A stretch of DNA of 64,000 nt, taken from NCBI GenBank assembly GCA_031763025.1, contig JASSKH010000038.1:2273001-2337000 (forward strand). Reading direction: 5' to 3'. The notes under the pieces were generated by a model, which saw only the letters and a list, made by a program, of their open reading frames with translations, searched no databases and was not told where the DNA came from. A program made the translations under genes and the position numbers. Source of the DNA: Macrocystis pyrifera. Lineage: Eukaryota; Sar; Phaeophyceae; Laminariales; Laminariaceae. This document shows, in pieces, positions 1-64,000 of this stretch (its first letter is position 1; each line of letters begins with the position of its first letter).

Positions 1-360
1 AGTACACCACACCTGGTATGCAAGTAAGACACAACGAAGGCCACAAGACGAGAAGTCACACAAGAAACGAACATACACAAGACACAAAAGCGAAACAAGG
101 CACAAAGCCACTCCCGCGCGAGGCACACAGTCAAAAGACACACCTATGCCACAAGCCAGACGAAGACACAAGACATCAATTGTATCTGCTGCTACTGCTA
201 AAGCAGACAGTTTGCTATCCGTAGAAGTCTAATGCTACTACAGAATAGACTATTTACAAGGTATAGAATTTTATGTACGCAGAAATATGCGTACGTATGA
301 AATGCACTTTTTTTCACAGCGCCATCCATTTCTCTTCCAGCCGCGAGTCTTTTCTCTTAT
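1..360. other. No gene seen
   Basis: A-rich, low-complexity sequence with only short shadow frames. No splice-consistent exon or known repeat was recognised. Confidence 0.5.
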
Positions 361-520
361 TCTCGGCTGCGCGGCATGCAGGGGGGCTGCGTCCACACTA
401 CGGAGCAAGATTGAGCCCCGGCCGGGCTCCGTGGCTCGCGCTCTGGGCGTTCAGCGTTCAAAGGTCGCGTGGAGCTGGCTCTTTTCGCGGGATCGCTTTC
501 CGCCGAGCTAAAGCCAAGCA
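361..520 (+). repeat. Dispersed repeat D, copy 1
   Basis: A GC-rich block with GCCCCGGCCGGGCTCCGTGG and GGAGCTGGCTCTTTTCGC. A diverged second copy lies at about 31571-31730 in the same orientation and shares both landmarks and their spacing. It has no coding frame common to both copies. The class is unknown; a fragment of a larger element is the simplest reading. Confidence 0.7.
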
Positions 521-2344
521 GGTCCACGGAAACCCCAAAAGCCAGATTTTCTATTTTCTTTTGTGCTTATACCTGCCTGTGTATCTGCCATCACACCGTA
601 AGCTTTTGACGCTGAGGCAGCCACGGTACGAAACTGCATGCCCGTGACGGCTGCGACTCGTGCTTGTGTGCGTGCGTGTGTGGGCAAGTGGTCATGCCAT
701 CCTGATACACAAGGAGCTGGCCGATTCCAATTTACCCTTCCTCTGAACTTCAAGAGTACCCGCGCAGTACAGCAGCGGTACAACAGCCCCATGAACACCA
801 ACGAACCTCGCACGTGCTCGTATGATATACATGCAAAGGAACGCCTATGTTTCCCCTGTCAACTCGGTGACCCCCGGGAATCCAAGTCAACCACATCCCG
901 AAGGGGAGCCTAGTGCATCCCCAGTACTTCGTATATACTAGGGTTTGAATTCATAGTTCGTATTGAAAGAACAGCTTGTAGGAAACAGTCGGTGCTGCCT
1001 GCCTGGCCTTGCCTTGCCTTGCCTTGACCTGCGCTTCCTTTCTTCCTTTCTTCCTTTCTTCCGCGCGCCGCAAATCCGCTATATACAAGTATACATATGA
1101 GAACTCCTTATTTTGACGGGGGGAAGTACAAATCAAGCTCTGCACACCCTTTACGGCATAGTTATACGCTGATTTTAGTATATTTTGTCAATGTGTTATT
1201 AATAGCCGGTGGCAACCCTCGATTTCGGTTAATGTTTTTGGGGCGGGATTAGGGTGCCTGGTGGGCCGTGCGGGCGACCAATTATATCCCCGGGGGTCAA
1301 AATCTGCAAGAAACTGGTACCACAGGTACAAGTGCGACTATGATATGTAGGCGAGATTTAAATCACGCCTACGGGGACGTTCACCAGCCATCTTGCGTTT
1401 CGCATTTTCCCGTTGCAGCTGTCCTCTCCAGCACACCGACCGACTCCCACGGACAACAACAATCGAGCCCTGCGGCAGCAGCGTCTTCGCTGAATAAATC
1501 CTAAACTCAACAGTACAGTAGGTCAAAATCATTTCAAGTCCCGTCGCTGTAATCCTTACAGCCCTGAAGACCGACACCCATCACTAACCCCAACCCTAAC
1601 CCTATCTCCGCAGAGCCTGAAACCGGGGATGGCTCGTAAATGTCCCCGTAATCGTGATTTCAGTCCGCCGCGTAGTCGTGTTTATTAGTTTCCCAATCTG
1701 GGGGGCTCGGGTCCGGACGGGATCAGGTCATCAGAGTGGGGCTAGGATGCCAAGTTGAACCAGGGTGGATGTGTACAAACTTTTACTTTGCCGAGGTTCA
1801 GTTTGGAGTGGTCAGGTCCGGGTGGGATGAGGTCAGCGTGGGATCAGGATGCCAAGCTGGAGCAGGGTGGAGGCGTGCAGAGTTTTAATTGCATGCAATT
1901 CCCGGTTTGCAATTAGGGCTCCCATACGTACGTACGCACAAGTATGATGGATGAATACGAATTCGAGTACCACAAGACAAGAGTACACAGCAGTATCCAA
2001 AGTACTACAAAGTATCCAAAGTACCGATTTTATAAATTTTGAAATACGTCAGCTGTGAGTTCGACTGATTAAATAGTTGATACGGTAAAATATACTGAAA
2101 AAAGTACCGGAGGACACCACAACACCCGCAATTTTGGAGACAAATTACTTGGAATTAGTACCGGGTATAATTTAATACGAAGACAACAACACGATTGGCT
2201 CGTGGGGCTCAAAGTATACAACAGGGTACACCTTATATGATTCTTACGTACCTGGTGTGTACTGCTGAAAAAAAGTTGTGCTTCGTTGCTGGAGATTGCT
2301 GCCATGTTCATAGAAATCGCCGACAAGGCAAACCGGAGCAGGAA
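521..2344. other. Gene-free stretch
   Basis: No convincing exon. It holds a CCTTG/CCTT-rich pyrimidine run near 1007-1060, a short telomere-like run at 1584-1604, and near 2047-2085 a fragment (GTCAGCTGTGAGTTCGACTG) that also occurs in the foldback element at 55.8-56.4 kb. Confidence 0.5.
1584..1604. repeat. Short CCCTAA telomere-like run
   Basis: Three degenerate CCCTAA-type units. The same hexamer recurs at 32.56 kb and in the longer array at 32.77-32.99 kb. Confidence 0.6.
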
Positions 2345-3009
2345 AAGAAAAGGCAAAGCAAAGCAAAGCATGGCAAAGCAACGCGAAGCAAAGCGAAGAA
2401 ACGCTAAGCAACGCGAAGCAGCGCCAAGCAACGCGAAGCAGCGCCAAGCAACGCTAAGCAACGCAAAGCAACGCCAAGCACAACGCCAAGCACAACGCCA
2501 AGCACAACGCCAAGCAACGCTAAGCAACGCTAAGCAACGCTAAGCAACGCTAAGCAACGCGAAGCACAACGCGAAGCAACGCGAAGCAACGCGAAGCACA
2601 ACGCGAAGCAACGCGAAGCAACGCGAAGCAGCGCTAAGCAACGCTAAGCAACGCTAAGCAACGCGAAGCACAACGCGAAGCACAACGCGAAGCAAAGCGA
2701 AGCAACGCGAAGCAACACGCGAAGCAACACGCGAAGCAACGCGAAGCAACGCGAAGCAACGCGAAGCAACGCGAAGCAACGCGAAGCAACGCGAAGCAAC
2801 GCGAAGCAACGCGAAGCAACGCGAAGCAACGCGAAGCAACGCGAAGCAACGCGAAGCAACGCGAAGCAACGCGAAGCAACGCGAAGCAACGCGAAGCAAC
2901 GCGAAGCAACGCGAAGCAACGCGAAGCAACGCGAAGCAACGCGAAGCAACGCGAAGCAACGCGAAGCAACGCGAAGCAACGCGAAGCAACGCGAAGCAAC
3001 GCGAAGCAA
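2345..3009. repeat. 10-bp tandem array (GCGAAGCAAC)n
   Basis: Degenerate units (AAGCAACGC, AAGCACAACGC and similar) from about 2345 pass into about 28 uninterrupted perfect copies of GCGAAGCAAC from about 2731 to 3008. The unit is one base longer than three codons, so the minus strand stays open in all three frames and each frame reads the same decapeptide, LLRVASRCFA. The frames are therefore a by-product of the repeat and not evidence of genes. Imperfect units sit on the left and perfect ones on the right, beside the KCTD-like gene. Confidence 0.95.
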
Positions 3010-3169
3010 GAACGAAAGAACTCCGCTTTACGTGCGAACCTAAACATCGTTCTTTTCGGTTTTCTGATTTTCCACACGAATTTAGCCTTTTATGCTATTT
3101 TTAGTATAGACTGGAATTAAATAGTCGTACGAGTACGCCAAATAAAGAGCATCATATCGGATCAATTTC

Positions 3170-3587
3170 TTATTGCCCGCAAAGACACTGCACACACAGC
3201 AGCAGAAGCAGCCACAAAGCGTTGCACGGCGGTGCTCGCCTCTCCCTTCGCCGCGCCGCGCCACGCCACAACACCACAGAGCAGCACGAAACAGAACAGA
3301 CCACGAAGTAGATAGAACTCTAGGCCGAAGTGGGGCTAGGTACCACACAGAGGTGCCAACAGCACACACTACACACTGCAGAATGAGCAGCATGGTATGA
3401 GCAGTAGCGTAAAGCAGCAGCCGAAGCAGACAGTATTTCCATGTGACAAACATCATGGCAATATGCGAGTACAATACTAGGACCAGTATGATAACGGGGG
3501 TCAGCACGTACGTACAGCAGCAGGTCCAGGTCCTGGTAAAAAGCAGCACTCGTAGTGTAAAATTAGTACAATAGGCCTCCGACTCAC
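3170..3587 (-). other. Last intron and possible terminal exon of the KCTD-like gene
   Basis: A consensus donor (AAG then GTGAGT) ends the main exon at 3588 in phase 0. One good acceptor is the pyrimidine/CTG-rich tract ending in GTGTGCAG at 3188; the next codons reach TAA at 3172-3170 after five residues. Another acceptor ending TTCTGCAG near 3379 would give a long, cysteine-rich and unlikely tail. The terminal exon is therefore unresolved; transcript reads would settle it. Confidence 0.45.
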
Positions 3588-5006
3588 CTTGCCAACCGAC
3601 TCTAGCACGAAATTTTCGTTGCCAGGGAAGAAATAGGTTGTCAACGAGCCGAAATCGTCTCGCTCGTCCTCCCGCACGAAGATACGAAACCTGCCGATGT
3701 CCGTTCCCTCCGCCAACACGGCTCCGAACGACGACTTTGTCGGGGGCCAAGGCCAGCGCTTCATCCGGAGCACCTCGATGATCTTCGCGAAGCAGTAGTC
3801 GTTGTACTGCACGAAATATCGCCCCTTCGTGTCCCTCACGAAGGGAGGCGTGCGCTTCTCGTTGCTGTGATCGAACATCCTCGCCAGAATCGAGTCCGGG
3901 CACCTGCACAGCGTCGACCTACGCGTGGCCATCACCGTGCCCCCGATGTTGAGCTCTACGATGTCGTCGTCGATGCCCTCCCTCCCGAAGCCCGCCGGCG
4001 CCCCTGCGAACTCCGCCACCGAGGCAATCTCTCGATCGTATTTTTGACGCGCCGTCCGAAACTCCGCGTCCGCCATCTCAAGCGCTATCTCTTCCACAGC
4101 GAACGCCGTGGCGACGGACTGGCCGTATCTCCGGGCGTCAGCCTCGGGGATCGGAGGCGGGGGGATGTCCTTCGGCTTAACGCGCTCCTTTGGTGGCGGG
4201 GGTCCCGACGTCCGGCCCTCGTACACATGCGGCCAGAGGCCTAGCACGAGCACGAGGTGGTCGAAGCTTGCCTGCTCCTCGGAGGTCAGGGTGGGCTGCT
4301 CTATCGTCTTGCCCGGCTTCGCGTTTCCAAGTTTGACGAGGAAGCCCACGACTTTTCGGAAGACGGCGGGAGAGACGTCGACAAACACACGCCCGCGGGA
4401 GTCTCGCGGCAACCTCCCTTCCCATCTCCCCCCAAACACTAGCGCCAGGACCGAGTCCTCCCCGCGCACAAGGTCCGTGCGGAGCACATCCATGTCGGTA
4501 CCCCCTACGTTGAGCTCCACGATAGGACCCCCACCCCCAGTAATGCCGAAGGAATAGGCGGCGTCGCGCCGCTCTTTCTCCAGTGATCTCCACTCCTTTT
4601 CCAGCTTGTTCCAGTTGTCGTGGTGGCGCTTCGACGCCTGCTTAATCTTCTCCTGCAACCCGACCTGGGCCTTCGTGGAGAGGCCTCGTGCCTCGCCTCG
4701 AGTATCCAGGAAGCCCTTCATTGCCGCAGGAGAGTCTGTAAAAAGCAGCGGGAGCAGTCAGTAGTCCGTGCGACAATAGCAGACGATAACCCTATTAGGA
4801 GTAGTATAATAACGTCTGCTGTTTACGTGAGTACAGCAGCAGCAGCAGGAGTCGTGGCGAAAAGAAGCACTCGTATGCTAAAAGCAGTATAAATACGTAC
4901 ACGTAGCAAGACCTCTCGACTCACCGCTCTCGAAAATATCATCCGTCGCGGTAGGAAGGAAGCTGACACCCCTCTGCATGCTCGCCGCATTTGTTCGGTC
5001 CTTCAT
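3588..5006 (-). CDS. Tandem T1/BTB (KCTD-like) protein, exons 1-2
   Basis: Probable cytosolic protein with two potassium-channel-tetramerisation (T1/BTB) folds. Such domains mediate oligomerisation and often recruit cullin-3 ligases; the partner here is unknown. Exon 1 is 5006-4925 (ATG, 27 codons plus one base) and exon 2 is 4735-3588; the 189-base intron 4924-4736 has GTGAGT and TTTTTACAG ends and the phase matches exactly. Residues (spliced numbering) are: a short N-terminus, a charged coiled-coil-like segment at about 50-85, a first T1 domain at about 99-165 (VELNVGGT), a proline-rich linker at about 205-225, and a second T1 domain at about 286-355 (VELNIGGT). There is no transmembrane segment, so it is not a channel. 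410 residues are supported; the tail is spliced on from below 3587. GC is higher than in the flanks and the frame is intact, so this looks like a working host gene. Confidence 0.85.
4736..4924 (-). other. Intron 1 of the KCTD-like gene
   Basis: It begins GTGAGTCGAGAGG and ends GCTTTTTACAG on the minus strand. Its body resembles the start of the next intron (below 3587): both read GTGAGTCG, then ACGAGTGCT, then a CTGCTGCTGTAC block at similar spacing. This suggests the two introns share a source. Confidence 0.75.
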
Positions 5007-5485
5007 CGTGGAGGCTGGGGTCGACGGTGCACCAGGGCAGTGGCGCGTGCAGCGCTTCGGGGAGAGGCAGGTTGAACCTTGCTTTCAGCGTCCTCTGTCG
5101 TCTCGCACTGGTTATATAAGGAAAAGTGCCCACTTGCAGCCTTGGTACTACAAGCAATTTTGTACTTGGCCTGCAGCCTGAGATGAGGGTACCCTGTGTA
5201 CGCTGTGCTCTGACTGCGTTAAATGAAGAATGACTAGATGAGAAAGGCTGTGTATTCTGCTCATTTTGCACAATCCGTATTGTCCATACTCATTCCCGAA
5301 TTCTAATAAAAGTATGTTCTTTTTACTCTGTTTCTTGTGGTCATCTGATCTGGTGATCCAATCTGGGCTCTGAATAGTAGTATTCCGGGGATAGATGCAA
5401 AATCGAGACTACTCCAACCAGAATTTATTTTACGATATGTTATTTGCTGAAAGTTACTTGTTGGTGGGACAGACTTTTGATACTA
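5007..5485. other. 5' flank of the KCTD-like gene
   Basis: It contains no recognisable domain. The promoter and 5' UTR of the minus-strand gene should lie here, but no TATA-like box stands out. Confidence 0.4.
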
Positions 5486-5591
5486 TTTACGGGGGTCCAT
5501 AGTTAATAGGACCTATGGTATACATAAAAACCTATATATTTACCTATTTTTGCTAACGATATTTGATCCTATTAACTATGGTCCCCCGTAA
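5486..5591. mobile_element. Tc1/mariner-type palindromic MITE, copy 1
   Basis: Flanked by TA dinucleotides. The ends are ACGGGGGTCC and GGTCCCCCGTAA. The whole ~105 bp folds back on itself around an A/T-rich centre (CCTATATATTT). It has no coding capacity. Confidence 0.9.
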
Positions 5592-6021
5592 TAATATTTT
5601 TACAATAAATATATTTTTGACTGGTTTTTGGTGTCGAAGTTCCCCCGTATTATCTAATCGTCTGCGGAATAACGAAGGACCGGCCGTAGTTTTCGTAATT
5701 CTGGTGAAGATTGCCAATTTTTCGTCAATTTTGTTGAAAAAATACTCTCACTTTTCACAGAGGTAGGTGTGTGGTGTATACATTACATGTTGGTACGACG
5801 GCATAAACGAAAATGGTACATACAGATACGTACGTATATCATCACACACCTTTCCTCATATACATGTAGTCTGTAGTACGTACTACATGGTTGACACGAA
5901 AAAGGTCGTGTGATGCCCATCGCTTGTAATTTCTAGTACGCTTTCCCGTATTTTTATACGTAATACGTATAATCTCTCTCGCTTTTGACGCATGCCAACA
6001 AAATCACATGCACATCATCTA
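5592..6021. other. Gene-free stretch
   Basis: AT-rich sequence with many GTACGTAC-type runs. Nothing coding was recognised. Confidence 0.5.
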
Positions 6022-6129
6022 TTACGGGGGTCCATAGTTAACAGGACCTATGGTAAACATAAAAACCTATATATTTTTTTACTATTTTTACTAACAAAAG
6101 TTGGTCCCGTTAACTATGGACCCCCGTAA
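6022..6129. mobile_element. Tc1/mariner-type palindromic MITE, copy 2
   Basis: The TA duplication is intact on both sides. The ends are TTACGGGGGTCC and GGACCCCCGTAA. The termini are nearly perfect inverted repeats. Confidence 0.93.
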
Positions 6130-6655
6130 TATCTCAGCAGTATACCTGGTATCTATCTCCTTTTAATATAAAAGGAACGAACGGCATCTACGCTCGCTAC
6201 GTTGTCGGAGGGCAGCAAGCATGGTGAAAGGTATCGCTAAAAAAATGAAATGATGTGGGGAATGGGAATTTGGAAACCACTGGCAGAGAAAGAAGTGTAT
6301 GAGGGATACTACTGATTTACGGAAGGATATTTGGTTTATATCATAGGGACGGCATCGCTATTTTGTCGGAAAAGGCAAGCATAATAATAATAATAATAAT
6401 TCAAGTATTATCAGGTACGATATTATCAAGCTGCAAGCTGTTGTCGCTAGGAACTCGCGCAGCAGGATATTTTTAACTCGCGCCAACTGTTTTTTTTTTT
6501 GTTTCGCTGTAAAAACCAGGTAAAAAGAGCACAATTGTAAAGTGTACAATTGTGTGGTTTGTTCGGTCCAAAGACAGAAACATTGGATCGCAGGCTCAAA
6601 TACGCTATTAGTATTATATCATACCAGGTATTATTATGTAATAGTATGTATGTCC
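6130..6655. other. Gene-free stretch with (ATA)n
   Basis: It holds an (ATA)n microsatellite near 6379-6400 and a T homopolymer near 6488-6501. No exon was recognised. Confidence 0.5.
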
Positions 6656-6989
6656 GGCATCCCCGGTGGCTTGGTAGGTGGTCCGCGTGCCTATCAAGAT
6701 CAATTTTGTGGGTTCAAGTCTCACCGAGTGCATGCTCGTAGGGGCTTTTTCTAGCATAAAAGGGATTGATTAGCGGAAAGCGCGAGAGCGTGCGTTAGCT
6801 ACATTCGATGAAAATCGACGAGCAGTGGGAATGCTGAACCCTATGCGCGATAAAAAATAAAGGCACGTACCGGGGGGGAGAAGGGAAGACACCTGTGACC
6901 ACGGCTTGTCCACAAGGTCGTCGAGGGTAAAACCTCTTACGAACCAGGCTGGAAAGTGAAGGTGATGAGTAAAAAAAAAAAAAAAAAAA
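6656..6989 (+). mobile_element. tRNA-derived SINE, copy 1 (full length)
   Basis: A 334-bp element with a tRNA-like head and a poly(A) tail (6971-6989). The head has an A-box-like TGGCTTGGTAGG and a B-box-like GGGTTCAAGTCTC at normal pol III spacing (about 40 bp). Sister copies are at 51691-52011 and 53442-53722. After the head comes a unique body (GATTAGCGGAAAGCGCGAGA, then GTGACCACGGCTTGTC). It has no protein frame and would rely on a poly(A)-using LINE that is not in this window. Confidence 0.88.
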
Positions 6990-7102
6990 CTCTATTAATA
7001 CTACCGGTACAACTTCCCCTGTGTAGTACAGCAAGCAGTACACCACAGCAGTACGAGTAGTATTAATAATACGATTTAATATTAGCACAGCACAGCAGTG
7101 CC

Positions 7103-7110
7103 GATATTTT
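7103..7110. repeat. Left target-site duplication of hAT-like element
   Basis: GATATTTT, repeated exactly at 7841-7848. Eight bases is the size made by hAT transposases. Confidence 0.85.
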
Positions 7111-7840
7111 CATGGCTTTTCGCGGGTCAGGTCAAATCTCACGGGTCGGGTCGGGTAGGGTTGGTCAGCTGACCAGACCCGACCCGCGAGATTTTGAAAG
7201 CCTCTTGACCCGACCCGACCCGACCCGACCCGCGAGATTTCAAAGCCTCCTGACCCGACCCGACCCGACCCGCAAACTTCGGATTGACCCGTGAGACACG
7301 AGTTTCATGCGAGTCGGGTCACCTTGACCCGCGAGACTAATTATCTTGAACCGCAGGTCCGACCTGCGGATCCGGCCCGTGGGTCGACACTTCAAAAACA
7401 ATTTAATATTCATTTTTGTGTCCACAAGCGGTATGTGGTCTGGCTGTAGTGGGTGTAAATGGATGCGGGCATGCGTATATGGATTTGGCAGTGTTTTGAT
7501 GTTTGAATAAGATATACCAAGGGAGTATTATTGAGTATTGTTAAGGTCTTAGTCCGTTGGGGCCGGATGTGCTGGTCCGACCCGCGGGTCAGCAGAAGAG
7601 AAATCGCGGGTCACGCTGGCCCGACCCGCGAGTGACCCGTTTCTCGCGGGTCATGACCTGTCCCGACCGACCCGTGAGCTTTTCATCACCTCTTGACCCG
7701 ACCCGACCCGACCCGTGAGATTCCAAAACCTCTTGACCCGATCCGACCCAACCCGTGAGATTTTGAACACTTCCTGACCCGACCCGACCCCCGACCCGAC
7801 CCGTGACATTTTGAGCACCCCGTAACCTGCGAAAAGCCCA
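7111..7840. mobile_element. hAT-like non-autonomous element with GGGTC/GACCC subterminal repeats
   Basis: 730 bp bounded by a perfect 8-bp duplication (GATATTTT). The ends are short inverted repeats around GGCTTTTCGC / GCGAAAAGCC. Both subterminal zones are packed with GGGTC and GACCC pentamers that read CCCGACCCGACCCGCGAGA. Near 7135-7200 the two orientations meet head to head at TCAGCTGA and can form a strong hairpin. Clustered subterminal motifs are typical transposase-binding regions in hAT elements. There is no transposase frame, so it depends on a partner elsewhere. Confidence 0.85.
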
Positions 7841-8110
7841 GATATTTTTAAGGGTTGTCCTCGGAAAAATTCCCGCAGGATTTCATGGGAAAGTTTTTTT
7901 TTTTCTCGTACTCGTCCAAATATCGGTCCCCCCGTGATTCCACATCCGAACACAGCAGTGTCCCCGAATAAATCTTGATACGAATCCCGTTTCCATCCAA
8001 ACAGTTCCCGTGGAAATGTCTGATTCCCCGTGCCGTAAAACCCCGTGAAAAACTCGATTTCCCTAATCCCGTGCAAACCAAAACTGCCGGAAAACGTAAT
8101 CATCATCCCC
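7841..8110. repeat. Dispersed repeat W (TCCCGT-rich), copy 1
   Basis: It begins GGGTTGTCCTCGG and is dense in TCCCGT/CCCCGTG words. A second copy with the same opening lies at about 25920-26170. It is non-coding and of unknown class. Confidence 0.65.
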
Positions 8111-8369
8111 GCGAGAATTATTCCCGCGTCTTCACCGCGTGCACGGGATCACCAAACGGGATCACAGCACGGACACGGAACGACTCTCTACGAGTGAGTA
8201 TACTCGCACCTACCAGGTACGAATGATGTGGTACGTAATACTCATTTTCATGATATACATACACATACATCATGTATGTGATATATCCTGTGCTGCACTG
8301 CCCACACTAAAACACACAAAAGGTCCCGACAACAAAGACAATATGGGAGCACATCGTCTACCGCCATTT

Positions 8370-8617
8370 TTTTGACGTGCACTTTTCGTTTTTCTGCTAC
8401 AGCTCCGAACGTTTCCATCGAGCCAAAATTGGGCAAGGCAGATATGAGCTCCTTGGTGTACTCCCGTGAGTGTGTGCCAAAGCGACGGCCCTTTCCGTGT
8501 CCTCCTTCGGGGCGGACCTCGTCGTTCAAAAAGTGTGAAAATGTGGGGACGAATTCTTCACCCCAGGTTAAATCGATGCTCGGCAACTTGCAGATAGGCT
8601 TCGTTGTGCACGTCTGA
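8370..8617 (-). CDS. Possible isolated coding exon, function unknown
   Basis: A minus-strand frame of about 80 residues with balanced composition and the segment SIDLTWGEEFVPTF. A plausible acceptor (CTGCCCGTTCAG) precedes it near 8618. It has no ATG near its start, no domain I recognise, and no clear donor. It lies between a hAT-like element and an inverted gypsy fragment. It may be an exon fragment of a host gene or unrecognised transposon coding sequence. Confidence 0.3.
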
Positions 8618-8659
8618 ACGGGCAGTGCAGAACATATGTATCTGTGGAAGGTTGTTTCG

Positions 8660-8815
8660 TTAAGGTTGGCGAGGCAGGCGGTTCATGTGCACACCAACCC
8701 GGTGGCGGCCAATCCGGTGGCGGCGCTGACGGAATTGTTGTAAACAAATTCAACGTGCGGCAAGCGGGGGTCCCAATCGTCCTGTATTTCGTTGCCGACC
8801 ATCGCTTGGCGTCCG
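8660..8815 (-). pseudogene. Ty3/gypsy integrase fragment, inverted
   Basis: On the minus strand it reads VGNEIQDDWDPRLPHVEF and NNSVSAATGL, which matches the plus-strand integrase segment at about 9738-9835. Only about 50 codons survive, with a frame slip at the 3' side and a short duplication (GLAATGL). It is a separate gypsy fragment in opposite orientation, head to head with the larger remnant that begins near 8830. Confidence 0.85.
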
Positions 8816-9326
8816 AGCCATGGTGTGATGTCGGAAGTGCGCTCTTTAGCCGATATAGAACACGTGTACACGGACGACGACAGCACCATCCTGCTCGTGC
8901 GGAAGTTAACGCCCCCCGCTCCGGTTCGTCCCGGCAAGCCTGGCGGACGTGCGGCCCGCCTCTTGGACGACGAACCTACGCGAATCTACGTCCCGCTGCT
9001 CATCATGCGTCCGCGGATTGTTCAAGCTAACGCCTACCGCCATCTCGGTGTCGCTCGAACGCTCTCTATACCAGTATGCTCGAACGTTTTTATTGGTGGA
9101 TTGGCATGATCATCTGCCCACGGTGGTGGCTTCGTCGTTGTCTACAGTGTTAGGCGTGAAAGTCTTCCAGACAGACGGTATGTTGGCTCATTATCTCCCT
9201 CCCCTTGCTGACCGGCCCTGATGTCGCCGTAAGCGTCGACTGCCTGCCAGTTACACCTCGAGGAAAACGCTACACCCTACTCTTGACGGATAAATTCAGC
9301 AGACCCGCAGACATGCACCCCGTCGC

Positions 9327-9498
9327 AGTAAAAAGTTTCTATGTAATACATGGAAACAACGTAATGAGCACCCAATTGTTGGAGGTGTCTCTATTAGGAG
9401 TAGGAACGGTGCTCCGTCTCGAAAGGGATGCGTGGTCAATGGTCAAATGACTAAGGCAAGCAACAAACGAGTACGCCTCGCCCCACCCCCCCCCCCCC
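9327..9498 (+). mobile_element. 5'-truncated LINE copy with poly(C) tail
   Basis: About 170 bp matching the 3' end of the LINE at 25.39-25.55 kb (AAAAGTTTCTATGTAATA, then CTCCGTCTCGAAAGGGATGC) and ending in a C run at about 9486-9498. CGTCGC at 9321-9326 is repeated right after the C run at 9498-9503: a target-site duplication inside the gypsy integrase frame. 5' truncation plus a 3' homopolymer plus a duplication is the signature of target-primed reverse transcription. Confidence 0.9.
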
Positions 9499-10373
9499 GT
9501 CGCGGCTTTGGAATTCACGACTGAAGGCACCACCGACATCGTGGTCAATAAGTACAAACCGCTTTGGGGATGTCCGGTCAACTTCCTCTCCAACAATAGA
9601 CTGCAATCCTGTTCCAAGCTGTCACTTACCGTGTACACAACCTTCTAGGCATGCGAAAAATCGCAACAAGCGCCTATCATCCCAACGGCAACGACGGCAT
9701 CGAACGCGTCAATTACACCCTGCCTCAAATGCTAGCGATGGTCGGCAATGAAAGACAGGACGGCTGGGACATCCACTTGCCGCATGTGGAATATGCTCAC
9801 AACAGTTCCGTCAGCGCCGCCAACAGGCTGGCCCCTAATGAGGTGCAAATAAACCGCCTCCGCCACCTTCCCCTCATCCTGTTCGAGCATGACACACCAC
9901 GCCCGAGGGAACCAAAGCCTCGCCCACGACCACCTGAAATACTGCGACTTCGCCGCTGACCGGCAACGGCGCACGTATGTGCTGGTACGCGAACTGTATG
10001 CTATCACGGTCGCTCGCGTGGAGCACCGTAACTTAGCGCTCTCAGACGCACTCGAACAACTCCCTACCTACACCATCGGTGACTGGGTATAGATTTGCAA
10101 CATTGCTGCCACCATTGGCCAGGATGCCAAATCTGGAATAGACACCAAGGCTCTCAAAGCGATGCTATCGCTCTACTTGACGGGTCCTTTCAAGCCGTTG
10201 GCACCACGCCCTCCAATTGCACGCCGGACCTCTGGCCGTGAAAATGCAATACGTCCTGCATACATGCCGGGCGCTGACACGCACTGTCGCGTCTCGGTAG
10301 CCCCTGCTGCAAACCTTGCACCAACCCACCCGACACAACCGACCTCTCCCGACACCTTCCCGCTGGGCTAGTA

Positions 10374-10478
10374 TTACGGGGGTCCATAGTTAATAGGACC
10401 TATGGTATACATAAAAACCTATATATTTACCTATTTTTACAAACAAAATTTGGTCCCGTTAACTATGGACCCCCGTAG
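10374..10478. mobile_element. Tc1/mariner-type palindromic MITE, copy 3
   Basis: TA on both sides; ends TTACGGGGGTCC and GGACCCCCGTAG. It is inserted in the C-terminal coding region of the gypsy remnant and therefore postdates it. Confidence 0.92.
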
Positions 10479-11125
10479 TAGTACGTCATCTACAACCACA
10501 CCACCAACCCCTTCCACCTTCTACGTTACCGTCGACGATGTGTCTGTGCCCGTCGAGCGTTTGGAGGTCGACAAGATTTTCCAGCCACCGGTCCGTACGA
10601 GGCCTAGCGGAGTCATCGCCGTTGTCTTAGAAACACCTGTAAAGGCCTCCTGCGGCCATCTTGGGAGCGTGGATCGGATCTCCTTCAATATCACCAACTA
10701 ATCCTAAAAAAATACTGGACCAGCGCGCCCCTGAAACTTCGGCAGGTGAACAGGGCGTACCGCCGGGATGCGCGTGAGTGTTGTTCAGTGTGAGCTCGCC
10801 CGTGACAAGGGCGTCGGTTTCCTGCCTCCCGGATACAGCTACATCGACCAGCAAACGTGCACTCGCCGGTTCAACAGCACCAGCCTTCTTATCGGCGCCC
10901 ACTTCTGGTATTAGAGTCAAAATCATCTTTGGTGGCTCGGGAACTGGACAGTACGTAGTTCGATCATTGGATGACCCCGTACCGGTCAAGCTCGCGCTCT
11001 CTTCTGCTCGGTATATTATGGCCCTTGGAGCCGTTCGCGGCTCGTGGTGTCTGCAAGTACACCAAGGAGCTCCCTCATGCGTAGTATTGTACACATTGTC
11101 AACAAGTACCGCGGAGCTGGACTAG

Positions 11126-12413
11126 CTAGCTCTGCCGACTTGAGCACATCATCCCCGTCGCCAATTTTGGTTTTCGCATGATTCTCTTCTGTAGTGACCG
11201 GAGCTGGGGTTGGTATCGCATCAACGTGCTTAGGGTTCTCTTGACTTGTTCTGCTGTGGGTGTGCTGCTTGTTTGACTTTCCACGCATTCTCCGGTCGTC
11301 TCCCGGCTTTCACGGCAACAGGCTGCTGAGTTCTCGTACCGTCTGCCATACAACTGGGTTAACCCACGCCTCTTTGTCATTCGGTCACGCGTCTCTTGCG
11401 TTCCGTATCTACGATTGTTTTCGCCGCCTTTTCGAGAGCGGCGGAAACGTTCGTTCGCTTCGTGAATCCTTCTTGCGATCTGTTTCGCTTCTCTAGGATC
11501 AGCGGGAGCAGTGGTACCAGCATTTTCTTGTCTTCCTTTGACCCTTCTCTGGCATTCAGTAGGCCGTGTTAGTGAGCCTTTTGATACGCATACTACTGCG
11601 CCGGTTGCTCTATGCTTAGGTCTGACCACGATGCCACCTCTGCCTTCCCCTTCCGCCTTCTTAGTATCCCCAAGCAAGCCGAGGTGACAGATTTCGTTCT
11701 TCAGTGACAGATTTCATCCCTCCATCTCCCGCACGATATTGCATAGGCCGTGACGATGTCTGCTCTTCGCGTGTTCTGTGTTTCAGCGCGCTCAGCATAG
11801 GTGAAATCTCGCACGCGTCCGTTCCGCCCTCTTTCTGTGAGATCGGGTCTTGGCTGTCTTGGGTTTTCTTTTGGCGTGATTTTCTCTGTTACGACACTGT
11901 TCTCACTTTTCGAGTAAGCTCCGTCGAGTCATCGCGTGTCCCGTTACATTACTCCCCTTTTGTTTTTCTCATATATATGTACGAAGTGTAAGTTTTCGTA
12001 TCTTCGAAGCGCCCCGTGCCTTCGCTATGGGCCGGGTAATTTGGTTTTCTTCTTACTTCGCTTTGAAGTATTTTCAATTATCCAGTGGTACGTTAGTCGT
12101 CTACTTTAGCACGTGTCGCTCTATTGCAAGCGACACCACTTCCTCGAGTTTTTCTCCTCGCTTTCAGCGTCCCGGTTGCCCTAGCTTGGTTTTTCTCCGG
12201 TTTTGCTTACTCTTTCGTACCAGTATGTTCGGACTCCTTGTTGTCTCATTCGCCGTTTACGCGTTTAAGCGACTATTTCCTTGCGACTTAGAGGTGTGGG
12301 AGTAGATTGTGAAGTGCCGCATCTTCGATCCATTCTCCGAATTATTCGGATAGGTTGGCTTCCTGCATAAGTTGTCTATGAAGCTGCATATACAGCCGTT
12401 CAGGGTGGGCTAG
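11126..12413 (+). other. Gypsy 3' untranslated region with polypurine tract
   Basis: T- and pyrimidine-rich non-coding stretch after the gypsy C-terminus. Its last ~160 bp (GAGGTGTGGGAG, then CCGCATCTTCGA, then CTGCATATAC) recur before the LTRs at 17.1, 44.1 and 63.3 kb. The polypurine tract is CAGGGTGGG at about 12401-12409, directly before an LTR-like TGTTATAG. Confidence 0.7.
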
Positions 12414-12671
12414 TGTTATAGTGTCCCTTCTCCCCCGTTACGGAATTATGATATGTAGTAAGTGTCCCCTCATCCTAGCTGACAGGCGTTATTGCCCGCC
12501 TGGCTGGTGAATATCTTGCCCCTGTGTTCAGAAAGCATCCGGCCAGGCGAGCAAAGAATCTGTATAACTTCCAAGCATCATGAAGCACCTTGTCAGAGTC
12601 ACTAGAGCAGAACCAAAGGCACACACATCTGCTAGCAGCAGTCGATCCCTAGATCCGCACTGCCCTTAACA
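12414..12671 (+). mobile_element. Probable 3' LTR of the gypsy remnant
   Basis: It starts TGTTATAG right after the polypurine tract, as at 63295 (TGTTATGA). The right edge is set at a CA (CCCTTAACA) and is tentative, because no second copy of this LTR was found in the window. Confidence 0.5.
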
Positions 12672-14219
12672 GTATGATGATAAGTCGTTTTTCTTTTCGG
12701 CTCGCTCGGGGATGGGGAGGGGGGCGGAGTGTTGGTCAGACGAAAAAAAATCCGGGTGCCCTTGGTCATCTTCGCATTGAAATCTCATGATGATGATGAT
12801 CTCTCCCCCAAAAGCTTCCCTGGAATCTCGCCCGCCGTCATAAAGCAGGCTAAAGACCAAAAACGTCTTGATGGAAGAAAACGAATTACAGTAGTACAAA
12901 ATAATAGGCGCCGCACCAGTACCCAAGGAAACGGTACTATCTAGCCGTATAGCATATCATCCCCATACTGCTTGAAGTATAATTACTGTATAGTTGTACT
13001 TTGCGTTCGGTATTCGTGAGGACGGATGCATGCGTGTTTTGCAGCCGAGCGCAGTATACACAGTAGAGCTGTGGGTTGGATGAGCTAGGTATTATACTTA
13101 CTGTAGTTGCGGCGGTGCAAACTATCTAACTATTTTGGTTTCCTTGAATATGGAGGGTTTATTTGCTAAGGGGTGCGAATTTCCCCTTGAGACCACTAGC
13201 TCAGAGAGGGAGAGAGAGCTGAGAGCCCTACTGCAACTCATGGGGCATCAAAACCATCGTCATCGACGGTGCCGATGCCGATGGCAGTGCCGCGGGCCGT
13301 TATCGTGTGTTTGATGATATATCTTGAATGTAGTCGACTAGTCAACTAAAGCCAGTTAGCTAGTTCGCGACCCTACTCACAGCCCTAGCTGTGTGATCTT
13401 AAGGACACCTTGTATACACGGGGATTAACACGTGGATAACACATGAAACAACTTCAAGTCTCTCCAATGATGTGCTGCCGCGGTGCTGCGCAGGAGCGTA
13501 TCGCTCAGGGGCCTTGATGGCCGTGATGACTTCATCGTGACTGACTGTTGTGCCTGAATAGCTCTCATAGCCCCCGCACTAATGAGAGTAGCTTGCACTT
13601 GCATGTCTCCTAATATATCTCGATTGAGTGCAGTACCGCACTAAATTGGAACCCGCTTTAGTACGGTGCCGCAAACAACCGAGCAAGTGCGGGGTCCCAC
13701 CTGAGTGCGGATATTGTCGTTTGGCGACCCACCGCATTAAAGTGGGACCCCGACTATAATGCACACCTGGTATAACAGAATATATAGAACTATTAATACT
13801 GTTAATAGCTGTACGTAACTGTCAACTCGTTTGGAGTGGTCGGTGTACTTGCTCGGTCACTTGCCCGGCGGCTACTTCGTTCTTCTTGAGCCTTTTCACG
13901 ACATATTTTTTAATGCTGTTCGTTCTTGCCCGGTGCCTACGTGCGTACGCTCGAGCAGCTGGTACGAGGAACAAAACGCCTGCTGCGTTATCTCTTCATT
14001 TTCAGCTTGCGACACCCCCGGGATTTCAAGCTATGGAACCACCACCAATCTCGAAGAAAGAAAACCTTGCATAATAGCATACTGTAGTGAAAGCAAGTGC
14101 GTATCAAGGACTTACTACTGTGGGGTGTGTGGTCAGAGGCGACAGCATTGTACGCGTGTGCGTGTGCGCTTGTGCTTGCTTCGTTCGTGTGAGTGATGTT
14201 GCTGCCGTATGTATATCAT
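12672..14219. other. Gene-free stretch
   Basis: No exon recognised. It includes a GAGAGGGAGAGAGAGCTGAGAG purine run near 13197 and the hairpin region at 13620-13757. Confidence 0.5.
13620..13757. repeat. Double hairpin region
   Basis: Two inverted repeats in succession. GTACCGCACTAAA pairs with TTTAGTACGGTGC (about 13631-13672), and GGGGTCCCAC pairs with GTGGGACCCC (about 13692 and 13743). It may be a small foldback transposon; no duplication was found. Confidence 0.55.
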
Positions 14220-14355
14220 GTAAGCGAAACAATAACGCCAAAAGAGACCCTCCCCTACACCCCCCCCTTCGGGATGACTTTCCGAGCCGAGTTTCTCGCC
14301 AATAAGACGGACACACGCGCGACGATTATAATTGGTTGTGTTTTTTTAAAATATC
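14220..14355 (+). repeat. Dispersed repeat V, copy 1
   Basis: It contains TTTCCGAGCCGAGTTTCTC followed about 50 bp later by TGTGTTTTTTTAAAATA. The same pieces in the same order occur at about 37930-38045. Confidence 0.6.
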
Positions 14356-15544
14356 TCGCCATAGACAGACGCCGCATCGTCTGATCTCTGGGCATGTTCG
14401 CGTTTGTTTGTTTGCCCTCTCCTCCTTCCCCCCTTGGTCTAGAAATCAGATTGGAAGTTCGTCCCTTGGGGGCGGGGGGTGGGGGGGAGCTATCTTGGGT
14501 TTTAAGTTGCATGACACATTTTTTATTGTACTGTCGGCAATATATATGTTAGCACTGCGTATAAATTGAATACTATTATTTTTTTTAATATTAATACGCG
14601 GACTTTACTGCACTCCGGAGTTGGTTGTTATTAGGCGGCCAGGCCGTGGTGCGGACCCCGCGCGACGAGCCGAAGGTGAGGTGCGGCTCCCCGCCAGTGG
14701 GGGGCGAAGGGTTCTCGGAGGGCCGCCGAAGACAAAAACATGACCAAACAACATGCAGATACATGCGTAAATATACTCAACATGTGCGTCGCCGTCGGCG
14801 AAAAACCGAAGAAATACTAGAAATTCGCCTGCAGGCGAAAATGCGCCCAAAACCAAATATCAGTATATAAGGCCTACGGTGACAAGTGGGGCGCACTGCA
14901 ACGAAAAAAAAAACGTGCGGCCCTCTACAGTGCAAGTGCGGCAAGCCGTACCTTGCCTCCAGAGGATGGTGCGCTGAGCGGAATTCTGACGAAAAAAGGT
15001 ACGCCAACGCACCGCCGCACTCCTTCTCATTATAACCCTACCGCATACGCGTACAACCATCACCGCCACCATTATATGCATCATCACTCTAAGTCCCTTT
15101 CCTGATTCCCTCTTGTACCCATCGTATGGAATTCCACGCACGCCTGGCCGACGACATACTCTAGATACATGGTTGTATACAAACATTCAAGTCAGGTTAT
15201 TTTTCAAATGGAGACTCCAATCACACAACGAGCAGAGGATCTGGGTTGGTTGAACCCTATTCGTGGACTGCATTAGTAGTGTCATGTCTGTTTGTCGTCC
15301 CACCAATGTGCAGCATATATTATTAGTAGTAGTAACAGTAGTGACATACCGCATATCATATTAGTAACAGTAATATATATAAATATATATACGATATTGT
15401 TGGCCCTGTGCTCTCAGCGCTCCTCAGCGTTTGTTAGACGTATTTTTTGCGTTGTTCGTGCTAGCGCGAGATGAGGTTCACCTCACGGGACGAAACTGCC
15501 TCATCGTGATTCCCGATCCCGACTGTGTCGGGGGCGGCCTCGGG
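14356..15544. other. Gene-free stretch
   Basis: It contains a G run near 14468-14490, a GC-rich block at 14630-14730, and AT-rich ends. No exon or known repeat was recognised. Confidence 0.45.
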
Positions 15545-16020
15545 GGTGCTTGCGCCGTGCCCTGGCTGCCGGCTGGCCGGGTGTGAATACGTTAGCTGTG
15601 AGTCGGACCAGTTGAGTAGTCGATACTTGATTTATGACAGTCTCGTGGCCAAAGAATTTGGTTGTCGGCCTACCTTTGCCCCGGCAGGCCTACTCTTGAC
15701 CAGTCAAACCCTCTTGAAAAATATTGTAATTTTTACCATTGGGATGTCCTTGACAGCTGTGGCCGGGTGTGCTGTGCTCGTTTCTTGCAGAAGTTTTTTC
15801 TAAAAACATCAGCCATGAGTTGGACGAATTGAGTGGTCGATACTTGATTTTTCACAGTCTCGTGGCCAAAGATTTTGGTTGACGGCCTACCTTTGCCCCG
15901 TCAGGCCTACCTTTGACCCGTCAAATCCCCTCCCGAAATATATTAGTTTTGATCGTTGGGATGTCCTTGACGGCTGCCTGTCAAGGGGCAAATATACCGT
16001 CAACCGACATCTCAGTTCGC
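15545..16020 (+). repeat. Dispersed repeat S, two tandem copies
   Basis: A unit of about 210-235 bp occurs twice (about 15545-15765 and 15765-16015). Landmarks are GGCCGGGTGTG, GTCGATACTTGATTT, AGTCTCGTGGCCAAAGA and GGCCTACCTTTGCCCCG. A third copy lies inverted at about 26390-26570. It is non-coding. Confidence 0.75.
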
Positions 16021-16027
16021 TCGTGAC

Positions 16028-16521
16028 TGTGGTATGAGTGAAGTACTCATGGGCTATAGATATAGATATTAAAGTCTGCAGTTTCGCAGTATCAGGAGTA
16101 CGAGAATAATGGATTAGCCCGACGGATATTGCGTTAGTCGAGGGAAACGTTCTTTTAGGAATGTTCTCTAGGGCGGATAGCCCGTTAGACGAGAATAATA
16201 TTCCTTACCGGAGATGGGATCATAAAATGAGAAGTTTTTATATCAGCAGAAGAACGACCGGTAGCCATAGGTAAGTTCTTTAGGAGTACATCAGATAAGA
16301 GGAATTTAAGAGAGCTTGTGGCGTGGGGTGGGACGAGCATATCTGGGTGTCGAGTCCCTCCCCCCAACCTCCCACTTCTCCACCAGAGCACCTCCTTACG
16401 AAGCTCTCGCCATCAATAAAGAATATCTAAATCAGAAGAAGCGAAGCACTGCTTCCCAGCTGCCAGATACGCCTGCGTCCCTTACCCTTACCCTTACCCT
16501 TACCTCGGCCATCACTTCACA
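16028..16521 (+). mobile_element. 5' LTR of a small LTR element
   Basis: 494 bp beginning TGTGGTATGAGTG and ending CACTTCACA. It matches 17102-17615 along its length. It carries AATAAAGAATA (polyadenylation-like) and a CCCTTA hexamer run near the end. Confidence 0.88.
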
Positions 16522-17101
16522 TCTGGCGTCGTCGAAAGCCGCGTTATGCCGTTAACGCTGGAAAACATGCACGTAAAGAGCAGTAGTACAACAAATAAAA
16601 AATGGAAATAATAGCCGTTGTTAGTATCCTATAGGCTCTGGGGGTGGGGCGAAAATAGCGGAAATCTGATCAATTTCGGCAACATGCGCCCTGTTTTTAT
16701 AGTAAAGGCGCAACAAGAAGTGCACCATGCAGCCTGTTCTGTTGGGTAGAAGCAGCCTAAGGATGGGCCAATCTGAAGAGGGGTGCAGAGATATAAGCTG
16801 GTCCCAAAGAGCTACGTATAACCATATAAGATTCGCCTGTAGATATACTCCTAAAGAGGTACCTGCAACCATATAAGATTCGTATACTGCAGGTATATGC
16901 GTTCCTATACAATGGATGTGCTACTCCATCACATCGAGCCGGGGGGTCTTATTACGAGGTGTGGGGGAATCTATAGCCTCCTTACTCTTGTTTTGAATAG
17001 CCGCATCTTCGACCACCTTTTCCTGGTCGTTTAGGATGAACCTTGTCATCACCCTTCGACCATCTTGCGGTCTGCATATACGACTGCTCAGGGTGGGCTA
17101 A
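16522..17101 (+). mobile_element. Internal region of a small non-coding LTR element (TRIM-like)
   Basis: 580 bp between two LTRs. Two bases after the 5' LTR comes TGGCGTCGTCGAAAGCC, a likely tRNA primer-binding site because it starts TGG. It ends with CAGGGTGGGCTA, a likely polypurine tract. There is no gag or pol frame. The last ~170 bp resemble the gypsy 3' ends at 12.3, 44.1 and 63.2 kb, so gypsy enzymes probably mobilise it. Confidence 0.75.
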
Positions 17102-17615
17102 TGTGATATGAGTGAAGCACTCATGGGTTATAGATATAGATATTATAGTCTGCAGTTTCGTAGCATCAGGAGTATGAGAATAATCCAAGGAATGGATTAA
17201 CCCGGCGGATATTCCGTTAGTCGAGAGAAACGTTCTTTTAGGAACGTTCTCTAGGGCGGATAGCCCGTTAGACGAGAGTAATGTTTCTTAACGGAGATGG
17301 GATCATAAAGTTAGAAGTTCTTATATCAGCAGAAGAACGATCGGTAGCCATAGGTAAGTTCTTTAGGAGCACATCAGATAAGAGGAATTTAGGAGAGCTT
17401 GTGGCGTGGGTGGGACGAGTATACCTGGATGTCGAGTTCCTTCCCCCTACCTCTCACTTTTCTACCAGAGCACCTCCTTACGAAGCTCTCGCCATCAATA
17501 AAGAATATATATATCTAAATCAGAAGAAGCGAAGCCCTGCTTCCCAGCTGTCAGATACGCCTGCGTCCCTTACCCTTTCCCTTACCCTTACCCTTACCTC
17601 GGCCATCACTTCACA
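17102..17615 (+). mobile_element. 3' LTR of a small LTR element
   Basis: 514 bp beginning TGTGATATGAGTG and ending CACTTCACA, paired with 16028-16521. The flanks (GTGAC and TAATG) do not form a target duplication, so one end may have recombined. Confidence 0.87.
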
Positions 17616-18284
17616 TAATGGTAGAAATATTCTGTTTTCGATGTCAGCACCCAGATTGGACCTCTTCTCCTTTGAACGGGAGGAGCCGAATTCTCCTCGG
17701 CTTTCGACGGCTCATGGCGGTAAGAGTGTGGGGAATATGCGCTGGGGTTGCCGGTCTCATGCTCTGCCGTTGCTTCTGCGTTGAGGGCTGGGCGTTCCAG
17801 AAACGATGATCGAAATTCCGATTCGGGCTATTTTACGTGTGAAAGCACGAGTTTTACGCAAACATGTTGAGATGCGTAGGCTAGCATATGTTCGGGAAAC
17901 GAGCGTCACGAGCCTCTTCGGCTGCTGTGCGCCCCGGGCGACCAGAATCCGCGAGGTAGAAAGTACGGGGTCTTTGGTTTCGACCGAATCGGATGAGTCT
18001 ACGTCGCGGGAGGAGCGGTAGAGTGGTGGAGGTACAAACGGTATCTACGAGTGATTTTTTGTTTTTGTTTACACGCAGCAGGCAGCAGCAATAGTAATGT
18101 TTGCCATCAATGGGAATGACTATAGTCATCCCCATTATGCACCAGCAACGGCAATGACGAGTACTCGTCATTGCCATTGGGCATCAGTATCACATGAGGG
18201 GTGGAGTTTCGGTAGTATTGTGAAGGCGTTTTTCTACATCTAGCAAACATTAAAGACATGAACATGTACTGGCTGCGACGACGT
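17616..18284. other. Gene-free stretch
   Basis: No domain recognised. At about 18100-18185 GCAATGACGAGTACTCGTCATTGC forms an inverted repeat centred on AGTACT. Confidence 0.5.
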
Positions 18285-18810
18285 GCTTTTTCTTCCTCGT
18301 ACGCCACCGGGCTCCCCTGCCAAGACCGTTGTGCCAGGGGCAGCCTTGGGCCTGAATGATGTGCTGCTACTGCTGCTGCCGCTTATCCGCTGCTCTGGTT
18401 CTGCTACTATGTATGTTCGGCTACAGTCCTGTTTTGCCGCTCCTGCTGCTGCTGCTCCTGCTGCTTCTATTATGCCTGGAATATGTTTTTGCTGCTACCC
18501 CCCGTGAGCACGATAAATATGCAAGTCAACCCCTCTCGGTGATGTGTCTCCGCATTAAAGCTGAAATACGGACCCATCTGCTTCGGAAGCTGTACGAGTA
18601 CCGTCTCGTTATTGACTTTTTTTTGGTGTCTTGGCGGAGGTCTCGTGCCAGCGTAGTTTTCTTGTGATACATACCTGTACGCTATTATGTTGCTGGCGCT
18701 TGCTGCTGCTGCTGCTGCTTGCTGCTGTGAGCTTGCTGCAACAACATAGTCGCCGGCGCTGCGTACTGTCGAATAAACTCGATCGACCATCGCCCGACTA
18801 ACTATTTTGT
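18285..18810 (+). repeat. Dispersed repeat T (CTG-rich), copy 1
   Basis: About 525 bp. It opens with CGCCACCGGGCTCCCCTG-like sequence, has a CTG/GCT-rich middle, then GGTGATGTGTCTCCGCATT and GGCGGAGGTCTCGTGCCAGC, and ends near an ACTCGATCGAC block. A second copy in the same order is at 26928-27420. It is non-coding and of unknown class. Confidence 0.8.
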
Positions 18811-19680
18811 ATATGTCTGCACACGGAATACATACAAGGCGCTTCGCTCAGGAAGGAAAGGCACATCAAATTATGCGAAGCCGACAGAGGTCCATGATTG
18901 AATATAGATTTTTTTCGTGATTGATTGTAGTTTGCAAACTGGCGACTTGATAATGCCCAGATTCCCGCCGCCATGCTTCAGGCGAAAACAGCTCGGACGC
19001 CACATACGCTTCGCGTCGCGGGCGGTTTTCCGCTACGGTCGCTTACACGTCGTACATACGTACATACGTCAGGTATAGGGTACTTATTTTATTTTTTCGA
19101 CATGCTCCATGTATGTACTCGTATACTTGTATACGACAGATAAAGCACAGCACGCCACAGCAGCACCGCAAAAACAATGAAAAAGAAACCGAAACTTCGG
19201 AAAGAAAAAAATCCCCGTCCCCTCTCGTGTAATGATTTCCTGCCTGATTGGAACATCTTACACCGGTCAAAAGGAAAAAATAAAAATAAAAATAAAAAAC
19301 AGCAGAGCTTCTCTCCCAGCCTCGTACGCCGCCCGCCCCTCTCGCGACCATCTCGCCACCGATTCAGTCCGGGTAAAGCTTTCTTCCCTCTCTTCCACAA
19401 GGAGCGCCGTCGCCCGCTTTGCGTGAAGCCCGGTGCTCACCGTGGACCTCGTTCGCCAGTTCGACAATGTTAGTGCTCAGACTGCGTACGTCTCTCTGTA
19501 TAGTTCATATTGGTCGCAAAAATAAGCACCAACTGAGTTTATTTGCTAATCAAAACGATCCTTACAAACTCCTATATAGTATAACCGGAACCACACTAGG
19601 AGCCCAGACAGAGCTCATTCATGCTTCCCTTGTGTCTCGAGGCACACGCGATGCCCAGCCACGAAAACGGCGACCGCGCT
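18811..19680. other. Gene-free stretch
   Basis: Only short frames. An A-rich segment (AAAATAAAAATAAAAATAAA) lies near 19276-19298. Nothing recognised. Confidence 0.45.
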
Positions 19681-19699
19681 CCCCCCCCTCTAAATCTGG

Positions 19700-19742
19700 A
19701 TGGGTTGGCGTCGAGTGGCGACGACGCTGTAAAACAAGCCAG
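19700..19742 (+). promoter_or_regulatory. Conserved 5'-terminal module of the LINE
   Basis: CGTCG-AGTGG-CGACG forms a five-pair hairpin. The 500-bp elements have CGTCG-GTTGG-CGACG and, in a diverged copy, a TCGTC/GATGA stem at the same place. A shared 5' end in autonomous and non-autonomous elements often carries promoter or ribozyme function (as in trypanosome ingi/RIME); that role is inference here. Confidence 0.55.
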
Positions 19743-19904
19743 CAGACACTAAACATGCAATGTACAGACTGCTCCTTCTGGCACAAATGCCACATAGACC
19801 AGACCAGACATAGACGCTACGCAAACAACAGCTCAGAAACCAGACCCACCGGAAAAGCAAACACAACACAGAATACACAATTCACCGTTATTTCACATAA
19901 AAAC

Positions 19905-20575
19905 ACAAACCAGATTTAGACATGAAATTACTCAACTAACATTTTTTTTCCCCCATACCGAAACGCAAAAAAAAAACCGGATTCAGACATGAAACAGTTG
20001 AGCTAACCAGTTTTTTTTCCCTATATGATTACAAAAACCGGATTTAGACATGAAATTACTCAACTAACACAGAAAATTTCAACATACCGAAGCGCAAAAA
20101 AACGGATTTAGACATGAAACAATTGAACTAACCAGTTTTTTTTCCCCATATGATTACAAAACCGGATTTAGACACGAAATCACTCAACTATTAATAACTA
20201 CTACTTTTTTTTTTCTCGTACCAAGAACACAAAAAACAGATTTAGACGTGAAACAATTGAATTAACCAGTTTTTTTCCCCCTTTATCATGACACAAAACC
20301 GGATTTAGACATGAAATTACTCAACTTACTTTTTTTTTTACCGTACCAAAAACGCAAAAAACAGATTTAGACGTGAAACAATTGAACTAACCAGTTTTTT
20401 TTTTTTCCAATATCATAACACAACCTGGATTCAGACATGAAACTACTCAACTAATAATTTTTTTTTTTTCCGACACCGAAACCCAAACCAGATTTAGAAA
20501 TGAAACAACTGAACAAACCATTTTATTTTATTTTTTCCCCATATCCGAACCTAAACCAGTCATAGACTTGAAAAA
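19905..20575 (+). repeat. Tandem 60-66-bp monomers, alternating A and B types
   Basis: About eleven monomers, each with GATTTAGACATGAAA and a T homopolymer. They alternate: type A carries TTACTCAACTAA (about 19913, 20040, 20164, 20301, 20430) and type B CAATTGAACTAACC (about 19980, 20104, 20237, 20363, 20491). The true unit is a dimer of ~125 bp. The array sits inside the LINE between its 5' end and ORF1. Confidence 0.88.
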
Positions 20576-21436
20576 GTATAATAGTTTATCCCATATCATA
20601 ATACTGGTAGTAATGGCATAAAATATAGACCAAAAACCGAGCATGAAGGTGGACCGCCTCACATGCGCACACATAGATACAGCATGGTCACCCCAACATG
20701 TTCAATTCACATGAAGGTTGGGTCTTGTGGTAAGATACCCGTAAAACTATACCGATTTCCATTGGGCGGTGGAAATCTGGTCTGACATTATTCCTAAAAC
20801 CCCCGACATTTGGTGCACATACCAAGCGCTAAATGAAGGGGAGGGGTGGATGGTGCATGACATTAAGTCAAGACCTATTATACTCATGAAACAAACACCT
20901 TGCATTTGATCGACCACATGGCCTGAGAGAAGGAGCACCAAGCGGTACGTAGATATCTTCATATCTTGAAGGATAGAAGCCGGTACAAAATGTGGGGGGA
21001 TTGTTGGCCAAGCTTTCGGCAGTGAAGGTCTACTCGGGAGCATTGGTGGGGTAGTTACCCATGGTGAAACGTACATATGACGGAGAAAGCGACGTACGGG
21101 GCATCCCGATGTGTGAGTAAGACTTTGTGTTATGCAAGCCGTCCTTGAACCTTACACGGTGAAAATGACCTCCCTGGAGGAAAGTAACCGGTACAGCAGC
21201 GGGGCAAGAAGATAGAAAATACGATCGTGGGACGCCAGGATGGTTACCATGCAGATCGCCTGACACAAACGTGGGGTACTTGTGTTAAGGGTGTTGAACT
21301 TGGCTCCAGGCTACGAGCCCGTGTTGGAGACACTATTTAGTGTGGTAGCGCCGGCAAAAGAACTGAAAGACACCAGACCCTCAACGAGTACTAGGATTGA
21401 GAAGTACCAGTAACTTGAACACTTCCCACTACCACT
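20576..21436 (+). other. 5' untranslated region of the LINE
   Basis: About 860 bp without a convincing frame, between the monomer array and the first LINE frame. Confidence 0.55.
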
Positions 21437-21802
21437 ATGAACACAAACAAGCTGGAGATATTCTCGGAAGAGATTAGGAGAAAGACGGTGAGGAAGGGTG
21501 GGTGGAGAAAGAAAGGTTGGCAGGGTAAAGTACTAGTAGTGCTGATATTTGAAGTTCCTAGCGACATGACGAGGATTGAGTTCAAGAGGAAGTGCGACGA
21601 AGTAGGACTGTATTGCTTTGCAATAGGAAACGTAGAACGAGAGGGAGAACACTTTCGAGTCACTCTGAAGCTGAAAGCGAGCATGGAGTGGCAGAGGATA
21701 GAGACAGAAAAAGTGTCGGCATGGGTTAGAAGAATAGGATGGAGAGTATGTATAGCTAATGGAATAACGAAACTAAGACGTAGTCCTAGGGTGAATGGGT
21801 GA
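21437..21802 (+). pseudogene. LINE ORF1-like frame
   Basis: 121 residues, basic and lysine/arginine rich, beginning MNTNKLEIFSEEIRRKTV. In LINEs the first frame usually encodes an RNA-binding chaperone. I see no zinc knuckle or RRM, so this assignment rests on position and charge only. A second basic stretch (from 21845) runs in another frame straight into the endonuclease start and may belong to ORF2. Confidence 0.5.
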
Positions 21803-21959
21803 ATGAAGGTATAAAGGCAGGAAACAGCAAGTGGCTCAAAGGGAATGGGGGAGAAACATAGGAGCGCAGAACAAGCAGACAAGAACAGGAACGGAAACGA
21901 AAATAATGCTCAGAGAAAAGATAACAGAAATACTCGTGGCGACAACGGAGAAAGAACAG

Positions 21960-23039
21960 GTAAGACTAGAGCGGATAGTGAAACGAAAAGGAGGTTGAGA
22001 ATAGGATCATGGAACGTATGTGGCTTCGCCACGGAAGAGCGCAAAAGAATCGAAATTGCCGAACAAGTAAGTAAGCGCGACCTAGACAGTGGGAATTCAA
22101 GAGTCGTGGGAGAAAGAAGGAGGGGAGATAGGATGCAAAGTTGGAGAGTACGCATGGATAGGGAAAAAGAGGAAGGGACAGAATAGCAAGAATAGGGGGG
22201 GGGGGGGTGTGGGGTTCCTAGTCAAAGAATACCTGTGTGACATAATAGAGGTGATCAAAGACACTAAATTCGACGAAAGCATATGGATTAAGATTCCAGG
22301 GGAGCGGGGAGCGAGAGATTACTTCTTAGGAAACATGTACATGCCCCCAGAGTCGAAGAATACGATAAACGATATACAGAGGAAGTTCGGAGAAGTAGCA
22401 GTAGATGTACAGAAGTATAAGAGGCAAGGAGAAGTAGTACTAGTGGGAGATTTTAACTCAAGAATTGGGAAGGCAAGCAAACTGAATGAGAACATTGGAC
22501 AACATGGGGAAGTAACAAAGAATAAGAATGGGGAAGAGATGTTGAAGTTCCTCAAGTACAACGAGATGAAAACGTTGAACGACAGAGTAAAAAAGGCAGA
22601 ACCGGAATGGACTAGACAGTGCATACACAAGGAAGAAAACTCTATCCTTGACTTTACAGTAGTAGAAAATGGAAGTGGTAAGGAAACGGAACTACATGTA
22701 TGCGCAGCGGACATAGGAACTACAGATCACTGTCTAATATGGACAGACAGTCAACAGACGAGAGTTATCAAACATAGAAGGGGTAGGAAAATGTATCGAT
22801 GGAGAATAGATAAACTAAAAGTGAAAGAGAAACGGGAAGAGTTCCAAGAAGAGATGGTCAAAAATTCAGAGAAATTTTCCCAGCTGTTGGAAAGAATAGG
22901 TACAACAAGGAACGATATAGAAAGGGATGATGCAGGAGCTAGGATAGTAGAAGGATGGGAGCAGTTGGTCAAGACCACAGCAAGTAAAGTAATGGGGTGG
23001 AAGTTGAAAGTACAACAAAGCAGTAAAATGGTGGGATGA
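21960..23039 (+). pseudogene. LINE APE-type endonuclease domain
   Basis: Exonuclease-endonuclease-phosphatase fold that nicks target DNA for priming. It starts at RIGSWNVCGF (about 21996) in one frame and continues from about 22089 in another after a small deletion, with GVGFLV, VLVGDFNSRIG (about 22435) holding the metal-binding Asp and Asn, SILDFTV (about 22640) and TTDHCLIWTD (about 22720) with the catalytic Asp-His. A run of G at 22195-22206 lies inside the domain. The frame is lost again near 23040. Confidence 0.88.
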
Positions 23040-23499
23040 AGAAGTGAAAGAGGCTATAAGAGCAAGGAGAAAGGCACACGCAAGGTATACATCGAGTAAA
23101 ACTTCGACAGGGTGGGAGGAATATGCTATAGCTAGAAAGAAAGTAAAAAAGATGGTAAAGGATATGGAAATACGTAGTAAATAAAACGAATGAAGACTTT
23201 GAGGGCGGGATGAAGCAGATGTGGGTAGGGATAAAAGGGATACTTGGCAAACAAGCAGGAGAGGCAGACACGGGAATAGCTATTCTAAGAGCACAGAACG
23301 GTAAAATGGTTGTAGTTCGAAGGGGAAAAGGGAAGTACTAGTAGAGCATTACCGAAAGCTAGGAACACCCACAGCCAACGAAACGTTCGATGCAGAATTC
23401 GAGAGAAGGAAATCAACGCGTGGGCAGAGGCGAACGTAGATACATCAGAAAGGGAAGACAGTGGTTCGGGAGGGTTACAGAGAGAGTTCACAAGGGAAG

Positions 23500-24480
23500 A
23501 AGTAAAGAAGTGTGTAGCTAAACTTAAGAATAGAAAGGCAGTAGGGGCAGACCAAATAGTGTATGAATTTATGAAGTACGGGGGAGAAGGAATGCTTACC
23601 ATGATGGTTATGTTGTATAACTGGATATGGAAAAACGAGTACGCACCTAGGAGGTGGAGAGAAGGATTAGTAGTAAATTTATTCAAGAAAGGAGATAAGG
23701 CTGACCCGGGGAACTATAGAGGGATAACGCTACTAAGCACAGTAGGCAAAACATTTGTAAGATTTTGAACGATAGAATGGGAACGATGATGGAGAAGGAA
23801 GACAAAATAAGCGAAGGGCAAGCAGGGTTTAGGCCAAACCGTAGCTGCGTAGACCATGTGTAAACCTTAGGTAAGATTATTCAAGGTAGGAAAGACGCGG
23901 GACTAACAACGTACTATTTCTTTCTAGATGTGCAGAAAGCCTGCGACACAGTATGGAGAAATGTATTGTGGAAAAAACTGTGGGAAATAGGAATCAGAGG
24001 AAAGATGTGGAGAATGATGAAAAAGATGACGGAATGCGCGGGAAGTGCTGTAATGCTGGACGGGGAAATATCGAAGTATGTTGATATTTTACAAGGAGTT
24101 GCACAGGGATGTACGTTGTCACCTAACTTATTCAAGATATATATTAACGACCTGATAGTAGCAGTCGAGGAAGCAAGGCAGGGAGTCACGGTAGGGGAAA
24201 ATACGGTGTCGGGATTGATGTTTGCGGATGACTTCGTGGGGATATCAAAAAAACACCCGAAGGATTGCAGAAACAAATAGAGAAGGCGCTAGAATACACC
24301 AGGAAATGGAGGGTGACGGCGAACGTCAAGAAATGCGCAGTAGTTGTTTGCAACGAAGATAAGGTGATCCCGGTAAATTTTAGTTGGAAGTGGGGAGAAG
24401 ATGAATCGCCGATCGTAGACCAGTATACATACCTTGGCGTAGAGATCTCAAAAGACTGGGTAAGGCACAAGTAGGCAAGA
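23500..24480 (+). pseudogene. LINE reverse transcriptase domain
   Basis: Copies element RNA into DNA at the nicked target. Fragments in order are: KKGDKADPGNYRGITLLS (about 23685-23745), a frame break, GQAGFRPNRSCVDHV with a stop after it (about 23815), FLDVQKACDTVW (about 23920; motif A with a conserved Asp and an unusual Cys), GVAQGCTLSPNLFKIYINDL (about 24098-24157), and FADD at 24221-24232 (catalytic Asp pair intact). Another break follows at about 24275, then the thumb segment to 24474. The domain is recognisable but cannot be translated in one frame. Confidence 0.9.
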
Positions 24481-25529
24481 TGGATGCGATCCTAACAGAC
24501 CCGAACCTTGACAATAGGATTAAGAGATGTATCTTGATGAATGTGATAGTACCAAAGCTAGAATATGCAGGAGAAGTATGCGAAGGGAACGCGAAACTCG
24601 TAAAACAGTTGGAAACAGTACAAATGACAGCAGCCAAAAAAATCCTAAGATGCTCAAGTACGACTAGTAATACATTATTAAGAGCAGAACCGGGAATGCG
24701 CCCATTCAAGACAAATAGAGACATGAGAAAGTTGAACTGGCAAGATAAAGTAAGGAACATGCCAAAAAAGAGGTTGCCAGCCATAGTTGATAGAGCTGTA
24801 TGGGAGAAAGTAACAAAAGGGCGAGCTGGAATAAGGTGGGATGTCGCAGTTGAGAAAGTATGGAAGGCTATAGGGGGAAACCAAGAAAAGATGATGTCCG
24901 CCGGGATGTTTGGGAGGTACAAGGCAGAAGTAGAAGAAAGGATAGAAAGAAGGGAAAGGCTAGCGCTAAGAAACAAGGTGGAATCGGAAAAACAGTTAGA
25001 GATATACGGGGGATTGAGGGAAGAAATAGGAATGAAAACGTATTTGCATGGCCCAATGGACTTCGCGAAAACGCTGAAACTGCGCTTTCGTGTAGGGGAC
25101 CTGGACCTGCCAGAAAGAAGAAAGAGGTACACCAGTAGCCGGGAGGAGGAGGAAGTAGACGCACAGATGTGCCCGTGTGGCAAAGCAATAGAGAGTAGAA
25201 CTCACATAGTAGGAGAATGTGAAATATACAAGGAGGAACGGGATGTGTTAGAAGAGGAGATGAGGAAAATAGACGAATGTGACATGGAGGAGTTTGATAC
25301 TACAATGAATAGCAGCGAGAAAACTATCGCTATCCTAGGAGATAGATGGTGGCCACAGGAGGCCAAACAGGAAGGGGATAAGATTAGCAAAAAGTTTCTA
25401 TGTAATATATGGAACCAACGTAATGAGCGCCCAATTGTTGGAGGCGTCTCTATTAGGAGTAGGAACTGTGCTCCGTCTCGAAAGGGATGCGTGGTCAATG
25501 GCCAAATGACTAAGGCAAGCAACAAATGA
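24480..25529 (+). pseudogene. LINE ORF2 C-terminal part with Cys-His motif
   Basis: The longest intact LINE frame here (349 residues), joined to the thumb after a stop near 24474. It is basic and helical. From about 25170 it reads CPCGKAIESRTHIVGEC, the C-x-C-x-H-x-C motif common near the C-terminus of LINE proteins, thought to bind nucleic acid. The frame runs into the conserved 3' end of the element and stops 21 bases before the end of the C tail. Confidence 0.82.
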
Positions 25530-25550
25530 GTACGCTCCCCCCCCCCCCCC
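25398..25550 (+). repeat. Conserved 3' end of the LINE with poly(C) tail
   Basis: It contains CTCCGTCTCGAAAGGGATGC, then TGACTAAGGCAAGCAACAA, TGAGTACG and 14 C. Truncated copies exist at 9327-9498, 33453-33630, 34249-34330 and, inverted, 47400-47475. The last ~75 nt align with the end of the 500-bp family. Confidence 0.9.
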
Positions 25551-25919
25551 TCTACCCGCCAGTACCCGCTGACACCCGCGACGGTGCCGCGCTCGCCCGC
25601 GGAACCGTGCTCGGAGTACACGCACGCACACGAAACGAAAGAAGAAAAATGGAAAAATGTACTGAAAGTGCAAAGAGAAACTGGAGAAAACAAAGACCCG
25701 CTGGAAAGGTCCGGCAAGTAATAAAGAAAACGATTTCCAAGTGGGAGCTCTGAGAGGCCAGGGATGTGCCAACCGAGCACGCTCAGAGAGTGAGATATCT
25801 ATAAGTAGTTCTATACAGTACGGACGCCGAGCGCCTCGTACGTACCAGCTGGTCCAGCAAAATGGATAAACCATCCGAAGATCGTATCTCGTGAACCACT
25901 GCGAATCAGGACTTGAAAT
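25551..25919. other. Gene-free stretch
   Basis: A short open segment from 25526 reads on from the C tail but shows no domain. Confidence 0.45.
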
Positions 25920-26170
25920 TTGCAGGGTTGTCCTCGGGATTTTTCCCGTTGTGAACACACCGCGGGATTCCGCGGGCTACGGGATAATCCCGTGATCCTG
26001 TGGAATTGTGAAAATCCCGTTCCTGCCCAAACTGATTCCGGGGAAACGTTCGCGATCCCGATCCCGTCCCGTGTTATTTTTTCAAATCCCGATCCCGTGC
26101 AAACTAGTCCCGTGAAATTTGGGCAAATCCCGTGAAATCCGTGCCCCGTCCCGTGCAAACCCTTTGAAAT
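25920..26170. repeat. Dispersed repeat W (TCCCGT-rich), copy 2
   Basis: It opens GGGTTGTCCTCGGGATTTTT and is dense in ATCCCGT and GTCCCGTG words, like 7841-8110. Confidence 0.65.
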
Positions 26171-26236
26171 GCTTTTCGCGCCCCGTCTGGGCACTGCGCG
26201 AGCGTGTACAAGAGAAAAAAGAAAAACGTCCAGCGG

Positions 26237-26240
26237 CAGT

Positions 26241-26273
<33 letters not shown>

Positions 26274-26290
26274 CCTCGGGCGTGCGTGTG

Positions 26291-26326
<36 letters not shown>

Positions 26327-26333
26327 GTTGTAC
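26237..26333. repeat. Inverted (CAG)n / (CTG)n pair
   Basis: About 11 CAG units (to about 26272) face about 12 CTG units (about 26290-26326) across a short spacer GCCTCGGGCGTGCGTGTG. The two arms can pair fully. Confidence 0.92.
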
Positions 26334-26389
26334 TGCTGTTGCTGCTCACGCAGTCCCCTTCGCGGAGTTAGTCGGCCTAAGATACATAT

Positions 26390-26570
26390 CAAAAGAGGGT
26401 TTCGGGCCAAAAGATAAGCCTGACGGGGCAAAGGTAGGCCGTCAACCAAACTCTTCGGCTACGAGACTTTGATAAATCAATTATCGACCACTCAACTGGT
26501 CTTACGCACAGCTGACCTATTTTAAATGTTTCTGCAGAAACGAGCAACAGCACACCCGGTCAGCCGGCAG
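26390..26570 (-). repeat. Dispersed repeat S, inverted copy
   Basis: On the minus strand it reads GTTGACGGCCTACCTTTGCC and CACCGGGTGTGCTGTTGCTC-like sequence, in the order seen at 15.5-16.0 kb. Confidence 0.7.
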
Positions 26571-26739
26571 GCAGGGCTCGTCACGCTCTCACGCTTGCCG
26601 CTCGTCACGTTTTTACGCACGAAAAAGTTCCTACGAGCACGAGCACGCACTCGGTGAGACTCGATCCCTCAACTTGACTTTAGTAGGGACGAGATTCGCC
26701 AACTACAAAGTAACTCCATCGGGGACGCCATTGTAACTT

Positions 26740-26927
26740 TCCTCGTCGCGCCCCACCGTTCTCCCCTGCCTCGACTGCTGTGCTGTGGGCGGCCTCGGGC
26801 GTGCGTGATGTGGTACTGTTGCTGCTACTACCGCTACTCTGCTGCTGGCAACCGCTGTGTTGTCCTGCTGTTGCTGCTGCTGCGACAGCAGGCCCCCTCA
26901 CGGAGTAGGTCGGCCTGAGATATATTT
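26740..26927 (+). repeat. Dispersed repeat T, partial copy
   Basis: It shares GCCTCGGGCGTGCGTGATGT and the CTG-rich middle with the T repeat that follows at 26928. Confidence 0.6.
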
Positions 26928-27420
26928 CCTCCTCGTGCGCCACCGGGTTCCCCTGTACCGACTGTTGTGCCAGGAACAGCCTCGGGCGTGCGTGATGTGC
27001 TACTGCTGGTGCTGCCGCTGTTCATCCGCTGTCCTGGTGTTACTGGTATGTATGTCCTGCTGCTGTTCTGTTCTGCTGCTAATGCTGCTGCTTTGTCTGC
27101 GATATATATTTTGCTGCTGACCTCCGTGTGAGCATGGTGATTGTGCAAGTCAACTCCTCCCGGTGATGTATCTCCGCATCTTAAAGCTGAAAGACGGATC
27201 CATCTACTTCGGAAGCTGTACGAGTACCGTCTCGCAATTGACATTTATAAGGCGTTTCGGCGGAGGTCTCGTGCCAGCGTAATTTTCGTATGATATGATA
27301 TGTACCTGTACGCTATGGTGCTGCTGCTCGCTGATGCTGGACTTCTTGCACCGATGTAATCGCCGGCGCTTCATACTGTCGATTAACTCGATCGACTGCT
27401 GCTGCTCAACTAATTATTTA
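26928..27420 (+). repeat. Dispersed repeat T (CTG-rich), copy 2
   Basis: Collinear with 18285-18810, from CGCCACCGGGTTCCCCTGT through GGCGGAGGTCTCGTGCCAGC to the AACTCGATCGACTG block. Confidence 0.8.
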
Positions 27421-28043
27421 CCTGGCGGTATCTATCTGTACAGGGAGCATACAGTAGGGACGCCAAGCGCCTCGTACGTAGTACTTTGTAGTGCTGCTTG
27501 CTGCTGTATACGAATGAGTAATGCGTTGTTGGGCCGGATGGCGGATGGCAATGTTTGTTTCTCTCGTGTTTGCAGCGTTTTCTTTCTCTTCACTCAAAAT
27601 TGTTTTTTTTAATGCACTCCTTGGCAGTACTGTCGCACTAACAACCTCGAGTTGTACACCTGGTGCGCCCTTAGCCATTACGGGCATGCCCGGAGCCGCA
27701 GGCGGGCGTCAGCTCGCCGCGGCGAAGCCCCCCTTGTAAACCGTATCAAATAATACCTGGTAGATAAGTAAAAGTTGCACGCCTATCGCCCAGAAACAGC
27801 TGCTACTCGTGGCTACAAAACAAAATTAAATAAAGCTCTGAAAAAACTCGTAAGGAAGCCTACTACTCACTACGTCGTGACTGTGTGTTGTACGCTGGTA
27901 CGAATACGTAAGTAGATGCTTTTCGTAACCTATTCCGCCTGCTGATATCGCCCTTGCTGCAAGCAACCTTCTCGTCTAACCCTACGCGTCGAATCGCAAG
28001 CCGCATCCAGGTTCCATCCCCACGCCATAGGCAAGTGTTCGTT
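27421..28043. other. Gene-free stretch
   Basis: No exon recognised. Short frames only. Confidence 0.45.
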
Positions 28044-28137
28044 TGCCCCCCCCGTGCCGGCATTGCAGGGGTGTGAGGGTCTGTGATCACACGACTACGG
28101 CCATGCATAACGTGAGTACACGCCCCCCCCCCCCCCC
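28044..28137 (+). mobile_element. Poly(C) element B, 5'-truncated copy
   Basis: It starts at a C7 run, then CGTGCCGGCATTG, then ACGACTACGGCCATGCATAA, and ends GAGTACACG plus 14 C. Only the last ~75 nt of the family remain. Both borders are C tracts. Confidence 0.85.
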
Positions 28138-28680
28138 TGTTCCTTCTGGCCTCGTTGGGGGGCGGGGTCGCTCCCGCAGTTGGAGTTTGCAGCGGGGAAA
28201 CCCCCGCCGAGTTAGCGACCGGGTTGGATGGTCACCAAGAGGCTCTACAAGCGGCGCTCCTCCGCCACTACCTGGCACTCTTCTCCTCGTCATGGGCTCT
28301 CCATCTTGTACCTACCCTCGACGATGTTCTCGCCGCCAGCTGGCAGGTGAGGGTGCTGCCTTCTACCCGAGACGCCCGAAGCTACTCAAGGCGCCCAAAA
28401 TTTTCCATCAAGAAAGAAGGTGGCTATCGATAGTTTGTGGGCTCCGCTCGTCATCGGAGACGCCCCAAGTTTTCCATCGAGAGGGAGGGGGCTAGCTTGT
28501 GGGCTCCGCTCATCGAAAGACGCTTGCTGCACCGGTCGAGCGTTCAGTACTCCTAGTGTCGGCGCCTGCGACGTGCGTAGGAAGTACAAAGCAGCACAGT
28601 TTTAGTAGCAAATCAGTAAAGTAGTAGAGTAGCGACAGACTGCTGCTATGGTAGATGGGGGGGTGAGGCGCTGAGGGAGA
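28138..28680. other. Gene-free stretch with a two-unit ~65-bp minisatellite
   Basis: At about 28388-28515 a unit with TTTTCCATC and TTGTGGGCTCCGCTC occurs twice. The rest shows nothing recognisable. Confidence 0.5.
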
Positions 28681-29185
28681 GGGGGGTGCGCTCGATATGA
28701 TGCACGGCCATAGTCGTATGACCATAGACCCTCGTATCCCTACAATGCCGGGACGGAGCACGTCGGGTTTTCACCTACCAGGCAGACATTGTTTGCACCA
28801 AGCGCGAAGCACTCTGAGGTGTCCGGCGAGTCGCATGAAGGGTGAACTGCATCCCACTAAGAACCGCTTTTGAGGCGGATTTTCTTGCATATGGGTGACA
28901 GCTTCGATGAGCTGATTTAATTTCCGGTGTGGCTACTTCCAGAGACAGCAATGGGAAAACTATGTGACTGTCTCTTGGGTGCCTTAACATAGACACTACG
29001 TGATGCGATCATTCCCATTGTGCGGAGTAAAGGTTCTCCACCCCGCACCAATCATTTAACTCGACCACCAGCTGTGACCGACCGCCCCAAAAAAAAACGA
29101 AAACTAATCGGTACCCTGGTTGTCTAGCTCAAGTAGTGAGCGGCATTTTTTACAGTATCATCACCAACCGACGACAACCCAACCT
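28681..29185 (-). mobile_element. Poly(C) element B, full length, inverted
   Basis: 505 bp. The minus-strand 5' end near 29185 reads GGTTGGGTTGTCGTCGGTTG, next to a C10 run (the G run at 29200-29210). The 3' end reads CATATCGAGCGCACCCCCC. It is collinear with 33748-34241. It has no coding frame, and shares the first ~45 and last ~75 nt with the LINE. Confidence 0.87.
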
Positions 29186-29198
29186 ATATATATTATAT

Positions 29199-29325
29199 GC
29201 GGGGGGGGGGAGGTATGGAGGGAGGGAGGGGAGCGAGAGGATGGAGTGGGGGGGGTGTGGGAGGGGGTGAGGTGGGGGGGAGAGGGTGATGTAGAGGGGT
29301 GGGGTAGGGTGGGGTGCGGGGTATG
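29199..29325 (+). repeat. G-rich minisatellite
   Basis: Long G runs (GGGGGGGGGG, then GGAGGGAGGG and GGGGTGGGGTAGGGTGGGGT) on the plus strand, prone to G-quadruplexes. It lies directly at the 5' end of the inverted element B. Confidence 0.85.
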
Positions 29326-31009
29326 GTGCCAGTATCGTCACTACCGCGTTTAGACCACTCGGGCAAGTGGCTCTGCGCCTCACTCAAATTTGGGCTTGAA
29401 GATGTGTTGTTGGTCTCGGTGCGACAAACAAAACAATCCCCTGGCGGTGCGTATATTTAATCAAGACTGCGAAATAATTGGGCAGTCACTCGGCCGAGTG
29501 GATCTGAGCGGCTGAAAGAAAAGGACCTCAGCGTGACCTCCCCATACCGTAGCCCTCGTTGACAGTCGGCTTATCCACCACGACAACGTTACGTCTACGA
29601 AGGTGTACCCGCGCTTGCGGGCCGGGGTCGGTGAGGTATGAGGTAGAATCGATTTGTCGCAGCACACTGCCAGAACGGAGTATCCCGAAGGCTTCCTGTC
29701 CAGATAACTGTGGCCACTTTTTTTGTCCGCCTCGAAAGGCTTCCCACTTTCCACTTGTGGTGGGCAACTCCAAACCGCTTCAAAGTGCGGGACATCGCTC
29801 GAACAAAGCGAGGGGCTGGTGCTGACCAACCTGTGCTCCGGCTCCAGGGCCTATCCTTGAGTGAGGCGGCGCATGCCTATGTCCATTGCGTAAATCACGC
29901 GTGCGATCTCACACTCCTCGATACCCTAAGTCATTGCGCCGTAATCCCACGAAGTCTGACGCGGGGATGACTCGAAGGGAGACCGTTGCCTAAGCTAGAA
30001 GGCAGTCGGCAGCTCCCGCCCCTGAGAGGCTCCTGTGGCGGCCCCTGGCCAAGGCTCCTGTCCCTTGATACCCTAGAGGATTGTTAGATTCAGACTGGCT
30101 TGAAAACTGCTGGAAAATTCCCCCTAGGGTACTCCATGTCTTCTCATTGCTCTATCACCGAGCGTGGTTGTGCCAGGAGGGGGCGTGCAGCCGTATTAAG
30201 GCCTTTACCACTCCAAGCACTATTCTACACTAGTGCTAGTACGTTCCCAAGAGATGTTTTGGCCGAAAACCGTGGCTGCAAATCAAAAGAGGCCGACGGC
30301 TCCCGCCTAGCGACAAGCTGACGACGCACGGTCGTGCAAATTAACCAGCGCCGAAGCTCCTTGTGCGGCATTCCTTGGCTCCGTGTCTCCTCTCTTGGTT
30401 TCCACAATCAACTACTACGAGAGCAAGAGGGTTGCTTCTTCGCTCTCGACTAGTATTGAACTTCTGCCGCCTCTTTTGATTCGTGCGGCCGTCCGGCGAG
30501 TTCAAAGAAGGCCACCAGAATATACCACATGCTTGATCGCCCTCAAGGGACGAGCTCGGCGTCGCCACCCCCCAGTTCGGTCAGCGTTCTCCCAAGGCGT
30601 CGCTGAGGACGCTTAATATAGTACGTGAATGGTCAGGCGTCATGTGCCCCAGCCGCCGGTGGTTGTAACTTTCTTCCCGGTTGCGAAGCGCTGCTGCAGC
30701 TTTTTATCCAGAGAAATAGCCTTGATCGAGTGAAAACCCTACCCCCCATATAGGCATATACGGTCCCATCCGTACCAAAGTCCCCCGTCCACGCAGGTCT
30801 GCGTCTCCCGTGCCCCCCTCCTCCTAATACGTACCTCCCAAACTGCATTACCCCGGGCCCGCTTGAACTACTGCCTCCAATGCGTCGCGTCTTGCGTGCC
30901 GTGCCCTACAACCGGCTGATGGGCAGCGGAGCGGTGACGGTGCTGCTGTACCCCCGCAAGGGCCTCCAGATCCATGCCCGCACAGTGTGGTAAGGCATGC
31001 CTCTACAGC
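29326..31009. other. Gene-free stretch, ~1.7 kb
   Basis: Several frames of 60-130 residues on both strands overlap each other. None shows a domain, splice pattern or low-complexity bias that would make it credible. Confidence 0.4.
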
Positions 31010-31230
31010 ACCCATGCCGCGCATGGCCGTAGTCGTATGACCATGGACTCTCGCATCCCCACAACGCCGGGACGGAGCACGCCGGGTGTTCGCCCGACCA
31101 GACGGAAATTTGCTTGAACCAAGCGTAAAGCACCCGTGAGGTGTTTCGGCGAGTCGCATGAAGGGTGAGCGAGCTGCATCCCAACAAGAACCGCTCGTGA
31201 GGCAGACTTTTCTTGCTTTTGGATGGCAGC
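31010..31230 (-). mobile_element. Poly(C) element B, old partial copy
   Basis: On the minus strand it holds the segments GCGACTCGCCGAAACACCTC, GCTCCGTCCCGGCGTTGTGG and CATACGACTACGGCCATGCG. The C tail is gone, so it is older than the other copies. Confidence 0.75.
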
Positions 31231-31570
31231 GTACGGCATGGGATCTCATTTCTGGGGGTAGCTTTTTTATGGCTGGAGAGGCTCCTGAACTGAGGACCTA
31301 CTACCTCAACTATATACCCCCAAACATGTGTTCAATCCTGTAATGTTTTCGTCAGAGTTTTATTCGCTGCTGTACGCCTACCGCAAGGATGAGACACACG
31401 GCAGGGGTGCACCTCAGTTTTTTCTGGGGATTCCCTCCTTCGAGGAACTCTCTACCTTGCCGTAAGCCTAGCCTTATCAAGAACGAAAGAGTAAGCTGAC
31501 GAACAATCCCATCGCCCAGGCATATAGCGAATATTTTACGCTGTTAAACACAGGTCGTTCCTATTGCTCG

Positions 31571-31730
31571 CGGCAGCGGGGCATGCAGGGGGTCTGCGTG
31601 TACGCCATGGAACAAGACTGGGCCCCGGCCGGGCTCCGTGGCCCGTTCTGTGGGAGTTCAAAGTCGCGTCGTGGAGCTGGCTCTTTTCGCAAGATGGCTT
31701 TCTGCCGAGTCAGAGCCAATAACCATGTGG
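31571..31730 (+). repeat. Dispersed repeat D, copy 2
   Basis: GGCCCCGGCCGGGCTCCGTG and GGAGCTGGCTCTTTTCGCAA match the copy at 361-520. Confidence 0.7.
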
Positions 31731-32773
31731 GAATCCCCAAATAATTTCAGCCTGTCTCGTTTTCTCATTCTCTTTTAGATATTGTGTACTTTTTCGGTTT
31801 ACGGACCCCCCCCCCGTGGGTCAGAAACAGTTTGCCCAAAAGTGCTACAGCACTGCCTCTGCCCGTGCTGTGGCGTGAGTCGTGAAAAACAAGTATTACC
31901 AATTCTCACCAATTCTTGCGAACGTCGGTGCATGGGGGAGACATGAGAGGAGCTTCACCTTTTAGGAAAGGAACCTGATACCCATGACTCACAGGTACCA
32001 TATCCTCTCTGGCCGGGCATGATATCTCCACCGAATAACGCGCGTGTTGCACGCGGCACAGCGTCCGTTTCCCCGCGGCTAGGGTATCATCCGATGGTGG
32101 AGGCGTTCTGCGATAGAGGTTCGCCCTAATTCTGCTGAGGCTCCTCACTTAAGGAGCTCCATATCTCACCCAAACGCTGACTTAAGCAAAAATCAAATTG
32201 CATCCCGATGAACAATCCCACGGCCCAAATATACCAAAAACGTCATCGTTCGAAACAAGATTGACTTTCCGACGATTTTGGGTTGAGGAACCCCGTTATT
32301 CAGAAAGTCACAAGCAAGCGAAACAGAGGCAAGCCGCATCACCTCAGGCGTCTCCAAGGAAGCCGTCGGGAGCAGCGGACGCCTCGCTCGACACCCCGAG
32401 GAACCCCCCAGCTGGTGCCTACCCTGCAAGTACCGAAATCCCTCCACTATTGCCTGCTGAAGTGGTGACGCCTACTCTACGGTGGAGTTGGACCTACTGT
32501 GTGTTTTTTTCTGAAGCTCCTCCCTTGGTTTAGGAGCTTGATACATACCTCACCGTAGCCCTAACCCTATCCGATTTTGTGAAAACTCAGCCCGATGTCC
32601 TACCGCAGGTAGGTATGTCACGAATGGTAGTGGAAAATACTACCAGGTATTGCTGTAACTGTATGTAACCCAAGGAGATTCGGTACATACAGAGTTCCTC
32701 AGTCGAGGAGCCCCCTTGTTCTTCGGCAAATATTTTCGCCAACTAGTGCTACCCTTATCGTAGCTGGCCTCTC
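31731..32773. other. Gene-free stretch
   Basis: It contains a C9 run at about 31807-31815 and a telomere-like GCCCTAACCCTATCC near 32559. No exon recognised. Confidence 0.45.
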
Positions 32774-32990
32774 TTAACCCTCTCTAACCCTCTATTAACC
32801 CTAACCCTAACCTTTAACCCTCTCTAATCTCTCTTAACCCTAACCCTAACCCTCTCTAACGCTCTCAAACCCTCTCTATCCATCGCTAACTCTCTCTATC
32901 CATCTCTAACCCTCTTTAACCCTCTCTAACCCTCTCTGACCCCCTCTAACCCTCTCTAACCCCCTCTAACCCTCTCACACCCTCTATATT
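32774..32990. repeat. Interstitial telomere-like array
   Basis: CCCTAA hexamers (TAACCCTAACCCTAACC) are mixed with a longer variant, CCCTCTCTAA, over about 215 bp. The right half is nearly all the 10-mer variant. It suggests an old internal telomeric seed that grew by slippage. Confidence 0.85.
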
Positions 32991-33029
32991 TTCGTATTTG
33001 CTTCTGTCCTCCTTTTTGTCTACCCATCT

Positions 33030-33230
33030 GGTTCTTCATGCGACTCGCCCCTCATACGACTCGCCCAACACCTGACGGCGCTTCGCGCTTGGTGCAAGCA
33101 ATGTCTGCCTGGTCGGTGAAAACCCGACGCGCTCCGTCCCGGCATTGTAGGGATGCGAGGGTCCATGGTCATACGACTACGGCCATGCATGATAATGAGT
33201 ACACCCCCCCCCCCCCCCCCCCCCCTCCCC
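33030..33230 (+). mobile_element. Poly(C) element B, 5'-truncated (cluster member 1)
   Basis: It contains CATGCGACTCGCCC, GCTTGGTGCAAGCAATGTCT, GCTCCGTCCCGGCATTGTAG and ACGACTACGGCCATGCATGA, and ends ATGAGTACA plus a long C run (33206-33225). Confidence 0.9.
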
Positions 33231-33240
33231 CCCCGGCGAG

Positions 33241-33450
33241 GTTCTTCGTGGTATGCAGTTCAACTTCCATGTGATTCGCCCAATATAACTTCACGTTTCG
33301 CTTCACGCTTGGTGCAAGCAAGCAATGTCGCCTGGTCGGTGAAAATACGACGTGCGCCGTCTCGGTATTGTAGAGATGCGAGGGTCATGGTCATACGACT
33401 ACGGCCAATACAGCAACCTAAGGAATGAGCACACCTCCCCCCTTCCCCCC
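33241..33450 (+). mobile_element. Poly(C) element B, 5'-truncated (cluster member 2)
   Basis: It starts behind the C run of member 1. It carries CTTGGTGCAAGCAAGCAATG and ATACGACTACGGCCAATACA, and ends ATGAGCACACCT plus C-rich tail. Confidence 0.85.
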
Positions 33451-33452
33451 TG

Positions 33453-33630
33453 CAACAGAAAGTACATCAGCAAAACGTTTTATATAACAGATGAAAACTA
33501 CTAAATGAGCGCCCAACTGTTAGAGGTGCCTCTATTTGGAGTAGGAACAGTGGTTCGTCTCGAAAGGGATACGTGGTCAATTGTCAATGGTCAAATGACC
33601 AAGGCAAGAAACGAACGAGTACCCCCGCCC
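33453..33630 (+). mobile_element. 5'-truncated LINE copy (cluster member 3)
   Basis: It starts behind the C-rich tail of member 2. It aligns with the LINE from ATCAGCAAAACGTTT through GTCTCGAAAGGGATACGTGG to ACGAGTACCCCCGCCCC. Confidence 0.87.
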
Positions 33631-33633
33631 CGA

Positions 33634-33720
33634 CGTGCTCCGTCCCGGCATTGTAGGGGTGCGAGGGTCGATGGTCATACGACTACGGCCATGCATGATA
33701 TCGAGTACACCCCCCCCCCG
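33634..33720 (+). mobile_element. Poly(C) element B, 5'-truncated (cluster member 4)
   Basis: It starts CGACGTGCTCCGTCCCGG right behind the tail of member 3 and ends ATCGAGTACA plus C9. Confidence 0.88.
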
Positions 33721-33747
33721 CGCGCTATATTTTGTACCCGGTATATA

Positions 33748-34241
33748 CATGGGTTGGATTGCCGTCGGTTGGCGACGACACCGTGAAACATGCCTCTCAC
33801 TGCGTGAGCTAGACAACCAGGGTACCTTTTTTTGTTTTAGGCGGTCACCACGGCTGGCGGTCGAGCTAGATCATTTTTGTGCGGGGAAAAGCTTAACCCC
33901 GCACAAGGGGAATGATCGTATCACGTAGTGTGTACCAGGTACATGGTAAGGCACCAACGGGGCACTTACGTAGTAGACCCTTTGCTGCCTCTGGAAGTGG
34001 CCACCCCAGAAAAACATCAATTCATCGACGCTGTCATCCATATGCAAGAAATCCGTTTCGAAAGCGGTTCTTGGTAGGATGCAGCTCACCCTTCATGCGA
34101 CTCGCCCAACACCATACGGCGCTTCGCGTTTGGTGCAAGCAATGCCTGCCTGGTCGGACGCGCTCCGTCCCAGCATTGTAGGGATGCGAGGTTCTTTGGT
34201 CATACGACTACGGCCATGCAGGATAACAACTACACCCCCCC
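33748..34241 (+). mobile_element. Poly(C) element B, full length (cluster member 5)
   Basis: About 494 bp. The 5' end TGGGTTGGATTGCCGTCGGT matches the LINE 5' end. The 3' end is GGCCATGCAGGATAACAACT, then ACA plus C7. It has no frame conserved with the other full copy (28681-29185). It lies about 27 bp behind the C9 tail of member 4. Confidence 0.88.
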
Positions 34242-34248
34242 GGCCCCC

Positions 34249-34330
34249 TCGCTCCGTCTCGAAAGGGATGCGTGGTCACTGGTCAAAGGACTAAGGGTAG
34301 CAGCAAATGAGTACCCCCCCCCCCCCCCCC
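34249..34330 (+). mobile_element. 5'-truncated LINE copy (cluster member 6)
   Basis: It starts GCTCCGTCTCGAAAGGGATG directly behind the C tail of member 5 and ends AAATGAGTAC plus ~17 C. Confidence 0.9.
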
Positions 34331-34339
34331 CCTCCCCCT

Positions 34340-35740
34340 CCCCCACCGTTGCCTTGATTAGTGTTTTTGCTCGGCCTGCCGCGCTCCCTGAGAAAGGTTC
34401 ACTCTCTCCAGCACTTGGGCTGATCTCACCGGCGATGCCACCACCGCTAAACCGGAAAGAGAGGTATTTATACCGTATCACCCTCTTCTAACGCGTTTTA
34501 GACCCCTAGGGCCCACGATATCAACTATTCCTCCTATTCGGCGTCGAGGCCCATCAGGTACTCCTGTACGTGCGTTCGACGTGGAGCCTCTGGTTTAGTA
34601 GACGAACTCAGATGCCCTGCGGTCGGATCCCGAGCGCGGTGGTTATCGAACGAGGACGGGCGACAAACCGCTCTCCAGCTCGCTCGAGCGGGGAAAATCG
34701 AGTTGCGCTCTCTGAGGCGGGGCCCAGGGCATCGCTGAACAGCACAAAAGGGATGAATACGTTGGCGACGATACGTGGGCAGCTACCATGAACTCGAACG
34801 CGCCCTGAACGCCAGCCGTCCCGTAGCTAGCCGACTCCGGTCACGGTCAGGTGGCGCCTCGGCGAAAGAGGTCTGCAATCTGCACGGCGCCCCTCACCGC
34901 CGCCCACCTCCTCTCCTTACTCGGTCATGGGAAGCCAGTCCTCTCCCGCGGGTGGGGAGGTTGGCATTCTCCCGGCCACTTCGAGCCGCACGCCACGCGG
35001 GACCTCGAGTCGGCATGCCTTGGTGCGAAGCGTCCCGCACGCTGCAACATGCACCGGACGTGCACAAGCCTTCCGTGGCCGCACAGAATGGGTACCCGTA
35101 TACGATCGTATAGGTGGTTGTCTTTTGACTCTCCAGAAGAGCGACATAGCGCCAGACTGAAGACGCATGAAGACGCATGCTGTCATAGGTGTAACCAGAG
35201 TTATGGACCGAAAACGAAAAGCAGTTCGGTCGATTTTTCGGTTTTTCACCGAATTGTCGATCGGCTTCGGTCGGTTGTTTTTTAGGTAACCGAAACTGAA
35301 AAAACCCGAAAAAACCAAGAGAAAAAAAAACGAGATTGTCGGTCAGTTTTGGTCGGTCTTCGCAAATTAACCGAAAACAAAAGGGCGGTTTTTTGGTTGG
35401 ACAAAAAAGAAGAAAAAAAAATGTTGATGCTGGATTCAAGACCATGAGTGTATATGTTACAGCATTTTTTGTCAAAAGTGTGTCTGATTGACAAGGATTT
35501 TCAGCTGAGCAACTACCCAATATCAAAAGAATAGCATCATTTTGTTTTTGCTTTTACCTAACCTATACATCGGGCTGCACTTTTAATTATTTCGCAAGGT
35601 CAATTTTTTGGGTGAGTTACAGAGGTACAGAGCTCCGTTTGAAGTGAGAAGCAGCCTTAGAGTATTAGTTGAGCCCCTACCATGACGCGCATCCGAAGAC
35701 TTGGGTATAGATGACGTAGATGCACGATAATTTGCAGCGC
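34340..35740. other. Gene-free stretch
   Basis: GC-rich in 34500-35100, with overlapping frames on both strands and no recognisable domain. The A/T-rich half at 35200-35480 has repeated CCGAAA and TCGGTC words (CCGAAACTGAAAAAACCCGA), probably a degraded repeat. Confidence 0.4.
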
Positions 35741-35741
35741 C

Positions 35742-35783
35742 TTCCCTCCTCCTCCTCCTCCTCCTCCTCCTCCTCCTCCTCCT
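35742..35783. repeat. (CCT)n microsatellite
   Basis: About 13 CCT units; a shorter CCTCCTCCTCC recurs near 35829. Confidence 0.95.
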
Positions 35784-35924
35784 CCCTCCCCGCTTGCTCG
35801 TGCTGGTCGCGTAGGCCTTGTTTCGCAACCTCCTCCTCCTCACCCGAAGTCACTGACCGCCTAAGCTATTGATGGGCGCCCCAATCGGTTGCACCGTAGG
35901 AACCGGTAATATTAAACATTGCCA

Positions 35925-36122
35925 GCCTGGCTGTTCACGAGTCAGGTCAAACCTCGCGGGTCAGGTCGGGTCGGGTGGGGTCGGTTCGGGTCGGGTAAAG
36001 GGCACCCGACCCGACGCGTGATATTTTGTAAACCTCCTGACATTACCCGACCCGACCCGACCCGACTCGGCTCGACCCGACCCGTCGTATTTCAAAAGAT
36101 TCCTGGCCCGTGAAGAGCCCAG
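35925..36122. mobile_element. hAT-like element, short second copy
   Basis: Ends CCTGGCTGTTCACGAGTCAG and GTGAAGAGCCCAGG are inverted repeats related to those at 7111/7840. The interior is again GGGTCGGGTCGGG facing CCCGACCCGACCC. No clean 8-bp duplication was found. Confidence 0.7.
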
Positions 36123-36719
36123 GTGATTTCGCATACCGCAGGTATACCCTCGGCAATACTTCCGCAAGGTGCAAGGTTCTCTGACGGAGCGACGGCATCC
36201 CTCCTCTATTGCCCAGCCCCAAACCTATTGGTCGTATCCGCTGTCGGCGGACCCCCGTGCGCTTCCCATGGCGCACGTCGTATGGCCCGATGATATGTTT
36301 CGCACAGTCGCTGCACGGCGCTTGCGTTTGGGGTTTTGCTGAGGGATCGTGCCGCGCCAGTCTCTTCTGTGTGACGTCCTGCCCGTCTCGGCCCGTGACA
36401 CTCCCGCGACTAAAATCTACCCCTTCAGCCGGAACGTTCCCGCTCAGGAGGCAGCGCTTAGCTGCGGCAACTCCACTGTCCCTTACCACCTGCCTGCCGA
36501 TACTGAGACCACTGGTCTGTTGAAGAAGTGGGCCTATCTTCGTGTTTTACATGTAAAGCCGCATTCGGATATGTGGCCGGACGTACCCCACTGGTCATGG
36601 CTCAAGGGATTAGGCTCACACGGGCAGGAAAATGCTGGACATCACTCGCGCCGTCTTCCCACCCCTTTGTGACCGTAGTAGACGCCCCCCCTTCCTATCT
36701 AGGCTTTCATCGTCCGCCT
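36123..36719. other. Gene-free stretch
   Basis: A plus-strand frame at 36349-36672 has even composition but no domain I recognise. Confidence 0.4.
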
Positions 36720-37262
36720 CGATACCATCTACGCCTCTACCGTATGTGCTTGTCGTTGTGTTGTTGGAGCGCGCTCCCCCTGCACCCCGTGGCAAATGCT
36801 GCAAGTATATGTCACGCGCTCCCCCCTCCTGGCCCTCGTGTCCCTCGTGGACCCCCCCCCCCCCCTGCTCTTTCAGCTGGCATCGCTCGCCATGCGAGAC
36901 CGTCAGCGCCTCTGCCGTGTGCCGGTAACCTCGTCGCTGTGCTGCCGAAGTGCTCACCTCCACTACCCCTTTGTAAATGCTGCGTATATGTCACGAGTTT
37001 CCCCCCCCCGCGCGCATTGTGGCTCTAGGGGATGCCCCCCCCCCCCTCAGCCGGCATCGCTCGCCATGCGAGACGTCAACGCCTCTAGCGAATACCGGTA
37101 GCCTCGTCGCTGTGACTTTCTTCCACCACCCTGTGGCAAATAAACCCCACATATCACCCCCCCCCCCCCCCCCCCTCCCTGCCGCCCAACGTGGCTCTAG
37201 TGGATGGCCCAACCGGCATGGCTCGCCTCGCGAGACCGTCAGCGACTCTGTCGTACCACTCT
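36720..37262 (+). repeat. Family C: four tandem units ending in poly(C)
   Basis: Units of about 130-160 bp share GGCATCGCTCGCCATGCGAG, CGTCAGCGCCTCTGCCGT and GGCAAATGCTGC(G/A)TATATGTCAC-type ends followed by C runs (about 36848-36861, 37000-37009, 37038-37050, 37157-37178). Each unit begins just behind the C run of the previous one. It is a different sequence from elements B and LINE but has the same poly(C) ending. Confidence 0.8.
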
Positions 37263-37929
37263 GGTGCCTATTGTGGGGGCCAGTGGTTATTGGCAGAATA
37301 TAAGCACCCTTCCTTGTTTGGCTTGAGAAGACGGGGATAAACGTTCCAAAAGCCACTTTTTTTTCGTGGTATGATGTCGGCAAATCACTCGTAAGGCGAT
37401 TAAAGGGGACACGAACATGAAATCCCCGGGTTTACGTTCGATTTTCGTTCAATCCGAATCATTTGAAAAGGTCGGTGGTAGTGGCTTGCATTTCTTTGTG
37501 ATATTCATTCAATTGACTCCTTGGATCGGGGAGAAACTTTGCTTTCGTCGCAAATTTAATTTTCGAAAAAAAAAAAATATTAGGAAGTACCTTCAACTGG
37601 AGCAATCGTATGGCGAGCTCCGAGCTCCCTTGCTTAGTGAGACCATCTAAAAGTCTGATATCGCGTCGTTCTGGGTCCGTTTCGCCGCTGCTTTGGACCG
37701 CCAGGTCATCGCGAACACAGTAGAAAAATACGAAAAGCCGATTGTTCGAGTATATCATCTCCAAGATGGTGGCACAAATACTCAATTGGTCCCTATGATA
37801 TACACCAGAGTGACACCATTGATAATATACCGTCCCTCTCTGGACGCAAATATAATGAACGTTTAGACACTAATCTGAAGACCAAACGACCCTTACATTA
37901 GCCCCCAGCGTGGTAGCGTATCATACGGG
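37263..37929. other. Gene-free stretch
   Basis: AT-rich sequence with an A12 run at about 37566. No exon recognised. Confidence 0.45.
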
Positions 37930-38045
37930 GGTGATAAAGATAGCACACCCCCTGAGATGAAGTTTCCGAGCCGAATTTCTCCAAAACGAGGCGAGTAGGC
38001 ACGAACAAACAAAAATGTGTTTTTTTGGAAAATACACTGGTTGTG
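37930..38045 (+). repeat. Dispersed repeat V, copy 2
   Basis: TTTCCGAGCCGAATTTCTCC and TGTGTTTTTTTGGAAAATAC match 14220-14355. Confidence 0.6.
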
Positions 38046-38199
38046 CTTTCAAACGCAACTGAGAATTGGGGACAACGCTACCGTGTACGAGCATCATCTT
38101 ATCTTCTTCTTCTTCTTCTTTCTCCCCCTCTTCCTCCCCCTTTTTTATTTGGTAGACGCGTATTAGCTCGGCGGTTACACTCTCCCCATCCTGGATCAG

Positions 38200-38291
38200 C
38201 TCACTCTGGAAAATTGTCTGACGGGGTGCGTGATCTTACCGCGCGTGCTCTACGTGCTGAATATATACCACGCGTCCCCCCCCCCCCCGCC
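38200..38291 (+). mobile_element. Short poly(C)-ended fragment
   Basis: Sequence with ATATATACCACGCGT followed by C12 at about 38276-38289. Its body is too short to assign, but the ending resembles family C. Confidence 0.45.
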
Positions 38292-38292
38292 G

Positions 38293-38411
38293 CCCAAGCA
38301 ATGCCTGCCTGGTAGGTGAAAACCCGGCGTGCTCCGTCCCGGCATTGTAGGGATGCGAAGATCTATGGTCATACGACTACGGCAATGCGTAACAATGAGT
38401 ACTCACCCACC
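38293..38411 (+). mobile_element. Poly(C) element B, 5'-truncated
   Basis: It starts behind the C12 run (GCCCAAGCAATGCCTGCCTG), continues GCTCCGTCCCGGCATTGTAG and CATACGACTACGGCAATGCG, and ends AATGAGTACTCACCCACCCC. Confidence 0.87.
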
Positions 38412-40307
38412 CCGCGCCTCTTGTGGTCCTAGTAGATGCGCCCCCTCCCCCCTCGACCTGCACCGCCTGATGAGTAAGTCAATGGACGCGAAAGAGCCGC
38501 GTTGGGCAGGTCGACACGCTCACCCGTGCGGAGTCCACGGCAGCCCCGTCGAGTGCGACAACAGCCGTTGCGTACTGCCGGTATACAGCAGAGTTAAAAT
38601 CTGCATGCGGCACGTATTCATACATGATAGGACACATATCATACTCACACATGGAACAAAATTGTGAGACTAACGCGTTTAGGCCTTAAGGAGGCCTCAA
38701 GAACGCCTCTCCCGTTATGGAAACATATAGTATCACTTGGAATTAGAGTAGGGTCATATTTACTTTTTCTCTTGTTTTAGCAATCCTGCGGCGGATTGGA
38801 AGCTGAAGGTCACCACACTTGCATTTTCAGATTTCGTGTCGTTTGTCAATTTAACGCATACCTCCCGTTGCAACAGCAGAGCAGGCTGCTGTTACCACCT
38901 GCGCTTGGGCATATTAACTTGACCTGACCCCCGGAAGGGGCACAGGTGCGGTGGAGATATAGCCACTCGGGAGAGTCATCTCCTCCGGGTGGTGTGGGAC
39001 TCGCGCGAGCTCACCCACTAACGAAAACCTACTGTAGTTTTACTGTTTTTTTAAATATGTACAGCACAGAACGAAAAAGTCAAGCCTTATTTTTACCCAT
39101 CGGCCGGGAGGATACACGAAATCTAAACGTCGGCAATCGCGAGGACGGATGGGATTGGGGCATGCAATGTATACTGTATCAGCCCACGGGGGACAGATAC
39201 TGAGAGGCAGACGATGGTGGTGGGGCTGGTCGGACCTACTTGTACGGCCCCCAGCTCGGGAGAGGCGTCGTCGCGAGAAGGCAAAATTTTGCGAGCAGGC
39301 TCGTAAAACTACGCCCGTCGGCCGAAGGCCCCGGTTATGGTAGGGGGAGGTAGCTAACCCTATAACCCCGTTTTTTTTATTTTTTATTTTTTTTAATGAC
39401 GACCTTCCTCACTTGAGGAGCTACAACAGTACCCCTCCATGTATTAACTGCAGTGTGTACCAGATATGTAGTTATTTTTCCATCCCTTTTATTGTATTCT
39501 GCCTTCTTTTCTCCCTCCCGCTTACACATATATATAAATGAGAAATATTAATAGTCGTCGTAACTCAGGCACGGGGCAACATATATATAGCAGGTTCTCT
39601 CTCCTCCCCCCTACCTCCTCCCCCCTCCCCAATACGACGACTCATGCCTTGCTTTTTGTTTTCGCGAGCAAGACGTCAGCCTTTTTCTCCCTCATCAACT
39701 CGCATCCAAGTAGAACTATTCTTATACCGGATATATCAGATACCGTAATATACGTTTACTGCCAGGTAGCATATTTGCTGTTTGGTTTCAGGAGGCAGTC
39801 GCGCATAGAAATTGACGTTCGGGTTGTGCACGAAATAAACCTCTTCAAAGTTACGTTTCGCGTGAGATATTACTATCGTGGTATTGCTTTGAAGGGACTC
39901 TTCAACTTCGCGTCGGAACTTCGGCGCACCCGATATGTCGTTGCAACACAATTAGTGTTTTACCATATGACTAGTTTTAGACCTAGACCTGAGCTATGGG
40001 CTGTATTCTTTTTTTTTTCTTCGAATAATACTGTGGAGAGACCCTACCTAACCGCCGCGCTGACAGTTAGCGCAGACTGCTAGCAGAGATTTGTACCTCG
40101 ATGCGCGCTTCTTTTTAGATACCACCCTATTAATAACACCTTTTAGCCCATCCAATCAGCGGGCGACTGTTAGCCCACCCAGTCAGTGGTTAGAGTGTAT
40201 CTCTGATAGCGACAGCCAGTCAGTGCTTGGGCGAGGTAGAGAGCTCTCCTCACAGATGGAGCCCCAGAAAAAGGAGGCGCCAGCCTCCTATCGTGGCATG
40301 CGTCGCT
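38412..40307. other. Gene-free stretch, ~1.9 kb
   Basis: A minus-strand frame at 39736-39951 (beginning MCCNDISGAPKFRREVEESL) has exon-like composition but no domain I recognise and no firm splice sites. The overlapping plus-strand frame of 181 residues looks like its shadow or chance. Confidence 0.35.
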
Positions 40308-40384
40308 CCTCGACTGAGCCTCGACTGAGCCTCGACTGAGCCTCGACTGAGCCTCGACTGAGCCTCGACTGAGCCTCGACTGAG
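40308..40384. repeat. 12-bp minisatellite (GCCTCGACTGAG)n
   Basis: About six and a half exact copies. The 12-bp period keeps all frames open and gives repeated SRGSVEAQ-like peptides on the minus strand. Confidence 0.95.
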
Positions 40385-40868
40385 GACGCGTGCCACGACG
40401 ACAGGGGTGACAATGTTCGGCCAAAACCTTTCTGACTGCCGGGGCCGCTCCTCAACACCTTCGGGACCCCCTAAGATTAACGACCGAAACATTGATAAAT
40501 AACTTCGGTGTTCTCTACCGTTTACAAGCGGCGTGGCCGCCGAGCGGCACGGGTAACATACATGTCGCGACCGCGTGCCGTACGACCCCTTGCACTGCTG
40601 TATATTCGATACCAAAATTAATTTGTACCATCCCCCGGTCGCACGGCAGTGAGTGGCCGTTGCTATAACCGTCATGTTGTTACCGTTCATTTTCCCCTCT
40701 GAAGTCCCAGGAGGGTTAATTTAAACCTTTTAGCACCGCAGTGACGTTAGGGGGACAATTTTGGGGACAAACTACTTAGAATGTTAGTGAATTGTCTCCA
40801 AAACGGGGCTTCAGTCATAAATTGGTCAAGGGGGCACTGAGGCATCGTTGGAACGCTATTTGTGCCTA
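40385..40868. other. Gene-free stretch
   Basis: No exon recognised. Confidence 0.45.
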
Positions 40869-40973
40869 TCACGGGGGTCCATAGTTAACAGGACCAAATA
40901 TTGTTGGTAAAAATACCTAAATATATAGGTTTTTATGTATGCCATAGGTCCTGTTAACTATAGACCCCCGTAA
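40869..40973. mobile_element. Tc1/mariner-type palindromic MITE, copy 4
   Basis: TA on both sides; ends TCACGGGGGTCC and GACCCCCGTAA. The A/T core is in the opposite sense to copies 1-3 (AAATATATAGGTTTTTATG). Confidence 0.93.
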
Positions 40974-41071
40974 TAGCATTTTTTCTGGTTGCATACCTCG
41001 CTCGGCGATCGGGTTGAACCCTCATTTTGTTTTTTAATCGAAGTCATCATCAGTGTTTGGGTGACTTACTA

Positions 41072-41177
41072 TTACGGGGGTCCATAGTTAATGGGACCAA
41101 ATTTTGTTAGTAAAAATAGGAAAATATATAGGTTTTTTATGTATACCATAGGTCCTATTAACTATGGACCCCCGTAA
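41072..41177. mobile_element. Tc1/mariner-type palindromic MITE, copy 5
   Basis: TA on both sides; ends TTACGGGGGTCC and GGACCCCCGTAA. It lies 98 bp from copy 4 and in the same core sense. Confidence 0.93.
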
Positions 41178-41539
41178 TAGTAGTTTAGAACCCCTTAAGC
41201 CTTGCGGGGCCCCGAGATATTGACCAAACGAACGACAACTTCGGTTCCATCAACCGTTGATATGAACAGCGTGAGCGCCCAGCACAGTCCGACCAGAGTC
41301 ACGTTGCGCCGGCGCCGTGCGATTCCTTGCATTGTCACCACACTAACTCGGACAGCAAATTGTAGTACACCTGCTGTGGTATCTCCCAATCGGGCGGTGG
41401 CCACAATCGTTGATGGTTGTTGCTGCAATAATAGCCACCAATGGTTGCACCAATCAAGTCCCAACTGGGAAAAAAGGAAACAAAAAGTAGGTGTACGCCT
41501 ATCGTAGCATCAGCCCTTGCTCAATGTCTGTGGCTCCGA

Positions 41540-41760
41540 TGTGCACTGCTGTTCACGCCTTGGACACATCATCTACAGATCAAACATATCATGATATATC
41601 GGTAGATCATCTACAGCTCCTCACCTGCCGCTAGTGAGAGGTTGTGCAGGATCTGCATGGCACATATCCAACCCAGGATAACATGTAGTGCTAGACCATG
41701 CTGATTGTATAAGGGTCCCACCCGCCCGGCAACATGACCTATAGATGCCGCGATCCTGCA
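41540..41760 (+). repeat. Dispersed repeat U, copy 1
   Basis: It has TAGATCATCTACAGCTCC, TCACCTGCCG and GCAGGATCTGCATG in an order shared with about 45420-45660. Confidence 0.65.
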
Positions 41761-41915
41761 CAAGATCGGGGAATAAATAGGCGACATGATCTATATAGAT
41801 CTTAACAAGATCGGGAATAAATAGACAACATGTGTGACCTACATAGATCGCACAAGATCGGGATTAAATAGGCAACATGACCCACATAGATCGCACAAGA
41901 TCGGAATTAAACAGG
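41740..41915 (+). repeat. ~50-bp minisatellite, about four units
   Basis: Units hold CAACATGACC, ATAGATC and CACAAGATCGGGAATAAATA. Single units also appear inside repeat U at 45.6 kb. Confidence 0.8.
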
Positions 41916-42099
41916 CCTGTCCGCCTTGAAAGATCTAGGTCATGAAGCAGGAATCGATCATCTGTCCCCGAGGTGTGGTACTATTCAATAGTTTCCGTCA
42001 GATATACCCAGCCCATCGGATTGTGTTTCGAGGCGTACTATTAATAGCTCACGGATTTTCTCGAAGACAAGTTCTGATAGGGATCCTCGAGAGAAGACC

Positions 42100-42365
42100 C
42101 GCATTGGGTTGAGTTGGGTTGAGTCGGGTTGGTTTGAGTTGGTTTGGGTTAGGTTGGGTTGGGCTATATAGGTTGGGTTGGGTTGGGTTGGGTTGGGTTG
42201 GGTTGGGTTGGATTGGGCTAGGCTGTGTTAGGTTGGTTGGGCTAGGTTGGGTTGGGTTGGGTTGGGTTGGGTTGGGCTGGGCTGGGCTGGGCTGGGCTGG
42301 GCTGGGCTGGATTGGGTTGGGTTGGGTTGGGCTGGATCGGGTTGGGTTGGGTTGGGTTGGGTTGT
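42100..42365 (+). repeat. (GGGTT)n / (GGGCT)n pentamer array
   Basis: About 50 pentamers, GGGTT with blocks of GGGCT, all G-rich on the plus strand. Open frames across it are repeat by-products. Confidence 0.95.
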
Positions 42366-42724
42366 AGGTTCGGCTGGGTTGCCTTCGGTGGGTCATCGAC
42401 AGCGCGGACAAACACAGAAGAAGGCCAAAAGGGAACAAAGGACCCTCAGAAAAATGTAGATCCTACACTTGGTATTCAGTATTAATAGTGTAATCAGCAT
42501 ACTATACGTGCCTCGCTACCGTAGCCCGCGTGGAGAGTCTTCGTGGCAGTCCAGGCAACGCCCTCGGTTTTCTCTTGGAGCAGTGGCACGAGCGTGCGTG
42601 GAAAACCCTCCATAGAGGGGGTCGTCGGTCGAAAACCCGGCGCGAACAGCTGAAACTTCATCATACGTATACGACGATGTATAACGCCCCCCGGGTGATA
42701 GCTTTGGGGCTCTAAAAAGCACTA

Positions 42725-42831
42725 TTACGGGGGGCCGTAGTAAATAGGACCAATTATTGTTAGGAAAAATAGGGAAATATTGTTTTTTTTTTTGTGTGAC
42801 CGTAGATCCTATTTACTATGGTCCCTCGTAT
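42725..42831. mobile_element. Tc1/mariner-type palindromic MITE, copy 6 (diverged)
   Basis: TA on both sides; the inner arm reads GGCCGTAGTAAATAGGACC, a subfamily shared with copies 9 and 10. Confidence 0.88.
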
Positions 42832-43914
42832 TACCAGGTATATCCGGTGTGGATATACACCGTACAATATGAGGGGTGTGACACGGAATGTATCCACGGG
42901 CGATACATTGGGTGGTCGTTTTTTGTCTGGAAAAAAAGTATCCTACGGAGCAGTGGTCGCAAATTGGAGTTTTATTGCCACACTCCGAGCAGATATGTGG
43001 GTGGGCGATAAAAAGCGATGTGATGTCGGCGAGTGGTCGGCGGTTTTGCTGCCACGCTTCCGGTATAGGCGGCAAGGGGCGGTGCTTGATAAAGGATGTG
43101 AAGGCAATGGGTGTGAGGACAGCTGAAATCTTCATCGTACTAGTGCCATAGGGCGGCCAAGAGCTGTACGGACCAAGGCTACGGTAGGGGGGACACTTGT
43201 ACGAGCCTACGTACGAGTATCCTGCCGTTATCAGATGGTGTGCAGGGTTTTCTGTACAAGTACCGATGTACTGCAATCTAGAAAGCATGTGCTACATCGT
43301 GCAGAGTGCACGGCTCGAAGCTTGTTCATACAAATCATACAACAAGAAAAGGAGGGCTTCGCCGTGGTGGGCTGACGCCCGCTTTGGCTCCGCGCACGGA
43401 AGTACATTTGGTACAGAAGGGAGTTACGTAGACTTTGTGTGTAGGGCTCTTTTGCTTCCGTGGTTTTCTTCCTTCGGCGTGCTTTCGAGTGGTCAACGTT
43501 GAAGCTCATGCTGCATACACATTGTCGGATAGTAGCAATAGTAATCATGTAGGATCGGCGTTTCTATCTGACAATTTCCCCCTATGATGTCCCGCAGGAT
43601 CGTTTTTTGCCTCTTGCGGGCGTTAAGGAGTTTCGTTTAGATCCGCATTAAGGCAAATAAACATAGTTCAGGCACGTGTTAAGGCTCATGCACACAAATT
43701 TCGCGAGGGAACTACTTGAAATCGAAGCGGAATCTTTGCCGGCGGCACCAATCATGTGCTTGTACTTGACTTGACGACGATAATCGTGTCCAAACATGAC
43801 ACCTTATTCAGACAGGACTCCCAAAAGTAAGGGCCACAGCGGTTTTTGCTTCTTGCGACCGATCGGTATGTTCAGGATAGTGACACCTTGTACCCCTTGC
43901 TATAGGTTTGCCTA
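42832..43914. other. Gene-free stretch
   Basis: Frames up to 159 residues on both strands overlap and show no domain. Confidence 0.4.
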
Positions 43915-43944
43915 TTGAGCAGGTACTCGTTGGTACTCACGTAT

Positions 43945-44632
43945 GTTGATTGCTCAGAGATATAAGAGCAGGTTTATGACTTTCGAGCACGATGAGAGAC
44001 TGTGAGCAAGGTTTCATCTCAGATACGCCTTCCAAGCACTACAAATACTATCCCTATACTGAAACCAGGTAATTACCGACCTTTCGGCCTCATTCAAAGC
44101 AGTACCATAGCACCAACCCACTCTGATGAGCCGCGAATGCAGAAATATGGGAAATTCACGGAATCCCCGATTCCACGAACTAGAACACGAGTCGAAGATG
44201 CGGCTGCACAAAACCCACTCCCACACCTCTGAACGGCAAGGCTACGACAAGGGAGACCAAGGAAAAAAGAAAGACAGGAAGGCCTATACCCGTAAGCGAC
44301 AGTAATAAATCGTAAACGAAAGCCATCACATTCCCACTCGCAAGGGGGGTCAGACGAGAACGTGTCTGCAGAAAAGCGCACGATTGGCACCAAGAGTGAG
44401 GCGTTTCTTCCTGTGCCCCAGTACGAGCAGTTGGTTTTATACCCAGATCGCCCCCGGCTCCCGAGCGGGGGGGGGCGGCAGGACGAAGAAGGAAAATAAC
44501 ACGGAAAACGCCATAAACCATCTAAACCCAGACAAAAAAGACTCCGGAAACGTGCCCTGTGCCACAAGTGAGTGGCCCGATTACCCAGACCAGAGCTCCG
44601 GCACTGAGCGGGGTATGTAAAACGTCGTGTTC
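43945..44632 (-). mobile_element. Gypsy 3' end (3' UTR, polypurine tract, LTR), inverted
   Basis: On the minus strand it matches 62.9-63.5 kb in order: CTGGTCTGGGTAATCGGGCC, GAGGTGTGGGAGTGGGT, CCGCATCTTCGA, CAGAGTGGG (polypurine tract) and then TGCTATGG (LTR start, 44112). The LTR part holds CGGTAATTACCTGG and ACGTGAGTACCAACGAGTAC. Part of the UTR is longer than in the 63-kb copy. It has no pol. Confidence 0.82.
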
Positions 44633-44811
44633 ATCTGGTATTTCCGCCCTGTGAAATCTCGCGCAGGGTTCGCGAGTTTCGACACTTTTCGGAACCATCC
44701 ATTCATCATGTATCTACGCGACAACATGACGAAACAAAACTCTTCCGTAAACGTTTTTTTCTACATACTTCCGTTGTTTTCTGTTTTGTTTGAGAGATCA
44801 CGGGTTTCCTA

Positions 44812-44916
44812 TCACGGGGGTCCAAAGTTAACAGGACCTATGGTGTACATAAAAACCTATATATTTGCCTATTTTTACTAACAAAATTTTGTCCCGTTAA
44901 CTATGGACCCCCGTAA
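44812..44916. mobile_element. Tc1/mariner-type palindromic MITE, copy 7
   Basis: TA on both sides; ends TCACGGGGGTCC and GGACCCCCGTAA. Confidence 0.93.
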
Positions 44917-45419
44917 TAGTATATTTGACATCATATTCACTGGATCTGCAGCTTTTTCGAGTGCGGAAAGAGAGTAGGAGAGGTTTGGTTCAATTCTATA
45001 GTTCACTATTTTGTGCGCCTGAGAAAGACCTTTGGGCTTCCATAGATATTCGGGATTTTACGTACACACTGGACGTACGTGCAGCTTTTTTTCTTTTTTT
45101 TTCGAGTGCGAAGAGAGACGAGATAGAGGTTTGGTTCAGGTACTTGCTGGGACAGTCTCGAAAACACGTTCAGGTATGTCGTGTGTATTTATTTGGTGAA
45201 CCAAGCGACCAAGCGCAACTTTCTTGGTCCTTTCGGTTGTCTTCTGGCATGTTGTAGCATTTAACGTCTCAAACAGACGTTGAGGCAAGTGCAGTGCATG
45301 TATGTGGCGCCACAAAATTGGACCAATGAAAGCGGTAATATTAAGGAGCGTGGGCGGGCAGCATGCGGTGTTGCCGTCGTGCAACTCCTTGCATCGGAGG
45401 CAGGCTTTGCACGCGCCGG
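44917..45419. other. Gene-free stretch
   Basis: A TTTTTCGAGTGCG(G)AA(G)AGAGA segment occurs twice, near 44953 and 45099, about 145 bp apart, with GAGGTTTGGTTCA after each: a local tandem duplication. Confidence 0.55.
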
Positions 45420-45660
45420 GCAGACAGATCATGATCTATCTATCTATCTATCTATATATCTAAAGTAGATCATCTACATCCTAACCTGCCGGTTAAGATA
45501 AGTTGTGCACGATCTGTATACAGCAGTAGAACATACCAGGGTATACATCGAACCCAGGAAACATGTCCTACATAAATAGATCATGCAATTCATTCAGCTC
45601 CCATCCGGCAACATGAATGAGCTATAGATTATACAGATCATAAAGATCGTATGTCTATCT
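45420..45660 (+). repeat. Dispersed repeat U, copy 2, with (ATCT)n
   Basis: It contains ATCTATCTATCTATCTATCT at about 45434-45455, then GTAGATCATCTACATCC and ACGATCTGTATAC, in the order of copy 1. Confidence 0.65.
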
Positions 45661-46492
45661 GACCGGAAATATCAAGTTTTCCGAGGATTTGAGTTTCCCT
45701 GTGAGGGGAATCAGACAGACCAGGTCCGAATTTCCGATTTAGATCACCCCAGAAAAAACTAGGGTAGGTCAGCAGCATCATATTTGGCGTCGTTGGTAGG
45801 TCAGGTTAACATTTGAACATCGTTTTCGAACATATCTAACGATAGAAACGCTGGCGCGTGCGTCCCTAAAATCTTGTCTCCCTGGTTCCTCAGGAATTAA
45901 CACGAAGCGGGTAAGTCCCACGTAGGGTCGTACACCGCATCGTTACGTTCCAAAGATCCTGCCGTTCAGAGGGCGAGGGGGAAGGATACAAGTCTACCCT
46001 GGGCTGGGCAATCCATCCATATTTTACTTCGCAAATCCAGCAGGTAACGCGCTCGCACTGATGCTGCACTATTAACAGCAATCGTGATTTTTTAAGCATC
46101 TTCATTTTTTCCTTTTATTCCTTCTGTTCCTCTGAAGTTTCGATACAGTTAATAATACACTGATACACAACAAAAAACAAACGTTTTACGTGGTGGGCTC
46201 CTCCGGCTCTCTTCCCAAATGACCCCTACGCTGCTTCCAGAACTGCCTCCCTCCCATCTCCCAGGCTCGCCCGCGGATATTACCACAAATACGATCGTAC
46301 CTCGCACGAGTCTGAGCCCGTCCTTCAGACCATCGAACACTACACCACTCTGTCCCAAAATATGAGAACCATTGCATCTTCATATTAATCCCTAAAAGGT
46401 CCTTATATTCCATCCAGCGTGACACACGATAGAGTTGTGCTGGCTGCAGTAGGTATACTGGAAAATATATACTCTGGCGGTACACGGGCGCT
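45661..46492. other. Gene-free stretch
   Basis: No exon recognised. Confidence 0.45.
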
Positions 46493-46750
46493 TACCCGAG
46501 TACCCAGGGTACCTACCCGAGCATGATCAGAACAACCACGTTGGATACCCGAGTACCTACCCGAGTATGACCGCAACGACCACGTTTGGTACTCGAGTAC
46601 CTGACCCGACTATGACCGCGTTTTGTTCGACCGCGTCTGGTACCCAGGTGCTCCCCCGAGCATGACCACAACAATGTACCCGGGTACCTGCCCGAGTATG
46701 ACCACACCGCCCAACTTTGGTACCGGCTACCTACCCGAGGATGATTCATT
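46493..46750. repeat. ~55-bp minisatellite rich in GTACC/CCGAGTA
   Basis: About five diverged units with GTACCTACCCGAGTATGACC, a CAACGACCACG segment and a TTGGTACTCGAGTACCTG-like junction. Confidence 0.85.
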
Positions 46751-46847
46751 TGTTCCGTGTGTCCTCCCATCTTCCTCTCTCGCATATTCCCGAGGATGAT
46801 TCATTTGTTCCGTGTGTCCTCCCATCTTCCTCTCTCGCATATTCCCA
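46735..46847. repeat. Perfect ~57-bp tandem duplication
   Basis: CCCGAGGATGATTCATTTGT through CTCTCGCATATT occurs twice back to back without a change, so it is recent. Confidence 0.95.
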
Positions 46848-47399
46848 TCCCATCCCATTCGACCCACACATCTCTTTTTTCTCTCGGACGACTGCCAGAA
46901 AGCCGAACGTATTTCGACTCCATAGGTCATGGCGTACATTCACGGTTTTTTTTTTTTTCAAGTCACGTGGGTTAAAAACCATTCTCCTTCGTGTGGGTTC
47001 CACCTCGAAAAAAAACGAATACAAAACGTACGTACGAGGCCAAATCTAAAACGTGGAGGGGAGGGCACTAAAAGAACAAGCGCCAGCTTAGTGTTCTATT
47101 TTGTGGCTTCCAATCGATTAATTAGATAATATTTGCCAAATTCTCCTTCTCCCCCCCCCCCCCCTCCTCCACTCCCCATCAACACCCCCCTCCCCCCGCA
47201 AACAAGCTCAATAAACGTAATTAAGCTACGTACGCACAGCATCAAACACATGAAAAAAATCAGTCATAGGTCACGTCAACTGCCCACAGAAAAGGTACAG
47301 GCTTGACAACCCAAGTATCCACCATGCGTCACCAACCAGGTTCTTTTATCAATTGTTGAGTACCAGTACACAGCACCACGCCCACACCACGTCACATTC
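46848..47399. other. Gene-free stretch with C-rich run
   Basis: A C14 tract lies at about 47152-47165, with further C-rich sequence to 47198. No exon recognised. Confidence 0.45.
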
Positions 47400-47475
47400 G
47401 GGGGGGGGCGGAGGGTACTCATTTGCCGCTTGCTCCAAGTCATTTGACCATTGGCCACGCATCCTACACGAGGTC
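47400..47475 (-). mobile_element. 5'-truncated LINE copy, inverted
   Basis: On the minus strand: ATGCGTGGCCAATGGTCAAA, then GCGGCAAATGAGTACCCTCC and a C9 tail (G run at 47399-47408). It is among the shortest copies of the LINE 3' end here. Confidence 0.87.
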
Positions 47476-47742
47476 ACATTTATAAAGGGGGGTGGGGAAG
47501 ATATACTCAACCGATATTTTGTTCGAGCTACCACCCCCCCCCCTCTCCGTAAAAACACGGCAACGGCAAACACGTCAGCCACCCCTTGCAAACCCAGGCC
47601 CCACCACGCCGACTCCATCATGATCTCCCACTCATTTCACCGCAACAGAAACAAACAGCCCACCCACCCCCAGCACAACGACACCGCAACAGCAACAAAC
47701 AGCCTGACATACCCACCCCCAGCAAAACGATAAGTACACCCG

Positions 47743-50700
47743 TCATGCCGACTGCATCAAAGCCGCTCGCTGGTCTCTCCTCAGCTGGACAAGGAAAGAC
47801 TCTTCAGCGTGAGTTTCGCGGGGGGAGGTGTTCACCCCACACGCGTCCGCTGCTTGGTGCTCCGCTATCACGAGCAGTTTGGCCATCTCGGCATGTCCGT
47901 GGCGTTGGGCTATGTGGCGCGGGGTGGCCCCGACCGCCGCTTTGCAGCGAGGGTCGGCGTTTGAGAACAGAAGGGCGGAAGCTGCTTCGAGGTGCCCCCC
48001 TGAGGCTGCAGCGTGGAGAGGAGTGAGACCTGCAGGGTGGGAAAGAGGCGTTGGGGGGGTGCGCGGGGGTCGAAAATACGGGGAGAAACGTCAGGATTGC
48101 TTAGATAAAGATGAGATGATAAAATAGGAGACCGGTCTTTTTAGCACTGCTGTACTGCACTTTACTAAAAATCTGACTCTAATTCACAGAAATAACTCCC
48201 CAAAACGGGAATGCGGTTCTTAAGGGCCTCTTACCAGTTATATAATGAATTTAAACTGGATGAATTATAAATAGCTGCAATCACCGTTTTAGCGATAATC
48301 TACTTGATAGCTGCACTACCTTTTGGGGGGTAATCTTACTTGGAATTAGTGAGGAGATAATTTTACTACAGTCCACAACAGCAGTACTGTAATTAATATA
48401 CTATTAATAAGGCACCTCACCAATTAGTGAGACAACTTTACTATTACGGGGGTCCATAGTTAACGGGACCATATTTTGTTAGTAAAAATAGGTAAATATA
48501 CAGGTTTTTTATGTATACCACAGGTCCTATTAACTATGGACCCCCGTAATATTACTAGTCTACAACAACAGAACCCCGTTATTAATGTATCTGGCACCAG
48601 GCACCTGACTAGTTCCAATTATTAATATTACTACTCTGCTGTACTACGGGGGACCGTAGTTAATAGGACCTATGGTATATAGGACCTATGGTATACATAA
48701 AAACCTGTATGTTTACCTATTTTTACCAACAATATTTGGTCCTATTTACTATGGTCCCCCGTAATAGTAGTGCGTTACCCAAACCTGGGTTGCAGTTGTG
48801 CAGTCGCAAGGACCCTTGTGGCCGTAGTATCTTAGTTTTTGTGTTGGGCGGCCAGTGAAGGATCCGACTCCTACAGCAGCAGTACGTCTTTACAAATTCC
48901 GTTTGTTATATATACCTTGTACTTGTACTTGTACGGAGGACGAGCATACAGGTTGTATCAGTTCTACTATCATGTACCTGGTATAGTATTAATATTAATA
49001 GTACCATACCAGGTACCAGGTATAATAAATCTGAAGAGCAGTGGACGGTCGGACATGTCACCAACGGCCCAACAGACGATCAATCGACAACCTACAACAC
49101 GACTATGACGTTCCAAGTACGCATAGAACTGGCGGGGGATATATCAACAAAATATACCTGTAGCCTAGTATTACCAATATCGTAGAAAGACAACTAACTA
49201 CGCGTGTAAATATAAATAACAAATACTCACCGCCGACGGTCTGACGGTAGAACAAGCAACAGGCAAGGGAGATGAAATGGGGTAATTACAGGACACAGGA
49301 CAGTAGTAGATGCCAGCTGACTTCAAGAACCAACCAATTAAAAAAATGACGTACCAAGTACGCTATTATAGGATATTACACGATGATGTTAGAACACACC
49401 ACACCGAAACGTGTTGAATTTTCATATCGTAAATACTACCTCTGGTACAGCAGTAGTAAATATTTTCGTACAACAAGCAGTGCAGGTTCAGCAGGCAGTA
49501 CCTGGTATGTGATGAAACATCAAACGGCAACGGTAACTAAAAACAACGAAAGAGCTGACAGTCGTTGTACGTTAGCCCCATCAGCTATCAACAGACGACA
49601 ACCGCAACATCAAAATGAATCAGGCAAAAAGAACCAAACAACCGATACAACGACACTACTGGTTAAAAAAAGACTAAACAAAAAAAAGCGAAACCTACGA
49701 ACAGCAGTCAGTCCGTCCTCCACTCAAGAGAAATGAGAAATAGAAAAAAAGGAAACGAGGGGGCAACAGCAGCATCAGAGAATTGGGACATGACGTTCTT
49801 CGACAACGATCGCTTTTTTAACTTGGTGGCAAACCAATTGACCGCATGGCATTGTCTACTCTTCTTATTATATTGCAGTGTACCAGGACGTACCACAGCA
49901 GTAGCTAGCTCCGTGTAGTGGAATAGTTGTGTGACCACAGAGCAAAGTATGGAGACTCGACACGGACACACCACGTCGAGGGCGTGCTGGATGTAGAAAC
50001 AGAATTATTACGATTTCATGTGAAGGAACGAACCCACAGCAGTACGCAGCCCTACTGATTGCTCACCTCGGTCGTCCTGAGCGTTTGGGTCGGCTCCTCG
50101 CTGCAGGAGCAGCCTGACGGCGGCCACGGAACCGAAGGCAGCACAAGAGAACAGGGGGGTCCGTCCCGAAGGGTCCCTGCCGTCAAGGTTCGCTCCATGC
50201 TCGAGCAGGAGGGACATGACGGAGGTTTGGCCCATGATGGCCGCCCAGTGAAGAGGAGATCGACCCGACCCGTCCAGTAGATTACACAGTCCTCCCTCTC
50301 CAGATCCCGCCTGGGGTATTTGTTCCGAGAGGGGATGCGGGGGGTTCGAAGGGAGGATACGCGCAAGTAGAGAGGGAAAAGGATAAGGGTGTCGGTCGCG
50401 AGCAAATATTAGGACTTGAGCAGAAAAAAGTGACTAAAAAAAAAAGGATACATGATCGCTTACAGCATCAGCCACCACTCGCTTGGTTGGAGCAACACGA
50501 TTTTTGGGGTGTCCGGACTACGCCCCGGAAAGTGCAATGTTCTTTTGGAAGAATAGCACGCAGGTCCAATGCGAGGCAGGAGGAGCGTAGGACACGGGCG
50601 CAAGCAGGCAGCATGATCCCGACTTTCCGTTCCCTACCATGAATTGTCTCACCATCTTGTGTTGGTTGGCCTGCTTACACAGCTCCCTCCCTCCCTCCCT

Positions 50701-51278
50701 CCCTCCCGTAACTCAGACCCCTCTACAAAACTAATGGTCGTATAGCGGACACTCCTCCCTCCTCACTACGGCGGTGCGTGCTTGCACATTTATCGCGCGG
50801 AAGAGTTCAGTTTTTTTTTTTTTTTTTTTCCTTCGCCGACTCGCGTCAAACCCATACACTGCTGTAGTGGATAGACGACTACCGGTGTTGAGGCTAAAGT
50901 CAAATATGTGTTTGGTGGCTGGCTGGCTCTGGGCGCCATACGCGGCAACCCTTTCAGTCCCGGTTTGTGGACGAACCAGTCAAAATCCAAGTATTCACTC
51001 CTATTAATAGTTTGTTTTCACAAACGGGACCACAGTTCTGAAAGAGTTGATATCATACGAGTACATAGGTGAAGAGGGACACCGGTCTTCCTCACAGGCG
51101 CATAAAAAAAAAAATTCCTTCAACATTATTTCAACTACGGTAATATATAGGTTTTAATAATACTTCTTTCGGGAATATTTGACGTGCAGTTCCGTGTTTT
51201 TGGGGGACAAAACACTATTATTATTATTATTGTTTTTGTTATTGTTGTTAATTGTTATTATTATTATTATTATTATTG

Positions 51279-51324
<46 letters not shown>

Positions 51325-54300
51325 TTGTCTTCTGACAAAATAGCGTAGATGCCGTTCCTACATACACTATTAATGAGATATTTTACTGGGTTGGCCCCGA
51401 AACGGGACTGCAGTACGAGTACTACCGCAGTAATACTCTGTAGTACCTACAATAGGAGTGAAAAAGCTATTATTAATATTAATAATAAGCCTTTAGTTTA
51501 GGTCTACGGGCGGCCAGTCTAGAAGTAAACCCGAGATCTCCCTCTCACTCGTTATCAACAGGCACTGTTAATACCAGGGACCTATTATTACAATAATACT
51601 GCTTGCTGTAACACACATTAATTAACATGTGCGAGAATAGACGTACGAGTATGAACAAAATGTATACAATTATACCAGGGTATAATACTGCGGCGTCCCC
51701 GGTGGCATGGTAGGTGATCCGCGTGCCTATCAAAATCAATTTCGTTCGGAAGTTCAAGTCTCACCGAGTGCATGCTCCCAGGAACTTTTTCTTGCATAAA
51801 AATTGATTAGCGGAAAGCGCGAGAGCGTGAGTTAGCTACATTCGATGAAAATCGACGAGCAGAATGCTGAACCCTATGCGCGACAAAAAATAAAGGCACG
51901 TACCGGGGGGGAGAAGGGACGACACCTGTGACCACGGCTTGTCCAGAAGATCGCTGAGGGTAAAACCTCTTTCGAGTTATTAGGATGGAAAGTGAAAGTG
52001 ATGACAAAAAAAATACTGGGAAAAAATATACCAGGTATATGAATACTGCTGCTGCTGCTGGGTCGTTTCCTTATTTCAGGAATGTTTTGATCGATCAACG
52101 GTGAAGCTCGTGTTGCATATCGTCGGATGGCAAGCCTTAACAATAACAGATAAATAGGAGTCTTCGTATGTACGGGTAGGCAGTAAGAAGTTTCGTATAT
52201 CGTATGGACATATATGCACATATCAAAAATCGAAAATAACGAAATAGGAGGCGGCGGATATCATACCTGATACGGTAACGACAACAGCACCAGCAGATGG
52301 CGTTTGCTTCATGTTTAGTATTGTGGAGGGCTACTGGTATTTACATCTATGATATGTTCACCTTGTATGTTTAGTTCTTACGTAGGCCCATTCTTATCTG
52401 TTATGTTAGCGGAGAGCTTACGTGGATATAGCGGCTTATTGATATCATGACGTCATACATTTATATACAGACAAGTATCCAACATCCATATATACTCCTG
52501 TACCTGGCTGGTACTCTGTACCTGCGTACCTGCTCCTCTGAACCCGGTACTCTGTCTGTATCGTGTCATCCATATCGTACATGTACATCTTCACGTTTGC
52601 CCCCGATCTCCGCACTGCTGTAAGTTCCGACTTTCGTCTTGGTGCCGACAAGATTTTGTTTGGCGGCCGGCGGCACGTTGAACCAAAATAAGGTTCGTAA
52701 TATACTCGTATTATATGTTGTTTTTCTCGCGATATGTCGTGCTTATCGTACCCAGCACGGTTGGTGGCAAGACCTGCAATTTTCTAATATTTTCGTTGTA
52801 TTTGCGCTTGCGCTTGATGTACTTCTATCGTATCGTATGAGGTATCGATCAATCATCTGGATGTACGAGGAAGTACATATTGCACGGCACGGACACTTTA
52901 ACGTCCACGGGTAGAAGATTGACTTGATCGAGGGTTGCGGTAAAGCAAGTTGAAGATCACACACACGCGTGGCATGCAGCATGGATCAAGGCCAATCGCG
53001 TCCAGACTACTGGCACATGTCTACAACGGCGGTCTAATAATTATAAATGGAGTATTGGCATGACATCCGGGGGCAGGACTAACGGTCTGAAACAAAACAA
53101 AACAAAAAATTGGTCACTTGGGACTTGGGACCCGTCCACCGGGAGTAAAAAAATAATTACCTGGTATTATCGACTACTCGTACAACTACAGCGTCGTAGC
53201 AGGTACCAGGTACATATTATGGGGGGCCTAGAGTAAATAGGACCTACGTTACACAAGAACCTATATATGTCACTATTTTTCATCAACAATGTTGTGTTCA
53301 CATTAAATCGTCCTTTCTGCCCAGCTTCATCAATACACCCAGAGTCCGTCCTGATTCCTTATCCTAGAGAGATACTGATTCCGTGGTCACAGACTGCTGT
53401 GAAACAATATTTGGTCCTATTTACTATGGTCTCTCGTACAATTTCGTGGGTTCTTCACCGAGTGCATGCTCGTAGGGGCTTTTTCTTGCATAAAAAATTG
53501 ATTAGCGGAAAGCGCGAGAGCGTGAGTTAGCTACATTCGATGGAAATCGACGAGCAGCGGGAATGCTGCACCCTGTGCGCGACAAAAAAAATAAAGGCGC
53601 GTACCGGGGGGGAGAAGGGACGACACCTGTGACCACGGCTTGTTCAGAAGATCGCTGAGGGTAAAACCTCCTGTTAATACGTACGAGTTAGGCTGGAAAG
53701 TAAAAGGCATGATCGACAAAAAAAAAAAAAAAAGTACTTGTGTACGTACGAATAATATCGAGTGTTGATAATGCCAAGCGCACTCTGCATGTGCGTGTAC
53801 GAGTATATATCACATTCCTATTTCAACCCTGGACGAGGATTCTTGCTGCTGCTGTTCCTGTGTCCGAGTACGAAGTATATATTTGTTCTCATGGCTAAAA
53901 ATGACTCATGTCGCAGGACGCGCTACGATACATGTACAACTCTGGTCGTGAAGTTTTTGTAGTGACCACAAAAGTACCAAACAAGATATGTACCATGCAT
54001 GGTACAGCAGTAGTTGTACCCCAGTAGTTGTACCCCAAGGTCACCAGGTAATTTGTGTTTTTCTAATTTTTACGCAACTTCAAGTATCCTCCTGTACATG
54101 CCTGGCAGTTGCGATGTTGCGATGGTTTGGGTTTTCTCTGTTCCGGGCATATGTGTGCGTGTCCTACGAGGTGGTCTCGATCAGGGCGAACTTTGCTGAA
54201 AGTCAGGGTTGATTCTCGAAGAGAGAGATAACAGCAGTTGTAGGTATATACACCCTCACATACCAGGTGTTCCAGTTCCACTCGTGAGTACTACCAGATA

Positions 54301-55181
54301 CGATATTGATACGTACCAGGTCAGGTCTGAGGTATCAAGCATGACGTAGCAGAAAGTACCGGTTGGGACGGGAGAAAATGAGTCATCATGGTTTTACGGC
54401 CTTCGATCTATGCATATCGCCCGTAAAACTGACCGCGAGCGCAGAAGCCAACACCGCAAGCACAACCCTGGGCTTAGCAAGAAACTTACAACCCTGCGAA
54501 GGAGCCGATCCACACCTCTCCAGGAGTTGATCTGCTAGACGAGGGGCAAGGCTCTGCACGCCACAGAGGGCAGGCAGCTGATCACACTATAATAATTAAT
54601 AGACCACGTACACGAACAGACTCGTGATCGAAATCCGCCGAAACACAATTTTTAACTGTCAAAAGACTTTGTGTTCCTCACAAATGCAGCAGTACGTAAA
54701 AAAGCTGCGCCAAACCGCAGTAGTAGCACTAGCAGCAGCAGGGCGCGGTCAAATACAACTCCGACCTGTGCTAGGTCCACTGCTGCAGGCCACCCCCCAC
54801 CCCTTCTCGCTCCCTCCACAAGGCATACTGGTGTAAATCTGCCGCTCATCTACGATCGAATCTCTCACCAACCACGAAAACACGAAGACAAAAAAAACTC
54901 ACCTGATGAGCACGGCCCTCGTTCAACATCACGCGCGCGGCGGGCACCATCCCTTGAGACGCGGCGCAGTGAATAGGATGGAAACTAGGCCGAGAGGAAT
55001 CCATCCCAGAGCCCCCCTGATCCGAGTTGGGTTGCCCACAGTCTTTGGGCGCCTGGTCCGCTATGAATGAAGCGACTCGCATGTGCCTAGCGGCGGGCTT
55101 TCGCCAGGACTGAACATAGTTTGAAGTTTGCTTGGTAGCCGTCTGCCACTCCGCCGTTATCAGAATGTACACTGGGTCCAT
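47743..55181 (-). CDS. Ankyrin-repeat protein, three exons
   Basis: Likely an intracellular scaffold: ankyrin repeats bind other proteins and have no enzyme activity. Exons are 55181-54903 (93 codons, phase 0), 50310-50067 (81 codons plus one base) and 48029-47743 (two bases plus 95 codons, TGA at 47745-47743). Donors are CAG/GTGAGT and GAG/GTGAGC; acceptors are TACCCCAG and CCACCCTGCAG. Phases agree at both joins and give 269 residues. Repeats, approximately: 70-93 (FHPIHCAASQGM), 107-140 (GRSPLHWAAIMG), 141-174 (GRTPLFSCAAFG), 175-208 (GLTPLHAAASGGH, whose Gly codon is made by the second splice), 209-240 (GATPRHIAQRHGH). The first ~65 residues are not repeat-like, and the start ATG is the most upstream one in frame but unproven. 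The exon 2 acceptor has a weak pyrimidine tract. Introns of 4.6 and 2.0 kb carry transposons. Confidence 0.8.
48444..48549. mobile_element. Tc1/mariner-type palindromic MITE, copy 8 (intronic)
   Basis: TA on both sides; ends TTACGGGGGTCC and GGACCCCCGTAA. Confidence 0.93.
48644..48764. mobile_element. Tc1/mariner-type palindromic MITE, copy 9 with internal duplication (intronic)
   Basis: TA on both sides; ends CTACGGGGGACC and GGTCCCCCGTAA. It is 121 bp because AGGACCTATGGTATA is present twice in the left arm. Confidence 0.92.
50803..50830. repeat. T homopolymer
   Basis: About 19 T. A CCCTCCCTCCCTCCCTCC run lies just upstream, near 50686-50706. Confidence 0.8.
51215..51323. repeat. (ATT)n microsatellite
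   Basis: About 35 imperfect ATT/GTT units within the ankyrin intron. Confidence 0.95.
51691..52011 (+). mobile_element. tRNA-derived SINE, copy 2 (intronic, antisense to the host gene)
   Basis: A-box-like TGGCATGGTAGG, B-box-like AAGTTCAAGTCTC, the same body as copy 1 and a short A tail. AATACTG at 51684-51690 is repeated at 52012-52018, a 7-bp target duplication. Confidence 0.9.
53217..53438. mobile_element. Tc1/mariner-type MITE, copy 10, interrupted
   Basis: The left arm (GGGGCCTAGAGTAAATAGGA) and right arm (TTTGGTCCTATTTACTATGG) are of the copy-6 subfamily. About 110 bp of unrelated sequence (about 53290-53401) sits between them, next to repeated AACAAT. Confidence 0.78.
53442..53722 (+). 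mobile_element. tRNA-derived SINE, copy 3, 5' truncated (intronic)
   Basis: It starts inside the tRNA-like head, with a deletion over the B box (GTGGGTTCTTCACCGAG), directly after MITE copy 10. Body and A tail (53708-53722) match the other copies. Confidence 0.87.
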
Positions 55182-55837
55182 GCTGCTATCTGCGACTTGA
55201 TTCGCCAGAAGGGGTCACTCAGGGAGAGGGTGGGGGGGTCTTGGTTTCCTGTGTTGCTGCTGTGAGTTGCTGGTGTCGAGTGAAGCAGTGCGACTCGGTT
55301 ATGATGCCAAGATCAGATGTCGGACGTGGAGTGTCGAGGGAAGTGTGAGTGTGCTTGGGGTTGTGAACTCAACTTTATTTTTCTGGGGGCATAACAGCCC
55401 GCCGCGTCACCGTCAGTCATCAGGCTAGTCGCCTTGGTGATAGCGACCAAGCCCGGTGAAATTACAGCGAAGAGACCGCGAAACCGCGAAACGGAATAAG
55501 CTTCCATGAAACGGTACGGTTCGCATGAAACGGAACATGACGTATAATGACTCAGCAAAAAGGGGACGGGACTTCGTTGAGAGTCGAAATATCAACAAGA
55601 CAAGAGGTTGTAGAGGCTGGAGGTGGCGCTCGTGTTCGGTATTAGCTTTTGTTTGCGGGGCGAGCCTAGGGATCCAGCTGTCGTGATCAAATTGCCTGGT
55701 AGAATGTGAGATGGAACAAAGAGCTGTAGGATCAAAGTGCGCCACTAGCCTACTGCCTTGCAGAAAACATTATTTATTAGGAGTCTCTGGCCAGTAGTCA
55801 ATCGCGAGGGAAAAAAAGGAAAACGCGCGCGGTTCAC
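55182..55837. other. 5' flank of the ankyrin gene
   Basis: No exon recognised. Promoter and 5' UTR of the minus-strand gene are expected here. Shadow frames only. Confidence 0.4.
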
Positions 55838-56370
55838 GCAGCTTGCAAAGTTGAGTATCGATCGATCTGCCGATCGGTTGAACTCACAGCTGACGTGCTT
55901 TCTTAGTTTCTTATAAAATAATAGCTCACAGCTGAAGCGCTTTTTTTTTCAGTTTTTATTTAATCAGTCGAAGCAGAATATTCTCGGAAGAATGAGAGAA
56001 TGTGAGTTTTGTACGTACGTAAGAAGTTCAAGCCAATCAGATGACTGCGGTGATTCATGGTAGCATGAATCATAGCCCTTGGTAAACACACCTTGTCTGG
56101 TACGTAGCCGCAACCTACACGTATCAGCGCGGTGAAGCAGAGGCAGAGCTACAGGTCCAAGGTGTGAGACTAGTTTGAGTTAAAGCAAAGTGCAAACGCA
56201 CGTATTTCATTAGTTTATTTATTTTATTTCTGATTTAAGCAGTCGAACTCACAGCTGACGTATATAATACAGTAAATTAGATAAATAAATAAATTTATGA
56301 AAATAAATACGTCAGCTGTGTGTTCGACTGATTAAGAGTTGATACTCAACTTTGCAAGCAAGCGCAGTTT
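55838..56370. mobile_element. Foldback element with long inverted ends
   Basis: Left end GCTTGCAAAGTTGAGTATC and right end GATACTCAACTTTGCAAGC are inverted repeats. A second inner pair, CAGTCGAACTCACAGCTGAC (about 56238) and GTCAGCTGTGTGTTCGACTG (about 56311), flanks an AAATAAATAAAT core. Parts of this motif also occur near 2047, 15595 and 26480. The ~535-bp element is non-coding; no target duplication was identified. Confidence 0.72.
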
Positions 56371-56859
56371 ATTTTTTTTTTAAATAATATTTTTTTAAAA
56401 AATAACAGGGTGTGTGCACGCTGCTGCTGTGTCTGTCCTACATCAAGAAGAGCAGAAGAGGTCAAGACAACATGTATGTACGATGCTATTGAGATTCGTC
56501 AATACGTACTTTAAGTACGTTAAGACCCCTGCTGCAACATTTACCTATCAATAGGCATGATGAAGTGTAACATATATTATCATACCAGGTACAAACTTTC
56601 CAGTGTCTTGCGTGGCCGGGGGCCCTCACGTGTGAATGTCATAGTAGTTATCCCCTTCTCCCATCATTCATTGCCATACTGTGCCTTACACTTAACATGA
56701 ACTGCTGCTACTAGTAATTTTGGTGGTAATGAGGCGCGACCTCGGTGCCTGCAGTGGTCAAATCTGCGATGTATCATACTGGGCGAATACGGATTATTAT
56801 TACGGTATCCTGAACCAACAAGAACGAACATCTACGTACGTACGCAATATTTAGACGGC
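56371..56859. other. Gene-free stretch
   Basis: AT-rich, with GTACGTAC runs. If the gypsy element that follows had a 5' LTR, it should be about here, but none was recognised. Confidence 0.45.
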
Positions 56860-57700
56860 ATGAGAAGCGTCTCCCCGTGGGCGGTGTCTCCTGGAGCGCC
56901 CGTCGCTCGAGCTCTCCCTCCCCTGGCCTCGGTTTCTCCGATGTCCACCCCCGTTTCGCCGAGATGTGTCCCTGCCGTGATCTGTACTCTGCCCAGGGCG
57001 GGACCCCTGCCCAGGGCGGGACCTGCCGTCATGGCCGGCCGAGTCCCCTTCCCCTCCACAGACGGCAGCGGCAAAGCCCCCGTCCCCGAGGTCACGACCA
57101 GCTCCAAGAGGCAAGTGGTTCCCTCGCGGATTGATGATGTTGCTTCTTCCGCCACGCTTCTTGGCCATTTGACCATGTCCGATGACCGCACCATGCGCGT
57201 GTTCTCTAGTCTTGCTCACACTCGAACATCGGCGGTTGACTCCGCCGCCGCAGCCGCCGCGAAAAAGCACACCGCCGCCCGTTCAACGGGCGTACAAACA
57301 CCTTAGACTGAAAGACATATCTCGCACTTCTGCCATACCTTTTCCCTCTTCGAGCAACCCTTCCGATGCCGCGCAATGACTCACTCGTTTGCGTCTGTAT
57401 TCTCATGATGTGCAACGATGGCAGCCATGAATGCCTTAGTTCTACCGATTGGATCCCCGGTGGGGATTACCCCCTCCAGAAATATTTCGCGCGTCGCCTG
57501 ACAAGCCAACGACCGCCCCCCTCACTACCTTCATGGATGCTTTTTTTGGACGAGTATCGCGCGCCCTCGCTGTCGGAGCCACTGGACCGGAGGCGTTCAT
57601 GCTCTTCCTGAGGTTACTGAGAAGCCACTTCGACCGCACCGACATGGTGGCCAGCTGCATCACAAGTTCCATAATTTTGGCGTGCCTACGGTAGCGGGAC
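56860..57700 (+). pseudogene. Possible gypsy Gag region
   Basis: Two plus-strand frames (56860-57306, Ser/Thr/Pro/Ala rich; 57449-57694, with FMDAFFGRVSRALAVGATGP) lie where gag should be. I see no CCHC knuckle, so this rests on position. Confidence 0.35.
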
Positions 57701-58189
57701 TCCCTTTTGCGATTTTAGCCGTGCATTTCGAGGGGTGGTGTCGGCAGCGACGGCGACTGAGCGTGTTTTGGCACCGGGGGTGGAGGTTGTGTTGGAGGTG
57801 GTATGGATGGCAGTTAACGATCAGTACCCCAGCTTGATGCCCACGCTGTACACGGGAGTTTGGATACGGTATCGAGGCCGTTCGGCACTTTGGACTTTTT
57901 TTTCTGTTTTTTTTTATCCGCCGGCGGATTGGTAAAAATAAAGCTTAAGCTTTGGACGCCATGTGGCTTGCTTTTGAGACCCTCGCGAATAATAAGACAA
58001 CTGCCATCAGTGTCGAAAAATATTTTTCTTCGCCTGCTTCTTCGACGGGTATGCGGTCGTCGGCCCCGTCGGGGCCCCGGCCCGCCAGGAATGGTCGCGG
58101 CCAGGGTCGGACGCTTTCCCAGTCGCATTCGTCGCAGACGGGATCGCGCAATAATCAGCTTGTAATGAGCGTCAATAAGTCCACATCCC

Positions 58190-58560
58190 TGACTGCCTCG
58201 ACCCGTGGCTAGACACCTATTCCAACTGCTGGCCCCTAGAAGAACACCACTACGCTGAAGCTGTTTGCATGTCCATCCAGACCGATGACCCTCCTATCTG
58301 GAGCGGAAGACGCCGTCCTTGCTGGTACTTATGCAAAATTCACCCAGAACCCGGCCATGAAGCAGCACCTATTGAGCACTGGCACCAAAGTTTTCGTCGA
58401 AGCCAGCCCCTTTGACCCCGTGTGGGGCATCGGTCTCCGGGCAGACGACCCCGAGGCTCAAGATCCCTCTTGGTGGCGTGGGGAAAAATTTCTTCGGAAA
58501 GCTCTCTCCGCCGTTCGCGACACTCTTCGCGCAAGTGAGGCCGGGTTGGCACACACCCCC
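58190..58560 (+). pseudogene. NADAR (YbiA-like) domain inside the gypsy polyprotein
   Basis: NADAR proteins are N-glycosidases acting on ADP-ribose-like or riboflavin-pathway substrates; some reverse guanine ADP-ribosylation. The first part reads TYSNCWPLEEHHYAEAV (from about 58216); after a frame change near 58290 it continues GTYAKFTQNPAMKQHLLSTG, VFVEASPFDPVWGIGL and WWRGEKFLRKALSAVRDTLR. These are the typical C-terminal features: a helix with KF-QNP, the EASP-D-WGIG segment and a WRG/AL-VR helix. The N-terminal half is short or partly lost. It ends about 180 bases before the protease frame and in the same direction, so it seems part of the element. The homology call is from memory of the family pattern. 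Confidence 0.72.
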
Positions 58561-58738
58561 CCCCCCCCTCATCAACTATGCACTCCGACCTCGCTCGGCA
58601 GAATTCAGGAGATTTCGCCAACGCCGCCTCGCCCTTTGACCGTGGCCCGCGCATGCCCAGGTCCTCTCTTGGAGTTTTCAACCTGTTGTTCTGCCGCGCC
58701 TGCTGATCACAACCCTAAGGTCTTGTCTGTCGCACCTA

Positions 58739-59062
58739 GTGTCGAACCTCCCTCGCGCTGCCAGAACACGGCCCCTGCCTCGTCGGGGCACCATCACCCT
58801 CGACGACGCCTCTTTTACTACCAAAATCGTGATTCACAGAGGAGCTGGCGTCCTCGCCCCTTTTGGTTGCGTGGCGCTTCCTGACACTGGCTCCCCACAG
58901 ACTTTCGTTCCACGAGACGTTTTGGATCTCATGCTCTCGGTTGGGGCGGCATCCGTCGCGTGCGAGCAGAAATGCGCGCCTCGTTTTTCGGGGGGTTTCG
59001 GCGAATCGGCCCATCTGAAAACTTTGACGAGTGTACGCCTGAGCGTTCAATTTTTTTCGTGA
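58739..59062 (+). pseudogene. Gypsy aspartic protease
   Basis: Processes the polyprotein. ALPDTGSPQTFV at about 58876 holds the catalytic DTGS (58882-58893), preceded by hydrophobic strands. The frame ends soon after, and a flap region is not clear. Confidence 0.72.
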
Positions 59063-59492
59063 AAATGAGCCTACGTGCTCCCTCGCAGTTTGGGTCTGCG
59101 TGGTCCCCCCCTCAGTGATGTAGCATGCAGTACTGCTGGGACGCGACAGCTCGATGTGTTTTAGCAGCCGCTCCTACCGCTCTCCGCCACGTCGATCGTC
59201 TGACCAACGCGTTTTTGGTAAACTAGAGCTAGTTCACCACGCCCCGACAGGCATGTCCGTTTACGCGATCGACCCCGCCGCTTCGGGTGGTGTCTTCCAT
59301 CTACGCTACGAGGGCGCTGCAGACATCACCCTGTCCGACGATCCTCAACTGCGTGCTGTCAACTTGGTTCGCAGCGATGGCTCTCCGTCACTCACTGGAC
59401 ACTACTTGGTCGACATGATGCCCTAGCCCGACCTACCCTCGGTTGAGGAGAAGATCGTCGCCTCCGGACGACAGGTTCTTCCCCTCGTTGGA

Positions 59493-60500
59493 GTGGCGGA
59501 TCTCGAGCCGGGGGATATTCTCGGTGTCGCCTGCGCCCCACTGCTGAGCATCCCGCTGGACGTTTTGCAGCAGAACAACCGCGCCCCCAGCCCTCCCTCC
59601 GGACTATCTGAGGTGTCTCCGGTCTCAGCAGCTACATCCTCCCCCCTCGCGTCTCCAGCCTCGGCCTCGCCTGCACTGCTTGAGCGTTTGAGCCCAGAAC
59701 AGCGAGTTTCGTTCCTGCGCGTCTGGGCGCGTTTGCCGTTCCATCTACGAGCGGTGGCTTTTGATCTTCATGGCACGGACTGGACCCCTGGGGCCACAAC
59801 TGGGGGATGTTCTCTGCGAATTTCCCGACGTTTTCTCGAAGTCCAAGTCGGATTTTGGCTCCTGCTCGTTGATACCTTTCGTGATTTCGGTCCCGGAAGG
59901 AAGCGCTCCGGTCAAGTCCAGGCCGCACCGCATCAATCCCACCCTGGCCAACGGAGTGGATGCCACCTTGGACCAGTACCTCGCGGCAGGACTGATCCAG
60001 CACTCGACCTCTCCGTACTCGAGCCCGCTGGTGGTCATCCCGAAGAGGCGTTCGGATCGCTGTGAACTACAAGAAACTCAACCAGATCAGCAGCCTCAGC
60101 CAGCTGCCTATCGCGTGTGGACAAGTCCTCGACTCCTGGGGAAGGGACGGGTGTTGTCCCTCTTCGATTTGGTATCCTCGTTCCACCAGATTACCGCGCA
60201 CAAGGACATCGTCCCGACGGCATTTTGCACTCCCACGGGCCTCTACAAGTGGCTCGTCATGCACCAAGGTAGCAGCGCGTCGCCCGGCTGGTTCGTCAAA
60301 GGGGTTAACGATGTCATTAAAGGTCTGGCACAGGTGGCGGCCTACCTCGATGATGTGATCGTTTTCGACTATTCTGATCCGACGGCCCAAGTCAAGACGA
60401 AACGAGCCCTCTTCGAACGCCTGTGCAAGCACAACCTCAAGCTCTCCCCCCCGAAGGCTCACCTCGGCGCCACGGACGCAAATTCTGGGCCACTAAATTT
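59493..60500 (+). pseudogene. Gypsy reverse transcriptase
   Basis: Pre-RT sequence (LSPEQRVSFLRVWARLPFHL) in one frame, then from about 59790 LGDVLCEFPDVFSKSKSDFG and AAGLIQHSTSPYSSPLVVIP, a frame change near 60050 (VNYKKLNQISSL), SLFDLVSSFHQI (about 60160; catalytic Asp), TAFCTPTGLYKWLVM, and AAYLDDVIVFD with the YLDD box at 60343-60354. Catalytic residues are still present, but the frame is broken. Confidence 0.92.
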
Positions 60501-60541
60501 CTCCCGCGGGCATACGCCCAAATGCGGAAAAAGTTTCGGCT

Positions 60542-61175
60542 TTGATGAAAATGCCCATGCCCAAGAACCTCAAGCAGGTCCGTGCGCTGATGGGCGGCGT
60601 GGGATATTCTCGCAAATTCCTGCCCGACCTGTCCAAACGGATACGCCCTCTTACCGCTCTTCTCCGGAAGGGGGTTAAGTACGTATTTACCCCGACTATG
60701 GAAGTTATTGTCCGCCAAATCCTCACCGAGCTTGCTGCCCCACCGATTTCGGTCTTCCTTGGCTGGGACGCCGTAGCCGACGGCTCCTGCCCCTTCCACG
60801 TGTACTGCGACGCCTGCATCGACGGCTTTGGTCCCGCGCTCGAACAAGAACAACCGGACGGCTTGGTACGACCCATTGCTTTTATCAGCTGCGCTACCCT
60901 CGATTCTGAGCGGCGCTGGACCCCGCTGGACGTGGAAGCTGGCAGCATTGTATGGGCCATCAAACGACCCCGAGGATACCTATGGGACGAATCTTCGCTT
61001 ATTTTCGACCCACAAAGCGCTTGAGAGCATCGCCAAGTAGGGGACCACACCGCGCGAGTCCAGCGGTGGCTCGAGTTCCTCACCGCCGTCGACTACACCC
61101 TCGAGCACCGCCAGGGCAGCGCCAACGGAAAAGCTGATTTTCTTTCCCGCTTGCCGGAGCCCGCCACAGAACACG
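60542..61175 (+). pseudogene. Gypsy connection and RNase H domains
   Basis: LKQVRALMGGVGYSRKFLPD is the RT connection. HVYCDACIDGFGPALEQEQ (about 60797) has the first RNase H Asp; ERRWTPLDVEAGSIVWAIK has the Glu region. After a break near 61025 the end of the domain follows in another frame, with VDYTLEHRQGSANGKADFLS (about 61090). Confidence 0.9.
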
Positions 61176-62119
61176 ACCGTAGTGGGTCTTTCAGCCTCAC
61201 CCCCGTCGAGGACGGTAGTATCTTGCTCATCCGAGCCTATGGGCTTCGCACTCGCTCTTCGCCGGCCCCTGGTGTCGGTTTGAGTGGGCTGGTGCCCCAC
61301 ACTGAAAGTGCAGTCTTGGGTGGGCTGCCTTTCACCTCTTCGGATTTCCGCGATTTTCGCGCACACGGACCACGTATGAGGATTAACGACCTCTCTGCTC
61401 CTTGGGGGAGATTCGTCGCTCGTGTGTCTGCTTCCATCGCCACCGTCGATTGCCGTCCTAGCTTGAGGGTTTTTGCACCCGCCGCCAACCCCGCTTTCGC
61501 TTCGGTTTTTGCCGTACCCTCCGGGGGCGACCAGGGCTCTGCAGAAGCCCCCACTGCAGCGACGATTGTCGCCCAGCACGCTCCGCTCCATACGAGCACT
61601 CTACAGGGAGAAAATTCCGCTTTGATCGCTGATCCGGCCGCGTCTGCCCATCAGCCGCCTGGCAACCCGGGGCCTCTGAATATCTTGCCGCCTTCAAGCC
61701 GCATCTCCACTCGTACGCGCCGACGAACAGCAACTGCCGCTGGCCCTGCGCCGTCTGTTGTTGATTATGGGTTCGGGCCCGGCGGGGCCCCTAGACCATC
61801 CGTCCGACGTGCTATTACCTCGCTGCTAGCCCCACGGCCGCGACCAACCGCACCCGTCGTTATGACCCCGGCTCCTACCGCCTCGTCGATCCCGACGGTA
61901 CCCATCCCGTCCGACCCCGACCGCGCCGAGCCCGTGGAAACTCCTCTTTTACGGCTTCCGCCGCCAATTGACGCACCACCCGTCACCATGACCGACTTGG
62001 ACGCCCTCGGCGCAGCTGCCGAAATTCAGTTCGGTGATTCCGCAGCGCGCTATTCGCACGCCGACTGGGCTCGGGAACAACAGGCCGACCCGCGTGCAAC
62101 GCCGCCATGCGCTACATAG
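61176..62119 (+). pseudogene. Long proline/alanine-rich linker of the gypsy polyprotein
   Basis: About 315 residues, rich in Pro, Ala, Thr and Ser, with no domain. It is intact, although both neighbours are broken. Its length between RNase H and integrase is unusual for gypsy elements. Confidence 0.6.
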
Positions 62120-62122
62120 CCC

Positions 62123-62685
62123 TTGGCCGGCCGGAAGTTTTGCCCGCCGACTTTTTGTCGTGTTTCCCTTCCCACTAGCGCCCTACCTTTTCGGAAGTTC
62201 TGGAGCTGGCTAACAAAGGCCGCTTACACGCCACCGACGCGGACATCGTTCTACTCGTCCGACAACCGTCCCCCCCCCTTGCGTCGGACACGCAACACCC
62301 GGTGGGTCGTATGGCCTATCTATTGAACGACGAGCCTGTTTGCGTGTATGTGCCGCTGCTCATGCGCCCCTAGGTCATGCAGGCTTGTCACTCCGCAACT
62401 TCCTACCACCTAGCAACCGCGCACACCCTACGTATGCGTACGCTCAAACGTTTCTATTGGTGGACCGGTATGAGCATCTGCACCCGGTGGGGGGTACGCA
62501 ACTGCTTGAAGTGCCAAGCACAGAAAACATCGCGGCAAACGGTCCGGTGGCCTACCATCACGTTGCCTTTGCCAGAAGGGCCCGGCATCGCCATCAGCAC
62601 CGACCATTTCGGCCCTCTCCCGGTGACGCCTCGAGGAAATACCTACATCTTGCTTTTCACTGATCGTTTCAGCCGCCGAGGATAG
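62123..62685 (+). pseudogene. Gypsy integrase, N-terminal part only
   Basis: LLNDEPVCVYVPLLMRP, then a stop, then LKRFYWWTGMSICTRW and NCLKCQAQK (second half of an HHCC zinc finger), and STDHFGPLPVTPRGNTYILL (about 62599) with the first catalytic Asp. It breaks off near 62685 after TDRFSRRG. The corresponding rest of the core survives in the copy at 9.3-9.8 kb. Confidence 0.88.
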
Positions 62686-63294
62686 CTGATTTTCGCTTCT
62701 TGGCTGCACTCGATTATTTTTTTTTCTTGTCGTTTTCCAGGACTTTGGGGGGGTGTTTTTTTTACTTCTTGACGTTTTCCAAGTTTCGGGTCGGGATTTT
62801 TCTGCTCGGTGTGTTCCTGGTTTGTTTGTTTGTTTGTTTTTCTGGGCTGGGTTGGGGATGGTTTTTGCGTATTTCGTCCTGCCTACCCCCCCGCTCAGTG
62901 TGGGGGCTGGTCTGGGTAATCGGGCCACTCATGTGTGGTACAGGAAGCGTTTCCAGAGTTGTAGGCTGGGTTGGGTGGTTCTTCGCGTCTTCCGTGTTAT
63001 TTTTCTTCTCGTTTTTGGTATTCACTTTTCGCTTTCCCATTAAACTTCCTCGCCCTCCCCCCCGTTGCGGGTGGCATGGCGATTGCTTTCGTTGACGATT
63101 TATTCCTGCCCCTTAGGGCTAGGCCTTCCTTTCTTTCTCTTTTCTTGACGTTCTTTGTCGGCTTCGTTGCCTCGCCGTGCAGAGGTGTGGGAGTGGGTGT
63201 TGAGGAGCCGCATCTTCGATGTGCTAGTTCGTGGAATCGGGGTTTCCATGAATTTCCCATTATTCTGCATATACGGCTCATCAGAGTGGGCTAG
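62686..63294 (+). other. Gypsy 3' untranslated region and polypurine tract
   Basis: T-rich sequence with CTGGTCTGGGTAATCGGGCC, GAGGTGTGGGAGTGGGTGTT and CCGCATCTTCGATGTG, as in the inverted copy at 44.1-44.6 kb. The polypurine tract is CAGAGTGGG at about 63282-63290. Confidence 0.78.
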
Positions 63295-63492
63295 TGTTAT
63301 GATACTGCCTCGAATGAGGCTGAAGGCCGGTAATTACCTGGGTTCAAGTATTGGGATCGTCTTTGTAGTACTTGGGAGGCGTATCGTAGATGGAACACCT
63401 GGGGTTTTCCAAGCGAGGCACGAGCTTGGCTCTCAGTCTCCGCGTGCACGAAAGGAATAAAGCCGCTCTTCTTCTAACTCTCAGCAAACAAC
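63295..63492 (+). mobile_element. Probable 3' LTR of the gypsy element
   Basis: It starts TGTTATGATACTGCC, contains AATAAAG (about 63457) and is set to end at CAAACAACA. Similarity to the 44-kb copy continues to about 63520, so the real end may lie there. Confidence 0.6.
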
Positions 63493-63520
63493 ACACGTGA
63501 GTACCAACGAGTACCGACGT

Positions 63521-64000
63521 AATAGGAAAAGCTGTCCAGGGATACAAAGTGTCCCGACCTGATCATAACACCGTCGTTGTTAGAATTTCCGACTTCATTT
63601 GTTCCCTAGACCGCAAGGAAACGGGGATGGTAGAGAAAATCCCCTCCCTTGTGCTATGTGCCCAACCTCGCCATCAGGTCAGGCAAGGGTAATAATGTAC
63701 ACCTAGGAGCGGATCACGACTCTGACATCAGAATGTTCCAGTTCCTTCGGTGTTGTTACCATTGACAAATCATCTGTGCCAAAATGACCTTCTTTACGGA
63801 TATTAAATTTTTATAAATAAATAGTGCGCTCTCCCGAACCGAGTTTTTGTCTGGACAACTATTAATATCTGACTGAGAAACTTTACCCCACCCTAATCGG
63901 TCAAGCGCGATCGAGTGCCGTGGTGTGCAGAAAAGAACAAGTGCGGGAATGCAGTGGGAAAAAAAGTAGGAGGCAACGCGAACCTTTACTCCTCTGTGCG
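63521..64000. other. Gene-free stretch
   Basis: No exon recognised. Confidence 0.45.

Follow-up and report, generated by a model that had tools for sequence, protein, structure and literature searches.

The 64,000-nucleotide window of Macrocystis pyrifera DNA analysed here contains a nest of six retroelement copies at 33034-34344. We put at roughly 0.65 the probability that this nest was made by successive insertions of a LINE and of its non-autonomous partner, family B, both C-tailed, with each insertion occurring by TPRT at a C tract and leaving a new C tail behind.

All six members of the nest lie in the forward orientation, in the order B, B, LINE 3′ end, B, full B, LINE 3′ end. The first, B1, is a 5′-truncated B (33034..33203) with a C22TC8 tail at 33204-33234; B2, also a 5′-truncated B (33240..33437), starts 5 bp behind this tail and ends in a C-rich tail with T interruptions. 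L3, a 5′-truncated LINE 3′ end (about 33452..33622; tail C5GC4, CCCCCGCCCC), follows 1 bp behind the B2 tail. The 5′-truncated B4 (33631..33709) begins in the L3 tail and carries a C10 tail, directly behind which lies B5, the full-length B of 515 bp (33720..34234; tail C7GGC5). The core that B5 shares with the LINE begins near 33750, about 30 bp behind the B4 tail. The last member, L6 (34251..34313), is a 5′-truncated LINE 3′ end located 2 bp behind the B5 tail, and its C19TC5TC5 tail extends to 34344. The gaps from the preceding C-rich tail to the internal 5′ ends are 5, 1, 0, 0 and 2 bp, so that all five fall within 0-5 bp; B1, at the upstream edge, does not follow this pattern, and the 20 bp before it contain at most 3 consecutive C. 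Truncation points differ among all the truncated members. The first-pass annotation had described six same-strand elements (three truncated and one full B, two LINE 3′ ends), with 5′ ends directly or up to about 30 bp behind the previous C tail, and both statements were confirmed.

Seven more copies are present in the window. Four of them were found behind C runs at the further sites that the annotation had listed (28044, 38293, the LINE itself and, inverted, 29185-29210), all of which are real: the truncated Ba (28054..28122, forward strand) lies directly behind C8 and has a C15 tail; the truncated Bb (38295..38402, forward strand) lies behind C13GCCGCCC and has a C-rich tail; the nearly full-length LINE (about 19689-25536, forward strand) has C8TCTA at its 5′ edge and C14TCTA after its 3′ end; and the inverted full-length Bc (28688..29200, reverse strand), read in its own sense, lies behind C10 at 29201-29210. 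The LINE 3′ end La (9327..9476, forward strand) has the 5′ flank ACCCCGTCGC and the 3′ flank A-C13-GTCGC. A second LINE 3′ end, Lb (47408..47464, reverse strand), has a C9 tail and no C run directly upstream. The remaining copy, Bd (about 31018..31420, reverse strand), was dropped before junctions were counted, owing to an uncertain 5′ edge and a missing C tail.

Of the 12 junctions retained, 10 are preceded within 20 bp by four or more consecutive C on the sense strand, compared to a mean of 0.80 in 20,000 random draws from the same window (p at its floor, 5e-5). The excess persisted at the junctions that are not inside the tail of another element (5/7; null 0.47, p = 0.0001). Runs of at least 7 C were present within 35 bp upstream of 7 of the 12 elements, in their own sense, while no G run of at least 7 was found within 35 bp upstream, in element sense, at any of the 12 junctions. 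The claim that these elements insert into C tracts is therefore retained as a preference and not as a rule, since B1 and Lb (2/12) are not preceded within 20 bp by as many as 4 consecutive C. Chance clustering of insertions in C-rich DNA is scarcely credible in view of the random draws from the same window and of the protein data below, in which residues farther from the junctions were not enriched; in its favour, the region is locally C-rich and a degenerate, interstitial telomere-like array of the CCCTAA/CCCTCTAA type (32768-32985) ends about 45 bp upstream of the nest.

Repeated units at 36690-37200 in the window contain several C runs, 9-19 long, at which no B or LINE copy is present, and a long AAGCAACGCG tandem array lies at 2344-3009 (63.6 copies). 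An ORF at 3501-4721 on the reverse strand harbours two BTB_2 stretches and is likely a host gene. The ORF at 59761-60678 encodes a partial reverse transcriptase (RVT_1) of another retroelement.

The flanks of the three LINE copies outside the nest share sequences that are likely target-site duplications (TSDs) of about 9-16 bp, with p values of 0.02-0.10 each in a non-positional test. The flanks of the nearly full-length LINE have GCT-Cn-TCTA in common, with C8 before and C14 after the element (p 0.029); those of La have A-Cn-GTCGC in common, with C4 before and C13 after (p 0.095); and those of Lb have AATGTGAC in common, just behind the C9 tail (p 0.021). The C run is inside the likely TSD at the LINE and at La, and outside it at Lb. 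No TSD beyond the C run was visible at Ba, Bb or Bc, and none was readable within the nest. A match at B1 (p 0.037) was discarded, as it is merely the start of the next element.

The LINE has a tandem-repeat 5′ region, followed by endonuclease and reverse transcriptase regions that are interrupted by several stops and frame changes. As in other LINEs, it carries an endonuclease of the exonuclease-endonuclease-phosphatase type, encoded by an ORF at 22089..23039 (forward strand) that matched Exo_endo_phos_2 with 29.2 bits (cut-off 27.4) and Exo_endo_phos with 24.9 (cut-off 24.5). A reverse transcriptase domain was detected in a piece at 23864..24277 (forward strand; RVT_1, E 1.8e-12) and in the homologue P0001 (RVT_1, E 8.3e-21), which also matched R2 and LINE-1 chains in the PDB; the second reverse transcriptase piece in the window gave no RVT_1 match. 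The C-terminal ORF (24480..25529, forward strand) extends the coding sequence to the very 3′ end of the element, with its stop codon within ATGAGTAC and the C tail directly after it. Copies are 5′-truncated and have a fixed 3′ end with a simple tail, Bd without a tail being the exception. A total of 103 proteins are related to the C-terminal ORF, those named being from Ectocarpus sp. CCAP 1310/34 (5), Sphacelaria rigidula (2) and a Parasphingorhabdus MAG (1). The protein labelled as belonging to this MAG (P0002) is 86% like the LINE ORF and is probably algal DNA binned with a bacterium. The 5′ region contains tandem repeats of about 63 and about 125 bp (19903-20535), which are possibly promoter units of the LINE; a search of 19670-20300 for known RNA families gave one chance-level match only. 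A run of 13 G is present on the sense strand within the endonuclease ORF (22195-22207).

Family B is tied to the LINE by both of its ends. The 3′ ends of B and the LINE align over about 60-70 nt (blastn alone recovers 35 bp at 83%, E 7e-4), and the 5′ ends align over about 45 nt; B5, Bc and the LINE have different leaders ahead of the shared 5′ core. As both ends are common to the two, B is probably the non-autonomous partner of the LINE, and it may, judging from sequence, be a LINE derivative whose interior was replaced. B has its 3′ end in common with its partner LINE, as in stringent LINE/SINE pairs. Its 5′ part is LINE-like and showed no sign of a tRNA, 7SL or 5S origin in the scans that follow; we term B a non-autonomous partner and not a SINE. 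A tRNA gene scan of the window with bacterial settings found none. Rfam gave no match at the gathering score in the whole window, 5′ ribozyme included, and no match at E ≤ 1 in 33700-34340, which includes B5. RNAalifold returned, as a candidate conserved 3′ stem-loop, only a small helix of 5 pairs, weak in energy (-3.15 kcal/mol) and without any two-sided change. Scans for DNA relatives gave no match in the viral_contigs and genome_contigs collections.

Frame 1 of B is open, and copies are consequently read through in many predicted proteins. These proteins were used as a proxy for DNA elsewhere, C runs being read as proline (CCN); codons are read in this way and junction edges are rough. The protein sets comprised the best 120 by score of 616 B matches, a ranking that favours doubles, and 120 listed of a set of 144 matches. 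An automatic rule applied to 310 predicted proteins detected 285 three-prime ends and 36 head-to-tail events (20 from B to B, 9 from B to LINE, 5 from LINE to B and 2 from LINE to LINE), some of which are weak or duplicates (P0193/P0224, P0113/P0114). The gap was 20 aa or less in 29 of the 36 events. The 120 listed of the 144 matches contained at least 13 events, including one pair that represents the same junction and one event whose gap spans 245 aa; antisense neighbours were absent from this list. Further chains were identified by eye in P0034, P0040/P0052 and P0101. P0040 and P0052 have near-identical LINE-to-B junctions and continue past the C run in different reading frames, which would fit a difference in the length of this run between two contigs. 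A loose antisense scan gave 17 proteins with matches, nearly all of them weak and of low complexity; under stricter limits 4 of the 310 remained, with two strong LINE pieces (P0085 and P0122). By eye, P0122 looks like a B inserted into an antisense LINE body and P0085 like an internal LINE inversion.

A rival origin for such same-orientation chains is segmental or tandem duplication, driven by recombination in which C tracts or the copies themselves are the partners. Similar elements do lie side by side, and C runs could mispair. This origin is nevertheless very improbable: element types alternate in the nest, the truncated copies all start at different points, no pair agreeing in both truncation point and flank was found there, and the 29 close events in the proteins include 25 distinct pairs of type and truncation. 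The recurrence of same-orientation chains with many different truncation points thus goes against the segmental duplication that the first-pass annotation had named as grounds for rejecting its proposal. That annotation had also expected chains to be built without limit, and this part was not upheld: no copy of B or the LINE sits at 7 of the window's 16 runs of at least 10 C or G (a comparison made by reading), and chains in the proteins are two or three elements long, reaching four only when short tail fragments recognised by eye are included.

A genome-wide excess of C at 5′ junctions had been predicted; the protein proxy shows an excess at 78 junctions outside the window. Proline made up 117 of 632 residues in the 8 positions before 5′ junctions, compared to 193 of 2682 farther off (2.57x), while the ratio for glycine was 0.76x. 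There were 96 prolines in the last 8 aa before B junctions (41.5 expected, n = 61, p = 5e-5) and 23 before LINE junctions (11.0 expected, n = 17, p = 0.005). At least 2 prolines were present in the last 8 aa at 34 of the 78 junctions, against a background of 14.2%, and 44 had fewer. These values were obtained with stricter edges and a larger set than two edge methods that were discarded. The first used BLAST-extended edges, which ran over proline-rich flanks (proline in the last 5 residues 0.060 for B, that is no excess, and 0.160 for the LINE); the second was rough and gave 0.194 near and 0.04-0.06 far for B, and 0.083 versus 0.07-0.10, no excess, for the LINE. The proline excess thus varies with the placement of the edges, which are still rough. 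At the other end of the elements, PP occurred within 10 aa after 84 of 109 3′ ends among the matches listed, against a background of 7.7% of 16570 windows. The tail is thus nearly universal and the C target a preference.

Serial insertion is not the only way to obtain such a nest. The reverse transcriptase could leave the 5′ end of one RNA and jump to the C-rich 3′ end of another, so that several elements are laid down at once; template jumping of this kind is performed by the R2 reverse transcriptase. It would yield head-to-tail order, a single orientation and C at the junctions, with no TSD expected around inner elements, and no such TSD could be read. The ages of the members do little to decide the matter. 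B2 and B4 are 72% and 95% identical to the majority over the whole copy, but B4 covers the conserved 3′ part only; over the B4 columns, identity is 94.9% for both B1 and B4, 88.6% for B5 and 85.7% for B2, and over the L6 columns it is 87.3% for L3 and 90.5% for L6. The divergence gap thus shrinks over matched columns, where B1 and B4 are equally diverged as a single event would have them, and this weakens the argument from age; an apparent, slightly greater divergence of B2, B5 and L3 relative to B1 and B4 is only suggestive of unequal age inside the nest. The stronger argument comes from isolated copies in ordinary DNA, which also follow C runs: template jumping leaves unexplained the C runs before Ba, Bb, Bc, the LINE and La in non-element DNA, as well as the proline excess before the first elements of other loci. 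Serial insertion by targeting is therefore favoured, and we regard a single template-jumping event as unlikely, while taking it seriously.

Under serial insertion at C tracts, the LINE protein would recognise the 3′ end that LINE and B RNAs have in common, as their shared sequence suggests. It would nick the G strand of a C tract, or find it nicked, and the resulting 3′ end, a G run, would pair with the C-rich end of the RNA and prime reverse transcription. Slippage on the homopolymer could then lengthen the tail; lengthening from C4 to C13 at La and from C8 to C14 at the LINE was observed, and drift of C runs after insertion is an alternative source of it. Frequent 5′ truncation produces a short copy that begins right at the C tract and ends in a fresh one. 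This new tract would be a target for a later copy; the orientation of the copies is the same, as expected if the G strand serves as primer. An enzyme that cuts C/G tracts is one putative source of this layout, which a G-run primer annealing to the C tail would produce equally well.

C tracts might instead be a passive hot spot, fragile or nicked, at which LINE machinery without any cutting preference uses whatever 3′ end pairs with C-rich RNA. The incomplete preference (2/12 and 44/78 junctions without clear C) and the short C run that was enough at La (C4) agree with this reading, which is not fully separable from serial targeting. We consider it improbable, because the LINE has an endonuclease domain of its own and the likely TSDs of 9-16 bp at three copies fit staggered cutting. 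Targeted serial insertion might be extended, more tentatively and with some doubt on our part, to a LINE that targets the very C/G homopolymer it writes at its own end, and that would act with its partner as a self-seeding, orientation-locked array builder across brown algae.

If true, this shows how a retrotransposon can create landing sites for itself out of the simplest sequence there is. The system would then offer a clean test of the shares that the endonuclease and the pairing of nicked strand and RNA tail have in LINE target choice, and it would explain a share of the C tracts and of the truncated repeat clusters in brown-algal genomes. It is also relevant to annotation, as many predicted brown-algal proteins are read-through of B and LINE elements.

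Alu and L1 insert into the A-rich tails of older copies, and the elements described here are like them in having self-made homopolymer landing pads, with C instead of A. No C-tailed LINE or C-tract target was found in the open-access literature, and absence from print is not claimed.

The closest relatives by description are in Ectocarpus, where RTEX-N1_Ec32 is an abundant non-autonomous element of about 600 bp with a 3′ end conserved with autonomous RTE-X LINEs (PMC12477816). In both cases a brown alga has a short partner with a LINE-conserved 3′ end, and the window LINE has Ectocarpus homologues. The 5′ region of RTEX-N1 was not traceable in the Ectocarpus study (PMC12477816), whereas the 5′ end of B resembles that of the LINE; RTEX elements are compared here by their description only. 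The parts of that paper used here do not mention a C tail or a C-tract target for the Ectocarpus RTE-X elements. By analogy, and from this paper alone (PMC12477816), an RTE-X affiliation is suggested for the window LINE.

Stringent LINE/SINE pairs have a common 3′ tail with a simple-repeat end, and slippage during reverse transcription has been discussed for UnaL2 (PMC3747384). B is similar in having the 3′ end of the LINE and in ending in a simple repeat. The repeats given for such pairs in the portion of the source drawn on are poly(A), TAA or TGTAA (PMC3747384), while here the repeat is C and B has the 5′ end of the LINE too.

Nesting has its counterpart among green algae in Zepp of Coccomyxa and in Zepp-like elements of Chlamydomonas, whose insertion into existing copies gives nested tandem arrays of mostly 5′-truncated 3′ ends (PMC8226300, PMC3446292). 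The likeness lies in nested arrays of mostly 5′-truncated 3′ ends within one algal genome. Zepp, as described in the text consulted, is L1-type, with clusters confined to one centromere-like site per chromosome (PMC8226300, PMC3446292); unlike it, the nests here are spread over several contigs and combine a LINE with a short partner, and their common landing sequence is a C tract. Non-LTR retrotransposons that target microsatellites also exist (PMC5035012), and a preference for simple repeats as targets is common to them and to the elements in the window. Those families are, by the account drawn on, strictly site-specific, whereas here the preference is loose and the target is a single-base tract of the kind in which the element itself ends. 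Zepp and the microsatellite-targeting LINEs are thus precedents, and the C homopolymer is the unusual part.
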